Shown: positions 1-64,000 of the stretch, piece after piece
Layout: the number at the start of each line of letters is the position of its first letter
How positions within the stretch are numbered: the first letter of the stretch is position 1
Source of the DNA: Desulfonauticus sp.
GTDB lineage: Bacteria > Desulfobacterota > Desulfovibrionia > Desulfovibrionales > Desulfonatronovibrionaceae
Length of the DNA stretch: 64,000 bases
Reading direction: 5' to 3'
NCBI GenBank assembly: GCA_030950395.1
Contig: JAUZRP010000014.1
Span: 62,001-126,000, forward strand
Notes under the pieces: model-generated
Database searches by the model: none
Seen by the model: only the letters and a program-made list of their open reading frames with translations
What the model was told of the DNA's origin: nothing
Made by a program: the position numbers and the translations under genes

Positions 1-1812
1 GGGTTTGTAAAATCTCAACAAGTAGAGCTAGATGCTGTTTATGAAAAAGACACAGATAAAGGAAAATATTTGGCTGTTCGTAAAACAATAGGGGGAAAGG
101 ACAGTACTGATGTTTTAGAAAAAATTTGTCCAGAGATTATTAGCAAGTTGTATTTTCCCAAAAAGATGCGCTGGAGTTCTGATTTTACTTTTGGTCGTCC
201 TATACGCTGGATTTTGGCCATGTTTGAGGATAAAATTATTAATTTTAAACTGGCCGATGTTAGTTCTTCTAATCTAACTTATGGACATAGGGTTATGGGA
301 CCTGGTCCTTTTAAAATTGCTCAAGCCAAAAATTTGTTATCGGTTTTAGAGCAAAAAGGTAAGGTCATTCTTGCTGTTGATAAAAGAAAAGATATTATTG
401 TAACTAAGGGCAACCAATTGGCTGAGGCTATAGAGGGGAAAATAATTTGGAATGAGTCTTTATTAAATGAAGTTAGTTATCTGGTGGAATATCCTAAACC
501 TTTGTTGGGACGATTTTCAGACAAGTTTTTGCAATTGCCAGAAGAAGTTTTACTTACCAGCATGGAAACGCATCAAAAAAGTTTTGGTCTTAGATCTAAA
601 ACTGAGGGCAAAATTCTTCCTTATTTTTTGACCATAATAAATTTAGAGCCCAAAGATTATGAGAGTGTAAAAATAGGTTGGGAAAGGGTGTTAAAAGCAC
701 GTTTAGAGGATGCCAATTTTTTCTGGCAAACAGATTTAAAATCTTCTTTTGAAGATTGGTTACAAAAATTAGAAAAGGTTACTTTTTTAGCACCTCTTGG
801 AAGTATGCGTTTTAAATCTGACAGATTGGTTAATATTATAGAGTGGTTAGGAGAAAGGTTTTATCCTGAATGTCTATCAGACTTAAAAAGGTCTGCTCTT
901 TTGGCCAAGTGTGACTTGGTTTCAGAGATGGTTACAGAGTTTCCAGAACTAGAAGGAATTATGGGTGGGATATATGCAGAGCATAAAGGGGAGTCACCTA
1001 TAGTTGCAAGAGCTATTTACGAGCATTATTTACCTAAAGGACAGGGTGAGTTGCCTGCTAGTTTGGAAGGATCCTTACTTAGCCTTGCAGATAAGATAGA
1101 TACTCTGGTGGGTTGTTTTGGTCTGGACATAATTCCTACAGGAGCAGCAGATCCTTATGCTCTGAGAAGAAATGCTCTGGGAGTAATTCAAATTATTTTA
1201 AAAAGGGCTTTGTCTTTCTCCTTAACAGAGTTGTTGAAATATAGTTACAGTTTATATGGAGACGTGGCTTTTAAAGAAGACCAGATTAATACGGTTCAAA
1301 AATTAATGAACTTTTTTAAACAACGTTTAAAATATTTTTGGCAGGAGCAAGGACTGACTCCTCAGGTTATTGAGGCAACTCTTGGAGCAGGGTGGGATAA
1401 TATTTATGATACTTATTTAAGGTTACAAGCGTTGACTGAATTTTCTAAAGAAAAAGAGTTTGAATCTGCTGTGCTTACTTTTAAACGAGTGGCCAACATT
1501 ATAAAAAAACAGGCCAATAAAAACGAATTTTTTTTAGAAATTAAAGTAGATTTACTTAAAGAGCCGGAAGAACAAAAATTGTATTTAAAAATACAAGAAT
1601 TTAAGCCCAGGTTTGAGACTTTTTTTAGGCAAAAAAATTACAAACAGGCTTTAGAGCTGCTTTTGGATTTAAAACCAGTGGTAGATAATTTTTTTGACAA
1701 CGTGATGGTAATGTGTAAAGAGCAGGATTTGAGAAAAAATCGCTTGACCATGTTAAAAAATATGACTATGTTGCTCGCCGATTTGGCTGATTTTGATGCA
1801 TTACAAATATAA
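1..1812 (+). CDS. glyS: Glycine--tRNA ligase beta subunit (5' end outside window)
   Basis: The frame is open from the first base, so the N-terminus lies upstream of the window; about 603 residues are visible of a protein that is usually close to 690. GlyS is the beta subunit of the bacterial alpha2beta2 glycyl-tRNA synthetase and contributes tRNA binding and the HD-like and anticodon-binding regions. Visible hallmarks are the KKMRW and GRPIRWILAM block near the left edge, the ETHQKSFGL segment, and the GIMGGIYA and GAADPYALRRNALG motifs in the second half. glyQ would be expected just upstream. The gene ends 24 bp before rpsT, so co-transcription is possible. Confidence 0.95.
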   Translation, partial: GFVKSQQVELDAVYEKDTDKGKYLAVRKTIGGKDSTDVLEKICPEIISKLYFPKKMRWSSDFTFGRPIRWILAMFEDKIINFKLADVSSSNLTYGHRVMGPGPFKIAQAKNLLSVLEQKGKVILAVDKRKDIIVTKGNQLAEAIEGKIIWNESLLNEVSYLVEYPKPLLGRFSDKFLQLPEEVLLTSMETHQKSFGLRSKTEGKILPYFLTIINLEPKDYESVKIGWERVLKARLEDANFFWQTDLKSSFEDWLQKLEKVTFLAPLGSMRFKSDRLVNIIEWLGERFYPECLSDLKRSALLAKCDLVSEMVTEFPELEGIMGGIYAEHKGESPIVARAIYEHYLPKGQGELPASLEGSLLSLADKIDTLVGCFGLDIIPTGAADPYALRRNALGVIQIILKRALSFSLTELLKYSYSLYGDVAFKEDQINTVQKLMNFFKQRLKYFWQEQGLTPQVIEATLGAGWDNIYDTYLRLQALTEFSKEKEFESAVLTFKRVANIIKKQANKNEFFLEIKVDLLKEPEEQKLYLKIQEFKPRFETFFRQKNYKQALELLLDLKPVVDNFFDNVMVMCKEQDLRKNRLTMLKNMTMLLADLADFDALQI

Positions 1813-1836
1813 AAACTTTTAAGGAGGAAAGGTACT

Positions 1837-2103
1837 TTGGCCAATCACAAATCTGCAATTAAAAGACATAGGCAAAGTTTAAAAAGAAGAGCTAGAAATA
1901 AAGCCATTAAGACCAGAGTGAAAAATGTTATTAAGGCTGTGCGTCAGGCTGTGGAAGTGAAAGACACAGAGCAAGCCACTGAGAAGTTAAAAATAGCTAC
2001 CTCTGTTATTGGTAAAGCATCCCAAAAAGGCGTTTTGCATTGGAGAAACGCTGCTAGGAAGATTTCCAAACTTACTAGACTCGTTAATAGCTTGAATAAG
2101 TAA
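1837..2103 (+). CDS. rpsT: 30S ribosomal protein S20
   Basis: An 88-residue, lysine/arginine-rich protein that binds 16S rRNA in the small ribosomal subunit. It starts with the family hallmark [14 protein letters not shown] and continues with the [13 protein letters not shown] helix and the usual length. The start codon is TTG, fixed by a strong AAGGAGG ribosome-binding site at 1821-1827 and by the family N-terminus immediately after it. rpsT of E. coli also uses a UUG start, which is linked to autogenous control; the same could apply here (inference). No ribosomal gene neighbours are present, which is normal for rpsT. Confidence 0.97.
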
Positions 2104-2215
2104 AATCTGGCAAAGTAATGTTATCTTGGGGCAATAGATAACACTGGGCATATTGGATATTGATTTGAAGAATAAGGCAGCCCAAAAAAACAACTAAAAA
2201 ACGTAATTCCCTGTA

Positions 2216-2274
2216 CCTAAGGCGGGCTAATTTGCGTAAAAAATAGCTTTAAGTTTCAGGTAGCCAGCCTTAGG
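2216..2274 (+). terminator. Imperfect long-loop inverted repeat after rpsT
   Basis: CCTAAGGCGGGCT at 2216-2228 pairs with AGCCAGCCTTAGG at 2262-2274, with one mismatch in 13 pairs. The loop is 33 nt and only a short TTTT follows. It lies between the 3' ends of rpsT (plus) and the M18 aminopeptidase (minus), where a bidirectional terminator is expected. The long loop and weak U-tract make this uncertain, and it could be another structured RNA element. Confidence 0.3.
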
Positions 2275-2350
2275 TTTTCATAATTTTTGAGGAGCTTTTT
2301 TTTCTTTTTACTCCCGGTTTATAATAAATTGGAGTTATTAGGGGTAAAAT

Positions 2351-3718
2351 TTAAGTGCTTTCTTCAAAAAACGCCTTGTAAGCTAAATAAGTAGTATATA
2401 GATCTACAGTACTGCTTATTTCAAAAGGGCTATGCATACTAAGCAAGCCTGGTCCACAATCAATCACATCTCCTCCGTAAGAAGCTAAAAATTTTGCCAC
2501 TGTTCCCCCGCCTCCCAAATCTACTTTACCGAGTTCAGCCATTTGCCAGGGGATTTGTTTGCGATTTAAAATGTTTCTAAGCCAGGCTATATATTCTGCG
2601 TGGGCATCGTTGGCTCCGTATTTACCTTTATGTCCTGTAAATTTGCAAAATACAGGACCATAGCCTAGACGAGAAGCATTTAACTTTTCGTGGGCATCCT
2701 GATAGTCTGCCTCTATGGGGGCATGTACATCTGCTGAGATCGCCTTCATGTTTAGAAATACCTGGGAAATTTTTCCCTTTTCCTTCCAGGCATCAAGAAG
2801 TTCTTCCAGACAATACTGAAGAAAAAAAGATTTTGCTCCAGTAGATCCGTCTGAGCCAATTTCTTCTTTATCCCAGAATATAAGTATCTGGGTATAATTA
2901 GGGGTATCACTTTTCAAAAAAGCGTTTAAGCTTAAAAATACACAGGCCCTATCGTCTTGACCATAACCGCCTATCAGACCTTTGTCTAATCCTACAAATC
3001 TGGCCTTACCTGCAGGCACGGCTTGAATTTCCGCACTATAGAGATCTTCTTCTCCAATAGCAAAACGCTCAAATAATAAGTGTAATAAGTGTTTTTTGAT
3101 CCGTTTTTCTTGTTTTTTGTTGTTGTCTTTATTTTTTAAAGGAATGTGACCAAGAATTATGTTTAATTTTTCCGCTTCAAACGCGTCTTTTACTTTTTTT
3201 TCTATCTGTTTGTGAGCTAGATGGGGAAGCAGATCTGAAATAGTAAATACAGGATCATCTTGATTTTCTCCAAGCACAAAGTTTATTTTTTTCCCATTAG
3301 TTTTTATTATAACTCCATGGAGAGCTAAAGGTCTGGCGAGCCATTGGTATTTTTTGATACCTCCATAGTAATGGGTTTTGGCCAAAACCACTTCGCATTC
3401 TTCGTATAAAGGATGTTGTTTTAGGTCCAGACGAGGACTATCCACGTGAGCACATATTAATCTCGTGCCAGAGGTTAGAGGCTTTTTGCCCCGTTTGGCA
3501 ATAAAAATAGTTTTGTTATGTAAAGTTTTAAAGACCTTATCCTGGGAAAAATCTTGTTCAAAGCCATGCTTTTCTAAAACGTTTTTTATCCAGCTAATAG
3601 TTTCTCTTTCTGTTTTGTTTTGAGACAAAAAATCTAGATAATTATTTGCCAGTTGGTTTAACTCTAAATTATCGTAAAACGCTTCCCAAGCAGTTGTTTT
3701 TTTTACTTCTAGCTCCAT
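2351..3718 (-). CDS. M18 family zinc aminopeptidase
   Basis: A 455-residue cytosolic metallo-aminopeptidase of the aspartyl/yeast aminopeptidase I family, which releases N-terminal residues from peptides. Metal-ligand motifs are visible: AHVDSPRLD (residues 90-98), GGYGQDDRACV (250-260), DKEEIGSDGSTGA (283-295) and SMHSPFE near the C-terminus. Length and motif order fit the bacterial M18 group. The start is an ATG preceded by a GGAGGA-type site (reverse complement of 3721-3728). It is the last gene of a minus-strand run after selA and the epimerase, 117 bp from its neighbour, so probably transcribed on its own. Confidence 0.9.
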   Translation of the reverse strand: MELEVKKTTAWEAFYDNLELNQLANNYLDFLSQNKTERETISWIKNVLEKHGFEQDFSQDKVFKTLHNKTIFIAKRGKKPLTSGTRLICAHVDSPRLDLKQHPLYEECEVVLAKTHYYGGIKKYQWLARPLALHGVIIKTNGKKINFVLGENQDDPVFTISDLLPHLAHKQIEKKVKDAFEAEKLNIILGHIPLKNKDNNKKQEKRIKKHLLHLLFERFAIGEEDLYSAEIQAVPAGKARFVGLDKGLIGGYGQDDRACVFLSLNAFLKSDTPNYTQILIFWDKEEIGSDGSTGAKSFFLQYCLEELLDAWKEKGKISQVFLNMKAISADVHAPIEADYQDAHEKLNASRLGYGPVFCKFTGHKGKYGANDAHAEYIAWLRNILNRKQIPWQMAELGKVDLGGGGTVAKFLASYGGDVIDCGPGLLSMHSPFEISSTVDLYTTYLAYKAFFEEST

Positions 3719-3835
3719 GGTTCCTCCTACTATAAATTAAGTTATTTACTAGAGGTTAAAACCAATTATGGCTCCTTTTAGCTTACTTAAATTTGGTTAA
3801 ATATTTTTGTTGTTGGCCATTGAGATATTTATCTA

Positions 3836-4780
3836 TTAAATAAGTTTTTCAAAGTAAGCTATAGTTTTCTTTAGGCCTTCTTCCAGACTAATTTTGGGCT
3901 CCCATTGAAGAATTTTTTTGGCCAGAGTAATATCTGGACGTCGTTGTCTGGGATCATTTTGAGGAAGAGGTTTAAATTCTATTTTAGATCTGGAGTTGGT
4001 AATGTCTATAATTCTTTCAGCTAATTCCAAAATAGTTATTTCTGCAGGATTACCTAAATTAAGAGGACCGGTTATTGTGTCTGGCGTATTCATAAACTTT
4101 AATATTGCTTCTATAAGATCGTCGATGTAACAAAAAGATCTGGTTTGCTTTCCTGTACCGTAAATAGTTATGGGTTTATTTTGCAAGGCCTGTAGAATGA
4201 AGTTACTTACAACTCTTCCGTCGTTTGGATGCATATTAGGTCCATAAGTATTAAATATTCTCCCCACTTTTATTTTTAAGCGATATTGACGATGATAGTC
4301 AAAAAAAAGGGTTTCAGCACATCTTTTGCCTTCATCATAACAAGCTCGAGGTCCTATAGGATTTACACGTCCCCAATAAGTTTCTGGTTGGGGATGCTCT
4401 TCTGGATCTCCATATACTTCTGAAGTTGAAGCCTGAAAAATTTTCGCTTTTGTTCTTTTGGCTAGGCCTAACATGTTTATACTACCGTGAACGCAGGTTT
4501 TTAGAGTTTGCACTGGGTCAAATTGGTAATGAACGGGTGAAGCAGGGCAGGCTAGATTGTAAATTTCATCTACCTCTATGTATAGAGGAAACGTAATATC
4601 ATGTCTTAACATTTCAAAACGAGGATTATTTAATAGATGATAGATATTTTGTTTTTGTCCAGTGTAAAAGTTATCACAACAAATAACTTCGTGTCCTTGC
4701 TCTAAAAGACGTTCGCATAAATGAGAACCAATAAATCCGGCTCCACCTGTGATTAGAATGCGTTTGGGTATATTTAGCAT
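3836..4780 (-). CDS. UDP-glucuronate decarboxylase (UDP-xylose synthase) family SDR epimerase
   Basis: A 314-residue extended short-chain dehydrogenase/reductase. The Rossmann motif [12 protein letters not shown] occurs at residues 12-23 and the catalytic tyrosine/lysine in the [11 protein letters not shown] block, which is typical of UDP-xylose synthases. [12 protein letters not shown] and [19 protein letters not shown] are also diagnostic of this subfamily. It would convert UDP-glucuronate to UDP-xylose for surface polysaccharide synthesis in the cytosol. It lies 18 bp downstream of selA, so the two may share a transcript, but no functional link is evident. Substrate could differ within the family. 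Confidence 0.85.
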
Positions 4781-4798
4781 TAGATTTCTCCTTTGAAT

Positions 4799-6211
4799 TT
4801 AGTTATCCAGACGAATAATACTTTTAAATATCTTTACTATTATAGGTAAATCTGAAGAAAGTAAACATCTTACGTCTAAACAAAAAATATCATTTTCTAT
4901 ACGTCCGATTATAGGAGGATTGGCTTGCAGAAGTTTTTTTCTAATTTGTTCAGGAGTTAAATTTTTAATTTTTATTTGTACCAAATACGTGGGTAAAGTT
5001 GTTTCTGGTAAAGAACCACCGCCTATTTTGGAAGTAGAGCGACAGGTTTTAGCTGAAATATCAGGAAGTTGTTTTAATTTATGGGCCAGTTTAGTTGCTC
5101 TGTTTTTTAGAGTGCTAGGAGAAATAAAAATCATTTTTAAGGTGGGAATTTCTGTTAAAGCCTTTTCCAGATCTAGATATAACCTGAGAGTGGCTTCTAA
5201 GGCAGCCAAAGTCATTTTGTCTATTCTTACTGCTCTATTAAGAGGGTTTGTTTTAATTTGATCAATAAATTTTTTTTGGCCAACAATAATGCCTGCCTGA
5301 GGTCCGCCTAAAAGCTTATCTCCACTAAAAGAGATAACATCTACACCAGCTCTAATACTTTCTTGAACTGTGGGTTCGTCAAAATCTTTTAAAAAATTAT
5401 TATTTTTACTTACTTGAGCAAAAGAGAGTAAATTACCACTACCCATGTCTTCTATAAGAGGCAAATGATGTTCTTTGGCCAAAGATGCCAGTTGGGATAA
5501 ACTAACACTTTTATAAAAGCCTAAGATGCGATAATTTGAGGTGTGAACTTTCATTAAGGCTGCAGTATTCTCGTTTATGGCTTGCTTATAATCTTTAAGA
5601 TGGGTGCGATTAGTAGTGCCTATTTCTTTTAAAATAGCTCCACTTTTGGCCATTACGTCTGGAATACGAAAAGAACCACCTATTTCTACCAATTCTCCTC
5701 TAGAAACTATTACTTCTTTGTTTTTGGCCAAAGTTTCAAGCACTATCAACACGGCTGCTGCATTGTTGTTTACTACTAAAGCTGCTTGCGCCCCTGTAAT
5801 TAAACAAAGTAATTCTTCTACATGAGCATATCTGCTTCCTCTTTGGCCTGTCTCCAGATTAAATTCTAGGTTAGAATAGTTGTTGCAGGCTAAAGTAACC
5901 GCTTTTATTGCTTGTTTGGCCAAAAGAGATCGGCCAAGATTGGTATGAATAATAACTCCTGTACCATTGATCACTTTTTTAAAGTTAGGTTGTAATTTGT
6001 GATATAAAAAATCTTTTAGGTGATTTTCAAAAGTTGCGCTTTTTAAGTTTTGCTCTCCAATAGATCCTGTTTTTATTTTTTGTCGTATGTGCTCTAGATA
6101 GATATTAATTTTGTCCTTTAAAAGAAGGGTAGGAACATCTGGAAAATGAGATTGCATTTTGTGTAAAAGTTTTTCCATTGAGGGGAGTTTAGAAAAAAGA
6201 TTGTTAGACAA
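4799..6211 (-). CDS. selA: L-seryl-tRNA(Sec) selenium transferase
   Basis: PLP enzyme that converts seryl-tRNA(Sec) to selenocysteinyl-tRNA(Sec) using selenophosphate. Visible features: KVINGTGVIIHTNLGRSLL, the GSRYAHVE loop, and SFSGDKLLGGPQAGIIVG with the PLP-binding lysine. I chose the TTG at 6211 (470 aa), because AAGGAGG stands five bases before it and the protein then begins LSNNLFSKLPSMEKLL, matching the family N-terminus. An in-frame ATG at 6262 would add 17 residues and lacks a good site. selB, selC and selD are not in the window. The gene implies that the organism makes selenoproteins, such as formate dehydrogenases or hydrogenases, elsewhere. Confidence 0.93.
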   Translation of the reverse strand: MSNNLFSKLPSMEKLLHKMQSHFPDVPTLLLKDKINIYLEHIRQKIKTGSIGEQNLKSATFENHLKDFLYHKLQPNFKKVINGTGVIIHTNLGRSLLAKQAIKAVTLACNNYSNLEFNLETGQRGSRYAHVEELLCLITGAQAALVVNNNAAAVLIVLETLAKNKEVIVSRGELVEIGGSFRIPDVMAKSGAILKEIGTTNRTHLKDYKQAINENTAALMKVHTSNYRILGFYKSVSLSQLASLAKEHHLPLIEDMGSGNLLSFAQVSKNNNFLKDFDEPTVQESIRAGVDVISFSGDKLLGGPQAGIIVGQKKFIDQIKTNPLNRAVRIDKMTLAALEATLRLYLDLEKALTEIPTLKMIFISPSTLKNRATKLAHKLKQLPDISAKTCRSTSKIGGGSLPETTLPTYLVQIKIKNLTPEQIRKKLLQANPPIIGRIENDIFCLDVRCLLSSDLPIIVKIFKSIIRLDN

Positions 6212-6473
6212 GTAAGCCTCCTTAAAAATTATTTTTTTATTAAGTATCTTAAATGCTATCAAATATCAACCTACTCCCAACCAAACTCTACGGACATTTC
6301 TCTTTATCTAACAGACTATTGTCTTTATGAATTTTACGCAATAATTGGTTGCAAACAAAATGTAACCTAGTCGTAAAAAAAATGTAGCCAAACTAGTTTA
6401 AAGCCAAAGCCTGTTTTAAAGGTTAGACCAATCGATAAGGATATTTCAACGTGAAACTTAAAGTAGGTAAAAA

Positions 6474-7574
6474 ATGGCCTCAATTAGTTTAAAGGGTATA
6501 TATAAATATTTTGGTAATACTCAGGTTATTCAAAATGTTAATTTGGACATAAAACATGGTGAATTTGTGGTTTTAGTAGGTCCTTCTGGGTGTGGCAAAA
6601 CCACTCTTTTGCGGATTATTGCTGGACTTGAGGTCCAATCGCGAGGGGATGTTTTTATTGGTGAGAAACGTGTAAATGATTTGTCTCCAAAAGATAGAAA
6701 TATTGCCATGGTTTTTCAAAATTATGCCCTTTATCCCCATATGACAGTAGAAGAAAATATAGTCTTTGGTTTAAAACTGCGCAAAGTTCCCAAACAATAT
6801 CAAAAACAAGCAGTGTTAAATGTGGCCAAGATGTTAGATTTAATAGGTTTGCTTGATCGTAAACCAAGAGAGCTTTCTGGGGGACAGAGACAAAGGGTGG
6901 CTATGGCCAGAGCCATAGTGAGACAACCCAATGCCTTTCTTATGGACGAGCCTTTGAGTAACCTGGACGCCAAGTTACGTAATCAGATGCGTATTAACAT
7001 AAAAAAATTACAACGTCAGCTTGATACTACCACAGTGTATGTAACTCACGATCAAATTGAAGCTATGGCCATGGCTGATCGCATTGCAGTGGTAAATCAA
7101 GGCCAAATAATACAAGTAGGCACACCTGAAGAAGTTTATCATAAGCCAGCAAATACTTTTGTGGCTAATTTTATTGGTTCTCCTGCTATTAATTTTATTC
7201 CAGCAGTGCGTGTAACAGAAAACCAATTTAAAGTATCTCCTAATTTAATTATTCCTTTTAGTAAAGAAAAGTTATCTTCTTTTAATGCTAAAGAATGTTT
7301 GTTGGGAATTAGACCAGAACATGTTTATATAGTTGACGATAAGGTCAATTCAAAAAAAATGTTTATATGGAGGAGTAAGATTTTATTAAACGAGCCTTTA
7401 GGTGGAGAAACTCTGTTATATACTACCTTGGGAGACACAGAAATTAAGGTAAAAGTTATTGGTCAAACCCAAAAACAGGGTTCAGTGAGCTTAGGTTTTT
7501 ATCCAGAACAGGTGTACATATTTGATAAAAAAGATGGAACTTGCTTGAGTCATGCTGATCTTATGCTAGTTTAA
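6474..7574 (+). CDS. ugpC: ABC transporter ATP-binding protein, UgpC/MalK type
   Basis: A 366-residue ATPase of the carbohydrate-uptake CUT1 family. Walker A GPSGCGKT at residues 36-43, Q-loop Q82, signature LSGGQ at 134-138, Walker B FLMDEP at 155-160, D-loop SNLDAKLR and H-loop H192 are all present. A C-terminal TOBE/regulatory region follows, with LLGIRPEH near residue 280. It energises the importer encoded by the three genes downstream (7854-10990), although a 279-bp spacer with a repeat element and a hairpin separates it from ugpB. The ATG has only a weak AGTAGG-like site. Subunit assignment to Ugp rests on the UgpB-like binding protein. Confidence 0.85.
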   Translation: MASISLKGIYKYFGNTQVIQNVNLDIKHGEFVVLVGPSGCGKTTLLRIIAGLEVQSRGDVFIGEKRVNDLSPKDRNIAMVFQNYALYPHMTVEENIVFGLKLRKVPKQYQKQAVLNVAKMLDLIGLLDRKPRELSGGQRQRVAMARAIVRQPNAFLMDEPLSNLDAKLRNQMRINIKKLQRQLDTTTVYVTHDQIEAMAMADRIAVVNQGQIIQVGTPEEVYHKPANTFVANFIGSPAINFIPAVRVTENQFKVSPNLIIPFSKEKLSSFNAKECLLGIRPEHVYIVDDKVNSKKMFIWRSKILLNEPLGGETLLYTTLGDTEIKVKVIGQTQKQGSVSLGFYPEQVYIFDKKDGTCLSHADLMLV

Positions 7575-7576
7575 AT

Positions 7577-7751
7577 GATCTAACTGTAAAAAATTAGTTT
7601 AAGTAGTTAGACAAAAATTTAATAAGATCCAACTGCAAAAATTCGTTTAAATAATTAGATATACGTTGAACAAAAAAATTTTTAATAATTTAAGTTGGTT
7701 ACAATTTGACAATTTGATCAATAATACAAATAGCGGGATTTTGCAGTCAAG
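7577..7751 (+). repeat. Dispersed TIR element: truncated copy followed by intact copy
   Basis: 7577-7624 resembles the left third of the family (GATCTAACTGTAAAAAATTA...) and is followed directly by a full copy. In the full copy AACTGCAAAA is at 7631-7640 and TTTTGCAGT at 7739-7747, about 118 bp outer edge to outer edge. The internal block ...TAATTTAAGTTGGTTACAAT... aligns with the copies at 28993, 40861, 53797 and 61514. It sits between ugpC and ugpB. Confidence 0.75.
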
Positions 7752-7786
7752 TTTTAATAAGAAAATTTTTTTAATTACGAGGTTTA

Positions 7787-7822
7787 AACCCACGTGATTT
7801 TAAATACAAAATCACGTGGGTT
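7787..7822 (+). promoter_or_regulatory. Perfect 15-bp palindrome upstream of ugpB
   Basis: AACCCACGTGATTTT (7787-7801) and AAAATCACGTGGGTT (7808-7822) are exact reverse complements separated by 6 nt. The structure ends 31 bp before the ugpB ATG and lacks a U-tract on the plus strand. It could be a repressor operator with CCCACGTGAT half-sites, or an mRNA hairpin that separates ugpC from ugpB expression. The sequence alone does not decide. Confidence 0.6.
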
Positions 7823-7853
7823 AAAGTAAAATAAAAAATTCAGGAGGAGAAAA

Positions 7854-9164
7854 ATGAAACGTTTGGTAGGAGCTTTAATTGTTGTTTTAATGTTAGCAAA
7901 TTTTAGTTTTGCTAAAGAAAAAGTCAAAATTACATTTTGGCACGCTATGGGAGGTTCAAGGACTGCTTTTATTCAACGTATGGTAGAAGATTTCAATTAC
8001 ACTCATCCCAACATTGAAGTAAAAGCAGAGTATAAAGGAAGTTACAGAGACACACTTAATGCTGCTATTTTAGCTTATAAACAGGGAAATGCCCCAAATA
8101 TTGTTCAGATTTTTGAAGTTGGTAGCCAGCTTGCATTAGACTCTGGTATTTTTTTACCTTTTCAAGACACAGTAAAACCAACAGACTATGCTATGCTAGA
8201 TGATTTTATTAGTGGTATTGCCAACTATTATAGAATTAATGGTAAATTTAATTCTATACCTTTTAATTCTTCCAATCCAATTTTGTACTATAACAAAACT
8301 TTATTTAAAAAAGCTGGACTGGATCCTAATCGTCCACCTAAAACTTTTAAAGAAGTAATGGAAGCTTGTGCTAAAATAAAAAAAGCAGGGGTTGCTCCTT
8401 ATGGTATTACCTGGCCTTTGCACGGTTGGTTTGTGGAACAATGGATTGCTGAGCAGGGTGCTTTGTTGGCTAATCATAAAAATGGTCGAGCAGGCAGAGC
8501 AACAGACGTATATTTAAACTCCAAAGCCATGTATAGAATAATGAAGTGGTGGAGAGATTTGTATAAAAAAGGATACTACGCTTACTCAGGCAAGCCAGAA
8601 GATTGGGATGGAGCTAATAATTTGTTTGTTTCTGGGCAAGCAGCTATGCTGATTACTTCTACATCTGATGTTACTATTTTACAAAATGCTGCTTATGAAC
8701 ATAATTTTGAATTGGGCACAGGATTTTTACCAGTGCCAGACGGAATTAAGAGAAATGGCGTTGTTGTTGGTGGAGCAAGTTTATGGATGACTAAAGGACA
8801 TTCTAAAGCTCAAAACGAAGCGGCTAAAACCTTTTTATTGTGGTTTACTAATACAGAAAACGAGGTTCGTTGGCACAAGGGAACTGGTTATTTCCCTGTT
8901 CGTAAAAGTGCTGTTGACGTCTTAGAAGTAGAGCATTGGTTTGATAAACATCCAGCTTATAGAGCTGCTTTTGATCAGCTTTTACAAACCAAGTCTAACT
9001 ATGCTACTAGAGGAGCCTTGTTAGGTATTTTCCCTGAATTGAGAAATATTGTAACTGATGCTGTTCAAAAGATTTTTGATGGTAAGCCAATTAAAACCGT
9101 ATTGAATGAAGCAGATAAAAGAGCTGATGCTGCTTTGAAAAAGTATAACAGATCCGTAAGATAG
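7854..9164 (+). CDS. ugpB: UgpB-like extracellular solute-binding protein
   Basis: A 436-residue periplasmic binding protein with a signal peptide (MKRLVGALIVVLMLANFSFA, cleavage near residue 20). Several blocks resemble the sn-glycerol-3-phosphate binding protein UgpB of E. coli: KITFWHAMGG at the mature N-terminus, QGNAPNIVQIFEVGS, PFNSSNPILYYNKTLFKKAG, LDPNRPPKTFKEV and GGASLWMTKG. The expected ligand is glycerol-3-phosphate or a glycerophosphodiester, but sugar ligands occur in this family and cannot be excluded. A strong AGGAGGAG site precedes the ATG. A hairpin follows the gene and may keep its transcript level above that of the permeases. Confidence 0.88.
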   Translation: MKRLVGALIVVLMLANFSFAKEKVKITFWHAMGGSRTAFIQRMVEDFNYTHPNIEVKAEYKGSYRDTLNAAILAYKQGNAPNIVQIFEVGSQLALDSGIFLPFQDTVKPTDYAMLDDFISGIANYYRINGKFNSIPFNSSNPILYYNKTLFKKAGLDPNRPPKTFKEVMEACAKIKKAGVAPYGITWPLHGWFVEQWIAEQGALLANHKNGRAGRATDVYLNSKAMYRIMKWWRDLYKKGYYAYSGKPEDWDGANNLFVSGQAAMLITSTSDVTILQNAAYEHNFELGTGFLPVPDGIKRNGVVVGGASLWMTKGHSKAQNEAAKTFLLWFTNTENEVRWHKGTGYFPVRKSAVDVLEVEHWFDKHPAYRAAFDQLLQTKSNYATRGALLGIFPELRNIVTDAVQKIFDGKPIKTVLNEADKRADAALKKYNRSVR

Positions 9165-9181
9165 TAGATTAAGGATTAGTG

Positions 9182-9209
9182 TCAGGGGGGGATTTAACTC
9201 CCTTCCTGA
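9182..9209 (+). promoter_or_regulatory. Hairpin between ugpB and ugpA
   Basis: TCAGGGGGGGA (9182-9192) pairs with TCCCTTCCTGA (9199-9209) with two mismatches and a 6-nt loop. No U-run follows, so it is unlikely to be a full terminator. Hairpins in this position after binding-protein genes often stabilise the upstream mRNA or cause partial read-through; that role here is inferred. Confidence 0.5.
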
Positions 9210-9249
9210 TAAAATAAAGCGAGTTTTAAAGAAGTAGATTTATAGGGTT

Positions 9250-10140
9250 ATGGAAAAAAGGGAAGTTTTTAAAAATTCATATTTGGCTTTTATATTAGCC
9301 TTTCCTACTTTGATAATTCTTTTGCTATTTCTTTATTATCCAACCTTCAAAACCTTTATTTTATCTTTTTATCAAGTAGGATTTTTAGGTTTATCTAAGA
9401 TTTTTGTAGGGATTGAGAACTATATAACTTTGTTTACAGATCCTAATTATCAACAAATTTTTTATAATACTTTTATCTTTGTAGTATCTAATGTAGGATT
9501 AAGTTTGGGATTGGGTTTGCTTTTGGCCGTATTAGCTAACACTAAGGTAAAAGGTTGGCGTATTTATAGATTACTTTTAATTTGGCCCTATGCTTTACCT
9601 CCTGCAGTAGCTGGAGTAATATTTCTTTTTATGTTCAATACTCAAGTTGGAATTATAAATTATTTTTTAGGACATTTTATAGGAATAAAGCCAGATTGGT
9701 TATCTAATCCCATTTTAGCTATGTTTGTTATTATTTTAGCTTCGGTATGGAAAAATATTGGGTACAACGTTGTATTCTATTTGGCTGCTTTACAAAATCT
9801 ACCTGGAGATGTATTAGAAGCTGCAGAGATCGATGGAGCATCTTGCTGGCAAAAATTTTGGCACATTACGTTCCCTTTACTTTCTCCTATGACTTTATTT
9901 TTATTGATTATGGACACTATTGCAGCTTTTTTTGATTGTTTTGCTTTTGTTGATATTCTAACAAAAGGTGGACCAGCTGGCAGCACTACTCTTTTAATTT
10001 ATAGTATTTACCGCGATGGTTTTGAATATTTTAAAACTGGTATGGCTGCTGCACAATCTGTTATTCTTTTTATTATAGTCGTTATTTTAACTATTTTACA
10101 GTTAAGGTTATCAAAAAATTGGGTATCTTATTCTCGTTAA
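9250..10140 (+). CDS. ugpA: ABC transporter permease, UgpA/MalF type
   Basis: A 296-residue inner-membrane protein with six predicted membrane segments, the first at about residues 12-32. The EAA loop that docks to the ATPase is visible as EAAEIDGASCWQKFWHITFPLL. It pairs with the next gene to form the translocation pore for the UgpB-bound substrate. The spacing of 85 bp to ugpB includes a hairpin, and 31 bp separates it from ugpE, consistent with one operon. The ribosome-binding site is weak (TATAGGG). Confidence 0.85.
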   Translation: MEKREVFKNSYLAFILAFPTLIILLLFLYYPTFKTFILSFYQVGFLGLSKIFVGIENYITLFTDPNYQQIFYNTFIFVVSNVGLSLGLGLLLAVLANTKVKGWRIYRLLLIWPYALPPAVAGVIFLFMFNTQVGIINYFLGHFIGIKPDWLSNPILAMFVIILASVWKNIGYNVVFYLAALQNLPGDVLEAAEIDGASCWQKFWHITFPLLSPMTLFLLIMDTIAAFFDCFAFVDILTKGGPAGSTTLLIYSIYRDGFEYFKTGMAAAQSVILFIIVVILTILQLRLSKNWVSYSR

Positions 10141-10171
10141 CACATTTATAACATTTATTTTTATTAAAACT

Positions 10172-10990
10172 ATGAAAAGTAAAAAACGCATATTTATCCA
10201 CTTAGGGTTATTATTTAGTGTATTTGTTATTGCTTCTCCAATTATTTTGGCAATCTTGTTTTCCACTCAAACTCCTGGAGAAATTTTTAGTTATCCTCCT
10301 AAATTTATTTTTGGTTCAGCTTTTTTAGAAAATTATAAAATAGCTTGGACTACTTTTCATTTAGGAAAGTATATGCTAAATTCTTTATACATAGCTTTTG
10401 CAGTAACTATTGGTAAAACTATTATAGCTTTTGCTGCTGCTTTAGTTTTAGTCTATTTTAGATTTTCTTTAAAAAATTGGTTTTTTGTCTTTATTTTATT
10501 TACGTTAATGATGCCCACAGAAATTATGATTGTATCTCTTTTTGATTTAGTTGCTAAAATTGGTTGGGCCAATTCTTATGCTGCTCTTATTGTTCCGTTT
10601 TTGGCTTCCGCTACAGGTACTTTTTTATTTCGTCAGCATTTTTTGCAAATTCCGGTTTCCTTGCTGGATGCTGCTCGTATTGACGGGGCAGGCCCCATTC
10701 GTTTTGCCTGGAACATCCTGTTGCCTATGTCTGCCAACGTAATTGCTGCTTTGGCTGTAATAGAATTTGTTTACGTTTGGAATCAATACTTATGGCCTTT
10801 AGTGGTTATCAGGGAAAACTCTCGTCAAATGATTCAAATTGGTTTGAGAATGATGATTACTGGTCAAGACGCAACTAACTGGGGCGTGGTTATGGCTGGC
10901 GCTATTATTTCTCTTATTCCTGCCCTTATAGTATTTTTACTTCTCCAGGAACAATTTAGCCGTGGATTTGCTTTGAGTCAGGAAAAATAG
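10172..10990 (+). CDS. ugpE: ABC transporter permease, UgpE/MalG type
   Basis: A 272-residue inner-membrane permease with six predicted membrane helices. The EAA motif DAARIDGAGPIRFAWNILLPM is near residues 170-190, typical of the MalG/UgpE half. It completes the ugpC-B-A-E importer. The gene ends only 13 bp from the 3' end of the convergent pyrR, leaving no room for a dedicated terminator, so some read-through into antisense pyrR is likely. No ugpQ (phosphodiesterase) follows. Confidence 0.85.
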   Translation: MKSKKRIFIHLGLLFSVFVIASPIILAILFSTQTPGEIFSYPPKFIFGSAFLENYKIAWTTFHLGKYMLNSLYIAFAVTIGKTIIAFAAALVLVYFRFSLKNWFFVFILFTLMMPTEIMIVSLFDLVAKIGWANSYAALIVPFLASATGTFLFRQHFLQIPVSLLDAARIDGAGPIRFAWNILLPMSANVIAALAVIEFVYVWNQYLWPLVVIRENSRQMIQIGLRMMITGQDATNWGVVMAGAIISLIPALIVFLLLQEQFSRGFALSQEK

Positions 10991-11003
10991 TCTAAAATAT
11001 TAA

Positions 11004-11540
11004 TTAATTTTGTTGCTCTAAAACCACTTCTTCTTTTCCATCCTGAGGCAGGGTAAAAACGTGGACTTTTTCTTTTAAGGAGGTATTAAGTTTTTTGCCT
11101 GTAAAGTCTGGATGAATGGGCAGTTCTCTGTGTCCTCTGTCAATGAGAACTAATAATTTTATTTTGTTAGGTCGTCCAAAATCAAGCAAAGCATCTAAAG
11201 CTGCTCGGATAGTCCTGCCTGTAAAGATAACGTCATCCACTAAAATAATTTCTTTGTTTTCCACCTCAAAAGGAATATTGGAGGCATTGACAAAGGGTGT
11301 GCTGGCTAGATTGGTCCAATCATCGCGATATAAATTTATGTCTAAACTTCCTAGAGGTATTTTGATTTTAGTTTTTTCATATAAAATTTTCTGTAATTTT
11401 GAGGCAATATCCACCCCTCTTCTTTGAATACCAACTAAGGCTAATTCTAATGGATTTGAAATTTTTTCTAAAACTTCGTAAGCCAGGCGTTCAATAATTT
11501 TATTTATTTCTTGAGCAGTTAAAATAGTTTTTTGCTTCAT
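11004..11540 (-). CDS. pyrR: PyrR bifunctional pyrimidine regulator / uracil phosphoribosyltransferase
   Basis: A 178-residue PRTase-fold protein. The PRPP-binding motif VDDVIFTGRTIRAALDAL begins at residue 101, and ALVGIQRRGVDIA and SLDINLYRDD are typical of PyrR. In Gram-positive bacteria PyrR binds pyr mRNA attenuators; here no pyr genes are adjacent, so its role may be mainly uracil salvage (inference). The start is an ATG with an AAGAGG site. A separate uracil phosphoribosyltransferase (Upp) is less likely because the PyrR-type dinucleotide loop is present. Confidence 0.88.
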   Translation of the reverse strand: MKQKTILTAQEINKIIERLAYEVLEKISNPLELALVGIQRRGVDIASKLQKILYEKTKIKIPLGSLDINLYRDDWTNLASTPFVNASNIPFEVENKEIILVDDVIFTGRTIRAALDALLDFGRPNKIKLLVLIDRGHRELPIHPDFTGKKLNTSLKEKVHVFTLPQDGKEEVVLEQQN

Positions 11541-11559
11541 ATCAAACCTCTTGTTTGTG

Positions 11560-11581
11560 GTTATAAATCACGTGTTATAAC
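11560..11581. promoter_or_regulatory. Short inverted repeat upstream of pyrR
   Basis: GTTATAA (11560-11566) and TTATAAC (11575-11581) are exact reverse complements separated by 8 nt (ATCACGTG), 20 bp before the pyrR start. It could be an operator or an RNA hairpin in the pyrR leader. It is short and AT-rich, so chance is possible. Confidence 0.25.
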
Positions 11582-11627
11582 TTTTGTAAATAAAAAAATA
11601 AGTATTTTTATTTTGTTCACTAATGGA

Positions 11628-12431
11628 TTAGGTCATTAGAATTAAAACTATCAAAGCAAGAACTATTCTATAATAAGCAAAGGGTTTTAAAGTTATTTTT
11701 TCTAATAAATAAATAAATCCTTTTACTGCAATGCAGGCAAAGATAAAAGAAGTAATAAATCCTATACCCAAGACAATAAAATCGTTGAAGTTAAATAAAT
11801 GATAACTTTTCAATAGATCATAACCAGTGGCTGCAAACATAATGGGAACAGCAGCCAAAAAAGAATATTTGGCTGCTAATTTTCTTTCTACTCCAAGAAG
11901 CATTGCTCCTAAAATAGTTGCAGCAGAGCGGGAAAATCCAGGCCATAGGGCCAAACACTGAAAACAACCGATAAAAAAAGTTAAACGGGGAGTTAATTGA
12001 TCTAGCGTAAAAAATTTTTTTTTGGGAGTAAAATTTTCTACTAAAAGAATAAAAATAGCGCCTCCCAAAAGGGCCCAGGCCACTGTTTGAGGAGAAAATA
12101 AATATTTTTTTATGTAGTGATGAGTTAATAATCCTAAGATACCAGCTGGTAAAGTGGTTAAAAAGAGTAAATACAATCCATATATCCCCTGAAATTTATT
12201 TTTTTGATTAGAGTCTGAAGGAAAGAAGAGATTGATAAAAAAATCTTTATAAAGCCATACCACGGCCAAAATAGCTCCCAGTTGGATAACGATTTCAAAA
12301 GTTTCCGCTTTTGGTCCTGTAAAATTAAGCAATTTGCCAGCAATAATTAAGTGGCCAGTAGAAGAAATAGGTAAAAATTCTGTTAAACCTTCAATAATAC
12401 CAAGAATAATTGCCTTGTAATAAATTAGCAT
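11628..12431 (-). CDS. uppP: Undecaprenyl-diphosphatase
   Basis: A 267-residue polytopic membrane enzyme that dephosphorylates undecaprenyl diphosphate and so recycles the lipid carrier for peptidoglycan and LPS synthesis; overproduction gives bacitracin resistance. The two family signatures are clear: EGLTEFLPISSTGHL at residues 15-29 and WPGFSRSAATI near residue 163. About eight membrane segments are predicted. It lies 7 bp downstream of the amino-acid ABC ATPase gene on the same strand and is probably in that transcript. Confidence 0.95.
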   Translation of the reverse strand: MLIYYKAIILGIIEGLTEFLPISSTGHLIIAGKLLNFTGPKAETFEIVIQLGAILAVVWLYKDFFINLFFPSDSNQKNKFQGIYGLYLLFLTTLPAGILGLLTHHYIKKYLFSPQTVAWALLGGAIFILLVENFTPKKKFFTLDQLTPRLTFFIGCFQCLALWPGFSRSAATILGAMLLGVERKLAAKYSFLAAVPIMFAATGYDLLKSYHLFNFNDFIVLGIGFITSFIFACIAVKGFIYLLEKITLKPFAYYRIVLALIVLILMT

Positions 12432-12438
12432 AAACTTC

Positions 12439-13215
12439 TTACTCCAATATTTTATTTAAAAAAGATTGAATACGTTTGGGCATGTTGGAAGAAGAAAAAA
12501 ATTCCTTGCTTTGTGCTTGGGCTATAATTTCGCCATTTTCCATAAAAATAACTCTATCTGCCATTTCTTTGGCAAAACCCATTTGATGAGTAACTATAAT
12601 CATAGTCATTCCTTCCTCAGCCAATTTTTTAATAGCTTCAAAAACTTCTCCCACTAACTCTGGATCCAGTGCCGAGGTTGGTTCGTCAAAAAGCATTAAT
12701 TTGGGCTTCATAGCCAGAGCCCTGGCTATGGCCACTCGTTGTTTTTGTCCTCCAGATAGACAAACAGGATAAACATCTTTTTTATTTAGTAAACCCACTT
12801 TAGAAAGCATATCTAAAGCGATTTGTTTGGCCTCATCTTTACTTTTTTTCTGAACAGTTCTTGGACCTTCCATTACGTTTTCTAATACAGTCATGTGCGG
12901 AAACAAGTGAAAATGTTGAAAAACCATTCCAATTTCAGCCCTTAAGGTTGAGATATTTTTAGCCTTATCTAAAATTCGTTTTCCTTTTTTGTAAACATAT
13001 CCAACTTCCTTACCTTGAAAGAAAATTTGTCCTTGATCTATTGTTTCTAAAAAATTTATTGTTCTAAGTAAAGTTGATTTGCCTGATCCAGATGGACCTA
13101 TAATACATAATTTTTCACCAGAATAAAGTTTTAGGTTCACGTTTTTTATGGCTATAACTTTACCAAATTTTTTATGAATATTTTTTAGTTCTAATAACGG
13201 ACTATTATTTTTGTT
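12439..13215 (-). CDS. glnQ: Polar amino-acid ABC transporter ATP-binding protein
   Basis: An ATPase of the GlnQ/HisP family, 258 residues from the ATG at 13215. Walker A GPSGSGKST at 41-49, Q-loop Q101, signature LSGGQ at 154-158, Walker B LMLFDEP and H-loop H211 are intact. The ATG overlaps the end of the permease gene by 11 bp, implying translational coupling. A TTG 33 bases further upstream is also in frame but has no ribosome-binding site and would lengthen the overlap. With the two genes upstream it forms a binding-protein-dependent amino-acid importer. Substrate cannot be named; the glnQ symbol denotes family only. Confidence 0.85.
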   Translation of the reverse strand, partial: NKNNSPLLELKNIHKKFGKVIAIKNVNLKLYSGEKLCIIGPSGSGKSTLLRTINFLETIDQGQIFFQGKEVGYVYKKGKRILDKAKNISTLRAEIGMVFQHFHLFPHMTVLENVMEGPRTVQKKSKDEAKQIALDMLSKVGLLNKKDVYPVCLSGGQKQRVAIARALAMKPKLMLFDEPTSALDPELVGEVFEAIKKLAEEGMTMIIVTHQMGFAKEMADRVIFMENGEIIAQAQSKEFFSSSNMPKRIQSFLNKILE

Positions 13216-14233
13216 CATAAGCCCCAACTTTTCTTTCCACTTTTTCAAAGATAAGAGTAAATATACTGGTTAAAATAAGATAGATTAGTCCTGCCAAAAT
13301 TAGAATTTTTACGTCAAAATAGGTATTAAAAAGTTGATCTGCAGATCTCATTAATTCTACCATAGCAATAGTGGAAACCAGAGCAGTATCTTTAATCAAG
13401 GCAATAAATTCATTGGCGATAGGTGGAATGATTCTTTTATAGGTCTGAGGTATAATAATGCGTCTCATGGCTTGAGAATAAGTCATACCTAAAGCCAAAG
13501 CAGCTTCCATCTGGCCAGCGTCAATGCTTTGAATGCCGGCTCTGATAATCTCTGCCAGGTAAGCGGAATAATTTAGACCCAAACCTAAGAAAGCTGCAGT
13601 TAAAGGCTTGAGCGTTATGCCAAGAGCAGGTAGGCCATAATAGATGAAAAATAACTGTAGAAGCAGAGGGGTTCCCCGGAAAAGCCAGATAATGCACCAG
13701 CACAAACTACTAAGAGGATAAAAACGACTAATCCTACCCAGAGCAATTAGAAGGCCGCCAAAAGGAGACACAAGCATGGTAAACAATACTAGTATCAGCG
13801 TCATCAAGGTGCCTTTGAGTAGAGCAGGTAAGTATTTATACGTGTCTTTAAAAAATTGAATAATAACTGGTTGATTTAAGTTTTGGATTTCGTGCAATAA
13901 ACTTTTTGTTTCTTTATGATTGGGAAAGTATTTGAGAATGGTCAAACATTCTTTTTGAGCTAAATTGTATTTTTTTTGATTATAATAAAGTCTTGCCAAA
14001 AGTAATCTTGCCTTTAAAAAATCAGGATTTTTTTGCTTATTTACAAAAGGAGGAATTTTATAAAAAATATGTTTTGCTTTAGCCAAATTGCCCATAGCAA
14101 GAGCTTGTTCTCCTTGTTGATAAAGGGAGAGACACTCTCCTGCTATAGGAATTAAAAAAATAAAAAGGAAAAAGAGCAGGCCTAATATCATCCTGCTCTT
14201 TTGGTTTTTATTAGTTAAAATTTTTATTACCAT
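13205..14233 (-). CDS. Polar amino-acid ABC transporter permease with TPR-like N-terminal domain
   Basis: A 342-residue protein, about 120 residues longer than usual HisM/GlnP permeases. Residues 15-33 form a signal or anchor segment. Residues 35-125 look like tetratricopeptide helices (QGEQALAMGNLAKAKHIFYKI and LLLARLYYNQKKYNLAQKE) and would be periplasmic. The permease follows from about residue 135: TLMTLILVLFTMLVSPFGG, then WLFRGTPLLLQLFFIYYGLP and the EAA region EAALALGMTYSQAMRRIIIPQ. Its start overlaps the binding-protein stop in ATGGTAA. The extension may help dock the binding protein (inference). The reading frame is continuous across both parts, with no sign of a frameshift. Confidence 0.85.
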   Translation of the reverse strand: MVIKILTNKNQKSRMILGLLFFLFIFLIPIAGECLSLYQQGEQALAMGNLAKAKHIFYKIPPFVNKQKNPDFLKARLLLARLYYNQKKYNLAQKECLTILKYFPNHKETKSLLHEIQNLNQPVIIQFFKDTYKYLPALLKGTLMTLILVLFTMLVSPFGGLLIALGRISRFYPLSSLCWCIIWLFRGTPLLLQLFFIYYGLPALGITLKPLTAAFLGLGLNYSAYLAEIIRAGIQSIDAGQMEAALALGMTYSQAMRRIIIPQTYKRIIPPIANEFIALIKDTALVSTIAMVELMRSADQLFNTYFDVKILILAGLIYLILTSIFTLIFEKVERKVGAYEQK

Positions 14234-15021
14234 TTTTTAGGATTTGTTATGTCTTCTCCAAACCATTTTATGGAGATTTTGGCCATAGTACCATCAGCTA
14301 CCATTTTATCTAATTCTTTTTGAATAACTTCTAATAACTTTTTATCTTCTTTTCTAAAAGCCACCCCAAAAGGTTCTTTGGTGATAAAGCCGGGTAAAAT
14401 CTTATATTTACCTGGCTGAACAGAAATATAATATCGTCCAGCAACATTATCTACTACCATAGCATCAAGTCTTCCTGCTTCTAAATCTAAAAATGCTTTG
14501 GGATTAGAGTCATATTCCCTTACTTCTTTGGGAGTAACTGGTAGTTTTTTTACAGCTTCAACAGCTGAAGAACCTTTTTGCACCCCTATTACTGCATTTT
14601 TTAAATCCTTAAAAGAATGAATTTTGTTTTCATTAAACCGAACAACAACCACTTGTCCATCCATAATATATGGTCGGGTAAAATTAACTTTTTTGGCTCT
14701 TTCTGGAGTAATGGTCATACCATTCCAGATGCAATCAAATTTTTTGGCGTACAAAGAATGAATTACACCATCCCAGGCTGTTGGTTGCCACTTTATTTTT
14801 ATACCTAGACGCTTTCCTAAGGTCTCTGCAGCGTCTATATCAAAACCAGTTAAAGTGCCGTCTGCTTTCCTAAACCCCATGGGAGGAAAAGCATCGTCCA
14901 AACCAATAACTAATACACCTTTAGATTTGACTCTTTGCCAGGAATTATCCTGAGCATAGCTGGTGTGGGATAAAATTACACAACCCATCATTAATAAAAT
15001 GCTTGCCAATAACCTTTTCAC
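14227..15021 (-). CDS. Polar amino-acid ABC transporter substrate-binding protein
   Basis: A 264-residue family 3 solute-binding protein with a signal peptide ending near SHTSYA (residue 23). The mature part begins with GVLVIGLDDAFPPMGF and contains GFDIDAAETLGKRLG, the WNGMTITPERAKKVNFT block and GVQKGSSAVEAV, all typical of polar amino-acid binders. It is the first gene of the minus-strand transporter operon that continues with the TPR-permease and ATPase. A GGAGG site lies 6-10 bases upstream of the ATG. The ligand is not predictable from sequence alone. Confidence 0.88.
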   Translation of the reverse strand: MKRLLASILLMMGCVILSHTSYAQDNSWQRVKSKGVLVIGLDDAFPPMGFRKADGTLTGFDIDAAETLGKRLGIKIKWQPTAWDGVIHSLYAKKFDCIWNGMTITPERAKKVNFTRPYIMDGQVVVVRFNENKIHSFKDLKNAVIGVQKGSSAVEAVKKLPVTPKEVREYDSNPKAFLDLEAGRLDAMVVDNVAGRYYISVQPGKYKILPGFITKEPFGVAFRKEDKKLLEVIQKELDKMVADGTMAKISIKWFGEDITNPKKW

Positions 15022-15107
15022 TGACTAACCTCCTTACGTCGTAGATTTAATGGTTGAACTCTTTACGCTAAGAGCAGTAAACTTGCAAGAACAAAAAAGG
15101 AGAAATT

Positions 15108-15302
15108 ATGAGCACAATTATGGATAAACAAAAATTAGAAAGAGCTATCAAATGGATAGACGAAGGCATTAAAGAAGGAAAAAGTTTATTAGAACTGATT
15201 GAAAAAGTAGGTATGCATTTTAATTTAAGCCCTAACGAAACCCAGTTTTTAGAAAGAACTTTTTTGACCAAAAAAGACACATCCGGGAAAAATGTTGAAT
15301 AA
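15108..15302 (+). CDS. Small conserved-looking protein of unknown function
   Basis: A 64-residue, highly charged protein that I do not recognise. Support for translation is an AAGGAG site 5-10 bases before the ATG and a sequence that looks structured: an amphipathic helix LERAIKWIDEGIKEGKSLLELIEKVG, then an HFNLSPNETQFLERTFL segment. No signal peptide or membrane segment. It is divergent from the amino-acid transporter and is followed by 174 bp without a gene before nth. Function unknown. Confidence 0.6.
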   Translation: MSTIMDKQKLERAIKWIDEGIKEGKSLLELIEKVGMHFNLSPNETQFLERTFLTKKDTSGKNVE

Positions 15303-15476
15303 TTTTTTTATAATTTCCATTGATTGGTAATTGCTAATCTGGTTTAAAAGTCAGGGATAAACCATCCAAAAATTGACGGGGAGAGGGCTTTTTGCTCCCA
15401 AGGTGTTTTACAGCTTAACACAATTAGATGTTAAATTTTACATTTTTTAGTTAATTTTTTTTGAGAGATTAAAAAA

Positions 15477-16112
15477 ATGACCAAGCAAGAACGAGGTAAA
15501 ATAATTTTAAAAAGATTAAAAAATCGTTATGGAAAACCAAAGACTGCCTTAAATTGGAAAACTCCTTGGGAACTTTTAGTAGCTACTATTTTGGCTGCTC
15601 AATGTACGGACGTTCGAGTAAATCAGGTTACTCCTATTTTTTTTGCTAAATGGCCGGATCCTCTGGCTTTGACTAAAGCAAAACTAGAAGACATAGAGCA
15701 GGTTATTCGTCCTACTGGATTTTTTAAAAATAAAGCTAAAAATTTGTTCAACACGGCTAAAGAATTAGTAAAAAAATACAATGGTAAGGTTCCCAATACT
15801 ATGGAAAAATTAACTGCTTTGCCTGGAGTGGGTAGAAAAACAGCTAATATTATTCTAGGTAATGCTTTTGGAATTCAGGCAGGCATAGCTGTAGATACTC
15901 ACGTAAAAAGATTGTCTTTTCGGCTTGGATTAACTAAACAAACCGAACCCAATAAAATAGAACAGGATCTAATAAAAATTTTTCCTCAGTCAGAGTGGAG
16001 TAACGTAAATCACTTGTTGGTTTATCTGGGGCGAGATATTTGTAAGGCCCGTAAACCAGCGTGTGAACTTTGTCCTTTAAATGATATTTGCGATAAAAAT
16101 ATCCAGAAGTGA
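15477..16112 (+). CDS. nth: Endonuclease III
   Basis: A 211-residue bifunctional DNA glycosylase/AP lyase for oxidised pyrimidines in base-excision repair. The helix-hairpin-helix LPGVGRKTA ends with the catalytic lysine at 121, and the catalytic aspartate is D140 in AVDTHV. The 4Fe-4S cluster ligands are C189, C196, C199 and C205, with the family spacing C-x6-C-x2-C-x5-C. It is 7 bp upstream of tgt, so the two are probably co-transcribed. The ATG has only a weak GAGAG-type site. Confidence 0.96.
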   Translation: MTKQERGKIILKRLKNRYGKPKTALNWKTPWELLVATILAAQCTDVRVNQVTPIFFAKWPDPLALTKAKLEDIEQVIRPTGFFKNKAKNLFNTAKELVKKYNGKVPNTMEKLTALPGVGRKTANIILGNAFGIQAGIAVDTHVKRLSFRLGLTKQTEPNKIEQDLIKIFPQSEWSNVNHLLVYLGRDICKARKPACELCPLNDICDKNIQK

Positions 16113-16119
16113 CGTGTAA

Positions 16120-17217
<1,098 letters not shown>

Positions 17218-17271
17218 ATTTTTATTTTTTAACTTTACGTAACTTTAAAAAAAAACAATGAGCAGTTATTT

Positions 17272-18390
17272 ATGCGTATTTTAAATAAATATTTAGCCAA
17301 AGAAATTGGTTTAATTTTTTTAATTTGTCTATTTTCTTTTTTAATATTTATTTTAATAGGAAAACTTTTACATTTAAAAAATTTTTTATTTGGACAAAGT
17401 GTATCTTTGCTTGATATCGTAGAATTATTTATCTATTTATCTCCTTCATTTCTAATTATTTTAATACCTGCCTCGTGTATGTTAAGTGTATTTTTATCTT
17501 TTTTAAAAATGAGTTCAGATCGTGAATTAATTGCTTTACAAGCTTGTGGTATTAGTTTTAAAAATCTATTTTTCTTTCCTCTTTTCTTTTCTATATTGTG
17601 TTGTTTGGTTACTTTTTATACCTCTTTTTTCTTAATTCCTAAAGGAATAGATAGTTTTAGAAATAAATGCGTAGATATTATAAAATCTAGAACCCAACTT
17701 GATTTACGACCAGGAATATTTATCTCAAATTTTACTAATATGTTAATCTATTTTCAAAATTTAGAACCCAAAAATAATATAATGGAGCACGTATTTATAA
17801 AATATAATAGAAGTATAATTTTAGCTAGTAAAGGAAAGGTTGAATTTAATACTCAAAACAAAAAGGCTGTTATTAATTTAGAGAATGGAAAAATTTATAA
17901 CATCAATTTAAAGAATAATTATATAGTTAATTTTAAATTATATAATATTCTTATTAATTTAAAAAGTATGTTTGGAGGTTTGAAATTTAATGAAAAGAAA
18001 CCAAAAGAAATGTATTCTAAAGATATATATAAATTGATAAATTCTTCTAAAGATAAAAAAATAATTAGAATCGCAAAAATGGAATTACAAAGACGAATAG
18101 CTTTACCGTTATCTTGTTTTATTTTAGTATTATTTATTTTACCTTTTGCTTCTAGTATGTCAGGAATAAAGCAACAGTTTGGGATAATTTTTTGTCTTTT
18201 ATTCTTTATAATATATTATTCTTTATATACTTTATTTTATTCTCTTGGAGAGACAGGTAAAATTAATCCTAATTTGGCTATGTGGATGCCAAATATTATT
18301 TTTATGATTCTTTCTTTTATAAATTTTTACATAAGTTTATCCGATAAATACAATCAATTTATCTATAAATTTATTAAAATTTTAAAATGA
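17272..18390 (+). CDS. lptF: LPS export permease LptF
   Basis: A 372-residue YjgP/YjgQ-family inner-membrane protein with membrane segments at about residues 9-30, 55-80 and 98-120, a periplasmic beta-jellyroll domain in the middle, and C-terminal segments near 285-355. With LptG and the LptB ATPase it extracts LPS from the inner membrane. MRILNKYLAKEIGLIFL at the start is typical. The first of the pair is assigned LptF by order. Unusually, the partner gene does not overlap or abut but starts 330 bp downstream. Confidence 0.87.
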   Translation: MRILNKYLAKEIGLIFLICLFSFLIFILIGKLLHLKNFLFGQSVSLLDIVELFIYLSPSFLIILIPASCMLSVFLSFLKMSSDRELIALQACGISFKNLFFFPLFFSILCCLVTFYTSFFLIPKGIDSFRNKCVDIIKSRTQLDLRPGIFISNFTNMLIYFQNLEPKNNIMEHVFIKYNRSIILASKGKVEFNTQNKKAVINLENGKIYNINLKNNYIVNFKLYNILINLKSMFGGLKFNEKKPKEMYSKDIYKLINSSKDKKIIRIAKMELQRRIALPLSCFILVLFILPFASSMSGIKQQFGIIFCLLFFIIYYSLYTLFYSLGETGKINPNLAMWMPNIIFMILSFINFYISLSDKYNQFIYKFIKILK

Positions 18391-18720
18391 TGATTATCCT
18401 GAATTTACTAGATACGGCGTAAAATGTTGGCTTAAACAAGCAATATGCAATTATGAATTATGAGATTAGTAATTGGTAATTGGGTTATGATAGGTAGTGG
18501 AGGTTGGATATAGGTGAATAAATTTGTAAGGGCAAAGTTATGTCTCTGTCCACTTAGGATATGAGGATATAAGAAGGTGGTTAATGCCAAAGTTAGGATT
18601 TAAGCAAGAAAATGTGGAACTTATTTATTAATATTTAGCTGGAAGTAGTGTTTATATAAAAAAACGTTAATAGTATTTTAATTATTATCTAAAAAATTTT
18701 TTTAGATAGGTTTTTTAGTC
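18391..18720. other. 330-bp non-coding spacer between lptF and lptG
   Basis: No open frame or known RNA is visible. Short reiterations occur (ATTATGAATTATGAG at 18453-18467; TAATTGGTAATTGGG at 18471-18485). An AT palindrome ATCTAAA/TTTAGAT is at 18687-18707, just before lptG. A promoter or mRNA-processing element could lie here, but none can be assigned. Confidence 0.5.
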
Positions 18721-19788
18721 ATGAAAGTTTTAACTAAATATACAGTTAGAGAATTAGTTTTTATTTTTACTAATTTTATTTTAGCAGGTATATGTATTTA
18801 TTTGTTATTTGATTTTTTGGATAGGGTAGATGAATTTATAGAAAATAAAGTTAGTTTGCAGATAATAATAAAATATTTTTTATTAAAAATACCTTTGATT
18901 ATATGTCAAATTTCTCCAGGAGTATTTTTTTTATCAATAATTTTATTTTTGTCAATGTTAATTCATAAAAATGAAATGACAGCTTTAATGTCTGGAGGTA
19001 TAGAGTATAAAAAAATTGTTAATTTAATTTTAATTATTTCTTTTATTTTTGTAAATATTCATTTTTTCTTTATTCAAGAGTTAGGTAGTTATGGATTATT
19101 TGAAACAGCAAAAATTTGGAAAGAAAAAGTTAGAAAGAAAAAAGCTGTAAAAGATACTTTGTTTAAGTATTGGATAAGAGATAAAGACAAAATTATATAT
19201 TTTGAAAAATATAATTTAAGCACCAAAAGAGGCAAAAATATAAAATGTTATTTTGTTAATTTTAAAAATAATACAATTGAAAAAGTATATGTTGCTAATA
19301 ATTTTATTTATAAAAACAAAAAAATAACTCTAAAAAATGGATACATTGTTTGGCCTAGATTATTTAAGACTTTAAAATATAAAATAAAAAAAATTCCAGC
19401 AGATCTTGATTTAAAATCTGTAGCTATTTTACATTCTGATATTCCTAAAGACGCACTTTCTGCATGGAAGTTAAAAAGTATTCTTATCCATTTTAAGAAA
19501 AATGGTAGCAATGTTATCTCTGTTTTAACTACTTTGTATGGTAAATTGGCCTATTCTTTTGCTATAGTAATCTTAAGTATTTTAGGAAGTTATATCTCAT
19601 TTACTTTTAAAAGTATATATAAGAGTGTATTTATTGGATTAATCTGTATATTTTTTTATTATATGCTATTTGTAATAGGAACAAGTTTGGCCAATAAAAA
19701 TATTTTAAATCCTTTTATTGGAGCCTGGATGGCCAATATTGTTTTTTTGTTGTTGACTATCTTGTTTTCTTCTAAAAAGATATATTGA
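18721..19788 (+). CDS. lptG: LPS export permease LptG
   Basis: A 355-residue YjgP/YjgQ-family protein with the same architecture as the preceding gene. Membrane helices at about residues 12-32, 52-78 and 96-118 precede a periplasmic domain (about 125-260), and three helices end the protein. MKVLTKYTVRELVFIF is a typical N-terminus. It forms the LptB2FG transporter with LptF. The ATG lies in a weak ribosome-binding context. Confidence 0.87.
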   Translation: MKVLTKYTVRELVFIFTNFILAGICIYLLFDFLDRVDEFIENKVSLQIIIKYFLLKIPLIICQISPGVFFLSIILFLSMLIHKNEMTALMSGGIEYKKIVNLILIISFIFVNIHFFFIQELGSYGLFETAKIWKEKVRKKKAVKDTLFKYWIRDKDKIIYFEKYNLSTKRGKNIKCYFVNFKNNTIEKVYVANNFIYKNKKITLKNGYIVWPRLFKTLKYKIKKIPADLDLKSVAILHSDIPKDALSAWKLKSILIHFKKNGSNVISVLTTLYGKLAYSFAIVILSILGSYISFTFKSIYKSVFIGLICIFFYYMLFVIGTSLANKNILNPFIGAWMANIVFLLLTILFSSKKIY

Positions 19789-19792
19789 TAAT

Positions 19793-19890
19793 AATCAACT
19801 GAAAAAATTATTTTGAGTAGTTAAAAGATATAGACCACCGAATAAAATTTTTTAAATAATAGTCATAACTGTGACTTTTGCAGTTATATT
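19793..19890 (+). repeat. Shortened copy of the dispersed TIR element
   Basis: AATCAACTGAAAAAATTATTT at the left and GACTTTTGCAGTTAT at the right match the family ends. The middle is shortened, giving about 98 bp instead of about 130. It lies between the convergent lptG and engB genes. Confidence 0.6.
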
Positions 19891-19956
19891 TCTATAATCT
19901 GATTAATAATGAATGATTATAAAAATGTGTTTAGAAACATTCTTTATTTTCAGTTT

Positions 19957-20547
19957 TTAAATAGATCGTATTATATTTAATATTCTTACCCATAAAGATT
20001 GTTTTCCTTTTCCTGTTTTACTAGAAAATAGTATTACGTCTTTTATTGACATATTTAGTATAGGTAACCATTGTTTGGTCGTTGTAGAGATTTGTTTTTG
20101 GCTACATTTATCAATTTTTGTAAACACGGGAACAATGGGGTAGTTATATTGTTTTAAGTAAGATATTAGTTCCAAATCTAAAGTTTGAGGTGATAAACGA
20201 GAGTCTAGTAACACTATAACTCCTTTCAGATAAGGTTGAGCTTTTTCAAAATAGGTAGTAATAAGTTTTGCCCACTTTTCTCTTTCTTTTTTAGAACATT
20301 TCGCATATCCATAGCCAGGAAGGTCGATTAAATAAAAATTGTCTGGCTGTACTAAATAAAAGTTTAGACTTCTAGTTTTGCCAGGAGAAGAGCTGATTTT
20401 GGCTAATTTCTTTCTCCCAGCCAGGCAGTTTATTAAAGAAGATTTTCCTACGTTTGACCTGCCTGCTAGGGCAATTTGGGGATAAGATTCGACAGTTAAT
20501 TGATCTAGAGTGTAGATAGTCTTGGTTAATTTTAGCTCTTTATTCAT
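19957..20547 (-). CDS. engB: Ribosome biogenesis GTP-binding protein EngB/YsxC
   Basis: A 196-residue TRAFAC GTPase needed for 50S subunit assembly. G1 is GRSNVGKS at residues 29-36, G3 is DLPGYGYAK, G4 is TKIDK and G5 is in LFSSKTGKGK. Length and motif spacing are normal for the family. It is a single gene on the minus strand, flanked on both sides by copies of the dispersed repeat. The ATG has no clear Shine-Dalgarno sequence. Confidence 0.95.
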   Translation of the reverse strand: MNKELKLTKTIYTLDQLTVESYPQIALAGRSNVGKSSLINCLAGRKKLAKISSSPGKTRSLNFYLVQPDNFYLIDLPGYGYAKCSKKEREKWAKLITTYFEKAQPYLKGVIVLLDSRLSPQTLDLELISYLKQYNYPIVPVFTKIDKCSQKQISTTTKQWLPILNMSIKDVILFSSKTGKGKQSLWVRILNIIRSI

Positions 20548-20987
20548 AAAAAAAGTGTAGAAATTTTTTTTAAAAAAGTATATCTTTTTTTTATTCAGTC
20601 AATGAGCGAATTGAATATTAAAAAGACGTAACTGCAAAGGCCCAAAATTGGCCTTTTTGATTAATTTTCAAGATGTAACTAGTTTAAATGACTGAAAAAA
20701 TTTTATCGTTAAACTTCTGTCTAACTAATTAAATTAGTTTTTGCAGTGGGATTTTAAAAAAGTTTTTAAAGATTTTACAATAGTTGAGTGGTGCTAAAGC
20801 CTGAATGGGGTTATAAAACTCTACAAGCTAAATTTGCTAATTTTTGTTCTAGTCAATTTTAGTATTAGTTAGGTTATACTGTTTTTGAGCAATGTTATTC
20901 TTAGGTGGCATGTTTGGAACAAAATATTTTTATTTTTTTAAGACTAATTTATAAAAAAATTTATAAATATCTGTAAGGAGCTTAAAG
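20548..20987. other. 440-bp intergenic region between divergent engB and lipoprotein genes
   Basis: It holds one inverted-orientation copy of the dispersed element (20622-20753) and must contain the promoters of both flanking genes. No tRNA or open frame is seen. AAGGAGC stands shortly before the lipoprotein start. Confidence 0.5.
20622..20753 (-). repeat. Inverted copy of the dispersed TIR element
   Basis: On the plus strand AAGACGTAACTGCAAAG opens the copy and TTTTTGCAGTGGGATT closes it. Terminal repeats are at 20630-20639 and 20739-20747, 118 bp edge to edge. Read on the minus strand it aligns with the other copies through the CATTTAAACTAGTTACA block. It is the only copy in this orientation in the window. 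Confidence 0.75.
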
Positions 20988-21785
20988 ATGCAAAAAAAAT
21001 TGATGATTATTTTAGCAATATTAGTCTTATTTGGATGTGCTAAAAAAGAAGAACTCATACAAAAGGATTTGATTTTTACTCATAGCAATTCATGTCAATC
21101 TTTTTCTACTTCCACAGAAATAACTGTTACAATTTCTAAAAAAGATTATGTTAAAGAAAATAAAGATTTTTTTTGGAAAAAAGCCTTGCAGGAGGGACTT
21201 AATAAAATAAATCGTTTAATATTAAAACAATATTTAATACTCCAGCCCGTAGAATCTAATCTTCATATAGAGTCATCTCTATTAAAAAAAATAGGCCAAT
21301 TAAATCCTATTTATGATCCTTACGTAACAGAGTATAAACAAAAATTTAAAATAAAATTTAAATTATTACCAGATATAACTTTGGCAGGAAGAGTGGTTAG
21401 TCTTAAAGAAAATACTTATGCTATAGGAGAAAATGAATTATGTTACATTAATTTTTTTAAAAATGATATTGGTTTGAATGAGTTAAAAAATAGTTATTTT
21501 TTTGTGGGGAAATTTTCTCCCGAACAACAAATTGTAAATATTATAGGTATGGGAAAAATTTTACAAGTTATTACCCAAAAAAGAAATAATTCTAATAAGT
21601 TATTAGCTGAAGGAGAAATGTTAGAGCTTCAAAGAGAAGTAGAAGTGGGGGATTTAATCTTCTTGCCAATTGTGACAGTCGAGGCTATAAATCCACCAAT
21701 GCTCAAGGCTAACCCTTTGCAATCTGAAGTGGTTGTGCAGCCTAAACTTTTACCAGAACCAGATTTGCCAAAAGAAACCAAATAA
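20988..21785 (+). CDS. Putative lipoprotein of unknown function
   Basis: A 265-residue protein with a lipoprotein signal: MQKKLMIILAILVLFGCAKK, lipobox LFGC with the acylated cysteine at 17. The rest is probably periplasmic and rich in beta-type segments (DITLAGRVVSLKENTYAIGE, VGKFSPEQQIVNIIGMGK, VEVGDLIFLPIVTVEA), ending in a proline-rich tail. I do not recognise a family. AAGGAGC precedes the ATG. aroQ follows after 125 bp, so it may be a separate unit. Confidence 0.7.
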   Translation: MQKKLMIILAILVLFGCAKKEELIQKDLIFTHSNSCQSFSTSTEITVTISKKDYVKENKDFFWKKALQEGLNKINRLILKQYLILQPVESNLHIESSLLKKIGQLNPIYDPYVTEYKQKFKIKFKLLPDITLAGRVVSLKENTYAIGENELCYINFFKNDIGLNELKNSYFFVGKFSPEQQIVNIIGMGKILQVITQKRNNSNKLLAEGEMLELQREVEVGDLIFLPIVTVEAINPPMLKANPLQSEVVVQPKLLPEPDLPKETK

Positions 21786-21910
21786 AGTTCATTTTGGAGC
21801 AGGTTAAGCCTATTTGTATAAAATAAATTTTATCCTAAAATGGTGAAAATTAAAAATCTATTTAACTTAATTTTAATCATGGCCTAACATACTTAAATAG
21901 GTATATAAAA

Positions 21911-22351
21911 ATGAAGATTTCTATAGTTAATGGTCCAAATTTAAAATACATTGGCCAAAGAGAACCAGATATTTATGGTAATGTGAGTTTGGACAATTTA
22001 AAAAATTATATAAATCAATATATTAAAACCCCCTGTCAAATTGAAGTTTATCAATCAAATAGTGAAGGGGCTTTAATTGATTATTTAGAAACATTGTGGG
22101 AAAACGAGTGGGATGGTATTGTTATAAACGCTGGAGCTTATACACATACAAGCATTGCTTTGGCTGATTGTTTAAGTTGGATCAAGCTGCCTTATGTGGA
22201 AGTCCATTTATCTAATATTTATGCTAGAGAAACTTTTAGACATAAAAGTTTTCTTTCAGCTAAGGCTATAGGGGTAATTTGTGGGTTTGGCATCTATGGG
22301 TATGTCTTGGGGGTTCAGGCCCTGATAAAAAATATAGAACAAGGAGGATAA
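21911..22351 (+). CDS. aroQ: 3-dehydroquinate dehydratase, type II
   Basis: A 146-residue enzyme of the shikimate pathway that converts 3-dehydroquinate to 3-dehydroshikimate. Family motifs are IVNGPNLKYIGQREPDIYG with the catalytic tyrosine in the lid, SNSEGALIDYL, INAGAYTHTSIALADCL and VEVHLSNIYARE with the catalytic histidine. Length is normal for type II. The stop codon directly abuts the efp ATG, and the efp ribosome-binding site AGGAGG lies inside the last aroQ codons, so the two are translationally linked. This aroQ-efp pairing is common in bacteria. Confidence 0.96.
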   Translation: MKISIVNGPNLKYIGQREPDIYGNVSLDNLKNYINQYIKTPCQIEVYQSNSEGALIDYLETLWENEWDGIVINAGAYTHTSIALADCLSWIKLPYVEVHLSNIYARETFRHKSFLSAKAIGVICGFGIYGYVLGVQALIKNIEQGG

Positions 22352-22909
22352 ATGCTTTCCACAACAGATTTTAGAAGAGGATTAAAAATAGAAATTGATG
22401 GAACTCCTTATGAAATTTTGGAATTTTTACACGTAAAGCCTGGTAAAGGAGGAGCTTTTGTTCGCACCAAGCTTAAAAATTTATTAAACGGGAGCATTAT
22501 AGACGAAACATTTCGCGCTGGGGAAAAATTTGAAAAGCCAGACTTAGAAACCAGAGTCTATCAGTATCTTTATAAGGAACAAGACAATCTGATTTTTATG
22601 GACATGACCACTTATGAACAAATTCAAGTTTCTCAAGATGTCTTTGGAAATAAAGGTAATTTTTTAAAAGAGGGTGAAGAAGTCAAAGTTCTGGTGTACA
22701 AAAATAATCCCCTAGATTTAGATTTACCTGCTTCAGTTGTTTTAAAAGTCGTTGAAACAGAACCAGGCATAAAAGGAGATACAGTATCTGGAGCAACTAA
22801 GCCTGCTACTTTAGAAACAGGATTGGTAGTTCAAGTGCCTTTGTTTATTGCTGAAGGTGATTTAGTAAAAGTAGATACGCGGAGTGGAGAATATATTGGT
22901 AGAGAATAA
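22352..22909 (+). CDS. efp: Elongation factor P
   Basis: A 185-residue translation factor that relieves ribosome stalling at polyproline. The modified-loop lysine is in [16 protein letters not shown] (about residue 34). The three beta-barrel domains end with [25 protein letters not shown], the typical C-terminus. AGGAGG stands a few bases before the ATG. No modification genes (epmA/B, earP) are in the window. Confidence 0.97.
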
Positions 22910-22987
22910 AACATATTAGGGTATTGTGAACTATAAAAGTCACAGTAATTAAAAAGTGAGTTTATATTTGGGCAGGAGAATGTGTAG

Positions 22988-25102
22988 TTGAAAGAAAGGG
23001 ATATATGGAAAGAAGTTGGGATTATTTTTTTTGTTTGTTTAACAATTTTTATTGCCATAAGTTTATTTTCTTATTCTCCGAGCGATCCCTCCTTTAATTC
23101 TTCAGGTTTTATAGGTAAGTCAGTTCACAACAAAGCAGGCCTTATTGGAGCATATCTAGCAGGCCTGCTTTTTGATTTATTTGGGCTAGGAGCCTTTTTG
23201 CTCGTTGCTTTTTTCGTCTATCTTATACTTTTTTTAAAAAAAAATTCTACGTTTTCGTGGTGGAGATGGATTTTTTTATTGGGATTATATTTGTGTTTAT
23301 TAATTTGGTTATGTTATCCTTTTATGCAAAGCCTTTCTTTTCATAGTATTCGAGGTGGGGGTGTTATTGGTTTTTATTTTTACAATGTTTTAAATAAATA
23401 CTTACAATATTGGGGAGGTACTCTTGTTCTTTTGACTTTTACTTTAATAAATCTTCAATTAGTATTTAATTTTTGTTGGTCATCGTTGTTTGAGCATTTT
23501 AAAATATTTAGAATAAAAGAAAATATTATTTTTGAATTTAAAAAAATAAAGCAAAAATTTAAGAATAAAAATCAAGAAAAAATAATTTCTCAGAAAGTTG
23601 AGAATAAAAACAATAAATTTTCTGAGAAACAAAATAAAAAATCAAACAAAATATATAAAAATAAAGATACTAACCATCTTCTTCAAAATATATGCCTGCC
23701 AGATGTATCTTTATTACCAGAAATTCCCAAACAAAAACACTCTATAACTAAAGATTACCTAAATACATTATCTAAACGGGTCAAAGAGTGTCTAAATAAT
23801 TTTGGAATAGATGGCACTATAGAAACTGTAACCCCTGGACCTGTTGTTAGTATGTTAGAATTTAAACCTGCTCCTGGCATTAAAGTAAGTAAAATAGCTA
23901 ATTTAAGTGACGATCTTGCCGTCCATTTGAAGTCTTCTAGAGTAAGAATAATTGCTCCTTTGCCTGGAAAAAACACTGTGGGCATAGAAATACCAAATGT
24001 CCACAGACAATTTGTTTACTTTAAAGAGATTTTAGAAAGTCCAGCCTTTAATCCCCAACATCAAATTTTGCCTTTGGCTTTGGGTAAAAATATTCAAGGA
24101 ATGCCTATGGTCGTAGATTTAGTCAAGATGCCCCATTTGTTGGTAGCAGGAGCTACAGGAGCAGGTAAGAGTGTCTGTTTAAATGGTTTTTTGTTAAGTT
24201 TGCTCTTTTCTCACACTCCTGACCGATTAAAACTATTACTTATAGATCCTAAAAGAATAGAACTGTCTGTGTACAATGAATTACCTCATTTAGTCCATCC
24301 CGTAGTAACAGAGTCTGCTCTGGCCAAAGTAGCTTTGGAATGGGCTGTATCTGAAATGGAGCAAAGATACGAATTGATGGCCAAAGAAGGGGTAAGAAAC
24401 ATACAAACTTATAATAAAAAGGTCTTGGGACATAAAGAAAAAGATCCTTTTCCTTATATGGTGATTATTATTGATGAAATGGCTGATTTAATGTTAACTG
24501 GAGCTAAAGAAGTAGAAGTTAGTATAGTACGTTTAGCTCAGTTAGCTAGAGCTGCAGGGATTCATCTTATCATTGCTACCCAACGACCTTCAGTAGATGT
24601 TGTAACTGGTATTATTAAAGCCAATTTTCCGGCCAGAATAGCTTTTCAAGTAAGCTCTAAACATGACTCTAGAACAATTTTAGATGCTAATGGAGCAGAA
24701 TATCTTCTGGGAAAAGGAGATATGTTGTTTAAATCTAGTGGTGGAGAATTAATTAGAGTACATGGGGCATATGTAACAGAAGGTGAAATAGAAAGCGTTG
24801 TAAATTTTTGGAAAAATACAATTCAGCCCGATTATCTAATAGATTTTAAAAATTGGAAGAAAGGCCAACAAGAAGAGAATACAGTAAACAATGGTCAGTA
24901 CAATGATATAGTAAATGATCCTAAATATCAAGCAGCAGTGGAATACGCAATAGAGCAAGGTAAAATATCTATTTCTTTAATTCAAAGAAGATTTAGAATT
25001 GGATTTAATAAAGCCGCACTTTTTATTGAACAAATGGAAAAAGATGGCATCTTAGGTCCACCAGAGGGCAGTAAACCAAGACAAGTATTGATAAAAAAAT
25101 AA
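22988..25102 (+). CDS. ftsK: DNA translocase FtsK
   Basis: A 704-residue septal DNA pump. About four N-terminal membrane helices (residues 10-160) anchor it, followed by a lysine/asparagine-rich linker. The motor domain has Walker A VAGATGAGKSV near residue 388 and Walker B VIIIDEMADLM near 490. The C-terminal gamma winged helix (about 640-704, ISISLIQRRFRIGFNKAA) reads KOPS sequences and activates XerD, encoded here at 31938-32852. The start is a TTG after an AGGAGA site; the nearby ATG at 22980 runs into a stop. Confidence 0.95.
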   Translation: MKERDIWKEVGIIFFVCLTIFIAISLFSYSPSDPSFNSSGFIGKSVHNKAGLIGAYLAGLLFDLFGLGAFLLVAFFVYLILFLKKNSTFSWWRWIFLLGLYLCLLIWLCYPFMQSLSFHSIRGGGVIGFYFYNVLNKYLQYWGGTLVLLTFTLINLQLVFNFCWSSLFEHFKIFRIKENIIFEFKKIKQKFKNKNQEKIISQKVENKNNKFSEKQNKKSNKIYKNKDTNHLLQNICLPDVSLLPEIPKQKHSITKDYLNTLSKRVKECLNNFGIDGTIETVTPGPVVSMLEFKPAPGIKVSKIANLSDDLAVHLKSSRVRIIAPLPGKNTVGIEIPNVHRQFVYFKEILESPAFNPQHQILPLALGKNIQGMPMVVDLVKMPHLLVAGATGAGKSVCLNGFLLSLLFSHTPDRLKLLLIDPKRIELSVYNELPHLVHPVVTESALAKVALEWAVSEMEQRYELMAKEGVRNIQTYNKKVLGHKEKDPFPYMVIIIDEMADLMLTGAKEVEVSIVRLAQLARAAGIHLIIATQRPSVDVVTGIIKANFPARIAFQVSSKHDSRTILDANGAEYLLGKGDMLFKSSGGELIRVHGAYVTEGEIESVVNFWKNTIQPDYLIDFKNWKKGQQEENTVNNGQYNDIVNDPKYQAAVEYAIEQGKISISLIQRRFRIGFNKAALFIEQMEKDGILGPPEGSKPRQVLIKK

Positions 25103-25187
25103 TTTTTTAAGACGCAACAGAGTTTTGTTAATATAAGGCTTCTATGTTTTATTAAAAAAATACCAATCATTCCTTTAAGTTATACAA

Positions 25188-27596
25188 TTGAACAAAATAT
25201 CTTTATTTTTCTGGCAACGTTGTTTTATTTGTTGGTTAATAGGACTTTTATTTATTCGATTCTCTTTTTATAGTTTTTTACTTTTTATTATTATCTTTTG
25301 TCTATTTTTTTCTAAAGATTACAAAAAAATATTTTTTTTATTGTTTAGCTATTTATTAGGAATTATTTATATTTACATTAATATCCCTAGTTTTTGGATA
25401 AATAAAAATATCAATTTCTTTTATAAAAAGCATAAAATTGAAGGTAATATAAAAAATATTGTTTTACTCCCTGAAAAAAGAATTAGATTTATTTTAAATA
25501 AACTAAAAATAGATAATAATTTTAATTCACATAATTTAATTTTAGATTATCAAGTTAAAGATAAATCAATAGATGATATTTTACACGTTGTTGATATTGG
25601 TGATAGAATATCTGGTATTTTTAAAATAAAACCTTTAGTTGGTCTGAAAAATAATGGATATACTGGGTATGCATTTTATTGGTTAAGTAAAAATATTTTT
25701 TTTAAAGTTTATACTAATAAAAAAAATTTTTATTTAAAAAAAATAAATAAAAATATTTTTCCAAAAATAATTTTTAAATTTTGGAAAAATATTAGAACAA
25801 AGTTAATTTATTGCTTTCAAGATATTGAAGATTTTGATATCGCAAAGGGAATAGCTTTTTGTTTATTATTAAATGATAAAAGTTTTTTATCCTACTATTG
25901 GTTAAACTTTATCCAGGATTATTCTTTAGGTCATACTCTAGCCCTTTCTGGTTTACATTTAAGCATAGTCTTTGGTTTTGGTTTTGCTTTAGCGTGGATT
26001 GTATCTTTTATTTTCCCTGAAATTTGTAATTTATTACCTAGGAAGAAAATAGGAATAGGAATTTCTCTTTTCTTATCGTTAATGTATTTACTTATTTCTC
26101 GATTTCCTGTTTCTCTTGTCAGAGCAGAGATAATGTTTTTATCTTGGGCAATTTTGTATTTAATAAATAGAAAACATTTTTTTATAGATGGCTACTTTAT
26201 AGCTATGGCTATTATCCTTATTGTTTGTCCTTATATGTTATTCGATATTTCTTTTCAATTTTCCTTTTTAGCAGTGTTTGGTATTTATTTAATTTATGTT
26301 AATTTTTTACAAAAAATTAAATTTAAAACAAAATTATATTATTTTCTACTTTCTTTACTTTGTGCTAGTGTTGCAGCTAACCTATTTATTTTGCCATTAC
26401 AAATATATTACTTTAATAAAATATACACTTTGTCTATATTGCTAAATCTAATTTGGATTCCAATATTAACTTTTATTGTCTTACCAACAGGTTTTTTGGG
26501 TATATTATTTTTATATATAAACAGTAATATCGCTAAATTATTATTTTATGTTATGCTTTATTGTATAAATATTTTTATAAAATTTCTAGAGTTTATATAT
26601 TATCATTTTTATAATATATTCAAATATCATTTATCTTTTCGCCCTGATGGGTTAATGATGATAATTTATTATTCAATTATATTTATTATCTTTATAAAAT
26701 ATAGACAAAAATTAACATTATTTTTCTTAACTGTTTTAATCATCATTTATTTTTTTATAAATTATAATAAAAATCAATTTATATCTAAACTATCTGTATT
26801 CGATGTAGGTCAAGGACAATCTATTTTATACACAAATAACATAAATAAAATTCTTATAGATGGTGGTGGAAGTGTAAATTTTGATTTTGACTTTGGAAAA
26901 CAGATTTTATCTAAAATTCTTACCTATAAAAATTTTCCAAAATTAGATAAAATATTTTTAACTCATCCAGACATAGATCATCTACGTGGCCTATATTATA
27001 TTCTAAAAAATTTTAAATACAATAATTTTTATTTTACTGGAGAACTACCTACAGGAAATAAAGATAGAAAAAAATTTTTATCGTTATTAAAAAATATAAA
27101 TTATTCTTATGTATTTCAAAATAATATTATAAAACTAGGCAAAAATAGTTATTTGAAAATTATTCATCCACCTAAAAAAGTTAATTTTGCTAAAATTAAC
27201 AACAAATCTTTAGTATTCCAGATCTTTGAAAAAAATAGACCAATATTTTTGGTGTGTGGCGATATCGAAAGACAGGGATTAAAGTATTTAGTGCATCATG
27301 TTAAAAATTTAGCAACTCCAGTACTTATTTTACCTCACCATGGGAGTAAAAGTAGTTTTTATCCCTTATTTTACCAAAAAGTAAGCCCCAAAATAGTTAT
27401 TATTAGTTGTGGTCTATTAAATAGATTTAAATTTCCTGCTAAGCAAATTTTAACTTATTTTAGAAAACGAAAGATAAAAATTTATACGACTTCTTATTTA
27501 GGAGAGATAGATGTTTTTTATTTGGGTAAAAGAATAAAAATTCAATCCTCTAATAAGCTACTCATCTATAAAAATAAATTTTTTATTAATAACTAG
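25188..27596 (+). CDS. comEC: ComEC/Rec2-type DNA internalization protein
   Basis: An 802-residue membrane channel protein for uptake of single-stranded DNA in natural transformation. The competence core is visible as LGHTLALSGLHLSIVFGFGF with VSLVRAEIMFLSWA, and multiple membrane helices span about residues 240-520. The C-terminal metallo-beta-lactamase domain starts at LSVFDVGQGQS (about 534) and retains THPDIDHLRG and LPHHGSKSS. The annotated TTG start has no ribosome-binding site, so the exact N-terminus is uncertain. Composition is very AT-rich. Other com genes are not in the window. Confidence 0.9.
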   Translation: MNKISLFFWQRCFICWLIGLLFIRFSFYSFLLFIIIFCLFFSKDYKKIFFLLFSYLLGIIYIYINIPSFWINKNINFFYKKHKIEGNIKNIVLLPEKRIRFILNKLKIDNNFNSHNLILDYQVKDKSIDDILHVVDIGDRISGIFKIKPLVGLKNNGYTGYAFYWLSKNIFFKVYTNKKNFYLKKINKNIFPKIIFKFWKNIRTKLIYCFQDIEDFDIAKGIAFCLLLNDKSFLSYYWLNFIQDYSLGHTLALSGLHLSIVFGFGFALAWIVSFIFPEICNLLPRKKIGIGISLFLSLMYLLISRFPVSLVRAEIMFLSWAILYLINRKHFFIDGYFIAMAIILIVCPYMLFDISFQFSFLAVFGIYLIYVNFLQKIKFKTKLYYFLLSLLCASVAANLFILPLQIYYFNKIYTLSILLNLIWIPILTFIVLPTGFLGILFLYINSNIAKLLFYVMLYCINIFIKFLEFIYYHFYNIFKYHLSFRPDGLMMIIYYSIIFIIFIKYRQKLTLFFLTVLIIIYFFINYNKNQFISKLSVFDVGQGQSILYTNNINKILIDGGGSVNFDFDFGKQILSKILTYKNFPKLDKIFLTHPDIDHLRGLYYILKNFKYNNFYFTGELPTGNKDRKKFLSLLKNINYSYVFQNNIIKLGKNSYLKIIHPPKKVNFAKINNKSLVFQIFEKNRPIFLVCGDIERQGLKYLVHHVKNLATPVLILPHHGSKSSFYPLFYQKVSPKIVIISCGLLNRFKFPAKQILTYFRKRKIKIYTTSYLGEIDVFYLGKRIKIQSSNKLLIYKNKFFINN

Positions 27597-27700
27597 TCAA
27601 AAAAGATTTTGCTCTATCGCCTAAAAAATAAAATATTAAGAAAAAACAACTACATCAAAATGTAAATACTGATCCATGCACAAATTTTATATGCTACCAA

Positions 27701-28132
27701 CTAAGAAATTAATCTTAGATGTTGAGGAAGTTTGAGAATAAAGTCTTTTATTTGATTTCTCACTTTTCTATAAACTTTAAGTTTGTCCTCTATGTTTGTT
27801 AATTGAGATGTGAGGTAGGGTGGATCAGGAAAGCCCTTATGAAGAATTTTACCAGGGAAATAAGGGCACGTTTCTCTGGCATGGTCACATAAAGTAATAA
27901 CATAATCAAATTCTTTTTCTTCTAATTCTTGAATGGTTTTTGAATAATTATTACTTATATCAATACCTTCTTCTTTCATTACTTTAATGGCTAAAGGATC
28001 AACTTCATATTTTCTTATACCTGCTGATTTAGGGTTTATAAAATTGCTCCAAAAGAATTTAGTAAATCCTTCAGCCATCTGACTTCTACAAGAATTTCCT
28101 GTACATAAAAAAAGAATTTTTGTTTTTTTCAT
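27701..28132 (-). CDS. arsC: Arsenate reductase, low-molecular-weight phosphatase type
   Basis: A 143-residue thioredoxin-coupled arsenate reductase. The P-loop CTGNSCRS places the nucleophile at Cys10 with Arg16. The redox pair is Cys82 and Cys89 (TLCDHARETC), the same numbering as in the pI258 ArsC of Staphylococcus aureus, which separates it from tyrosine phosphatases. It would reduce As(V) to As(III). No arsB, acr3 or arsR is adjacent. It lies 77 bp downstream of livG on the same strand. Confidence 0.93.
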   Translation of the reverse strand: MKKTKILFLCTGNSCRSQMAEGFTKFFWSNFINPKSAGIRKYEVDPLAIKVMKEEGIDISNNYSKTIQELEEKEFDYVITLCDHARETCPYFPGKILHKGFPDPPYLTSQLTNIEDKLKVYRKVRNQIKDFILKLPQHLRLIS

Positions 28133-28209
28133 CTTATTAACTTCATTTTTTGATATTTAAAAAAGTTATTAAAATTTTACTTCTTGCAAAAAATATTTTT
28201 ATCCCCATG

Positions 28210-28977
28210 TTATGGAATATCTTCAAAAATATTTTCTGCTCCAAGATAGGCTTTTATTACTTCAGGATTTTTTTGCACTTCTTGAGGACTTCCCTGTAAA
28301 AGAGTCTGGCCTTCTATAAGCACTAAAATTTGATCTGATATGTTCATAATTACGTCCATATCGTGTTCTATAATTACCAAAGTAATTTTTAAATTCTTTT
28401 TTAAAAATAAAAGTAACTGAGCAAGATTTTCTGATTCTTGATTGTTTAAACCGGCAGCTGGTTCATCTAACAGAATAATTTTAGGTTTACCCATTAGAGA
28501 GCGTGCTATTTCAACAGTTCTCTGATGTCCATAGGATAGTTGTTCTGGAAAATAATTTGCTTTATCTGATAAATTTAATAGTTCAAGTAACATTTGAGCT
28601 TTTTTTAATAAATTTTTATAAGTTAAATTGTTAAATTGAAATAAATTTTTAAGGTTAGGTCGGGTCCAGGTACAGGCCCCGATAACAACGTTTTCTAGCA
28701 CACTAAGCTCTTTATATAAACTAATATTTTGAAAAGTTCTGGACAATCCCAATCTGCTACGTAAGTAAGGTGGTGCTTTAGTTATCTGGTGTCCATTTAA
28801 AATTATTTCTCCCTTACATGGTTTCAGTACTCCTGAAATAAGGTTAAATAAAGTGGTTTTACCAGCACCATTAGGTCCAATAATTCCCAAAATTGTTTCT
28901 TGTGGAACTCTAAAAGAAACATTGTCAATGGCTTTAATACCACCAAAATTTTTAGAAACGTTTTCTAACCTAAGCAT
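28210..28977 (-). CDS. livG: Branched-chain amino-acid ABC transporter ATPase, LivG type
   Basis: A 255-residue ATPase. Walker A GPNGAGKTT at residues 34-42, signature LSYGHQRTVEIARSL (the LSYG variant is normal for LivG), Walker B IILLDEPAAGL, H-loop EHDMDVIM, and the LivG C-terminus EVIKAYLG are present. It normally works with LivF, LivH, LivM and a binding protein, none of which is adjacent. It may serve a transporter encoded elsewhere. A dispersed repeat lies directly upstream. Confidence 0.85.
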   Translation of the reverse strand: MLRLENVSKNFGGIKAIDNVSFRVPQETILGIIGPNGAGKTTLFNLISGVLKPCKGEIILNGHQITKAPPYLRSRLGLSRTFQNISLYKELSVLENVVIGACTWTRPNLKNLFQFNNLTYKNLLKKAQMLLELLNLSDKANYFPEQLSYGHQRTVEIARSLMGKPKIILLDEPAAGLNNQESENLAQLLLFLKKNLKITLVIIEHDMDVIMNISDQILVLIEGQTLLQGSPQEVQKNPEVIKAYLGAENIFEDIP

Positions 28978-28992
28978 ATTTGTCCTATGTTA

Positions 28993-29121
28993 AGATCCAA
29001 TTAATAATTATTTTAAACAGTTAGATACAGGTTTAACAAGAAAAATTTTTCAATAATTTAAACTAGTTATAATTCAACAATCTAATCAAAAACACAAATT
29101 TTGGTCTTTTGCCATCAAATC
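28993..29121 (+). repeat. Dispersed TIR element, decayed ends
   Basis: GATCCAATTAATAATTATTTT at the left, an ATAATTTAAACTAGTTATAA core and TTTTGGTCTTTTGCCATC at the right align with the family over the whole length, but both terminal repeats have substitutions. It is located upstream of livG, between two minus-strand genes. Confidence 0.65.
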
Positions 29122-29208
29122 ATGTAAATAGAATCATGTTAACCAAAATTTTTAAAATTTACAACCAAATTATTGGCTTTTGTTCAAGGCTAATCAGCAA
29201 ACAACTTT

Positions 29209-31857
29209 TTAGGGTTGGTTTATTAATTGTTTGGCAAAATCTAACTGACTTTTTTTATCGCTAACTAAACCATCTAAATATGCTTGTTTAACTTTATTTA
29301 AGATTTCACCTATTTTAGGACCAGGAGACAAACCTAATTTTAATAAATCATGTCCTGTTAAGGATATTTTTATTGGTCTATAGCTGGAAATATATTTGGA
29401 TATAGCTTTACGCGTGTTATTTTTTTGGACTTTGGCCATAATAAAGAGAACTCCCTCAATGGGTAGATTATCTAACGTCATATAAAAATTGCCTTTAAAT
29501 TGGTCGTTCTTTGCTCTATGTAAAAAGGATAGTATTTCTTTTATTTTTAATTTCAAATCTAGTAATAATTTTATATGCTTCTTTGATACAGAAATTCTAT
29601 CTAAAATTTCATTAAATTGTTGATATTTTACATCATACAGTAATGTTAATAAGTATATTATTTCTTTTCTTACCTGTTCATCTTTATACAATAAATGATA
29701 CCAATTTAAAATATTGGTAACTTCTAATAAAGTATCTTGTATTTTTGTATTAATTTTTAAAAGAGGATGTATAGACTCCAAAATTTTATATTCGTTTAAT
29801 TTAAATAAAATATTTATTACTCTATTTTCTTGAAAAATTAATTTCAATTCGTTATAAATACGTTGTCCAGATACTTTAGTTAACATATTTAACTGAAGAG
29901 CATTTTTTATAAGCTTATTGGTTTGTTTTCCTATTTCAAATCCAAACCTTTGCTCAAACCTAACTGCTCTTAAAATTCTGGTAGGATCTTCAATAAAGCT
30001 AAGAGCATGAAGAACTCTTATTTTTTTCTCTTTTAAGTCTTTTTGTCCTCCAAAAAAATCAATAAGATTACCAAATTTTGATGGATTTAAACTTACTGCA
30101 AGTGCGTTAATAGAAAAGTCTCTTCGGTAAAGATCCATTTTTAAAGAAGAAACTGCAATAGAAGGTAGGGCGGCTGGATATTCATAATATTCTAATCTTG
30201 CTGTAGCAATGTCTATTTTTAGTCCTTGCTTAGTAATAACTACTGCTGTTTGAAATTTTTTATGAGTTTTTAAACGAGCATCTAATTTTTGAGCAAAGTG
30301 TTTGGCAAATTCAAGTCCATTCCCTTCTACTACTAAGTCTAAATCTAAAGCTGGAAAATTTAGAAGTAAGTCTCTGACGATACCGCCTACCATATAAACA
30401 TTGCAGCCTAGATCTTTAGCTAAATTTCCTGCTAAAACAATGAAATCGTAAAATAAAGGAGATAATTTTTCTTTTAAAATATGTTTGATATTTTTCTCTT
30501 TTCCTTGTTTTAACAAATGTTCTGGAATAGAAATAGATTCTTGAGCTAAAAAATTAATTAAATCTGTTTTTGTAAATACTCCCACTAAATTTTTATTTTC
30601 TACAACAGGGACTAATCTCTGTTTATTTTCTAATATAATTTTTATTACTTCATTTAAAGAGGAAAGAGGGGACACGCAGACGATATTGGTTTGCATATAA
30701 TCTTTAATGAATAATTGTCCTAAATTATGAGTAACAGCTTTGTTAGCAACCTGATGATCAATTATACCTACACAATATTTTGTGTCAGGATCAACTACAG
30801 GTATAGATTTTAAATTTAGTCTAGTCATTAAAGAGGCTGCATGTTCTAAAGTTTTATTGCTTTCAAGGTAAATAGGTGGTGAAGACATAAGTTTTTTTAC
30901 ATAAATTGTTGGATTAATTTTAGTGTATAAGATAGCAACTAATTCTTCTTTTACTTGGGGCAATGTTTTATTTTTTATAGAGGCAGAAGCTGCAAATTTA
31001 TGTCCACCACCACCAAAATAATTACATACATATCCAACATCTATTTCTTTTAATTTACTTCTCGCAATTATATGTACTCTATCACTCATTCTAGCTAAAC
31101 AAAAAAGAACTTTTATATTTTCTATTTCCATAAGTTTATGAACGAGTAAGGCAAAATCTTTTATATATTCATCTAGTGATATTTCAGCAATAACTATCCT
31201 TATACCATTTATATTATGCGTAGATGAATTTTTTAAAAGAGAATTTAAAATATAGATTTGCTTGGCATCTAAATCTCTTTTCGTAAACTCTGAAATAATG
31301 TTTAAATCCATATTATATTTTTTTAAGTAACCTGCAGCCATAAAATCGTAATAAGTAGTAGAATGAAAAGTAAATAGGCCTGTATCTTCATATATACCAA
31401 GTCCTAAAAGAGTGGCCTCAGCATCTGTTAGGGGAATATTTTTTTCTTTTAGTAAAAGAGTTAAGATGGTTGTTGTTGCTCCCCATGGTTTGTAGTAGAT
31501 ATAATCTCCTTTTATATCATCAGAAGAGGGGGGATGATGATCGTAAATGTGAATTTGTACTTGATGATTAGATAAAATTTTTTCTATGTGTTTTAGACGT
31601 TTTCTTTGTCTTGTGTCTACAATTACTAATAATTTTATCATTTCAGGTAAAATATCTTCTATAGTTTTAAAATTATATAAATAACTGGCTGATTCTATAA
31701 TAAAATTGCGTAAATTTTTTTCTTGCGAACCAGGAAAAATAAGCACTGCGTTGGGATAAAGTTTTTTAGCTGCAATCATTGCTGCTAATGCGTCAAAATC
31801 TGCATTCAAATGGCAGGTAATTATAGTATCTGCTTTTATTTTATTTTTTTTCTTCAT
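29209..31857 (-). CDS. DHH phosphoesterase - CBS pair - poly(A) polymerase/CCA-adding fusion
   Basis: About 882 residues in three parts. The N-terminus is a DHH/DHHA1 phosphoesterase (HLNADFDALAA, VDTRQRKRLK, YDHHPPSS, and GGGGHKFAASAS near residue 280). Two CBS domains follow (about 320-445). The C-terminal half is a class II tRNA nucleotidyltransferase: MVGGIVRDLLLNFPALDLDLV with the catalytic DLD, then RRDFSINALAV and RILRAVRFEQRFGF. Such fusions are known in delta-type proteobacteria and probably add A, or CCA, to tRNA. I prefer the ATG at 31857 over the TTG at 31893; neither has a strong ribosome-binding site. Confidence 0.88.
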   Translation of the reverse strand: MKKKNKIKADTIITCHLNADFDALAAMIAAKKLYPNAVLIFPGSQEKNLRNFIIESASYLYNFKTIEDILPEMIKLLVIVDTRQRKRLKHIEKILSNHQVQIHIYDHHPPSSDDIKGDYIYYKPWGATTTILTLLLKEKNIPLTDAEATLLGLGIYEDTGLFTFHSTTYYDFMAAGYLKKYNMDLNIISEFTKRDLDAKQIYILNSLLKNSSTHNINGIRIVIAEISLDEYIKDFALLVHKLMEIENIKVLFCLARMSDRVHIIARSKLKEIDVGYVCNYFGGGGHKFAASASIKNKTLPQVKEELVAILYTKINPTIYVKKLMSSPPIYLESNKTLEHAASLMTRLNLKSIPVVDPDTKYCVGIIDHQVANKAVTHNLGQLFIKDYMQTNIVCVSPLSSLNEVIKIILENKQRLVPVVENKNLVGVFTKTDLINFLAQESISIPEHLLKQGKEKNIKHILKEKLSPLFYDFIVLAGNLAKDLGCNVYMVGGIVRDLLLNFPALDLDLVVEGNGLEFAKHFAQKLDARLKTHKKFQTAVVITKQGLKIDIATARLEYYEYPAALPSIAVSSLKMDLYRRDFSINALAVSLNPSKFGNLIDFFGGQKDLKEKKIRVLHALSFIEDPTRILRAVRFEQRFGFEIGKQTNKLIKNALQLNMLTKVSGQRIYNELKLIFQENRVINILFKLNEYKILESIHPLLKINTKIQDTLLEVTNILNWYHLLYKDEQVRKEIIYLLTLLYDVKYQQFNEILDRISVSKKHIKLLLDLKLKIKEILSFLHRAKNDQFKGNFYMTLDNLPIEGVLFIMAKVQKNNTRKAISKYISSYRPIKISLTGHDLLKLGLSPGPKIGEILNKVKQAYLDGLVSDKKSQLDFAKQLINQP

Positions 31858-31896
31858 AAAGCTTAAACCATTATCGTTATCAACTAATCTCAATAT

Positions 31897-31935
31897 GATC
31901 TAACTGCAAAAATTATTTTTAGTAGCTAGTACATT
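31897..31935 (+). repeat. Left-end fragment of the dispersed TIR element
   Basis: GATCTAACTGCAAAAATTATT matches the left terminus of the family, then the similarity is lost. It lies between xerD and the DHH-CBS fusion gene. Confidence 0.5.
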
Positions 31936-31937
31936 TA

Positions 31938-32852
31938 TTAATCAAAATTTTTGTCGGAATTAATGTTGCGAGGATGTAAATTAGAATAAATATTTTTTAA
32001 TCTCAAGCTGTTTACGTGAGTATAAATTTCTGTGGCAGTAATATCTGCATGTCCCAGCAAAATTTGGACAGTTCTAAGATCTGCTCCCCCTTCTAAAAGA
32101 TGGGTAGCAAATGAATGTCTTAAGGTATGAGGGGAAATGTTGGTGTTTAATCCAGCTTTTAAAGTGTATTTTTTTATCATTTTCCAGACGCCCTGGCGAG
32201 AAAGTTTTTTGCCAGAGCGATTCAAAAAAATATAGTCCTGTTTAGGTTTAAACAGAGGACGAACTTCAGAAAGATATAGGTTTAATGTTTTTTGAGCTTG
32301 GTCGTGCAAAGGAACAAGACGTTCTTTATTGCCTTTACCCCATACTTTTAAAATGCCCACATTGGGATCAAAGTCTAAAGGTTGTAATTCTATTAACTCT
32401 GAAACTCTAAGTCCTGCTGCGTATAAAATTTCTAATATAGTTTTGTCTCGTTTGCCAAGTAGAGTAGAGGGGTTGGGCATAGATAATAATAATTTTACTT
32501 CTTTTAAAGAAAGAATTTTGGGGAGTAATCTAGGTAGCTTAGGGTTTTCTAGCAATAAAGCAGGATTAGTGGTTAATAGATTATATTCTTCTAGATAAGA
32601 AAAAAAATTTCTCAAAGAAGATAATTGTCTAGAAATACTTCTATTTTTTAATCCTTTTTGTCTAAGATAAACTAAATATAAAAATAAAGTATCTTCAGAA
32701 ATTTTTTTTACATCCTCAATCCCTTGTTCGTGTAAAAACAAAATAAAGGCCTGAAGATCATTTAAATAAGATTTTACACTCTGAGGCGACAATCCTTTTA
32801 CGCTAAGTAAATAATAAGAAAAATTTTTAAGATGTACTTCCAAAGAATCCAT
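31938..32852 (-). CDS. xerD: Tyrosine recombinase XerD
   Basis: A 304-residue site-specific recombinase that resolves chromosome dimers at dif. An N-terminal SAM-like domain (about 1-95) precedes the catalytic domain with Arg in AAGLRVSELIELQP, Lys in GKGNKERLVPL, HTLRHSFATHLL, GHADITATEIYTHV with the catalytic Tyr. XerD rather than XerC is favoured by the general sequence pattern, not proven. FtsK, its activator, is encoded at 22988-25102. No att-like or integrase-associated genes suggest a mobile element. Confidence 0.9.
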   Translation of the reverse strand: MDSLEVHLKNFSYYLLSVKGLSPQSVKSYLNDLQAFILFLHEQGIEDVKKISEDTLFLYLVYLRQKGLKNRSISRQLSSLRNFFSYLEEYNLLTTNPALLLENPKLPRLLPKILSLKEVKLLLSMPNPSTLLGKRDKTILEILYAAGLRVSELIELQPLDFDPNVGILKVWGKGNKERLVPLHDQAQKTLNLYLSEVRPLFKPKQDYIFLNRSGKKLSRQGVWKMIKKYTLKAGLNTNISPHTLRHSFATHLLEGGADLRTVQILLGHADITATEIYTHVNSLRLKNIYSNLHPRNINSDKNFD

Positions 32853-32901
32853 CCAAGTTCCTTGCTTAATGTTAAATGTTTAACCAGAGTTAACTAAATT
32901 C

Positions 32902-32930
32902 TTGCTCTTTCTTAATAGTCATATTATAAG
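32902..32930 (+). promoter_or_regulatory. Probable sigma-70 promoter of folK
   Basis: TTGCTC (32902-32907), 17-bp spacer and TATAAG (32925-32930). Transcription would start near 32937, only about two bases before the folK ATG, which suggests a leaderless or nearly leaderless mRNA. Confidence 0.4.
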
Positions 32931-32938
32931 GTAGTTCG

Positions 32939-33442
32939 ATGGGTTTTGATTATAAGTTTGTTTATTTCTGTCTTGGCTCTAATTTGGGTGACCCTGTGCT
33001 AAATCTAGGGCAAGGGTTAGAGCTTTTGGATCAGGCCAAGTTTTTAATGTTGAGTCAAAAGTCTAAAATTTATTGGACAGAACCGCAAGAAAAATTAGAT
33101 CAACCTTGGTTTGCCAATCAGGTGGTAAAGTTTTATATTTCTTCCCATATTAAGCCGCAAGAACTCTTACACTATGTTTTAGACATTGAACGTCAAATGG
33201 GAAGAGAAAGAAAACAAAGATATGGTCCAAGAACTATGGATATAGATATTTTATTATATGAAGGACAAACCTTAGCCACACCCACTTTAACTATACCTCA
33301 CCCTAAACTCACAAAAAGAGCTTTTGTCCTAGTACCCCTGAAAGAAATTGCTCCAGACTTGTTAATTGAAAATAAATCGATTGATTTTTATTTATCTAAA
33401 TTAAATTATAACGTAATAGAAAATAAAATATGGCAAAGTTAA
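32939..33442 (+). CDS. folK: 2-amino-4-hydroxy-6-hydroxymethyldihydropteridine pyrophosphokinase
   Basis: A 167-residue HPPK, which transfers pyrophosphate from ATP in folate synthesis. Hallmarks are CLGSNLGDPVLNL near the start, the GPRTMDIDILLYEG metal/ATP-binding motif and TIPHPKLTKRAFVLVPL. There is no ribosome-binding site before the ATG and no alternative start, which fits the very close promoter. The YHS-like gene follows after 12 bp. No other folate gene is adjacent. Confidence 0.95.
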   Translation: MGFDYKFVYFCLGSNLGDPVLNLGQGLELLDQAKFLMLSQKSKIYWTEPQEKLDQPWFANQVVKFYISSHIKPQELLHYVLDIERQMGRERKQRYGPRTMDIDILLYEGQTLATPTLTIPHPKLTKRAFVLVPLKEIAPDLLIENKSIDFYLSKLNYNVIENKIWQS

Positions 33443-33454
33443 AAAGGAGTAAAT

Positions 33455-33733
33455 ATGTTTAAATTATTAATTACAATTGGTGCTATTTATCTACTTTATA
33501 AACTATTGAAAAACGATAAAAAAAATAAAGCCACTCAATCTGGAGCAAAAAGCAAAACAGTAGCTTCAGGAGAAATGGTAAAAGATCCTATTTGTGGCAC
33601 TTTTGTACCTAAAAATAACGATATTAGAGTAAAAATAGGAGATAGGGTAGAATGTTTTTGCAGTTATGAATGCAGAGATAAATTTTTGAAACAAATAGAA
33701 AATGAATCTAATACCCAATCTCAAGATAGTTAA
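33455..33733 (+). CDS. Membrane-anchored YHS-like domain protein
   Basis: A 92-residue protein with an N-terminal membrane segment (FKLLITIGAIYLLYKLL) and a C-terminal metal-binding-type module DPICGTFVPKNN...VECFCSYECRDKFL. The four cysteines and spacing resemble YHS or TRASH-like domains, which are linked to heavy-metal handling. A GGAG site precedes the ATG, and folK is 12 bp upstream. Role unknown; it may sense or carry a metal at the membrane. Confidence 0.65.
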   Translation: MFKLLITIGAIYLLYKLLKNDKKNKATQSGAKSKTVASGEMVKDPICGTFVPKNNDIRVKIGDRVECFCSYECRDKFLKQIENESNTQSQDS

Positions 33734-34562
33734 AACATAACCTTTCTACTTTTTTTTACTCTTTAGCTCTAGTCCTTGTCTCTTAACTCCTTTCCTTAAT
33801 TTTCCTGTATTCATTAGAAAAACAACATTTTTTTTAGACTTTATGCCCTGTTTCTTCAGGGCGGTAATCACATCAAAGATTTTTTAAAAACATTTCAAAA
33901 ACACCCAAGTATCTTCTTAAAGTTCAACTCAAGTCAAATTAACATCTTAAAAAAATAATTATTTTAATATGATAAAAAAAAATCTTAAACTAAAAATTTA
34001 GCTTATATCTAGTCTTAAAACAATCAAGATTAATCATTGGGCTTGTTTTTGATAGCCATTTTTCTTTAAACCAATTTAAATAACTAATAATTTCAATTAA
34101 TTATTTATTTTTAATTGCCCTAAAACTCTCCAACACTCGTAAGCAATCGCTTTTCAAACAACCAATATTTGTCTTTTTATAATTTTTTTAAATATTTTCT
34201 ACAATTATAAGATAATTCTCAAATAAATTTTCAACTATATTAAATAACTAATTAATTTTATTAACTAATTATTTACAATTTCTTCTTAATTTACAGTCAC
34301 TGGATTAAAATTTTAAAAATTTCAGAAGGTTGTAAAGATTAGGCCAGAAAAATTAAGATTAAAAATTATGTCCCATAATGTAAATTATGTAAACTTTAAA
34401 AAATAACTTTAGCTCTGGTTTTCAGAGGCTAAGCAAACACTTGGAATGTGCAGATTTTATACACTCAAAAGCTTTGCTCAAACTACGAGATTTTTTTTGA
34501 ATGGGATTATAAAAGGAAAGACAAGATAGGTTGTTTTGCTTACTTATTTTGAGAATACTGGG
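33734..34562. other. 829-bp gene-free AT-rich region between convergent genes
   Basis: No open frame above noise and no known RNA is recognised. A perfect small hairpin GCCCTG-TTTCTT-CAGGGC is at 33845-33862 without a U-tract. AGCTCTG...CAGAGGCT (34411-34430) is another weak inverted pair. Terminators for the folK and bio units should lie here, but none is clear. It could be decayed DNA or hold an unrecognised small RNA. Confidence 0.5.
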
Positions 34563-35201
34563 CTAACCCAAATATCCACTATTTTTCAAAATATCGTTTA
34601 CGACTTTATTGGTTAATTGTAAAAAAGATTTTTTTAGATTCTGAGAATAATCTATTTCTGTAAGAACTTTTATTTTTCCATAAAATTCAATAGCTTCTTT
34701 ATTATCTTTATTTATAGGTCCATTTAAAATAACTCCCAAAATAGATACATTGTTATCTTTTAAAATTTTAAGACTCATTAAAGTATGGTTGATAGTTCCA
34801 AGAGTGCTTCTTGCAACTAAAATTACAGGTAAAGAGAACTTTTTTATAATGTCTAACATAAAAAATTTTTTGTTTATAGGAACTAACAGCCCCCCTGCTC
34901 CTTCTACAACCAAAGGCGAATGAAGGGGACAAGTGATTTTATCCAATATTATTTTTTTTTGTTCTAATTTAGCCGCTAGATGAGGAGAAACAGGTTCTTT
35001 AAATGTATAAACTTCTGGTAAAAAATAATTAGAAGGCAGTTTAGTTAAAGTTTGAATATAATTAGAATCCGTTCCTTCTATACTACCAGTTTGAATGGGT
35101 TTAAAGTAATAGGCATTGAGAGCTTTTACTAGTATGGCTGAAACTAAAGTTTTGCCAACTCCTGTGTCTGTTCCTGTAATAAAAACTTTAGCTGGGAACA
35201 T
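34563..35201 (-). CDS. bioD: ATP-dependent dethiobiotin synthetase
   Basis: About 212 residues. It carboxylates and closes 7,8-diaminopelargonate to dethiobiotin in biotin synthesis. The P-loop GTDTGVGKT lies at residues 10-18, followed by KPIQTG, PLVVEGAGGLLVPI and LVARSTLGTINHTL. I favour the ATG at 35201 because the protein then starts MFPAKVFITGTD as in the family. It overlaps the bioA end by 14 bp. A TTG at 35225 is in frame but unlikely. Confidence 0.93.
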   Translation of the reverse strand: MFPAKVFITGTDTGVGKTLVSAILVKALNAYYFKPIQTGSIEGTDSNYIQTLTKLPSNYFLPEVYTFKEPVSPHLAAKLEQKKIILDKITCPLHSPLVVEGAGGLLVPINKKFFMLDIIKKFSLPVILVARSTLGTINHTLMSLKILKDNNVSILGVILNGPINKDNKEAIEFYGKIKVLTEIDYSQNLKKSFLQLTNKVVNDILKNSGYLG

Positions 35202-36480
35202 AAATTTTTTTTTCCACAACTTCAATTATAGCTTGGATTAAACCATCTAATTCTTTAGTTTTTATAATGTAAGGAGGCATAATATAAATAAGGTTTAAAA
35301 AAGGTCTTATCCATACTCCCCTATTAACAAAGTATTTTTGTACTTTAGCAACGTCCACTTTTTTATCCACTTCCACTACTCCTATGGCTCCTAATACTCT
35401 TACATCTTTTACTTGAGGCAATTTTTTTAAAGGATGTAAATAAGATTTTAGATGGTTTTCTATTGTTTGTACTTGTTTTTGCCAATTAGATTGTAACAAT
35501 AATTGGCAACTGGCTAAAGCTACGCTACAAGCAAGGGGGTTACCCATAAAAGTTGGTCCATGCATAAACACAAAAGGTGGAGCACTACAAATAGTATTAG
35601 CTATTTCTTGAGTACATAGAGTTGCTGCCAAAGACATATATCCACCAGTCAAAGCTTTGCCCAAACATAAAATATCGGGCTGTATCTCTGCATGTTCTAA
35701 AGCAAATAATTTTCCAGTACGACCAAATCCAGTAGCAATTTCATCTAAAATTAATAAAATATTTTCTTGCTTACATAAGCTAGCCACATTTTTTAAAAAT
35801 TCTGGAGAATAAATACGCATCCCCCCTGCTCCCTGGACTATAGGTTCTAAAATAACTGCGGCAATTTGATCTTTGTGAGCAAGCAATATTTGTTTAAAAT
35901 TTTCAAAATCCTGCCTGACAAATTTATTAAAACCATTACTGGGAGCTGGAGCAAAAATATTTTGAGCTAAAAATCTTTTAAATAAATTATGCATTCCTGT
36001 TTCAGGATCACAAACCGACATAGCACCCCATGTATCACCATGATATCCTCTAGTAATAGTAAGAAACTTAACCTTTGGCTGATTTCTAGCTTGCCAATAC
36101 TGTAAAGCCATTTTTAAAGCCACTTCTACACTCACTGAGCCAGAATCAACTAAAAAAACCATTTGTAAATTCTCAGGAACGATTTCCAGTAATAATTTAC
36201 AAAGTTTTATAGCTGGCTCGTGAGTAAGACCGCCAAACATTACATGGGACATATCGTCTAATTGAGCTTTTAAGGCTTGATTTAGGACAGGATGATTATA
36301 GCCATGTATAGCACACCACCACGAAGACATTCCGTCTATTAATTTTCGACCATCTGCCAATTCAATATAAACCCCAGAGGCTTTTTTTACTGGGTAGACA
36401 GGTAAGGGGTTAATAGCAGAAGTATAAGGATGCCAAATGTGTTTTTGATCAAACTCTAAGTCAATATTGCTCATAACCAT
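35188..36480 (-). CDS. bioA: Adenosylmethionine--8-amino-7-oxononanoate transaminase
   Basis: A PLP class III aminotransferase of about 430 residues that makes 7,8-diaminopelargonate using SAM as amino donor. It shows HIWHPYTS at the N-terminus, DGMSSWWCAIHGYNHP, GYHGDTWGAMSVCDP, LILDEIATGFGRTG, GKALTGGYMSLAATL with the PLP lysine, and HGPTFMGNPLA. The likely start is the ATG at 36480 (another at 36474); the TTG at 36516 would add 12 unfamiliar residues. It is followed by overlapping bioD. bioB and bioF are not in the window. Confidence 0.94.
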   Translation of the reverse strand: MVMSNIDLEFDQKHIWHPYTSAINPLPVYPVKKASGVYIELADGRKLIDGMSSWWCAIHGYNHPVLNQALKAQLDDMSHVMFGGLTHEPAIKLCKLLLEIVPENLQMVFLVDSGSVSVEVALKMALQYWQARNQPKVKFLTITRGYHGDTWGAMSVCDPETGMHNLFKRFLAQNIFAPAPSNGFNKFVRQDFENFKQILLAHKDQIAAVILEPIVQGAGGMRIYSPEFLKNVASLCKQENILLILDEIATGFGRTGKLFALEHAEIQPDILCLGKALTGGYMSLAATLCTQEIANTICSAPPFVFMHGPTFMGNPLACSVALASCQLLLQSNWQKQVQTIENHLKSYLHPLKKLPQVKDVRVLGAIGVVEVDKKVDVAKVQKYFVNRGVWIRPFLNLIYIMPPYIIKTKELDGLIQAIIEVVEKKIYVPS

Positions 36481-36564
36481 TCCCAAATTGTCTTTTCTCC
36501 ATCGCTCATGATCCAAAAATTTACCTTTATTCTCTTAACCTGTCCAGTACTCAGGGGTAAAGAA

Positions 36565-36790
36565 ATGGCTAATAGACTAGGAGTCCCTTCGACCACAATA
36601 TCAAAGTATAAGCGAGAGGAATGGTATTAACCTAAATTGTTTATTAAAACAAAAAAGGGGATAGCTGCCTTGAAGTGATAAAAAAAAATACAACCTAGAC
36701 AACCAGGAAGCCTCTTTAATCTTAGAGGAACTTCTGAACTCACCAGCTACAAAAGAGTTTATACTAAAACTCCTGAAGGCTAAACTAGGC
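36565..36790 (+). pseudogene. Possible decayed HTH regulator remnant
   Basis: Frame 36565-36630 encodes only 21 residues, MANRLGVPSTTISKYKREE plus two more. These look like the recognition half of a helix-turn-helix (A-x-x-L-G-V-P-x-x-T-I-S-x-Y). A second, out-of-frame stretch from 36692 reads NLDNQEASLILEELLNSP and then KEFILKLLKAKLGF. Stops and frame changes separate them. They could be parts of one eroded regulator gene between bioA and the small lipoprotein gene, but chance resemblance is possible. The rest of 36481-36875 holds nothing recognisable. Confidence 0.25.
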
Positions 36791-36875
36791 TTTTCCTTTT
36801 TTTACCTTCTTATGCAAGTAAGCTATACACCCTACATATTAACAAAGTCTTACAAACATAATTTAAAGAGAGGTT

Positions 36876-37187
36876 TTATTCATATGTATTTTTAATTTGT
36901 TTCTTTAACAACTTCAATTCTTTTTCTACCCTCCTTAGACGTATATCCAAACTAACCAATTTACTTTCTTCATTAGAATAATTTGATATTTTTTTATTTC
37001 TACCTAAACTAAATCCTATTAAATATCCAGCTATAAATAATAAAATAAAAAATAACCAATTTTCAATATTTGGAAACATTAAAGAAGGTGGCAATATTTT
37101 GCAAGCAGGACCAGGTGAACATCCATAAAATATATTAGATAACATCACAATAAATATTATCGATTTAATTTTTTTTAAATATTTCAT
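36876..37187 (-). CDS. Small membrane lipoprotein-like protein, unknown function
   Basis: A 103-residue protein. The N-terminus MKYLKKIKSIIFIVMLSNI ends in FYGCSPG, a lipobox-like site (Cys 23). A second membrane segment follows (WLFFILLFIAGYLIGFSLG, about 64-82), and the C-terminus is a charged coiled coil (LRRVEKELKLLKKQIK). A GGAGG site precedes the ATG. It lies 101 bp downstream of the response regulator gene on the same strand and could be part of that transcript. I do not recognise a family. Confidence 0.65.
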   Translation of the reverse strand: MKYLKKIKSIIFIVMLSNIFYGCSPGPACKILPPSLMFPNIENWLFFILLFIAGYLIGFSLGRNKKISNYSNEESKLVSLDIRLRRVEKELKLLKKQIKNTYE

Positions 37188-37288
37188 CTAACTTCCTCCT
37201 TATTTTTACTTCAAATTATAAAAAATTTAAATAAGTTAAAAAACAAATTTCTCTTTTTCGTATTGTCAATTTAAAACAATTGCTAAAT

Positions 37289-38671
37289 TTAGTTCTTTAG
37301 TTTATTATCAAGACCAGCAATTTTTAGAAGACGGTAAAAATATTGTCTTTTTATCCCACACAAGTTAGCGGCTTTAGAAATATTTCCTTGGGTTTGAGAT
37401 AAGATATGTTTTAAATAATTATAATAAAACTCTTGCAAAATTTTTTTTCTAGCCTGTTTAAAGGGAAGAGACAAAATTTCTTCCAAGGAAGTCTGTTCTT
37501 TTAAGTTATTTAAGGGTTCAATATGTTCTAATTTAATGTATTTATCCTGACACAAAATTACTGCTCTTTCAACCACATTTTCCAATTCACGAACATTTCC
37601 AGGCCAATCTTGAGTTAATAGATAATTTAAAGCTTCTTTAGAAAATCCATGAATTTGTTTGTTATTAATAGCATTATATTTTTCAAGAAAATGATGAGCT
37701 AAAATAGGTATAGCATCTTTTCTTTCTCTTAAAGGTGGAAGGTGTAAATGAATCACGTTTAATCTATAATAAAGATCTTTTCTAAACTTACCTTGTTTTA
37801 CCATATCCTCTAAATTTTTATTAGTAGCAGCAACAATTCGTACATTTATCTTTTTTGATTTAGTTCCACCAACTGGTCTAAATTCTCCTTCTTGTAAAAA
37901 TCGTAATAATTTAGTTTGCATTAATTCACTTAAATCACCTACTTCATCTAAAAATAAAGTTCCTCCCTCTGCTTCTTCTATTAACCCTTTTTTATTGGTT
38001 AAAGCTCCAGAAAAAGATCCTTTCACGTGTCCAAATAATTCACTTTCTATTAAGTTTTCTGGAACAGCACTACAATTTAATGCTACGAAATTTCCTTTAC
38101 GTAAACTATGTTTATGAATTGATCGTGCTATTAATTCTTTTCCAGTACCTGTTTCTCCTGTAATTACTATACTAGCTTCACTTTTTGCCACTTGCAAGAT
38201 AGTTTTATAGATGGATTGCATAGTAGGACTTTGCCCAATAATGAAATCTGTTTCCTTTTCTTTTTTTAGCTCTTCTTTTAATATTCTATTTTCTTTTTTT
38301 AATTTTTGAATATCCATCGCTCTATGGATGGTTAACAACAGTTCTTCCTGTTGAAATGGTTTAAGCACAAAATCAAAAGCTCCCATTTTCATAGCTTCAA
38401 CAGAAGATTCCACTGTACCATAGGCAGTTATAATGATTATTCCAATTTCTGGATCTTTATTTTTTATTTGTTTCAATAGCTCTAAACCATTTATCCCAGG
38501 CATCCTCAAATCTAACAAGATTAAATCTATATATTCATTTTCTATAAATTTCATTACCTTTTCTGGTTGGGATATAATTTCAATTTCATATCTAGTTTTA
38601 GTTTCAATGATTCTCTTTAATAAATTTAACATATCTATCTCATCATCTACAGCTAAGATTTTACCTGACAT
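37289..38671 (-). CDS. NtrC-family sigma-54-dependent response regulator
   Basis: A 460-residue protein. The receiver domain has D9/D10, phospho-acceptor D54 and K104. The AAA+ domain has Walker A GETGTGKE at 172-179 and Walker B TLFLDEVGD at 238-246. The sigma-54 contact loop, normally GAFTGA, reads GSFSGA at 218-223. A Fis-type HTH (ISKAANLCGIKRQYFYRLL) ends the protein. It is translated from within the last 19 bp of the upstream kinase gene, so the two form a two-component pair. The target genes are not evident; no sigma-54 promoter (-24/-12) was seen in the window. Confidence 0.93.
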   Translation of the reverse strand: MSGKILAVDDEIDMLNLLKRIIETKTRYEIEIISQPEKVMKFIENEYIDLILLDLRMPGINGLELLKQIKNKDPEIGIIIITAYGTVESSVEAMKMGAFDFVLKPFQQEELLLTIHRAMDIQKLKKENRILKEELKKEKETDFIIGQSPTMQSIYKTILQVAKSEASIVITGETGTGKELIARSIHKHSLRKGNFVALNCSAVPENLIESELFGHVKGSFSGALTNKKGLIEEAEGGTLFLDEVGDLSELMQTKLLRFLQEGEFRPVGGTKSKKINVRIVAATNKNLEDMVKQGKFRKDLYYRLNVIHLHLPPLRERKDAIPILAHHFLEKYNAINNKQIHGFSKEALNYLLTQDWPGNVRELENVVERAVILCQDKYIKLEHIEPLNNLKEQTSLEEILSLPFKQARKKILQEFYYNYLKHILSQTQGNISKAANLCGIKRQYFYRLLKIAGLDNKLKN

Positions 38672-40698
38672 GACCCCTCCTCTTTCTTAAATGGCAACTC
38701 AATTTTAAAAATTGTTCCTTTATTTTCTTCACTTTTACAATAAATATAACCATTATGGTTATTAATTATACTGTAAGTAATAGACAATCCTAAACCTGTA
38801 CCTTTACCTTCTGGTTTAGTTGTAAAAAATGGATCAAAAATTTTTTCTAAATGTTTCTTTTTAATTCCACACCCTGTATCCTGGATTTGAATTTCTACCC
38901 ATTTGCCACTATTTATTTTTGTAGTAATAGTAAGTTTTCCACCTCCTGGCATAGCATCCATAGCATTAATAATTAAATTTAAAAATACCTGTTGAAGTTG
39001 TCTTCTATTGCCAAAAATTAAAGGGATATCATCTGTAAAATTACATTTAAATATGATATTATGCATTTTTAATGTCCGTTTTATTACGTTTATTACTTCT
39101 TTTATGATCTGATTAATATTTATTGTTTCAGTAAGTTCTCCAACAGGTCTAGCAAAATTAAGTAAATTTTGCACTATAGATTTACAATGCAAGGCATGTT
39201 TTAATATTAATTTGACATCATTATATATCTGAGTTTCACTTGAAACGTTTTCTAAAATCAACTCACTAAACCCAACTATAATTCCTAAAGGATTATTTAT
39301 TTCGTGAGCGACCCCTGCTACTAATACTCCTAAAGAGGCCATTTTTTCTGCATTACTAAGATATTTTTGCATATTTTTTTCTTTTGTCACATCACGAGCA
39401 ATACAAATTACCTCTTTAAGTTTATTATCTAAATATAAAGGCATCAATTTTGTGTTTAGACAAATGGATTTATCATTTAATTTTATAAAATGTTCTTTTA
39501 ATATACTCTGTCCAGTAGATTGTATTTCCTTTAAATATTGCAGAAAATTATCCTTTTCCCATTGCATAATTAAATAAAATTTATTATTATAAATTTGAGA
39601 AAAATCTTTTTTAAAGAAAATCAAAGTTGCTTTATTACAAGAAGTTATATTACCGTTTAAATCTATAGTTAATATTAAATCATCTGCACTTTCTATCAGT
39701 AACCTATACTTTTCTTCAGATTTTTTTAAAGCTTTAGTTTTTCTTTCTACTTCTTGTTTTAAGGTTTGATTAAAACGTCTCTCCAGAGAAAGACCCAATA
39801 TTCCCACTCCAATAAGGACAAGTACAAGGCTTCCTTGGATAATAAGTTGTTTTAAATAAAGACGTTGAATTACTGCACTCACTTCTTTTACTGGAGCACA
39901 TACGGCTATTGACCAAAAATGAGAACTATATGGAATATGAATTGGTGTGTAAGCAACAAATTTTTTTATATATCCTTTCAAATTTTTATGCCATAAAGAC
40001 GTATACTCTCCAGTCCCTTCTTTACCCCGTAACATATCTTTACGTTGAATTTCATTTATTTCTGTAAAATAAAAATAAGGTGCTTTTTTTTGTCTTGCTT
40101 TAAATATATTTTGACCAATAAAATCTTTAAAAGGATGATATATAAAATATCCATTTTCATCTATTACCCATGCATAACCTGTTTTTCCAGAACGTATTTT
40201 ATTAACATGTTTTTTTACTAGTATGTAAGGATTTACAAAAATAACTATATAACAATCTTCTAATGATTCTAAAATATAAACACCTGATTTATTAATAATT
40301 GTCTTAATATCTGAATTATTTAAGTTAAAAGAGAAAATATTAAAATTTTGTTTACTACCTATTTTATAGGTAACTTTTTTATTTTTTACAATAAACAATC
40401 CTCTTACCCCAAATTTATATATTCTATAGTAAATAGATTGCAACAATTTTTTATTTAATTGAGAAGAAAAATCTTTTAAAATAAATAATTCTTCTATTAT
40501 AGCTTTAAAACTATTTTCAATTTCACCTGCAGCTTGACGAGCCAAAATAAGTTGTTGATTATTAAATTGTTGAGCAACAATAGCCTTTAATTCCCTGACA
40601 GAATAAATACCTAAATTAAGAGCACAAAAAAGTAATAAAATGATGCAAACACCTATTGCTAGAAAAAAAGAAGAAATTCTTTTATTTTTTTGTTCCAT
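38653..40698 (-). CDS. Sensor histidine kinase with periplasmic Cache-type domain and PAS
   Basis: A 681-residue membrane kinase. Segments at about residues 10-32 and 290-308 enclose a large periplasmic sensing region with the Cache-like stretch [19 protein letters not shown] coiled linker, a PAS domain (about 328-440), HisKA with [12 protein letters not shown] near residue 460, and HATPase with [35 protein letters not shown] and GTGLGLSI follow. It phosphorylates the NtrC-type regulator whose gene overlaps by 19 bp. The ligand is unknown; Cache domains often bind amino or organic acids. Confidence 0.92.
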
Positions 40699-40764
40699 AA
40701 ATTAGCAACATGTAACAAAAATTTTTAAAAAGTTAGTAACTAAACAAATAGTTATTTCAAAAAT

Positions 40765-40992
40765 ATAACTATAAAAAATCTTTTTGAATAGCTAGATCAA
40801 AGTTAATCAAGAAATTTTTTCAAAAATTCAAACTAGTTAAAAATTGAAAATTCAATTAAAAAGTCCAACTGCAAAAATTATGTTAAGCAGTTATATACAC
40901 GTTTAATAAGAAAACTTTTCAATAATTTAAGCTAGTTACAATTTGACAATTTAACCAAAAACGCAAATTTTAGACTTTTGCAGTTATGTCTT
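40765..40992 (+). repeat. Tandem pair of dispersed TIR elements (truncated plus intact)
   Basis: 40765-40860 is a degenerate copy (AACTATAAAAAATC... to ...ATTCAATTAAAAA) missing its right end. 40861-40992 is one of the best copies: AACTGCAAAA at 40867-40876 and TTTTGCAGTT at 40976-40985, 119 bp edge to edge. The pair fills most of the 391-bp gap between the kinase start and the MCP end; nothing else is seen in that gap except a hairpin at 41029-41055. Confidence 0.75.
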
Positions 40993-41028
40993 AAAAATAC
41001 AAATTTTTAGTTATATTCTTTTTTATAC

Positions 41029-41055
41029 GTCCCTGTAGAAAAAATTTACAGTGAC
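41029..41055. terminator. Possible terminator downstream of the MCP gene
   Basis: GTCCCTGTA (41029-41037) and TACAGTGAC (41047-41055) pair 8 of 9 bases with a 9-nt loop. On the plus strand ATTTTTAA follows; on the minus strand, where the MCP gene ends 35 bp away, the downstream stretch is A-rich with no U-run. It may act weakly in either direction. Confidence 0.4.
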
Positions 41056-41089
41056 ATTTTTAAGCCTAAAATTGTCTATAATAGTACTA

Positions 41090-43213
41090 TCAAATTTTAA
41101 ATTTAGTAATAAGTTCCTTTAATTTTTCAGATAATGCGGATAAATTATTCGCATTTTGACGCAAAATATTTCCATTTTTATTTAATTGTTCAGAAATATT
41201 ATGAACAACAGCTATTTCTTTTTCAACTTCTTTTACGTTAATGGCAATTTCTGCCAATGTTTCATTGCCTTCTCCTATAGCCTGAGATACTTGATTTACG
41301 TTTTGGGCAATATCACGCGTAGTAATTGATTGTTCTTCTATAGCTGTAACAATGGTATTTATTATTTCATTCATTTCATTAATTATTTTTGTAACTTCTT
41401 CAATTTCTACTATGGATACATTTGTAACTTGTTGAATTCCCTCTATCTTTTGCTTTATATCCTCGGTTGCTTTTGCTGTTTGCTGAGCCAACTCTTTTAT
41501 CTCATTGGCAACTACAGCAAAACCTTTTCCTGCTTCTCCTGCCCTAGCTGCTTCTATAGTTGCATTTAAAGCTAATAAATTAGTTTGAGAGGATATACTA
41601 GCAATAGTATCCGTTACAGAGGTAATTTCTTGGGCGGCTTTATTTAATTCATTCACCCTAGAAGAAACTATTTGAGATTTCTCTACTCCGATAGAGGTAA
41701 TCTCCTTAGCTTTAGTTGTATTAGATGCTATTTCATTGATAGTAACACTCATTTCTTCTGCAGCAGAAGCTATAGTATTGGCGTTAATCGTTAATTCTTT
41801 CATGGATGCGGAAACAGAAGATATGTTATCAACACTTTCCTTTATTAATTTATTGGCAGTGTCAGAGATTTGAGTCATATTAGTTGCTGTTTTTGCCACA
41901 TCATCAGAAATTTCATTTAGTTCTAAAGAAGAATTATACACATTTTCTGTGCTTTTTTGAATATTTTGAAGCATAGTTTGGTTATTTTGAATCATTTTTT
42001 TAAATGATTCCACTACCCTACCTATCACATCATTTGCCAAATACATAAAATCAACAGGCCTATAATCTCCTTCAGCAACTCTTTCGCTTATCTCAGCAAT
42101 CTTTTCTAAAGGACCAGATATTATTTTTATGATAAAAAAAACTAAAACAATTCCCAAACATATAATTCCCAAACCAAGTCCAAGATTATTAATAATTAAT
42201 GTTTGAATAAAATGTCCTGCTAGCTCATTTTCGGTTAAACTAACACAAATATACCAGTCCCATGGCTTAAAATAACGGACGTAAGTAAATATCAAGTCAC
42301 CGTTACGTTTGTAAGTTACAATTTGTTTATCTGCAACATTTTTAAATTTATCTGATATCACAGTTAATATGCTTTTACCTATAAAATTGGGATTGGTATG
42401 TTTAATTATTGTTTTTTTATTTGCATCATAAATAAAAATAGCTCCTTTTCCTCCCAATTTAGTTCTTTCTATAAAATGTGTAAAGTTAGGGCTAAAGATT
42501 TTTACACTTGCCTGAATTACAGCGATTATTTTATTTTGTCTATTTTTAATTGGATGATATACACTTATATACCAATTTTTCCATGTTTTACCGATATGTT
42601 CTTTACAACTAAAATTTTTTCCTTCCATTATCTTCTTATAAATAGGATTATTACAATCAATATAACTCCCAATATCTTTTGAACCATCAGGATTAGTAAA
42701 AGTAGTATTAATTTTAATTAATTTATCTTTAAATACTTGATAAATAGATATTTGTGAAGTAGTAGATACTTTTTTTAATTTAGTTCCTACTTTTTTATAG
42801 ATAAATATTTTAGAATGAATAGTTTTTATAACATCATTTAATATTTTTGAATTATTATAAACAATTTCTTCTCCTAAAAGTAGAACAGGGATGTTAACTG
42901 TTTCTAAACTATTTTTTAGAGTAAGATTGATGTTACGTGTAAAATCAAGATGCCACCCCCCAACTTCACTTATTTTTTGTTCAAAAGTTGCTAAAGTATA
43001 TCTTGCTCTAAAGTGAGCTGCTTTATTTTTCATTTTAAAAACGTGATATAGACCATCTAAAGAAGATATTACACTATTTTTCCCCATTTTTGTTAAATAA
43101 AATTTAGCTTGATAGATAGAAAATAAACTTAAAGATATAATACCAGCTATTAAAATAAGAATTATACCTGTATATAATTTAGTGGTAACTTTAACTCTTT
43201 TCACATTTAACAT
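41090..43213 (-). CDS. Methyl-accepting chemotaxis protein with Cache-type sensor
   Basis: A 707-residue transmembrane chemoreceptor. Membrane segments lie near residues 12-32 and 342-362, enclosing a double-Cache-like periplasmic sensor ([53 protein letters not shown]). A HAMP domain follows ([20 protein letters not shown]), then the signalling domain with the hairpin tip [20 protein letters not shown] and [19 protein letters not shown]. It modulates CheA and the flagellar motor. No che genes are in the window. It is a stand-alone minus-strand gene next to a two-component pair. Confidence 0.93.
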
Positions 43214-43393
43214 TTTGTTCTACCTCGTTTAATATCATTGTTAAAATTATATTTTTCTAATTTTAATCGTTTCAATTTAATGTTAGTTTTTTTATTCTAA
43301 TTTTCAATTTATAGAAATCATAGAAATAATTATTGACAATTATTAATTAAAATTATTAGCGAGTTATTAGCATTTTATATATTTTTATAAAAA

Positions 43394-43436
43394 AACAGAC
43401 ATACCTACAATTTTTTTATTTGTAAGTATGTCTGTT
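43394..43436 (-). terminator. Rho-independent terminator of the TauE operon
   Basis: AACAGACATACCTACAA (43394-43410) pairs with TTGTAAGTATGTCTGTT (43420-43436) with one mismatch in 17 and a 9-nt loop. Read on the minus strand, the stem is followed by a T-run (TTTTTTTATAAAAA). It stands 26 bp after the stop codon of the 149-aa gene. Confidence 0.85.
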
Positions 43437-43461
43437 CTCTTTAACTTACTCTTTAACTTAT

Positions 43462-43911
43462 TTAATGACGTAAACGAATAACTCCCATTGCACATAGAGT
43501 TAATATAATTGCCATTACTAAGATAAATATTAAATAAAGATAATACATTTTCCTTGATTTTTCTTCAGGAGAAACGAGCATACCTACAAAAGCTCCCCAT
43601 GTTCCAATTACTGCTGCCCAGCAACTAATTGCTACTCCTGCTAAAGCTAAACCATCACTATAAGACAATTTATTGAGAAACCAGTAACCATATTGACTTT
43701 TGTCTCCTGTAGTGGCCTTCCAAATTTGGTCTACAGTATCACCTCTTAAGAGATGAGTAAGAAAAATTTGAGGATCCATGACGTGATGAGAACCAAATAT
43801 ATACCACATAATTCCTATTGTGGCGATAGTACACCCTATAATGGCAATCCAAAAGGCAAATTCTCCATATATAATCCCAGAAATAGGTGGTTTTGGTCTT
43901 TCCTGTTTCAT
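43462..43911 (-). CDS. Small polytopic membrane protein linked to TauE/SafE permease
   Basis: A 149-residue protein with three predicted membrane segments: IAIIGCTIATIGIMWYIF (about 21-38), ALAGVAISCWAAVIGTWGAFVGML (about 88-111) and MYYLYLIFILVMAIILTLCAMGV (about 121-144). The loop between the first two holds FLTHLLRGDTVDQIWKATTG. A GGAGG site precedes the ATG. It is 54 bp downstream of the permease gene and is closed by a strong terminator, so it is the last gene of that transcript. I do not recognise a named family; a role as permease partner is inferred from position. Confidence 0.7.
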   Translation of the reverse strand: MKQERPKPPISGIIYGEFAFWIAIIGCTIATIGIMWYIFGSHHVMDPQIFLTHLLRGDTVDQIWKATTGDKSQYGYWFLNKLSYSDGLALAGVAISCWAAVIGTWGAFVGMLVSPEEKSRKMYYLYLIFILVMAIILTLCAMGVIRLRH

Positions 43912-43965
43912 AATTTCCTCCTACGAATAATTTAGTTATTTATAAAAATTATATTACATTAGAGT

Positions 43966-44970
43966 TTATATCCAATGAAGCATCTTTCCTGCTTTGAGAA
44001 GCAATCTAATGCCAGCAAAGAACATAATTACTATAATTAGCCACCTTACCCATCCTGCTTTGATTTTAAACATAATTTTCGTACCAATTATTGTTCCTAC
44101 AATTAGACCAATCATACAAGGGACAGCAAATAACGGAAACATTCCCCCCCCTTCTATATAAGGCCATATTGCAGCACTATCACCTATGCTGATTAATACT
44201 TTACTACAAGTAGCAGCAACTTTTAATGGCACAAGCATTACTAGATTAAACACAGGAACCATAGCCCAACCTGCACCCATTCCAAATAATCCGGATATTA
44301 AACCAACGCCACAAAAAAGCAGAAGACCAAGCCAGGCCTTTGTGACCTTATAATGCACTACTTTATTTAATGAATCTTCCCAATAATTCATATCTAGCGC
44401 CATTCTTTCCGTAAATCCATCAACAGTTTTTACCTCTGGCCATTCTGTCCTTCCTCCAGCAAGTATAAACACAAAACCAATTCCAATTACTATAATACCA
44501 AGAGCCCCCCTAATAAAAGCTTCACCCGTTAATCCCATGGTATTATGAATATAACCAGCCAGTAATGCTCCAATAACAGCACATACTCCATATGGAACTG
44601 CAGCTGAAAATAATAGTCTAATGTTAGTAATTCCTCTTTTTAAAAAAGGCCTCGCTGCTACAAGTGCACCAGCCATAGCCACAAATAATCCTGTAGTACG
44701 AATAATGTAGGAATCTATAGGCGTAAATCCCATCATAATAGGCGTAAATATTACGCCGCCACCTACACCTGCCAATACGGCAACAATCCCCATAATAGTA
44801 GTAACTATAAGGAGCATAATAAAAAACATTATTGGACTCATACCCACTGTATGCTGAGTCATTTTAGCAACTTGCGGATTGATTTGAGCAGCATAAAGTG
44901 TAGCAATACTTACTAGAGGAGCTAAAATAAAAAATGCAATTTTTAACCAACGTTTTTTTATCTTTTCCAT
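43966..44970 (-). CDS. TauE/SafE-family sulfur-anion permease
   Basis: A 334-residue membrane protein with about eight to nine helices and the two-repeat TauE/SafE pattern: VLAGVGGGVIFTPIMMGFTPI in the first half and ISGLFGMGAGWAMVPVFNLV in the second. The family moves sulfite, sulfoacetate or related anions, and some members have been proposed for sulfate uptake. I chose the ATG at 44970 because AAGGGGG lies about nine bases before it; the ATG at 44997 has no such site. Its location near sat suggests sulfate import or sulfite export for dissimilatory sulfate reduction (inference). Confidence 0.85.
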   Translation of the reverse strand: MEKIKKRWLKIAFFILAPLVSIATLYAAQINPQVAKMTQHTVGMSPIMFFIMLLIVTTIMGIVAVLAGVGGGVIFTPIMMGFTPIDSYIIRTTGLFVAMAGALVAARPFLKRGITNIRLLFSAAVPYGVCAVIGALLAGYIHNTMGLTGEAFIRGALGIIVIGIGFVFILAGGRTEWPEVKTVDGFTERMALDMNYWEDSLNKVVHYKVTKAWLGLLLFCGVGLISGLFGMGAGWAMVPVFNLVMLVPLKVAATCSKVLISIGDSAAIWPYIEGGGMFPLFAVPCMIGLIVGTIIGTKIMFKIKAGWVRWLIIVIMFFAGIRLLLKAGKMLHWI

Positions 44971-45057
44971 AAATTGTACCCCCTTTAATTTATACATTAT
45001 AATGTTAAATTCGAGGAACCTAAAAAAATTTAGGTCCCTCTTTTAAAGGATTTAAAG

Positions 45058-45190
45058 GATTTATCTGTAAAAAATTCTTTGGACAGATAAATTTAGGCTA
45101 ATAAAAAATACTCTTTTAAATAATTCAAATTGATTACAGTTTGGCATCTTAATTAAAAACACAAAATTCTAGTTTTTGCAGCCGCATCTT
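45058..45190 (+). repeat. Dispersed TIR element, decayed left end
   Basis: GATTTATCTGTAAAAAATTC at the left, ATTACAGTTTGGCATCTTAATT in parts of the core and AGTTTTTGCAGCCGCATCTT at the right align with the family; about 121 bp between terminal repeats. It separates the 132-aa gene from the TauE-type gene. Its right end reaches to within 8 bp of the 132-aa gene's stop codon. Confidence 0.6.
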
Positions 45191-45198
45191 AAATTATG

Positions 45199-45597
45199 TT
45201 ACTCACCCTGATAAGGATGCTTTTGTAGTTCTTCTATGTCAGAAATATCTATATCAGGTGGTGGCAAACAAGAGGACTCCTTTGCTGCTGCTTCTTTTAT
45301 TTCTTCTATTTTAGAGAAAACGTTTTCAAAAATCTCTGCACCTATTGATTTTTGTGCAGCTATTTCTTCAAATATTGCTCTTGTAAATGCTATGGGCACA
45401 TCGGTAATTGCTCCTCTAGAGTCAATTCTAGCCGAAGTAAACGTTTCCATTATCTTTTTTTCAGCATCTTCTGGCACCTCTACATTTATTGCTTTTAATG
45501 CTCCACCAAATAAATTGGACACTTTTTCTTCTATTTCAGTACCTTTGATCGCACTGAATCTTTTATCATCCAGCAAAATTACTAAAAAATGAGCCAT
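45199..45597 (-). CDS. Unknown 132-residue protein directly downstream of sat
   Basis: A soluble acidic protein that I cannot assign to a family. It begins MAHFLVILLDDKRFSAIKGTE, has a likely alpha/beta body (NLFGGALKAINVEVPEDAEKK, then a RIDSRGAITDVPIAFTRAIFE segment) and a helix rich in E and A, and ends in PPPDIDISDIEELQKHPYQGE. A GGAGG site precedes the ATG. It lies 30 bp after sat, so it is almost surely in the same transcript. Position suggests a role in sulfate activation or its electron supply, but nothing in the sequence proves it. No cofactor motif or membrane segment is visible. Confidence 0.75.
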   Translation of the reverse strand: MAHFLVILLDDKRFSAIKGTEIEEKVSNLFGGALKAINVEVPEDAEKKIMETFTSARIDSRGAITDVPIAFTRAIFEEIAAQKSIGAEIFENVFSKIEEIKEAAAKESSCLPPPDIDISDIEELQKHPYQGE

Positions 45598-45627
45598 TTT
45601 TTATCCTCCTTATTCTGGTTAATTTTT

Positions 45628-46995
45628 TTAAATTTCCATATCAGGCAATTCTATCTCCAATTTCTCTTCTTTTTCCTGCACATAATGTTCATTACAGAAA
45701 GGATATTCAAATTTATTCCACCATTTTACAATCACCTTATAAACCTCAGGCCTAAAAATTACTTTTGGAGGAAATACTCCTTCAGCCACCATGCCTCGAA
45801 CAAAACTACCACTGAATTTTTGCTTTTCTTTGGTATGATTACAGCAACCGCTATAAGCTATTTCATTACAATGTGGGCAATACCAAAATTCTGCCATATT
45901 CTGCGCTTTAATTTGAAGACCATAAGGAACCTCATTAACCGATTTAGGAAAGCCAAAACTAGGTATGCCTTTGCTCCACAAGATTTGAGTAGCATACATA
46001 TCATAATATTCACCTACTGCTGCATGGTCCCTACCAAACATGTGGTGAGTACAACCCATGTTTTGGCGAATTATTCCGTGTAATAGAGATTCTATAGGAT
46101 TACCGTATCTCATATCCCACAAACAAATAGTTACTAAATGTCTTTCTGGTTTAATGTAACCTGCCAAATGTACCATTTCATGTCCTTCTACAATAGCTTC
46201 ATCTGGATAATCTCCTCTTCTTTTCACCCCGATAATAGCATTTACCTGAATACCATGACATGGCTCTATGTCTCCAGTATAAGCAGCATTTTTCATTAAC
46301 ATCTCATGCCCTACGTGAGGTACGTTTCTAGTTTGATGGTTTATTACAGTTCTCCACCCTCTTTTGACATGCTCTTCCCTAGCTTTTCTTGGCGGATACC
46401 AAAATCTATCAAATGGTGGTCTTAATTTAGGCTCATTTATAATAGTATATTTTCCAGCCAAGATTACTGGATTCATGCTTCGATAAATCACCCAACCAGG
46501 ATGTTTTTTGTCAAATGCTTGCTGAACGACCTCAGGATTATCTTCTGGAGTACCAAAAGTCCTAGTGGCCACGTCTGCAGGATCGATTCTGTAAATTTCT
46601 TCAACATCAATAATGGCAAAAGGTTTACCTTTTAATCTTAAAAGTACCCTGTCACCTAATTCTACCCCTAAAGAGGCATAATCTTCTTCACTAATATCAA
46701 AAAGCATAGGATATGGAAAAACCCATTCATTTAATAACCTTCTTTCCTTTAAAACTCTCTCTAACTCAGCCTTGGTCATAGAACCTTCTACTGGAGAAAA
46801 AAAACCATAACAAATTGACATTATCTCCCGATAAACGTTTCTAACAGGCACTCCTGTTTCATAGTGAAGAGTAGGCTTAATATCGTAAACAGCTTTGGCC
46901 ATCTTGGCCATTTTTTTACCTAACTCTGGATCACGTACCACTCTTTCCACTAACCTTCCTCCATGAGGCAAAGGCTTTTCAATAAATACTCCCAT
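45628..46995 (-). CDS. sat: ATP sulfurylase (sulfate adenylyltransferase), dissimilatory type
   Basis: A 455-residue enzyme that activates sulfate with ATP to APS, the first step of sulfate respiration. Catalytic motifs are HQTRNVPHVGHEML (the QTRN and HxxH elements) and MFGRDHAAVGEYYD. A metal-binding cluster CPHCNEIAYSGCCNH lies in the C-terminal part, as in homodimeric bacterial and archaeal sulfurylases; no APS-kinase domain follows. AAGGAGG stands just before the ATG. The downstream 132-aa gene and, after a repeat, a TauE/SafE permease form a sulfur block. aprAB and dsr genes are outside the window. Confidence 0.95.
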   Translation of the reverse strand: MGVFIEKPLPHGGRLVERVVRDPELGKKMAKMAKAVYDIKPTLHYETGVPVRNVYREIMSICYGFFSPVEGSMTKAELERVLKERRLLNEWVFPYPMLFDISEEDYASLGVELGDRVLLRLKGKPFAIIDVEEIYRIDPADVATRTFGTPEDNPEVVQQAFDKKHPGWVIYRSMNPVILAGKYTIINEPKLRPPFDRFWYPPRKAREEHVKRGWRTVINHQTRNVPHVGHEMLMKNAAYTGDIEPCHGIQVNAIIGVKRRGDYPDEAIVEGHEMVHLAGYIKPERHLVTICLWDMRYGNPIESLLHGIIRQNMGCTHHMFGRDHAAVGEYYDMYATQILWSKGIPSFGFPKSVNEVPYGLQIKAQNMAEFWYCPHCNEIAYSGCCNHTKEKQKFSGSFVRGMVAEGVFPPKVIFRPEVYKVIVKWWNKFEYPFCNEHYVQEKEEKLEIELPDMEI

Positions 46996-47173
46996 TAGAC
47001 ACCTCCTTCTTCAGGTTTAAATTTAATAACTTTTTCTTAAAGAAAAGATGGGCAATATGTATGCCAACCTAAAAAATAGCTAGGCTCTAAGAAAATCAAA
47101 ATATTAACCCAATAAAAGTGTAACCTATTAAGATACAATTTGTATTTTTTTAGGGGACAGTTTTTTTAGATTT

Positions 47174-47230
47174 AAGGATATATCTGCAAAAAATTTTTTT
47201 AAACCGCTCAATTCGAATTGATATAATATA
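47174..47230 (+). repeat. Left-half fragment of the dispersed TIR element
   Basis: GGATATATCTGCAAAAAATT resembles the left end of the family and the copy at 45058; the similarity fades after about 55 bp and no right terminus follows. Confidence 0.4.
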
Positions 47231-47276
47231 CTGCCCTCCTGAGCACTGGACAGGTAGCCTATAAATAATCACCTAT

Positions 47277-47435
47277 AACCCATTGCCCAGGTCTATAGTT
47301 CAATTAAATCAGAATCCCCCCAAATTTAACCCTGAAGAATTTGAGAAGTATAATAACCCAAGACAGCATGACCTCTAAACTTCACTTAGAAAACATCTAG
47401 ACTTTTGGGATTCAATACAAAATTTGACTTTTTAA
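47277..47435 (+). pseudogene. Possible decayed coding remnant upstream of dsbC-like gene
   Basis: One frame reads NPPKFNPEEFEKYNNPRQHDL, then an in-frame TAA at 47376-47378, then TSLRKHLDFWDSIQNL up to a stop. The composition looks protein-like rather than random, and the two halves are in the same frame. No start codon or ribosome-binding site is seen. It could be an eroded gene; the family is not recognised. Confidence 0.25.
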
Positions 47436-47549
47436 AGTTAAGCTTTTAAACACAAAAAATAGTTGTTTAATCTTTGATTAAAAAAGTTGTAAACCAATAA
47501 AAAAAAACGTAATTTATTTTTATTTTAACGTTAACTGTAGGAGTAAAAA

Positions 47550-48356
47550 ATGAAGCGTATTGTTTTTATAACTCTAATTTTTTGGGGATTCAGTTTAGGA
47601 ATAGGCTTTAGTCTTGATTGTAACAATATAAACAAACAAGACATTATTAGGCATTTGCCTAAGAACGCTTTTACCAAATCATTTTTTTCTAAAGCTAAAA
47701 TAGCCAGTAAAAGAAAAATAAAGGATATGTGTGAAGTTATCTTAGAATTAAGTAATAGATTTTATACCTGTTATTTAACTAAAGATTTTTTAATTATTGG
47801 ACAGATGTATTCTAATGGCAAATCTATTAGCAAACCTGTGATAGAAAAATTAAAATTAAAACAAACAAAAGAAACAGAAAAAGAATTTTTTAATCAAAGA
47901 AAAAATTTAGATAAATTTGCTGCAATTGTATATAAGCCTTCTCCAACTGCCCAAAAAGTGTTGTACATGTTTACAGATCCTTTATGTCCATTTTGTCATA
48001 AAGCAGAAACAAAGATAAAACAAATTGTAGATAAGTATAACGTTATTTTAAAAATAATTTTATATCCTGTACATCCAATTATTGGTCCCAAAAAGGCCAT
48101 TGAAGCAATATGTAGAAATTTTGATTTAAAACAATACTTATCTCAACAGTGGAAAAAAGAAAAGGAAAATGATATAGAAAAATATCAATGTAACAAAGGT
48201 AAGAAAATTCTTGAAACTTCTAAAGAAATTGGAGACAAGTTAAATATTAGAGGCGTTCCAACTTTTCTACTTGATAATGGCACAAAAATAATTGGAGCTA
48301 ATTTAATTCAATTAGAAAGTGCTTTAAAAGAATTAACCAAACATCAATCTAAATAA
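47550..48356 (+). CDS. Periplasmic DsbC/DsbG-like thioredoxin-fold protein
   Basis: A 268-residue protein with a signal peptide (MKRIVFITLIFWGFSLGIGF, cleavage near residue 21). The redox motif CPFC is at C146-C149 after MFTDPL, and the cis-proline is in RGVPTFLL; this is the DsbC arrangement. The N-terminal part would be a dimerisation-like region with two extra cysteines (C61, C74). It probably isomerises or reduces disulfides of exported proteins such as cytochromes. A GGAG site precedes the ATG. It has no operon partner. Confidence 0.85.
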   Translation: MKRIVFITLIFWGFSLGIGFSLDCNNINKQDIIRHLPKNAFTKSFFSKAKIASKRKIKDMCEVILELSNRFYTCYLTKDFLIIGQMYSNGKSISKPVIEKLKLKQTKETEKEFFNQRKNLDKFAAIVYKPSPTAQKVLYMFTDPLCPFCHKAETKIKQIVDKYNVILKIILYPVHPIIGPKKAIEAICRNFDLKQYLSQQWKKEKENDIEKYQCNKGKKILETSKEIGDKLNIRGVPTFLLDNGTKIIGANLIQLESALKELTKHQSK

Positions 48357-48438
48357 GATTATTATCTATAATAAAATTATCTATAATTTTTACCTTCTTA
48401 AGGATTAACGCTAAAAACAAAAGGATAATTTATGCTAA

Positions 48439-48530
48439 GTGGCGGAGGGAGAGAGATTCGAACTCCCGGACCCCGTGAAGGGTCTGCGGTTTTCAAGACC
48501 GCCGCCTTCGACCAACTCGGCCATCCCTCC
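48439..48530 (-). tRNA. tRNA-Ser (anticodon UGA)
   Basis: Reads on the minus strand from GGAGGGATGGCC to CCCTCCG-CCA. The anticodon stem GCGGT/ACCGC encloses the loop CTTGAAA with anticodon TGA (plus-strand 48493-48495). A long variable arm (GACCC...GGGTC) and TTCGAAT in the T arm confirm a class II serine tRNA. The CCA end is encoded. Confidence 0.97.
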
Positions 48531-48547
48531 GTATAATTCTTTAGAGA

Positions 48548-48643
48548 TGGCGGAGAGGGAGGGATTTGAACCCTCGGTAGAGGTTTTAGCCCCTACACTC
48601 GCTTAGCAGGCGAGCGCCTTCAGCCAACTCGGCCACCTCTCCC
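48548..48643 (-). tRNA. tRNA-Ser (anticodon GCU)
   Basis: Minus strand from GGGAGAGGTGGCC to CTCTCCG-CCA. The anticodon stem CTCGC/GCGAG encloses loop CTGCTAA with anticodon GCT (plus-strand 48605-48607). The long variable arm and TTCAAAT T-loop are typical of serine. CCA is encoded. It is separated from the other tRNA-Ser by 17 bp, so the two likely form one transcript. Confidence 0.97.
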
Positions 48644-48698
48644 AAAGGATATTTCTTTTATTCAAAAAAGAATAAATAGTCAACCAAAAAATAACTGT

Positions 48699-48726
48699 TT
48701 GACATTATAACTACACCTTTTATAAT
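48699..48726 (+). promoter_or_regulatory. Sigma-70 promoter of the aminotransferase-hom operon
   Basis: TTGACA (48699-48704), 16-bp spacer, TATAAT (48721-48726): both hexamers are consensus. Transcription would start near 48733, giving a short leader with GAGGAG before the ATG at 48759. Confidence 0.8.
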
Positions 48727-48758
48727 ACTTTAACCTTACTGTTTTAGAGGAGGCTCCA

Positions 48759-49931
48759 ATGAACGAATTTCCACGTATGCACCGTCTTCCCCCTTATGTA
48801 TTTGCCGTAGTAAACGAACTTAAAATGAAATTGCGTCGGCAAGGAGAAGACATTATTGACCTTGGTATGGGCAATCCTGACTTACCCACCCCAAAACATA
48901 TCGTAGATAAATTATTAGAAGCGGCTCAAAAAGGTGTTAATCATAGATATTCAGCTTCGCGGGGTATTCCTAATTTACGCAAAGCAATTTGTAACTGGTA
49001 CAAAAGAAGATACGAGGTGGACCTTGACCCAGAAACAGAGGCTGTAGTTACGATGGGGGCCAAAGAAGGTTTAGCCCATTTGGCTTTGGCTATGTTAAGT
49101 CCTGGCGAAGTAGTTTTTGCTCCTGATCCCACCTATCCTATTCATACGTATTCAGCCATTATTGCAGGAGCAGACGTAAGACGTATTCCTATAGGTTTGG
49201 ATAGAGATTTTTTTGAAGATTTATTGACTGCTACCAGACAGACCTGGCCTCAACCAAAACTTTTAATCATTTGTTACCCCCACAATCCTACCACTGCTAC
49301 CGTAGATCTAGAATTTTTTCAAAAAATCGTTGATTTTGCCAAAGAACATAAAATGTACGTAGTGCACGATCTGGCCTATGCTGATCTGTGTTTTGATGGC
49401 TACAAGGCCCCAAGTTTTTTACAGGCCAAAGGGGCCAAAGACGTTGGGGTAGAATTTTTCTCTATGTCTAAAAGTTATTCTATGGCTGGGTGGAGGGTTG
49501 GTTTTTGTGTAGGTAATTCTCAAATGGTACACGCCTTAACTAGAATAAAAAGTTATCTTGATTATGGTATTTTTCAGCCCATTCAAATTGCTTCTATTAT
49601 AGCTTTAAATGGTCCACAAGAATGCGTGCAAGAAATAAATCAAGTCTATAAGGAGCGGCTGGATGTACTTGTGGATGGTCTAAATCGTATTGGCTGGCAC
49701 GTACCAAAACCCAAAGCCACTATGTTTGTCTGGGCTAAGATACCAGAGGAATTTAAACAATTAGGATCTGTTGAGTTTTCCAAATTACTCTTAACTAAAG
49801 CCAAAGTAGCTGTTTCTCCTGGTCTTGGTTTTGGTTCTTATGGCGACGATCACGTGCGTTTTGCTTTGGTAGAAAATCCACATAGAATAAAACAAGCTCT
49901 TCGAGGGATTAAAAAAGTATTGGGAGGATAG
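48759..49931 (+). CDS. Class I/II aminotransferase, AlaC-like
   Basis: A 390-residue PLP enzyme. The N-terminal [33 protein letters not shown], the NPTTATVD substrate-binding region and [15 protein letters not shown] with the PLP lysine are typical of the alanine/glutamate-pyruvate transaminase AlaC and related aspartate aminotransferases. The consensus promoter upstream and hom 7 bp downstream place it first in an amino-acid biosynthesis operon. It could supply aspartate for the threonine/methionine branch or alanine; the substrate is not settled by sequence. Confidence 0.88.
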
Positions 49932-49938
49932 ATATACT

Positions 49939-51234
49939 GTGAAGGAAGTAGTTAAAATTGCTTTAGCAGGCTTTGGCACTGTAGGTACGGGCCTGGTTAA
50001 AATTTTAATGGAAAACAAAGATTGGATAAAAAGAAGAACGGGCAAAGAAATTATTGTCTCTCAAATTCTGGTAAAAAATTTAAACAAACCAAGACCAATC
50101 ATTCCCCAATCAGAACCTATTTTTACGAATAACGTGGATGAATTTTTACAAAATAAAGATTGGGATATTTTAGTAGAACTAATTGGTGGCCTTGAATTAC
50201 CATATCAAATTATTTCCAAAGCTATTTTATTTGGCAAACACGTAGTAACTGCCAATAAAGCTCTTTTGGCCATAAAAGGAAAAGAACTTTTGCAATTGGC
50301 AAATGCTAAAAACGTAGGTCTTTATTTTGAAGCCAGTGTAGGCGGTGGCATTCCTATTGTTCAAACTCTCAAAGAAAGCCTGTGTGCCAACAAAGTTACA
50401 AGTATTTCTGGTATTTTAAATGGAACAGCCAATTACATTTTAACAGAAATGTCCCAACAAGGTTTAAGCTTTGACCTGGCTTTAAAACAGGCCCAAGAAA
50501 AAGGTTATGCTGAAGCTGATCCTGCTCTAGACATAGATGGTATTGATGCTGCTCATAAATTGGTCATTCTTATATTTTTAGCTTATGGAGAGATTTATCC
50601 CTTTGAAAAGCTCTGGATTAAAGGCATAAAACAAGTGGACTTATTGGATATTAATTTTGCCAAAGAACTAGGCTATATTTTAAAATTAATTGCCCAGGTG
50701 CAAAGAGAATCTAATGGACTAAGAGCAGGAGTATTCCCCGCTTTTTTTCCTAATAATCACATCCTTAGTAAAGTGGATGGAGCTTTTAATGCTATTTTAG
50801 TGCAAGGTAATGCCACAGGTCCTGTGGTCTTATGTGGTCAAGGTGCAGGCGACTTACCTACGGGGAGCAGTGTTTTAGCAGACATTATTTCTTTGATTAA
50901 ACATAACTCTCAAATAAATAATACGGGATTTAAAGATGATCCTTTTCAACAGGCAAAATGTCTTGATTTTATGGATTGGGAATGTAAGCATTATTTTCGA
51001 TTTCAAGTGAAAGATAAACCAGGAGTATTATCTTCTTTGTCTGGTGTGATGGGAGAATATAATATAAGCATTGCTCAGGCTATTCAAAAAACTCAAACTA
51101 AAACCAAACAAGGTGTGCCTATTGTTTTCTTGTCCCACAGGGCAAAGTTAAAACAGGTAACTGCGGCTATTAACAAAATAAACGAATTTGATTTTATTTT
51201 AGAACCAACCATTCATTATCCAATTATTGAATAA
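49939..51234 (+). CDS. hom: Homoserine dehydrogenase
   Basis: A 431-residue NAD(P)H enzyme that reduces aspartate semialdehyde to homoserine. The Rossmann motif is GFGTVGTGLVKIL (about 11-23), then VTANKALLA, the GILNGTANYILTEM signature, GYAEADPALDIDGIDAAHKL, and a C-terminal ACT domain (FRFQVKDKPGVLSSLSGVM) for feedback control by threonine. The start is GTG with GGGAGGA about ten bases upstream. It follows the aminotransferase and precedes the apgM-type gene, likely the next step. Confidence 0.95.
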   Translation: MKEVVKIALAGFGTVGTGLVKILMENKDWIKRRTGKEIIVSQILVKNLNKPRPIIPQSEPIFTNNVDEFLQNKDWDILVELIGGLELPYQIISKAILFGKHVVTANKALLAIKGKELLQLANAKNVGLYFEASVGGGIPIVQTLKESLCANKVTSISGILNGTANYILTEMSQQGLSFDLALKQAQEKGYAEADPALDIDGIDAAHKLVILIFLAYGEIYPFEKLWIKGIKQVDLLDINFAKELGYILKLIAQVQRESNGLRAGVFPAFFPNNHILSKVDGAFNAILVQGNATGPVVLCGQGAGDLPTGSSVLADIISLIKHNSQINNTGFKDDPFQQAKCLDFMDWECKHYFRFQVKDKPGVLSSLSGVMGEYNISIAQAIQKTQTKTKQGVPIVFLSHRAKLKQVTAAINKINEFDFILEPTIHYPIIE

Positions 51235-51287
51235 AAAAATTAAGCCTAGAAGTTTACTTTTGAAAAATTAGATTTTGGCATAAAAAA

Positions 51288-52472
51288 ATGAAAATAATAT
51301 TTTTAATAGAAGATGGTCTAGGCGATTGGCCACTAGAAGAATTAAACGGCAAAACTCCTTTAGAAGCAGCTAGAACTCCTAATTTAGATCGCCTTGCCCC
51401 CTACTCTTTGCTGGGTACGTGTCAAACCATTCCTAAAGGCTTTCCTTCTGGATCAGATGTAGCCAACATGGCCCTTTTAGGCTATGCGCCAGAAAAGTAT
51501 CATACCGGAAGAGGTCCTATAGAAGCTGCTGCCAAAGGCATCCTTGCTCAGGCAAACGATGTTATCTGGCGTTGCAATTTAGTGAGTGTTTCAGAGTTTG
51601 GTCCCAAAGGTAAAATGCTCGACTATGCAGCAGGTCATATAAGTTCAGAGCAAGCTTTAAAATTAATCAATTGGTTAAATCAACAACTACAAGACAAAGA
51701 ATTTAAACTTACTTTTGGACTTCAATATAGACATTTGCTTATTCAACCCAACGCTCCCCATAAAATTTTGGGTTTAACCCCTAATCCACCTCACGACATT
51801 TTAAATCAAAGCATTGCCAAAGATCTACAAATCTATCAAAAATACCCTCCTCTTTTTCAGTTTTTAACTAAGGCAGCTCAATTATTGGCCAATAATCCTA
51901 TTTGGCCCAAAGCCAATGCCCTTTGGCCATGGGGACAGGGAACTCCTCTTCAATTAGAAAATTTTACCCAAAAAACAGGTTTAAAAGGTGCTGTTATTTC
52001 TGCTGTAGATTTAATAAAAGGGCTGGGAAAAGCGGCAGGTTTAGAAGTTATTGAGGTACCTGGAGCTACAGGTTTGACCAATACCAATTATAAGGGAAAG
52101 GTAAGTGCAGCTTTAAAGGCTCTAAAAAGTAAGGACTTTGTTTTTTTACATTTAGAAGGACCAGATGAGGCGGGGCATTGTGGAGATGTAAAGGCCAAAA
52201 TAAAAGCCATTGAGTTTTTTGACAAACTCATTCTTGCACCTATTTTAAGCCAATTAAAAGAGCCCTTTACTTTAGCTATCTTGTGTGACCATTTTACCCC
52301 GATTAGGCTACGTACCCATGTAGCAGAACCTGTCCCTTTTTTAATTTATCGTTCTAATTACAAATATAAAGGATTTCCTCAATTTTGTGAAAAGACGGCC
52401 CAAAATGCTAACTTGTTTATTCCAAGAGGAGATGAATTTTTAAACTTTGTTCAGGAGCAAGCTGGTGCCTAA
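51288..52472 (+). CDS. ApgM-family protein, probable homoserine kinase (or phosphoglycerate mutase)
   Basis: A 394-residue alkaline-phosphatase-superfamily enzyme of the archaeal-type cofactor-independent phosphoglycerate mutase group. Metal and active-site motifs are EDGLGDWPLEELNGKTPLEAA, the GSDVANMALLGY serine motif, YHTGRGPIEA and HLEGPDEAGHCGDVKAK, and CDHFTPIRLRTH. APGM-like proteins next to hom have been proposed as homoserine kinases in bacteria that lack ThrB. The position here, 53 bp after hom, fits that. A glycolytic role is the alternative. The gene overlaps the thioesterase by 8 bp. Confidence 0.8.
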   Translation: MKIIFLIEDGLGDWPLEELNGKTPLEAARTPNLDRLAPYSLLGTCQTIPKGFPSGSDVANMALLGYAPEKYHTGRGPIEAAAKGILAQANDVIWRCNLVSVSEFGPKGKMLDYAAGHISSEQALKLINWLNQQLQDKEFKLTFGLQYRHLLIQPNAPHKILGLTPNPPHDILNQSIAKDLQIYQKYPPLFQFLTKAAQLLANNPIWPKANALWPWGQGTPLQLENFTQKTGLKGAVISAVDLIKGLGKAAGLEVIEVPGATGLTNTNYKGKVSAALKALKSKDFVFLHLEGPDEAGHCGDVKAKIKAIEFFDKLILAPILSQLKEPFTLAILCDHFTPIRLRTHVAEPVPFLIYRSNYKYKGFPQFCEKTAQNANLFIPRGDEFLNFVQEQAGA

Positions 52473-52893
52473 AATAAGCCAAAGCTTTCCCCAACCAGAA
52501 GTCTGGCACAAACATCGTGTTTTTTACGGCGAAACAGATGCTATGAAAGTCGTCTATTATGCCAATTATTTAACCTGGTTTGAAATAGCGAGGAATAGTT
52601 ATATCCACAAACAAGGATTAAGTTACATAGAAATAGAAAGTAGAGGTGTGTTTTTGCCTGTAAGAGAAGCCCATTGTAGATATTACAAGCCAGCAAGGTT
52701 TGACGATATTATATATATTAGAGCTGGCATTGGAGAATGGAAAAGAGCTTCTTTTAAGTTTATTTACGAAATAACAAATGAAAGTAAAACAAAGGTCATA
52801 GCAACAGGTTATACAATTCATCCTTGCGTAAATGCAACAGGCAAACCCATTGCAGTACCTGATTGGCTAAAACAAGCCTGCATTTGTAAATAA
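52465..52893 (+). CDS. YbgC-type acyl-CoA thioesterase
   Basis: A 142-residue hot-dog-fold protein. The catalytic segment is GETDAMKVVYYANYLTWFEIARN, with the conserved aspartate and the YxNYL pattern of 4-hydroxybenzoyl-CoA thioesterases. I chose the GTG at 52465 because AGGAG lies seven bases upstream, giving MPKISQSF; a TTG at 52447 has no such site. It overlaps apgM by 8 bp and is 2 bp before the amidohydrolase. The substrate is a short-chain acyl-CoA or acyl-ACP, unknown. Confidence 0.87.
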   Translation: MPKISQSFPQPEVWHKHRVFYGETDAMKVVYYANYLTWFEIARNSYIHKQGLSYIEIESRGVFLPVREAHCRYYKPARFDDIIYIRAGIGEWKRASFKFIYEITNESKTKVIATGYTIHPCVNATGKPIAVPDWLKQACICK

Positions 52894-52895
52894 AT

Positions 52896-53699
52896 ATGTT
52901 AGACGTTCATACTCATATTTTTCATCCCAAAATTGCAGAGAAAGCCTGTCAGGCTTTAAAAACGCATTACGCTATAACCCCCCAAGGGACGGGATTGTTA
53001 GACGATCTGTTAGTTCACTTAGAAACAGGACAATTTTCCAAAGCTATAGTGTTATGTGCGGCTACAGGTGCGCATCAGGTTATCCCTGCCAATAATTGGG
53101 CAATTGAGTTAAATAAACATTCCAAATTAATTGCCTTTGGCACCATTCACCCTGATTATCAAAATTGGGAGAAAGAATTAAGTAGATTACTCAAACATGA
53201 CATTTCAGGACTAAAGATACATCCAGATTTTCAAGGCTTTGATCTGGCAGATACAAAACTATTTCCTATATGGGAAACTATTCAAGATAAATTTTGGATT
53301 ATTTTACACATAGGAGATAAATTTTCTCCAGATCAAAATCCTTCTTCTCCCCAAAAATTGGCTTTTATTTTAAAAAATTTTCCTAAGTTACAGTCAAAAC
53401 TTATCATAGCTCATCTGGGAGGTTATTTACACTGGCAGTATGCTTTAGATTATATCATTGGACAGGATATTTTCTTAGACACATCCAGCAGTTTACCTTT
53501 TATCCCTGAAACAATTTTAAAGCAAATTTTAGCTCGACATAATCCAGAAAAAATTTTATTTGGTTCCGACTACCCCCTATTTTTACCAGAAAAAGAAAAA
53601 CAACGCATTTTAGAACATCCTCTTTTACAAACAAGATTCTGGTTCCAATTGGAACAAAACAGTAATAATTTTTTAAAAATGTTTTTAAAACAAAACTAA
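52896..53699 (+). CDS. Amidohydrolase family 2 (TIM-barrel metal hydrolase)
   Basis: A 267-residue COG2159-type protein. Putative metal ligands are HTHIF at residues 5-9, KIHPDFQGF, LHIGDKFSP, IAHLGGYLHW and FGSDYPLF with the catalytic aspartate. The family includes decarboxylases and hydrolases. It is 2 bp downstream of the thioesterase and closes the operon that began with the aminotransferase. Substrate unknown. Confidence 0.85.
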   Translation: MLDVHTHIFHPKIAEKACQALKTHYAITPQGTGLLDDLLVHLETGQFSKAIVLCAATGAHQVIPANNWAIELNKHSKLIAFGTIHPDYQNWEKELSRLLKHDISGLKIHPDFQGFDLADTKLFPIWETIQDKFWIILHIGDKFSPDQNPSSPQKLAFILKNFPKLQSKLIIAHLGGYLHWQYALDYIIGQDIFLDTSSSLPFIPETILKQILARHNPEKILFGSDYPLFLPEKEKQRILEHPLLQTRFWFQLEQNSNNFLKMFLKQN

Positions 53700-53796
53700 T
53701 TATGTAAAAATAATAACATTATTATCTATTCTCACTATTTAAGATGAGAGAAACAAAAAAAAGAATTGCTTATCTAAAAAATAAAAAAGTTAAAAA

Positions 53797-53929
53797 ATCC
53801 AAGTGCAAAAATTATTTTAAGCACTTTGATACAAATTAAACAAAAAAATTATTCAATAATTTAAACTAAGTACAATTTGAAAATTTAATTAAAAACGTCA
53901 ATTTTGGACTTTTTATAATCACGTCTTTA
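53797..53929 (+). repeat. Dispersed TIR element upstream of ArnT-like gene
   Basis: AATCCAAGTGCAAAAATTATT at the left and ATTTTGGACTTTTTATAATC at the right; the core ATAATTTAAACTAAGTACAAT aligns with the other copies. Terminal regions are 120 bp apart edge to edge. The right end is 12 bp from the ATG of the next gene, so it forms its leader. Confidence 0.7.
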
Positions 53930-53941
53930 AAATAGGTGAAT

Positions 53942-55465
53942 ATGTCTCAAACAATTTTTGAAAAACAAAAAAATTTTGATTTGTTGGCCCTAGGTATTAT
54001 TATAGGATCTTTTATTTTACGTCTAATTATTATTACCAGTGGTGAAATTAATTTATATTATGATGAGGCCCAATATTGGGATTGGTCCAGAAGTTTAGAC
54101 TTTTCTTATTATTCCAAAGGACCACTTATTGCCTACTTTATAAAATTTTGGACCCTTATTTTTGGTAATACAGAATTGGCAGTTCGTTTTGGAGCCTGTT
54201 TAAATTTGGCTTTATTACAACTACTTATCTATTTTGGTTTAAAAAAAATCTCTTTAAATCATCCCAAATGTACGTCAGCTCTTCCTTTTGCTGCCCTCAT
54301 AATTGCCTGCTCTACTCCTCTTTTTTTAGTAACAGGCATTCTTATGACTACAGATAACCTTTTGGTTCTTTTTTACACCTGTTGTTTATTTTTGTTGTAT
54401 TTATTTTTAAAAACAGAAAAAACGTATTATTTATTTTTAATGCTTCCCTGTCTGATTTTAGGAATATTGGGCAAATATACTATGCTAATTTTTATTCCTT
54501 TGGCTTTTATTGTCTGTCTAAAAGAAAAAAAACACTTACTTTCCAAAGTTACAATTGTTTTAATCCTTGGAGGCATACTTGGTTTAGTGCCTATTTTGTT
54601 GTGGAACATAAAATATAATTTTGTAGGTTTTAAACACGTGCTTTATCGTGGACATTTAATAGGACAAAGTCAAAATAATTTTTTTAAAATAAATCATTTT
54701 TTTGAATTTATAGGTTCTCAACTAGGAGTATTAACTCCCTGGTGGTTTTTTATTTTGATTTGGGCCTATGTTAAAAGAAAATATCAACAATTCCCCAGAT
54801 TAGAAGCTAGTTTGTTATGTATCTTTTTTTGGCCTATTTGGCTTAGTTTTGTTATTTTGAGCTTTCACACAAAAGTAGAAGCTAATTGGCCGGCCTTAAG
54901 TTATGTAATAGCGTTACCCCTTTTGGCCAAAACGTTTTTAGATTTATCTGCCAAAACACAAAAAATCCTACTTGGAGCAAGTATTGCAGTTTTTGTGCTT
55001 TTCCATGCCGTTCCTTTTATTTCTCTTCCCTCAGGTAAATTAAATATCTTACAAAGAATGCGGGGATATGAAAATATTGGCCATTATATTCAAGAATTAA
55101 AAAAAACAAAGTTTAAATATCCAGATAAAATTTTTATTTTTAGCGACTCTTATGGAATAACCTCTCAACTTTCTTTCTATGTTCCTGGACAACAACGAGC
55201 CTTTTGTGTAAATTTTGGACGAAAACAAAATCAATACGACATCTGGCCATCTCCTGGTCAAAATAAAATTGGATGGGACGCTATTTTTATCACCAAAGGC
55301 ATATGTAAACACGTCCCGTTACAACTAAAAAAAATGTTTCACACTATTAGCAATCCCATTATTTTTTATTCCAAACAAAAAGGAAAGCCAGGGCAAATAG
55401 TAACTATTATTCTCTGTTACAATTATAATGGAATGTGGCCAAAACCGCAAAATAAAACTTATTAA
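53942..55465 (+). CDS. ArnT/PMT-like membrane glycosyltransferase (GT39/GT83 family)
   Basis: A 507-residue polytopic membrane protein. The first loop carries YYDEAQYWDWSRSLDFSYYSKGPL, with the acidic DE pair conserved in dolichyl- or undecaprenyl-phosphate-dependent transferases, and about ten to twelve helices follow before a soluble C-terminal domain. It would transfer a sugar from a polyprenyl phosphate to lipid A or protein. The ATG at 53942 is preferred; a GTG six bases upstream is also in frame. It precedes PAP2 and RfaE2 genes, which points to LPS modification. Confidence 0.85.
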   Translation: MSQTIFEKQKNFDLLALGIIIGSFILRLIIITSGEINLYYDEAQYWDWSRSLDFSYYSKGPLIAYFIKFWTLIFGNTELAVRFGACLNLALLQLLIYFGLKKISLNHPKCTSALPFAALIIACSTPLFLVTGILMTTDNLLVLFYTCCLFLLYLFLKTEKTYYLFLMLPCLILGILGKYTMLIFIPLAFIVCLKEKKHLLSKVTIVLILGGILGLVPILLWNIKYNFVGFKHVLYRGHLIGQSQNNFFKINHFFEFIGSQLGVLTPWWFFILIWAYVKRKYQQFPRLEASLLCIFFWPIWLSFVILSFHTKVEANWPALSYVIALPLLAKTFLDLSAKTQKILLGASIAVFVLFHAVPFISLPSGKLNILQRMRGYENIGHYIQELKKTKFKYPDKIFIFSDSYGITSQLSFYVPGQQRAFCVNFGRKQNQYDIWPSPGQNKIGWDAIFITKGICKHVPLQLKKMFHTISNPIIFYSKQKGKPGQIVTIILCYNYNGMWPKPQNKTY

Positions 55466-55534
55466 AATATTTGGATTAAATGTTCTGTAGTAAATTGGCC
55501 ATTACAAAAAATTTAAATTTTTAGAAAAAATATT

Positions 55535-56179
55535 ATGCTTAAGTCAATACCTTCTTATTTTAAACCTTTAGATTGGGAACTACATCTTTTCTGGCTTATA
55601 AATCACAGCTGGAAAAATATTTTTTTTGATTATTTAATGCCTATTTTATCCAGCTCTACTTTCTGGGGTATAATAATTGCGTGTTTTTTGCTTTATTGTC
55701 TGGGGAAAAAGAGATTTTATCTTGTAATTTATCTTATCTTGGCCTTGTGTTGGGTGGGAATCAATGATTTTACATCTAATATACCTAAAAAACAGATTGG
55801 CCGAATAAGACCTTTAAATGCGTTGCCAGGTTGTCATTTTTTTGAAGATAATGTCTGGCATACAAGACCTAAAAATTTTACTCCATCTAAGCCTCGGGGT
55901 ACGTCTTACCCTTCTGCGCATGCAGCCAATTCTTTTTTACTCTGTGCTCTACTTGGATTTAAGTTTAGAAGGCTAAAAAAATATCTTTGGTTTATACCTC
56001 TTGTAATTGGTTATTCTAGAATTTATCTTGGCAAACACTATCCTTTAGATATACTAGCTGGTTATTTATGGGGGCTGGTCTTTTTTTTACTGTTTTTAGC
56101 TTGTTATTATTGGGGAGAAACAAAATATGAGCAAACTAATTGGTTTAGAAGAATTTTTAAAACTGAAGAACAAATTTAA
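55535..56179 (+). CDS. PAP2-family membrane phosphatase
   Basis: A 214-residue membrane phosphatase. The three PAP2 signature elements are present: KKQIGRIRP, SYPSAHAANSF and SRIYLGKHYPLDILAGYLWG, with the two catalytic histidines. Five to six membrane helices are predicted. LpxE/LpxF-like lipid A dephosphorylation or carrier-lipid recycling is possible. Its 3' end overlaps the following rfaE2 gene by 53 bp, an unusually long overlap that suggests coupling. The preceding ArnT-like gene makes lipid A decoration a coherent theme. Confidence 0.88.
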   Translation: MLKSIPSYFKPLDWELHLFWLINHSWKNIFFDYLMPILSSSTFWGIIIACFLLYCLGKKRFYLVIYLILALCWVGINDFTSNIPKKQIGRIRPLNALPGCHFFEDNVWHTRPKNFTPSKPRGTSYPSAHAANSFLLCALLGFKFRRLKKYLWFIPLVIGYSRIYLGKHYPLDILAGYLWGLVFFLLFLACYYWGETKYEQTNWFRRIFKTEEQI

Positions 56180-56597
56180 AGAAAAAAAAATCGTTTTCAC
56201 CAATGGATGCTTTGACCTTTTACACGTAGGGCATGTGGATTATTTAACCAGAGCAAAACAACTAGGAGATATTTTAATTATTGGTTTAAACTCAGATAGT
56301 TCTGTCAAAAAAATAAAAGGCAGTAAACGTCCTCTTAATAACGAGAAAGATAGAGCAACAGTATTGGCAGCCTTAGAATGTGTGGATTTTATTATTTTAT
56401 TTGAAGAAGACACACCATATAGGCTTATCCAAGCCATCCAGCCCGATGTTCTGGTAAAAGGAGGAGATTGGCCTATAGACAGAATTGTAGGAAAAGATAT
56501 AGTAGAAGCTAATGGCGGCCAAGTTATAAGTTTAAGTTTAATTGAAGGTTATTCTACTACCAATTTAATAAATAAAATAATTAAGCTTTATTCTTAA
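56127..56597 (+). CDS. rfaE2: D-glycero-beta-D-manno-heptose 1-phosphate adenylyltransferase
   Basis: A 156-residue cytidylyltransferase-fold enzyme, equal to the C-terminal half of HldE, that makes ADP-heptose for the LPS inner core. The nucleotide-binding motif is FTNGCFDLLHVGHVDYL, followed by GLNSDSSVKKIKG and the ISxxST-like EGYSTTNLI near the end. The start ATG lies within the PAP2 gene after a GGGGAG sequence. The kinase half (RfaE1) is not adjacent. It ends an envelope-biosynthesis run. Confidence 0.92.
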   Translation: MSKLIGLEEFLKLKNKFKEKKIVFTNGCFDLLHVGHVDYLTRAKQLGDILIIGLNSDSSVKKIKGSKRPLNNEKDRATVLAALECVDFIILFEEDTPYRLIQAIQPDVLVKGGDWPIDRIVGKDIVEANGGQVISLSLIEGYSTTNLINKIIKLYS

Positions 56598-56609
56598 ACT
56601 AAAAAAATT

Positions 56610-57680
56610 ATGAGACAAACAAATTTTTCATATCAATTAAATAATTTTCTTAAATATGGATTTTATTCTATATTTATAATAATAATATTTTCAAATGTTT
56701 GTTTAGCTAAAAAAACTTCTATTTTTATACTTGCTAGTTATAACAAAAATGACTCCTTATCTGAGCCAGAATATCAAGGAGTATTATATGCTTTAAAAAA
56801 TAGTAGATTATCTTCCTATATATCTATATATTCATATTTTTTAGATTCTCGTAGAGTTAATCCCAAAAATTTACAAAAAAATATAAATAAAGCTATTCAA
56901 TTAATAAAAAAAATAAATCCTAAAATAATTATTACCTTAGATGATTTAGCTTTTGAAATAATTATGAAACATTTTTATAAATGGTTTGAACATAAAAGAA
57001 AATTTTTAGTATTTTGCGGTATAAATACACCAATAAAAATATATAATAAAAAATACAATTTTTTAAAAAATAATAAAATCCCAATAAAAAATATAACAGG
57101 CATATATGAGGCTATCAATATAGATAAACAAATTCAATTATTAAAATTAATATTTAAAGAGCCTTTTTATATAGCTATATTACATTCTATTGACTATATG
57201 GGGAATATAATAAAAGCTCAGGTTATAAATGAGTTAAGTAATACCAAATTAAAAAATAAAATAAAATTTTTCCCAGTAAAAAATTTAAAAGATCTAAAAA
57301 AATCAATACAAATTATAAATAAATCTCCTCTGATAAAAGCATATATTCCAGCAATATTAAAAATAAAAACCTCTAATAATAAATACTTATCTGTTGCTAA
57401 AATTTCCCCTATATTATTGAATAATATAAAAAAATTGGATCTAGCCGTTAATTTTGCCTTTGTAAATTTAGGTTTTTGGGGAGGAGTATGTACAGATATA
57501 TTTAGAATGGGTTATCAGGCTGGAGATATGGTTTTATATTTAATTCAAAGATATCCTATAAAAAAATTACCCGTAGAATATGCTTGTTGTTACAAAATAA
57601 TTATAAATAAAAGACGTACTAAACAATTAAATTTAAAATTGCCAGATATTTTTTGGGGTGTAGTGGACGAGATAAGATGA
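56610..57680 (+). CDS. Periplasmic ABC-type substrate-binding protein (sensor partner)
   Basis: A 356-residue protein with an N-terminal signal segment (YGFYSIFIIIIFSNVCLA, cleavage near 33). The mature part starts SIFILASYNKNDSLSEPEYQGV and has two alpha/beta lobes as in the ABC_sub_bind family, with PKIIITLDDLAFE and FWGGVCTDIFRMGYQAGDM. There is no permease or ATPase gene near it. The TGA stop overlaps the start codon of the hybrid kinase (ATGA), so the two are translationally coupled. It probably binds a ligand and presents it to the kinase. Confidence 0.75.
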   Translation: MRQTNFSYQLNNFLKYGFYSIFIIIIFSNVCLAKKTSIFILASYNKNDSLSEPEYQGVLYALKNSRLSSYISIYSYFLDSRRVNPKNLQKNINKAIQLIKKINPKIIITLDDLAFEIIMKHFYKWFEHKRKFLVFCGINTPIKIYNKKYNFLKNNKIPIKNITGIYEAINIDKQIQLLKLIFKEPFYIAILHSIDYMGNIIKAQVINELSNTKLKNKIKFFPVKNLKDLKKSIQIINKSPLIKAYIPAILKIKTSNNKYLSVAKISPILLNNIKKLDLAVNFAFVNLGFWGGVCTDIFRMGYQAGDMVLYLIQRYPIKKLPVEYACCYKIIINKRRTKQLNLKLPDIFWGVVDEIR

Positions 57681-60598
57681 TAATTTACGATAGTCAAATC
57701 ATTCAAATATTTTCCTCTGTATTAATTTTTTTATTAGTAAATTTATTTTATAGACCGTTTTTATTCACAAAACAAAATAAATTTAAATTAGAAAATAATT
57801 TTATAAGAAATATTATTTTATGTATTAATATTACATTTTCTATAAAAATAATTCATCTAATAATTCATAATATATTATATATTTATAAATTGCATATAAA
57901 TTTATTACATAACTTTTTAATTATACTACTGATAATAAATTTACTTTTATTTATTTTTTATATATATCAATTAAAAACAAAAAGAATACTTAAATTTTTA
58001 TTATATTCATTTTCTTTTGTAATAATTATTAATATTGGAGAGTTTATCGTAAATAAGTATTGTTTATATTGGATAGAATTATGTGCATTAACTATAATAA
58101 TTTTATTATTTATTTTGATGTTATTTCAAAAAAATGAATACCAAAAAATTATTTATTTTATAATATATTTTATTATTTTAATTTTTATTTCTTTAACTTC
58201 ATATTTTTTTATAAAACATCTTATTGATAAAGAAAAAGATATTTATCTTACAAAATCTTATTTTACTCTTAAATTAGTTTATAATAGTTTAAACCAACAC
58301 ATAGAAAATTCTCAAAAAATATCTAAACTTCTATCTATTTATCCTTTAATTCAAAATATAAATAAAAACAATTTAAATGAGATAAATAACTTATTACAAT
58401 CTTTAACGTTTATAATTAACGCTAATAAAATTTTTATTACTAATAAAAATGGTATTGTTATTGCTAGTTCTAATCCAGAAATGATTGGACAAAAATGTAA
58501 ATTTGAATTTTATGAAAAAGAAGCATTAAAAGGTAAAAGCCTTTATTTTTATGCAAAAGATAAATATGGTCATATATTCTTAATGTTAAAAAGACCTTTA
58601 ATTAGAGATAATAAAATTATAGGAGAAATAAGTTTTAAATTTTCTCTAAAACAACTCTTAAAAAATATTCTTTTACATCCAAATACAAAAATATTTTTTA
58701 TGCACAAAAGTGGAGCAATATTATTTGGACCAAATTATTTACAAAATCATTTTTTAGTCGAAAATAAACACTTTTTACCTAAAGAAATAGTAAAAAATAA
58801 AATATTTGGAGATACAAAAATCCTGAATTCTGCTGGTTATAAAATAATAAAGGGTAATATTTTACAAGATAAACAAGGTAAATTTTATCTTTTGACCCAA
58901 ATTTACTTCCCACATAAAAATTGGAGTATTTGTAAATTAACAAATTTAACTCCTATTTTTGTATATCAAAATATATTAGTTATCGTTTTCAGTCTATTTT
59001 TAATAATAATGACTATTATATATTTATATATAATGCAAAAAAAAGATTTTATATATTATTTAAAAAAGATAATAAAAGAAAAAGATAGGTATCAACTAAA
59101 TTTAAAACTTTTTGCTAGGGCTATAAAACAAGCAGAAGAAAGTATTATTATAACTGATAAAAATTATAAAATTATATACGTAAATGATTTTTTTTCTAAA
59201 GTTACTGGATATCTAAAAAAAGAAGTGATAAGTAAATATATCTATGATCTATATAAAAATATTATATCAAATAAACAATTAAAACAAATAAAAGATACTT
59301 TAGATAAAGGTAATGTTTGGAAAGGAGAGATTAAATGTAAAAACAAGGAAGGGAAGGTGTATTATGAAAATATTACTATATCTCCTATAAAAGACAATCA
59401 AAAAAATATCACTCATTTTGTAAGCGTACATAGAGACATAACAAAAGAAAAATTATTTCAAAAACAAATTATTTATTTTCAAAAATTAAAATCCATGTCT
59501 ATTATTGCCAGTGGAATTGCTCATGATTTTAATAATATGCTTATATCTATCCAAGGATATGTAGATTTGGCTTTAAAGAATTTAAATTATAAAGATATTG
59601 ATATTTATCTTAAAAAAATACAAAATATAATTATAGAATCAAAAGATATTATAAATGAACTTCTATTATTAAGCAAAAAACAACAATTTAATTTTAAAAA
59701 TATAAATATTAAAGAAAGTATATTTAATACCTTACGAATCTCAAAAAATATAATTCCAGAAAATATAACAATAAATACAAACTTAGATAACAATTTATAT
59801 CTTGTTAGAGCTGATAAATCAAAAATAGAGCAAATATTTTTAAATCTTATCTTAAATGCTAGAGATGCTATTGGTTCAAAAGAAGGAAGTATTACCATAA
59901 CTATAAAAAATATTAAAGATCCAAACGATAAAAAAGGTAAATTCATATTGTGTTCCATAACAGATACTGGTTGTGGTATTTGTGAGGAGGACTTAAAACA
60001 CATTTTTGATCCCTTTTTTACTACTAAGGAAAAAGGAACAGGCATTGGATTGTCTGTAGTCAAAGAAATCATAGAAAATCATGGAGGTTGGATTGAAGTA
60101 AATAGTATACTAAATAAAGGTACGACTTTTAAAATCTATTTACCAGCTATTTCAGATACTAAAAAGAGACAAGACGAAATTCAAAATAAGGAAAATAAGG
60201 GTAAAAATATAGACAATAAATTAAAAAATGTTAATATATTAATAATAGAAGACAATGAAGATATTTTAGAAATACTAGAATTAACCCTTCAAGAACAAAA
60301 TTATAACGTATATAAAGCCAAAACAGCAAAACAGGCAAAACAAATTTTTAAACATTATAAAAATAATTTTCAAATAATAATTAGTGATATATCTCTACCA
60401 GATCAAAATGGTTTGGATTTAGTGCTAGAATTATTATCCAGTAATCCAAAAATTAAAGTTATCTTGAATAGTGGCTACTTAAGTGATTATAAACAGTATA
60501 TGAAAATAATTCAAAAAAAAGGTTTCATCTTTCTCCAAAAACCATATTCTATGGAATTTTTATTAGAAACAATTGAAAAGTTATTAAAAACCATCTAA
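57677..60598 (+). CDS. Hybrid sensor histidine kinase with PAS and receiver domains
   Basis: A 973-residue membrane kinase from the ATG at 57677, whose ATGA overlaps the upstream stop; a TTG at 57653 is not needed. About six N-terminal helices (1-185) precede a second, Cache-like extracytoplasmic region (190-430) and a helix near 440. A PAS domain (about 478-590), HisKA with SGIAHDFNNML near residue 614, HATPase with DTGCGICEEDLKHIFDPFF and GTGIGLSVVKEI, and a C-terminal receiver (852-971) with D in IIISDISLPDQNG follow. No output regulator is adjacent. Coding is extremely AT-rich. Confidence 0.9.
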   Translation: MIIYDSQIIQIFSSVLIFLLVNLFYRPFLFTKQNKFKLENNFIRNIILCINITFSIKIIHLIIHNILYIYKLHINLLHNFLIILLIINLLLFIFYIYQLKTKRILKFLLYSFSFVIIINIGEFIVNKYCLYWIELCALTIIILLFILMLFQKNEYQKIIYFIIYFIILIFISLTSYFFIKHLIDKEKDIYLTKSYFTLKLVYNSLNQHIENSQKISKLLSIYPLIQNINKNNLNEINNLLQSLTFIINANKIFITNKNGIVIASSNPEMIGQKCKFEFYEKEALKGKSLYFYAKDKYGHIFLMLKRPLIRDNKIIGEISFKFSLKQLLKNILLHPNTKIFFMHKSGAILFGPNYLQNHFLVENKHFLPKEIVKNKIFGDTKILNSAGYKIIKGNILQDKQGKFYLLTQIYFPHKNWSICKLTNLTPIFVYQNILVIVFSLFLIIMTIIYLYIMQKKDFIYYLKKIIKEKDRYQLNLKLFARAIKQAEESIIITDKNYKIIYVNDFFSKVTGYLKKEVISKYIYDLYKNIISNKQLKQIKDTLDKGNVWKGEIKCKNKEGKVYYENITISPIKDNQKNITHFVSVHRDITKEKLFQKQIIYFQKLKSMSIIASGIAHDFNNMLISIQGYVDLALKNLNYKDIDIYLKKIQNIIIESKDIINELLLLSKKQQFNFKNINIKESIFNTLRISKNIIPENITINTNLDNNLYLVRADKSKIEQIFLNLILNARDAIGSKEGSITITIKNIKDPNDKKGKFILCSITDTGCGICEEDLKHIFDPFFTTKEKGTGIGLSVVKEIIENHGGWIEVNSILNKGTTFKIYLPAISDTKKRQDEIQNKENKGKNIDNKLKNVNILIIEDNEDILEILELTLQEQNYNVYKAKTAKQAKQIFKHYKNNFQIIISDISLPDQNGLDLVLELLSSNPKIKVILNSGYLSDYKQYMKIIQKKGFIFLQKPYSMEFLLETIEKLLKTI

Positions 60599-60714
60599 GT
60601 AGAACACATATTTTTTAGTAATCTATATTCTTTATCCATAATACTCTAATATTCTCCATTATCAAATATACTAATTTTTTGAAACGTTAATTGTATTTTT
60701 CAAATATAAACATC

Positions 60715-60750
60715 TTGACATTTAGATTTTAACTATTTATATATCTAAAT
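60715..60750 (+). promoter_or_regulatory. Promoter of the peroxiredoxin gene with inverted-repeat operator candidate
   Basis: TTGACA (60715-60720), 17-bp spacer and TATATA (60738-60743). An 8-bp inverted repeat ATTTAGAT (60720-60727) / ATCTAAAT (60743-60750) spans the spacer and the end of the -10 box, a position that would let a repressor block polymerase. The repressor is unknown; peroxide or redox regulators are candidates. Confidence 0.65.
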
Positions 60751-60794
60751 AGTAATTATTACTAAAAATAATTTTTTAACAAGGAGGAAAAACT

Positions 60795-61448
60795 ATGAGT
60801 TGTGTAGGTAATGAAACTAAAATGCCATTAATTGGTGATCCCATGCCCAAGATGGAGGTCCAAACCACACATGGAGTTATGACCTTGCCTGATGATTTTG
60901 CAGGAAAATGGTTTGTCTTATTCAGTCATCCTGCCGACTTTACCCCGGTTTGTACTACAGAATTTGTAGCCTTTCAAAAGGCCAGTGATAAGTTCAAGGA
61001 ATTAAATTGTGAGTTAATTGGCTTGAGCCTGGATCAAGTATTTTCCCATATAAAATGGGTGGATTGGATTAAAGAAAAATTGGGAGTAGAGATAACCTTT
61101 CCTATCATTGCAGATACAGGTAAAATATCAAATATTTTAGGTCTTGTTCATCCAGGTAAAGGGTCTAACACTGTTAGAGCAGTATTTATTATTGATCCCA
61201 ATGGGATTATTAGAGCAATGATTTATTATCCTCAGGAGTTAGGAAGAAATATAGACGAAATCCTAAGGGCAGTAAAAGGTCTGCAAACTTCTGATGCCAA
61301 TGGAGTGGCCATGCCTGCCAATTGGCCCAACAATGATTTAATTGGAGATAGAGTAATAATCCCACCAGCCACAGATGTAAAAACTGCTGCAGAAAGAAGC
61401 AAACAATACGAATGCTATGATTGGTGGTTCTGTCACAAAAAATTATAA
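60795..61448 (+). CDS. Peroxiredoxin, Prx6/archaeal type with C-terminal cysteine pair
   Basis: A 217-residue thiol peroxidase that reduces peroxides. The peroxidatic cysteine is C53 in [13 protein letters not shown]-terminal C207 and C213 (C-x5-C) match the resolving pair known from the archaeal enzyme ApTPx. The protein therefore likely acts as a 2-Cys or relay enzyme rather than true 1-Cys. AAGGAGG precedes the ATG. A consensus promoter and an operator-like palindrome lie upstream, and a strong bidirectional terminator follows. Confidence 0.93.
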
Positions 61449-61469
61449 CAATAAATTATAACAATAAAA

Positions 61470-61498
61470 AAGGAGCGATTTGTCTAAAATCGCTCCTT
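61470..61498. terminator. Bidirectional rho-independent terminator
   Basis: AAGGAGCGATTT (61470-61481) and AAATCGCTCCTT (61487-61498) pair perfectly over 12 bp with a 5-nt loop. On the minus strand the stem is followed by TTTTTTATTG; on the plus strand by ACTTTATT. It lies between the convergent peroxiredoxin and fumarase genes. Confidence 0.85.
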
Positions 61499-61513
61499 AC
61501 TTTATTAACTATA

Positions 61514-61643
61514 AAATCCAACTGCAAAAATTATTTTAAACTTAAATATAGGTTCAACAAAAAAAATTTTCTCAATAATTTTACTTTAGTTAGTTACAAT
61601 TTAAGCAAAAAAAATAAATTTTGGGCTTTTGCAGGTTCATCTT
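61514..61643 (+). repeat. Dispersed TIR element, near-intact
   Basis: AACTGCAAAA at 61520-61529 and TTTTGCAGGTT at 61627-61637; about 118 bp between. The core contains TTTACTTTAGTTAGTTACAAT. The right flank CATCTT runs into the stop codon of the fumarase beta gene (61642-61644), so element and coding sequence touch. Confidence 0.75.
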
Positions 61644-62187
61644 ATAATATTAACTGGGGTTTGGCGTATAACTCTCCACCAAAGGCATCATTTATTACTA
61701 AGAGAGGAAAATCTTGGACATGAAGAACTCTAACAGCTTCTGGCCCCAAATCTTCATAAGCTATAATCTTAGCTTGTTTTACACATTGAGAAAGTAAGGC
61801 TCCTGCTCCACCTGTAGCTCCAAAGTACACTCCCTTATAAGTCTTAAGAGCTTCAATCACTTCTGGAGAGCGTTTACCTTTGCCTATAGTGGCCTTGAGT
61901 CCTAATTTATAGAGTGTTGGGGCATAGGTATCCATCCTATAACTAGTAGTAGGACCTGCAGAGCCTATAGGTCTTCCTAAAGGTGCTGGAGTTGGACCTA
62001 CATAATAAATAACTGATCCTTTTACAGGAAAAGGTAATTCTCCACCTTTAGCTAAAGCTTCTAACATTCTTTTATGAGCTGCATCTCTAGCCGTGTAAAC
62101 TAAACCAGAAAGCAATACCTTATCTCCTGCTCTTAATTGTAAAACATCTTTTTCTGTAAGTGGGGTTTGTAATTTATATTCACTCAT
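61642..62187 (-). CDS. Class I fumarate hydratase, beta (C-terminal) subunit
   Basis: A 181-residue subunit corresponding to the C-terminal part of FumA/FumB. Visible blocks: YTARDAAHKRMLEAL, YYVGPTPAPLGRPIGSAGPTTSYRMD, MIGKGKRSPEV-like ATIGKGKRSPEV and GATGGAGALLSQCVKQ. It pairs with the alpha subunit encoded just upstream; the alpha stop and beta start abut. The pair hydrates fumarate to malate in the reductive or oxidative TCA branch. L-tartrate dehydratase is a related alternative. Confidence 0.9.
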   Translation of the reverse strand: MSEYKLQTPLTEKDVLQLRAGDKVLLSGLVYTARDAAHKRMLEALAKGGELPFPVKGSVIYYVGPTPAPLGRPIGSAGPTTSYRMDTYAPTLYKLGLKATIGKGKRSPEVIEALKTYKGVYFGATGGAGALLSQCVKQAKIIAYEDLGPEAVRVLHVQDFPLLVINDAFGGELYAKPQLIL

Positions 62188-63024
62188 TTATATTTCTACC
62201 TCCTTACGTCTGGAAGAATGACATTGAATATTTACAGCTAAAGGTAAAGACGCTATGTGACAAGGTGATTTTTCTATTTTAACACCAAGACAGGTTATTT
62301 TACCCCCCAGTCCCATAGGCCCTATGCCCAATTCGTTAATGGCAGTTAATAATTCCTTTTCTTTGGCAGCCAGTTCGCTATCCCAATGTTCTAGGGTTAA
62401 TGGTCTAAACAAGGCCTTTTTCGCTAAAATGGGAGCATAATCAAAAGTGCCACCAATGCCGATACCTACTATTATAGGAGGACAGGGGTTGGGACCTGCT
62501 TCAGCAATTCGCTTTAAAACAAATTCTTTTATCCCCTTCCAACCTTGAGCAGGAGTCAACATAGTAGCTCTGGACATATTTTCACTCCCACCACCTTTGG
62601 CCATAAATTTAATCTTCAACTTGTCTCCTTTTACCAGATCTAGATGAATAAAAGCAGGAGTATTATCTCCTGTATTTATTCTAGTAAACGGATCGCAAAC
62701 AGATTTTCTCAAAAAACCAGCCTCGTACCCCAATCTTACGCCCTGATTTATTGCCTCTACTAAGTCTCCTTCTATAAATACGTCTTGTCCCAGCTCCACG
62801 AAAAAGATAGCCAACCCTGTATCTTGACAAAGAGGCAATTGGGTTTGCTCTGCAAGTTTATAATTTTCAACCAATTGACGTAAAATTTCTTTGCCAACAG
62901 GATTGGTTTCTTCTTCTAAGGCTTTTACTAGAGCTTGTTTTACATCTTCTGGCAAATTAATATTGGCCTCCTGCACCAGTTCTGCTACTGTTTCTATTAT
63001 TTGATTTTCAGATATTATTCGCAT
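62188..63024 (-). CDS. Class I fumarate hydratase, alpha (N-terminal) subunit
   Basis: A 278-residue 4Fe-4S subunit. Cluster cysteines are in LPLCQDTGLAIF, PNPCPPIIVGIGIGGT and KITCLGVKIEKSPCHIA. GGGSENMSR and GPMGLGG are also characteristic. It holds the labile iron-sulfur cluster used for hydration of fumarate. A GGAG site precedes the ATG. Beta follows with no gap. The gene pair is usual in anaerobes. Confidence 0.92.
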   Translation of the reverse strand: MRIISENQIIETVAELVQEANINLPEDVKQALVKALEEETNPVGKEILRQLVENYKLAEQTQLPLCQDTGLAIFFVELGQDVFIEGDLVEAINQGVRLGYEAGFLRKSVCDPFTRINTGDNTPAFIHLDLVKGDKLKIKFMAKGGGSENMSRATMLTPAQGWKGIKEFVLKRIAEAGPNPCPPIIVGIGIGGTFDYAPILAKKALFRPLTLEHWDSELAAKEKELLTAINELGIGPMGLGGKITCLGVKIEKSPCHIASLPLAVNIQCHSSRRKEVEI

Positions 63025-63065
63025 ATTTTTCTCCTAATCTATTTTTAAAATAGATACATTTACTT

Positions 63066-64000
63066 TTATTCTTCAATATTTACTCGATCTATATTTACAA
63101 ATTCTAAATAATCTCCAAACATATGTAAAGCCAACCAATTCTTAGATGAAGCTATATTTATAATTTCTTCTGTCAAATTAAAAGAAGCTACTACTGGCAC
63201 GAGTTTATATTGCTTATATTCTGGAAAAAATAAATAAAAATCTTTTATTGCTTGTTCAAATTCTTTTATATAACGACTTTTATAGGTAGATTTAACATCT
63301 ACTACAAAAATATATTTTCCAGCTACAGCTATTACGTCGTATTCTCTTATCCTATGATTTAATCTTTTTCTTCTTCTAACACACAGTTCATCTACTTCTA
63401 ATTCAAAATTCCTTTTTATAACAAAAGGAATCCCTGGAGCAACAATATCTTCTGCTACTGTGCCCAATTTATTGGCGAGATCGCCCCACTTTTTATTCAT
63501 ATCTTTTGTTATCGCTCTCATTTCTTCCTTGAATTCCTTCATCTCATCTTTGAACTCCTTCATCTCCTCCTGAAACACTACAACCCCGTCCTTGAATTCC
63601 TTCATCTCATCTTTAAACTCCTTCATCTCCTCCTGAAACACTACAACCCCGTCCTTGAATTCCTTCATCTCATCTTTAAACTCCTTCATCTCCACCTGAA
63701 ACACTACAACCCCGTCCTTGAATTCCTTCATCTCATCTTTGAACTCCTTCATCTCCTCCTGAAACGCTACAACCCCGTCCTTGAATTCCTTCATCTCATC
63801 TTTGAACTCCTTCATCTCCTCCTGAAACACTACAACCCCGTCCTTGAATTCCTTCATCTCATCTTTAAACTCCTTCATCTCCTCCTGAAACGCTACAACC
63901 CCGTCCTTGAATTCCTTCATCTCATCTTTAAACTCCTTCATCTCCTCCTGAAACACTACAACCCCGTCCTTGAATTCCTTCATCTCATCTTTGAACTCTT
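63066..64000 (-). CDS. Coiled-coil repeat protein with C-terminal PD-(D/E)XK-like domain (N-terminus outside window)
   Basis: The frame is open to the right edge, so the N-terminus is missing. The visible N-terminal part is a 21-residue repeat, MKEFKDEMKEFKDG plus VVxFQEE, equal to three heptads with M/F/V at core positions, so a long coiled coil. The C-terminal 140 residues contain EYDVIAVAGKYIFVVDVKST, with D and the VDVKS (D-x-K) pattern of the PD-(D/E)XK nuclease fold, and resemble the DUF3782-type proteins. Function unknown; DNA binding or cutting is possible. No partner gene is adjacent in the window. Confidence 0.75.
   Translation of the reverse strand, partial: EFKDEMKEFKDGVVVFQEEMKEFKDEMKEFKDGVVAFQEEMKEFKDEMKEFKDGVVVFQEEMKEFKDEMKEFKDGVVAFQEEMKEFKDEMKEFKDGVVVFQVEMKEFKDEMKEFKDGVVVFQEEMKEFKDEMKEFKDGVVVFQEEMKEFKDEMKEFKEEMRAITKDMNKKWGDLANKLGTVAEDIVAPGIPFVIKRNFELEVDELCVRRRKRLNHRIREYDVIAVAGKYIFVVDVKSTYKSRYIKEFEQAIKDFYLFFPEYKQYKLVPVVASFNLTEEIINIASSKNWLALHMFGDYLEFVNIDRVNIEE
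63529..64000 (-). repeat. 63-bp tandem repeat array inside the coiled-coil gene
   Basis: Units begin at 63529, 63592, 63655, 63718, 63781, 63844, 63907 and 63970 (cut by the window edge), about 7.5 copies. Differences are few: TTTGAACTCC versus TTTAAACTCC, AACAC versus AACGC (Val versus Ala), and one CTCCACC for CTCCTCC. Near identity implies recent copying or homogenisation. The unit is a multiple of three, so length changes keep the frame. Confidence 0.93.

Follow-up and report, generated by a model that had tools for sequence, protein, structure and literature searches.

In GlnPQ-type ABC importers, binding domains are fused to the N-terminus of the permease. The protein described here resembles them in that a HEQRo permease is preceded, in the same chain, by a periplasmic domain, but this domain consists of TPRs and the substrate-binding protein (SBP) is encoded by a separate gene. 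In Pfam, the binding-protein family PF00497 was absent from the fusion protein and present in that separate gene. The GlnPQ binding-domain chain 6h30 is among the solved matches of this SBP. HEQRo/PAAT importers, e.g. 4YMS, have the same permease fold and sequence and an SBP and ATPase of matching families, but they are without the signal sequence and the periplasmic TPR arm that precede the first membrane helix in our protein.

A periplasmic TPR protein also serves a binding-protein-dependent importer in the TPR-protein-associated TRAP transporters (TPATs), where the TPR protein TatT binds the binding protein (PMC5812351, accessible part of the text). For the arm described here such a role is putative. 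According to the same part of PMC5812351, TPATs differ in being TRAP rather than ABC transporters and in that TatT is a separate, larger lipoprotein. Instead of TRAP subunits and a separate TPR lipoprotein, our locus encodes an ABC permease with the TPR in the same chain.

Operons of ABC importers may also contain internal regulatory elements. Partial terminators between SBP and permease genes have been demonstrated in cellulolytic Clostridia, where they keep the SBP in excess; these internal terminators have a low U content and still terminate, and selective RNA processing and stabilisation is named as an alternative strategy for obtaining unequal products (PMC9045158, accessible part). Coupled ribosomes prevent the formation of intrinsic-terminator hairpins (PMC5021804, accessible part).

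Each part of the system reported below is known. Among the titles and beginnings of abstracts listed in our searches of open-access literature, none dealt with their combinations, an ABC permease bearing a TPR arm and a terminator that doubles as signal-peptide codons. If a recurrent TPR arm on an ABC permease handles the SBP, this would be a novel mode of doing so, open to an ordinary transport assay.

Architecture of the fusion protein and its operon

The fusion gene lies on the minus strand (13205..14233) of a 64,000-nucleotide stretch of Desulfonauticus sp. DNA, hereafter called the window. In the ORF reading of the window, its frame runs uninterrupted through 342 codons, from an ATG at 14233 to a stop codon ending at 13205, and encodes 342 aa. 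It is the second gene of a three-gene operon. The first gene (14227..15021, minus strand) encodes an SBP of the SBP_bac_3 family with a length of 264 aa (PF00497, 149.2 bits against a cut-off of 26.4). The two genes share 7 bases, ATGGTAA (14227..14233, minus strand), which hold the start codon of the fusion and the stop codon of the SBP. The third gene (12439..13218, minus strand) encodes the ATPase (ABC_tran, 131.6 bits) and overlaps the end of the permease; we set its start at the in-frame ATG at 13218, while the program's ORF starts at TTG 13248. The SBP, permease and ATPase genes are the only close operon neighbours.

A preliminary description of this DNA had proposed an amino-acid permease fused in one continuous frame to TPR-like helical pairs behind a signal-like segment, and domain models bear this out. 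TPR_19 was assigned to residues 44–113 (29.8 bits, cut-off 25; Pfam), which identifies the N-terminal part as a TPR, and BPD_transp_1 to residues 162–336 (72.4 bits, cut-off 26.4; Pfam). HEQRo_perm_3TM at residues 135–232 (95.1 bits, cut-off 42.2; NCBIfam) classifies the permease as HEQRo-type, and the flanking SBP_bac_3 and ATPase genes are those of a HEQRo-type amino-acid ABC permease. Based on Pfam, NCBIfam, and matches in sequence and structure, the permease domain comprises residues 123–342 (13208..13867, minus strand). By Pfam, AlphaFold2 and structure comparison, the TPR arm occupies residues 37–120 (13874..14125, minus strand) and contains two TPRs and a capping helix.

The AlphaFold2 model, built from 34 aligned sequences, has a mean pLDDT of 85.6 over the whole chain and of 92–97 in the blocks over residues 41–120. 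Its predicted helices comprise a signal helix (10–26), the first TPR (37–46 and 50–58), the second TPR (70–85 and 89–102), the cap (107–120) and the first membrane helix (123–168). Modelled alone, the TPR part reached a mean pLDDT of 92.6. Among the 50 PDB matches listed for this part most are TPR proteins (probability 0.94–1.00, E-values of 0.03 and worse), including designed TPRs, Fis1 and YbgF. When the whole model was compared, residues 35–121 matched four TPR-bearing chains at Z 11.4–11.5; for predicted helical repeats such values show a shared fold and no more. The closest solved relative of the permease is the amino-acid importer permease 4yms, both by sequence (E 2.3e-44) and by fold (rank 1 in Foldseek with 42% identity; Z 21.5, rmsd 2.9 over 208 residues).

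The topology of the permease supports a periplasmic arm, as the preliminary description had suggested. Residues E243, A244 and G249 are invariant across the 34 aligned sequences, and they lie in a stretch that we take to be the EAA loop. The EAA loop is cytoplasmic and contacts the ATPase side of the importer. Since it comes after three membrane passages, the part of the chain ahead of the first membrane helix should be outside, and hence the TPR arm in the periplasm. An arm at this location needs an export signal. The signal-sequence codons (residues 1–33; 14135..14233, minus strand), recognised by charge, hydropathy and helix 10–26, encode a net charge of +4 followed by a 12-residue core with a mean hydropathy of 3.23, a hydropathy above that of the other two frames.

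Recurrence and descent of the fusion

The preliminary description had called for a search for the same architecture and had considered it unusual. It is indeed uncommon: among related genomes, 6 of 61 carry the fusion, and phylum-wide the figure is 16 of 395, with the genome of origin included in both counts. In public genomes, it was present at at least 12 loci (12 of the 80 loci kept, out of 94 confirmed). The latter result comes from a single scan with six peptide patterns of the window protein, on which the occurrence outside the phylum rests. Named carriers are Desulfonauticus sp. 38_4375, a Syntrophaceae MAG, a Thermodesulfobacteriota MAG and MAGs titled Deltaproteobacteria. Repeats with equal scores and equal sequence (L008, L039, L119–L125 and L128) were dropped, leaving 25 distinct fusions.

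All 25 distinct homologues share the gene order SBP, TPR-permease, ATPase, with the SBP gene directly upstream and the ATPase gene directly downstream of the fusion. The other 24 SBPs are 51–89% identical to that of the window. With start codons that we chose from the sequence, the fusion start overlaps the SBP stop codon in 17 genes and lies 6–154 nt past it in the remaining 8. A charge of at least +1 and a hydrophobic core are present in all 25 homologues (12-residue means of 2.2–3.4, above either other frame), and a simple rule found a candidate signal-peptidase site in 24 of the 25 homologues checked, the one without being L134.

BLAST scores were at least 342 bits for fusions and at most 170 for plain permeases, and in a permease-domain tree of 109 rows a single branch (support 88/93) separated the 25 fusions from the other rows, which amounts to one state change; the program warned of long branches meeting at the fusion group. 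A chance fusion is rejected by the recurrence in three genome sets and by the single tree group. In the first 13 fusions, mean column identity was 0.43 in the signal, 0.63 in the TPR part, 0.80 in the linker and first membrane helix, and 0.89 in the remaining permease. Seven TPR columns are invariant among these 13 (A53, F72, A80, C96, L100, P104 and L112). The TPR parts of the 12 homologues compared are 18–42% identical to that of the window. A search of the own genome for a TPR paralogue as the source of the domain gave weak matches only (E 0.007 and worse).

Three further frames of 494–574 aa, in Acidobacteria/Armatimonadota records (L063:4011-5615, L067:3951-5672 and L070:4134-5615), have a C-terminal HEQRo-type permease and a long N-terminal part.

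A hairpin in the signal-peptide codons

The signal-peptide codons of the window gene contain a hairpin with an 11-bp stem and an 11-base loop (14170..14202, minus strand), which starts 31 bases into the fusion gene. This feature, perhaps more surprising than the fusion itself, is absent from the preliminary description. Its RNA fold has a free energy of −17.8 kcal/mol (z −3.90), and it outscores all 44 control windows from its own locus. A T-rich tract on its 3′ side (14154..14169, minus strand), with 9 T among the first 12 bases, coincides with the codons of the hydrophobic core. A terminator scan did not include the window hairpin among its sites, which were no more numerous than in shuffled sequences; the scan allows loops of up to 8 bases, which explains the absence of this 11-base loop.

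An in-gene stem of 9–18 bp with a score of at least 24 is present in 22 of the 25 fusion genes. The exceptions are L013 with a weak in-gene stem, L127 without a real hairpin, and L134 with a hairpin between the genes; hence, an in-gene hairpin is not obligatory. The count would rise to 24 if the weak stem of L013 and the 7-bp stem of L127 were taken in, but neither is counted here. Using the coding part alone, 21 of 25 genes had a stem that outscored all control windows from the same locus (the exceptions are L013, L127, L134 and, by one window, L133). A wider test that included the DNA ahead of the start codon gave 22 of 25, and 23 of 1075 control windows attained the observed score; in this test L131 and L134 have their best stem ahead of the start codon.

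The stem finder selected the regions, so that pair counts are biased by this selection; synonymous recoding and the two control-window tests serve as controls. Relative to recodings with synonymous codons, the genes had a mean z of −2.7, and 16 of the 25 fell below −2. In a set of ten sequences (A4), every one of the 130 cells of a 13-bp stem was paired, and 6 of the 13 pairs showed double changes; sliding one partner by 1–3 columns reduced pairing to 28–49%. Covariation was weak in a second set of eight sequences (A5), where 78.8% was paired, 27 of 500 shuffles were as high and one row was off by three bases. Both sets are subsets of 22 junctions, from which L011, L013, L048 and L049 were omitted, while L127, L131 and L134 were left out of the DNA alignments altogether. 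RNAalifold applied to the 22 mixed junctions found no consensus and no pairs, which we attribute to the presence of two stem types and of shifted stems (L012, L048 and L049) that are out of register.

Plain operons have a similar hairpin in a different position. At 54 of 70 control loci, defined by an SBP gene no more than 600 nt upstream of the permease, a hairpin with a score of at least 24 follows the SBP stop codon, and 50 of these 54 wholly precede the first possible permease start. These counts are not independent, since the control loci include many near relatives and perhaps a few repeats. An operon on contig 141 of the own genome (L003) also has an intergenic hairpin. The hairpins of the fusion family resemble the internal terminators described in the accessible part of PMC9045158 in being stem-loops soon past the SBP gene, with a long stem and often few U. 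Those are described there as lying between genes, in contrast to the fusions, of which 22 of 25 have the stem within codons for the following gene's signal peptide; in L134 it is located between the genes. With an intergenic hairpin in plain operons and a demonstrated one in Clostridia, the fusion family appears to have kept a known element in place, with a reading frame now running over it.

Two loci deserve separate mention. The hairpin of L134 stands ahead of the start codon as in plain operons, possibly an ancestral-like or a reverted state. In L013, an apparent second inverted repeat, seen by eye and unscored, precedes the weak in-gene stem, in the DNA that separates the SBP stop from the start codon.

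Possible roles of the hairpin and the TPR arm

We propose that the single permease gene of a three-gene importer for polar amino acids (cystine/glutamine-like) gained an exported N-terminal TPR arm. As there is a single permease gene, two copies of its product presumably make up the membrane part as a homodimer, and each importer would then have two periplasmic TPR arms beside the SBP docking place. The SBP–permease junction would retain the partial terminator that is usual for such operons. As the permease frame begins at or near the SBP stop, it contains the hairpin and the T-tract, both of which code for part of the signal peptide. On a share of the transcripts, RNA polymerase would come to a halt at the in-gene hairpin, leaving an excess of SBP, and a ribosome that starts promptly on the fusion frame would melt the hairpin, so that the permease and ATPase messages are transcribed. 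This ribosome-controlled termination is suggested because a ribosome translating the fusion must pass the hairpin and coupled ribosomes block terminator hairpins. The whole account, a TPR-armed importer whose arm holds or steers the SBP and whose in-gene partial terminator is melted by the ribosome, seems to us slightly better than an even bet.

The hairpin may thus keep the permease scarcer than the SBP. A stricter version, which we advance tentatively and at rather less than even confidence, holds that an intercistronic intrinsic terminator was overprinted: its stem and U-tract would encode the signal peptide, the signal peptide may even have been born from the terminator, and a ribosome reading it would melt the terminator, which would thereby be a translation-coupled switch. 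If true, about sixty bases would set both the export of the TPR arm and the SBP-to-permease ratio. Such a dual-use stretch, in which one sequence governs protein export and RNA structure, comes with many natural variants in this family, including exceptions. Two questions thereby become testable: how an operon whose control element is also read by ribosomes sets unequal product amounts, and whether terminators can give rise to signal peptides.

Two other explanations of the hairpin need to be weighed. It could be a 3′ stabiliser of the SBP mRNA or a processing site, with RNA stability rather than termination yielding the SBP excess. The processing and stabilisation strategy mentioned in PMC9045158 (accessible part) fits this idea, and so does the scarcity of T past many stems: several GC-rich members have just 4–6 T in the 12 bases that follow (4 of 12 in L047–L049), and L014 has only 2 of 12. 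However, in L129–L133 a GC-rich stem is followed by TTTTTT, the textbook form of a terminator, and the low-U internal terminators of ABC operons in the same part of PMC9045158 terminate nonetheless; we regard stabilisation or processing as rather unlikely. Alternatively, the stem could be a by-product of codon choice for a signal peptide of the Arg-x-x-Ala-Leu-Leu-Phe type. Encoded signal peptides are alike within a branch, and in the comparison with synonymous recodings 9 of the 25 genes do not fall below z −2 (L013, L040, L048, L127, L129–L131, L133 and L134), four of which (L129–L131 and L133) are among the most terminator-like. Against this stand the 16 genes below z −2, the compensatory changes in the ten-sequence set and the same kind of hairpin in the non-coding DNA of plain operons, which together make a by-product very improbable.

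With regard to the arm, one may ask whether it is made at all. Translation might begin near residue 125–131, with the upstream frame open by chance, and alignments of plain relatives begin only at about residue 104–140. Moreover, 10 of the 25 genes (L040, L041, L043, L045–L050 and L127, the window gene not among them) have an in-frame ATG at about residue 131, within a KDM motif where the first membrane helix begins, and L044 has a GTG at this position. The window gene has no in-frame ATG, GTG or TTG across residues 114–142, the nearest being TTG at 113 and 143. A start near residue 125, the caveat attached to the preliminary description, is therefore rejected for this gene. Furthermore, the frame upstream of about residue 131 is open and alignable in all 25 genes, each with a signal peptide, and the TPR fold is predicted with high pLDDT both in the full model and alone. 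An unmade extension is accordingly an extremely remote prospect, although in the one family branch with the KDM-motif ATG a second, internal start giving an armless permease is possible, judging by sequence. A different question is what the arm binds. The guess offered in the preliminary description was that the domain may capture the SBP or sense periplasmic partners. By analogy with TatT, which binds the TPAT binding protein, our first guess is that the arm holds or steers the cognate SBP, an idea that fits the SBP gene lying directly upstream in all 25 loci and to which we give somewhat less than half of our confidence. Its main rival would be another envelope partner (outer-membrane, peptidoglycan-associated or redox) at which the arm places the importer. 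TPRs bind many proteins, sub-cut-off matches include YfiO/BamD (20 bits against 25 in Pfam, 22.4 against 81.4 in NCBIfam) and YbgF (15.6 against 90.1), and Xanthomonas YbgF is among the structural matches listed for the TPR part. Matches to TPR proteins indicate the fold rather than the partner, however, and the operon offers no close neighbours beyond the transporter genes; such a partner is conceivable but doubtful.

The importer with an SBP-handling arm that we favour likely transports a polar amino acid, judging from its protein families. Among the solved binding proteins, those nearest to the SBP of the window are reconstructed ancestral proteins, with AncQR as the best match, followed by polar amino-acid binders. 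Cystine is only the leading candidate: the best NCBIfam models, those of cystine importers (TcyJ/L/N type), gave 194 of the required 300 bits for the permease and 203.9 of 312 for the SBP, both below cut-off. The own genome also encodes an SBP_bac_3 domain inside a 795-aa frame on contig 13 (L138), perhaps part of a sensor or an enzyme rather than of a transporter.
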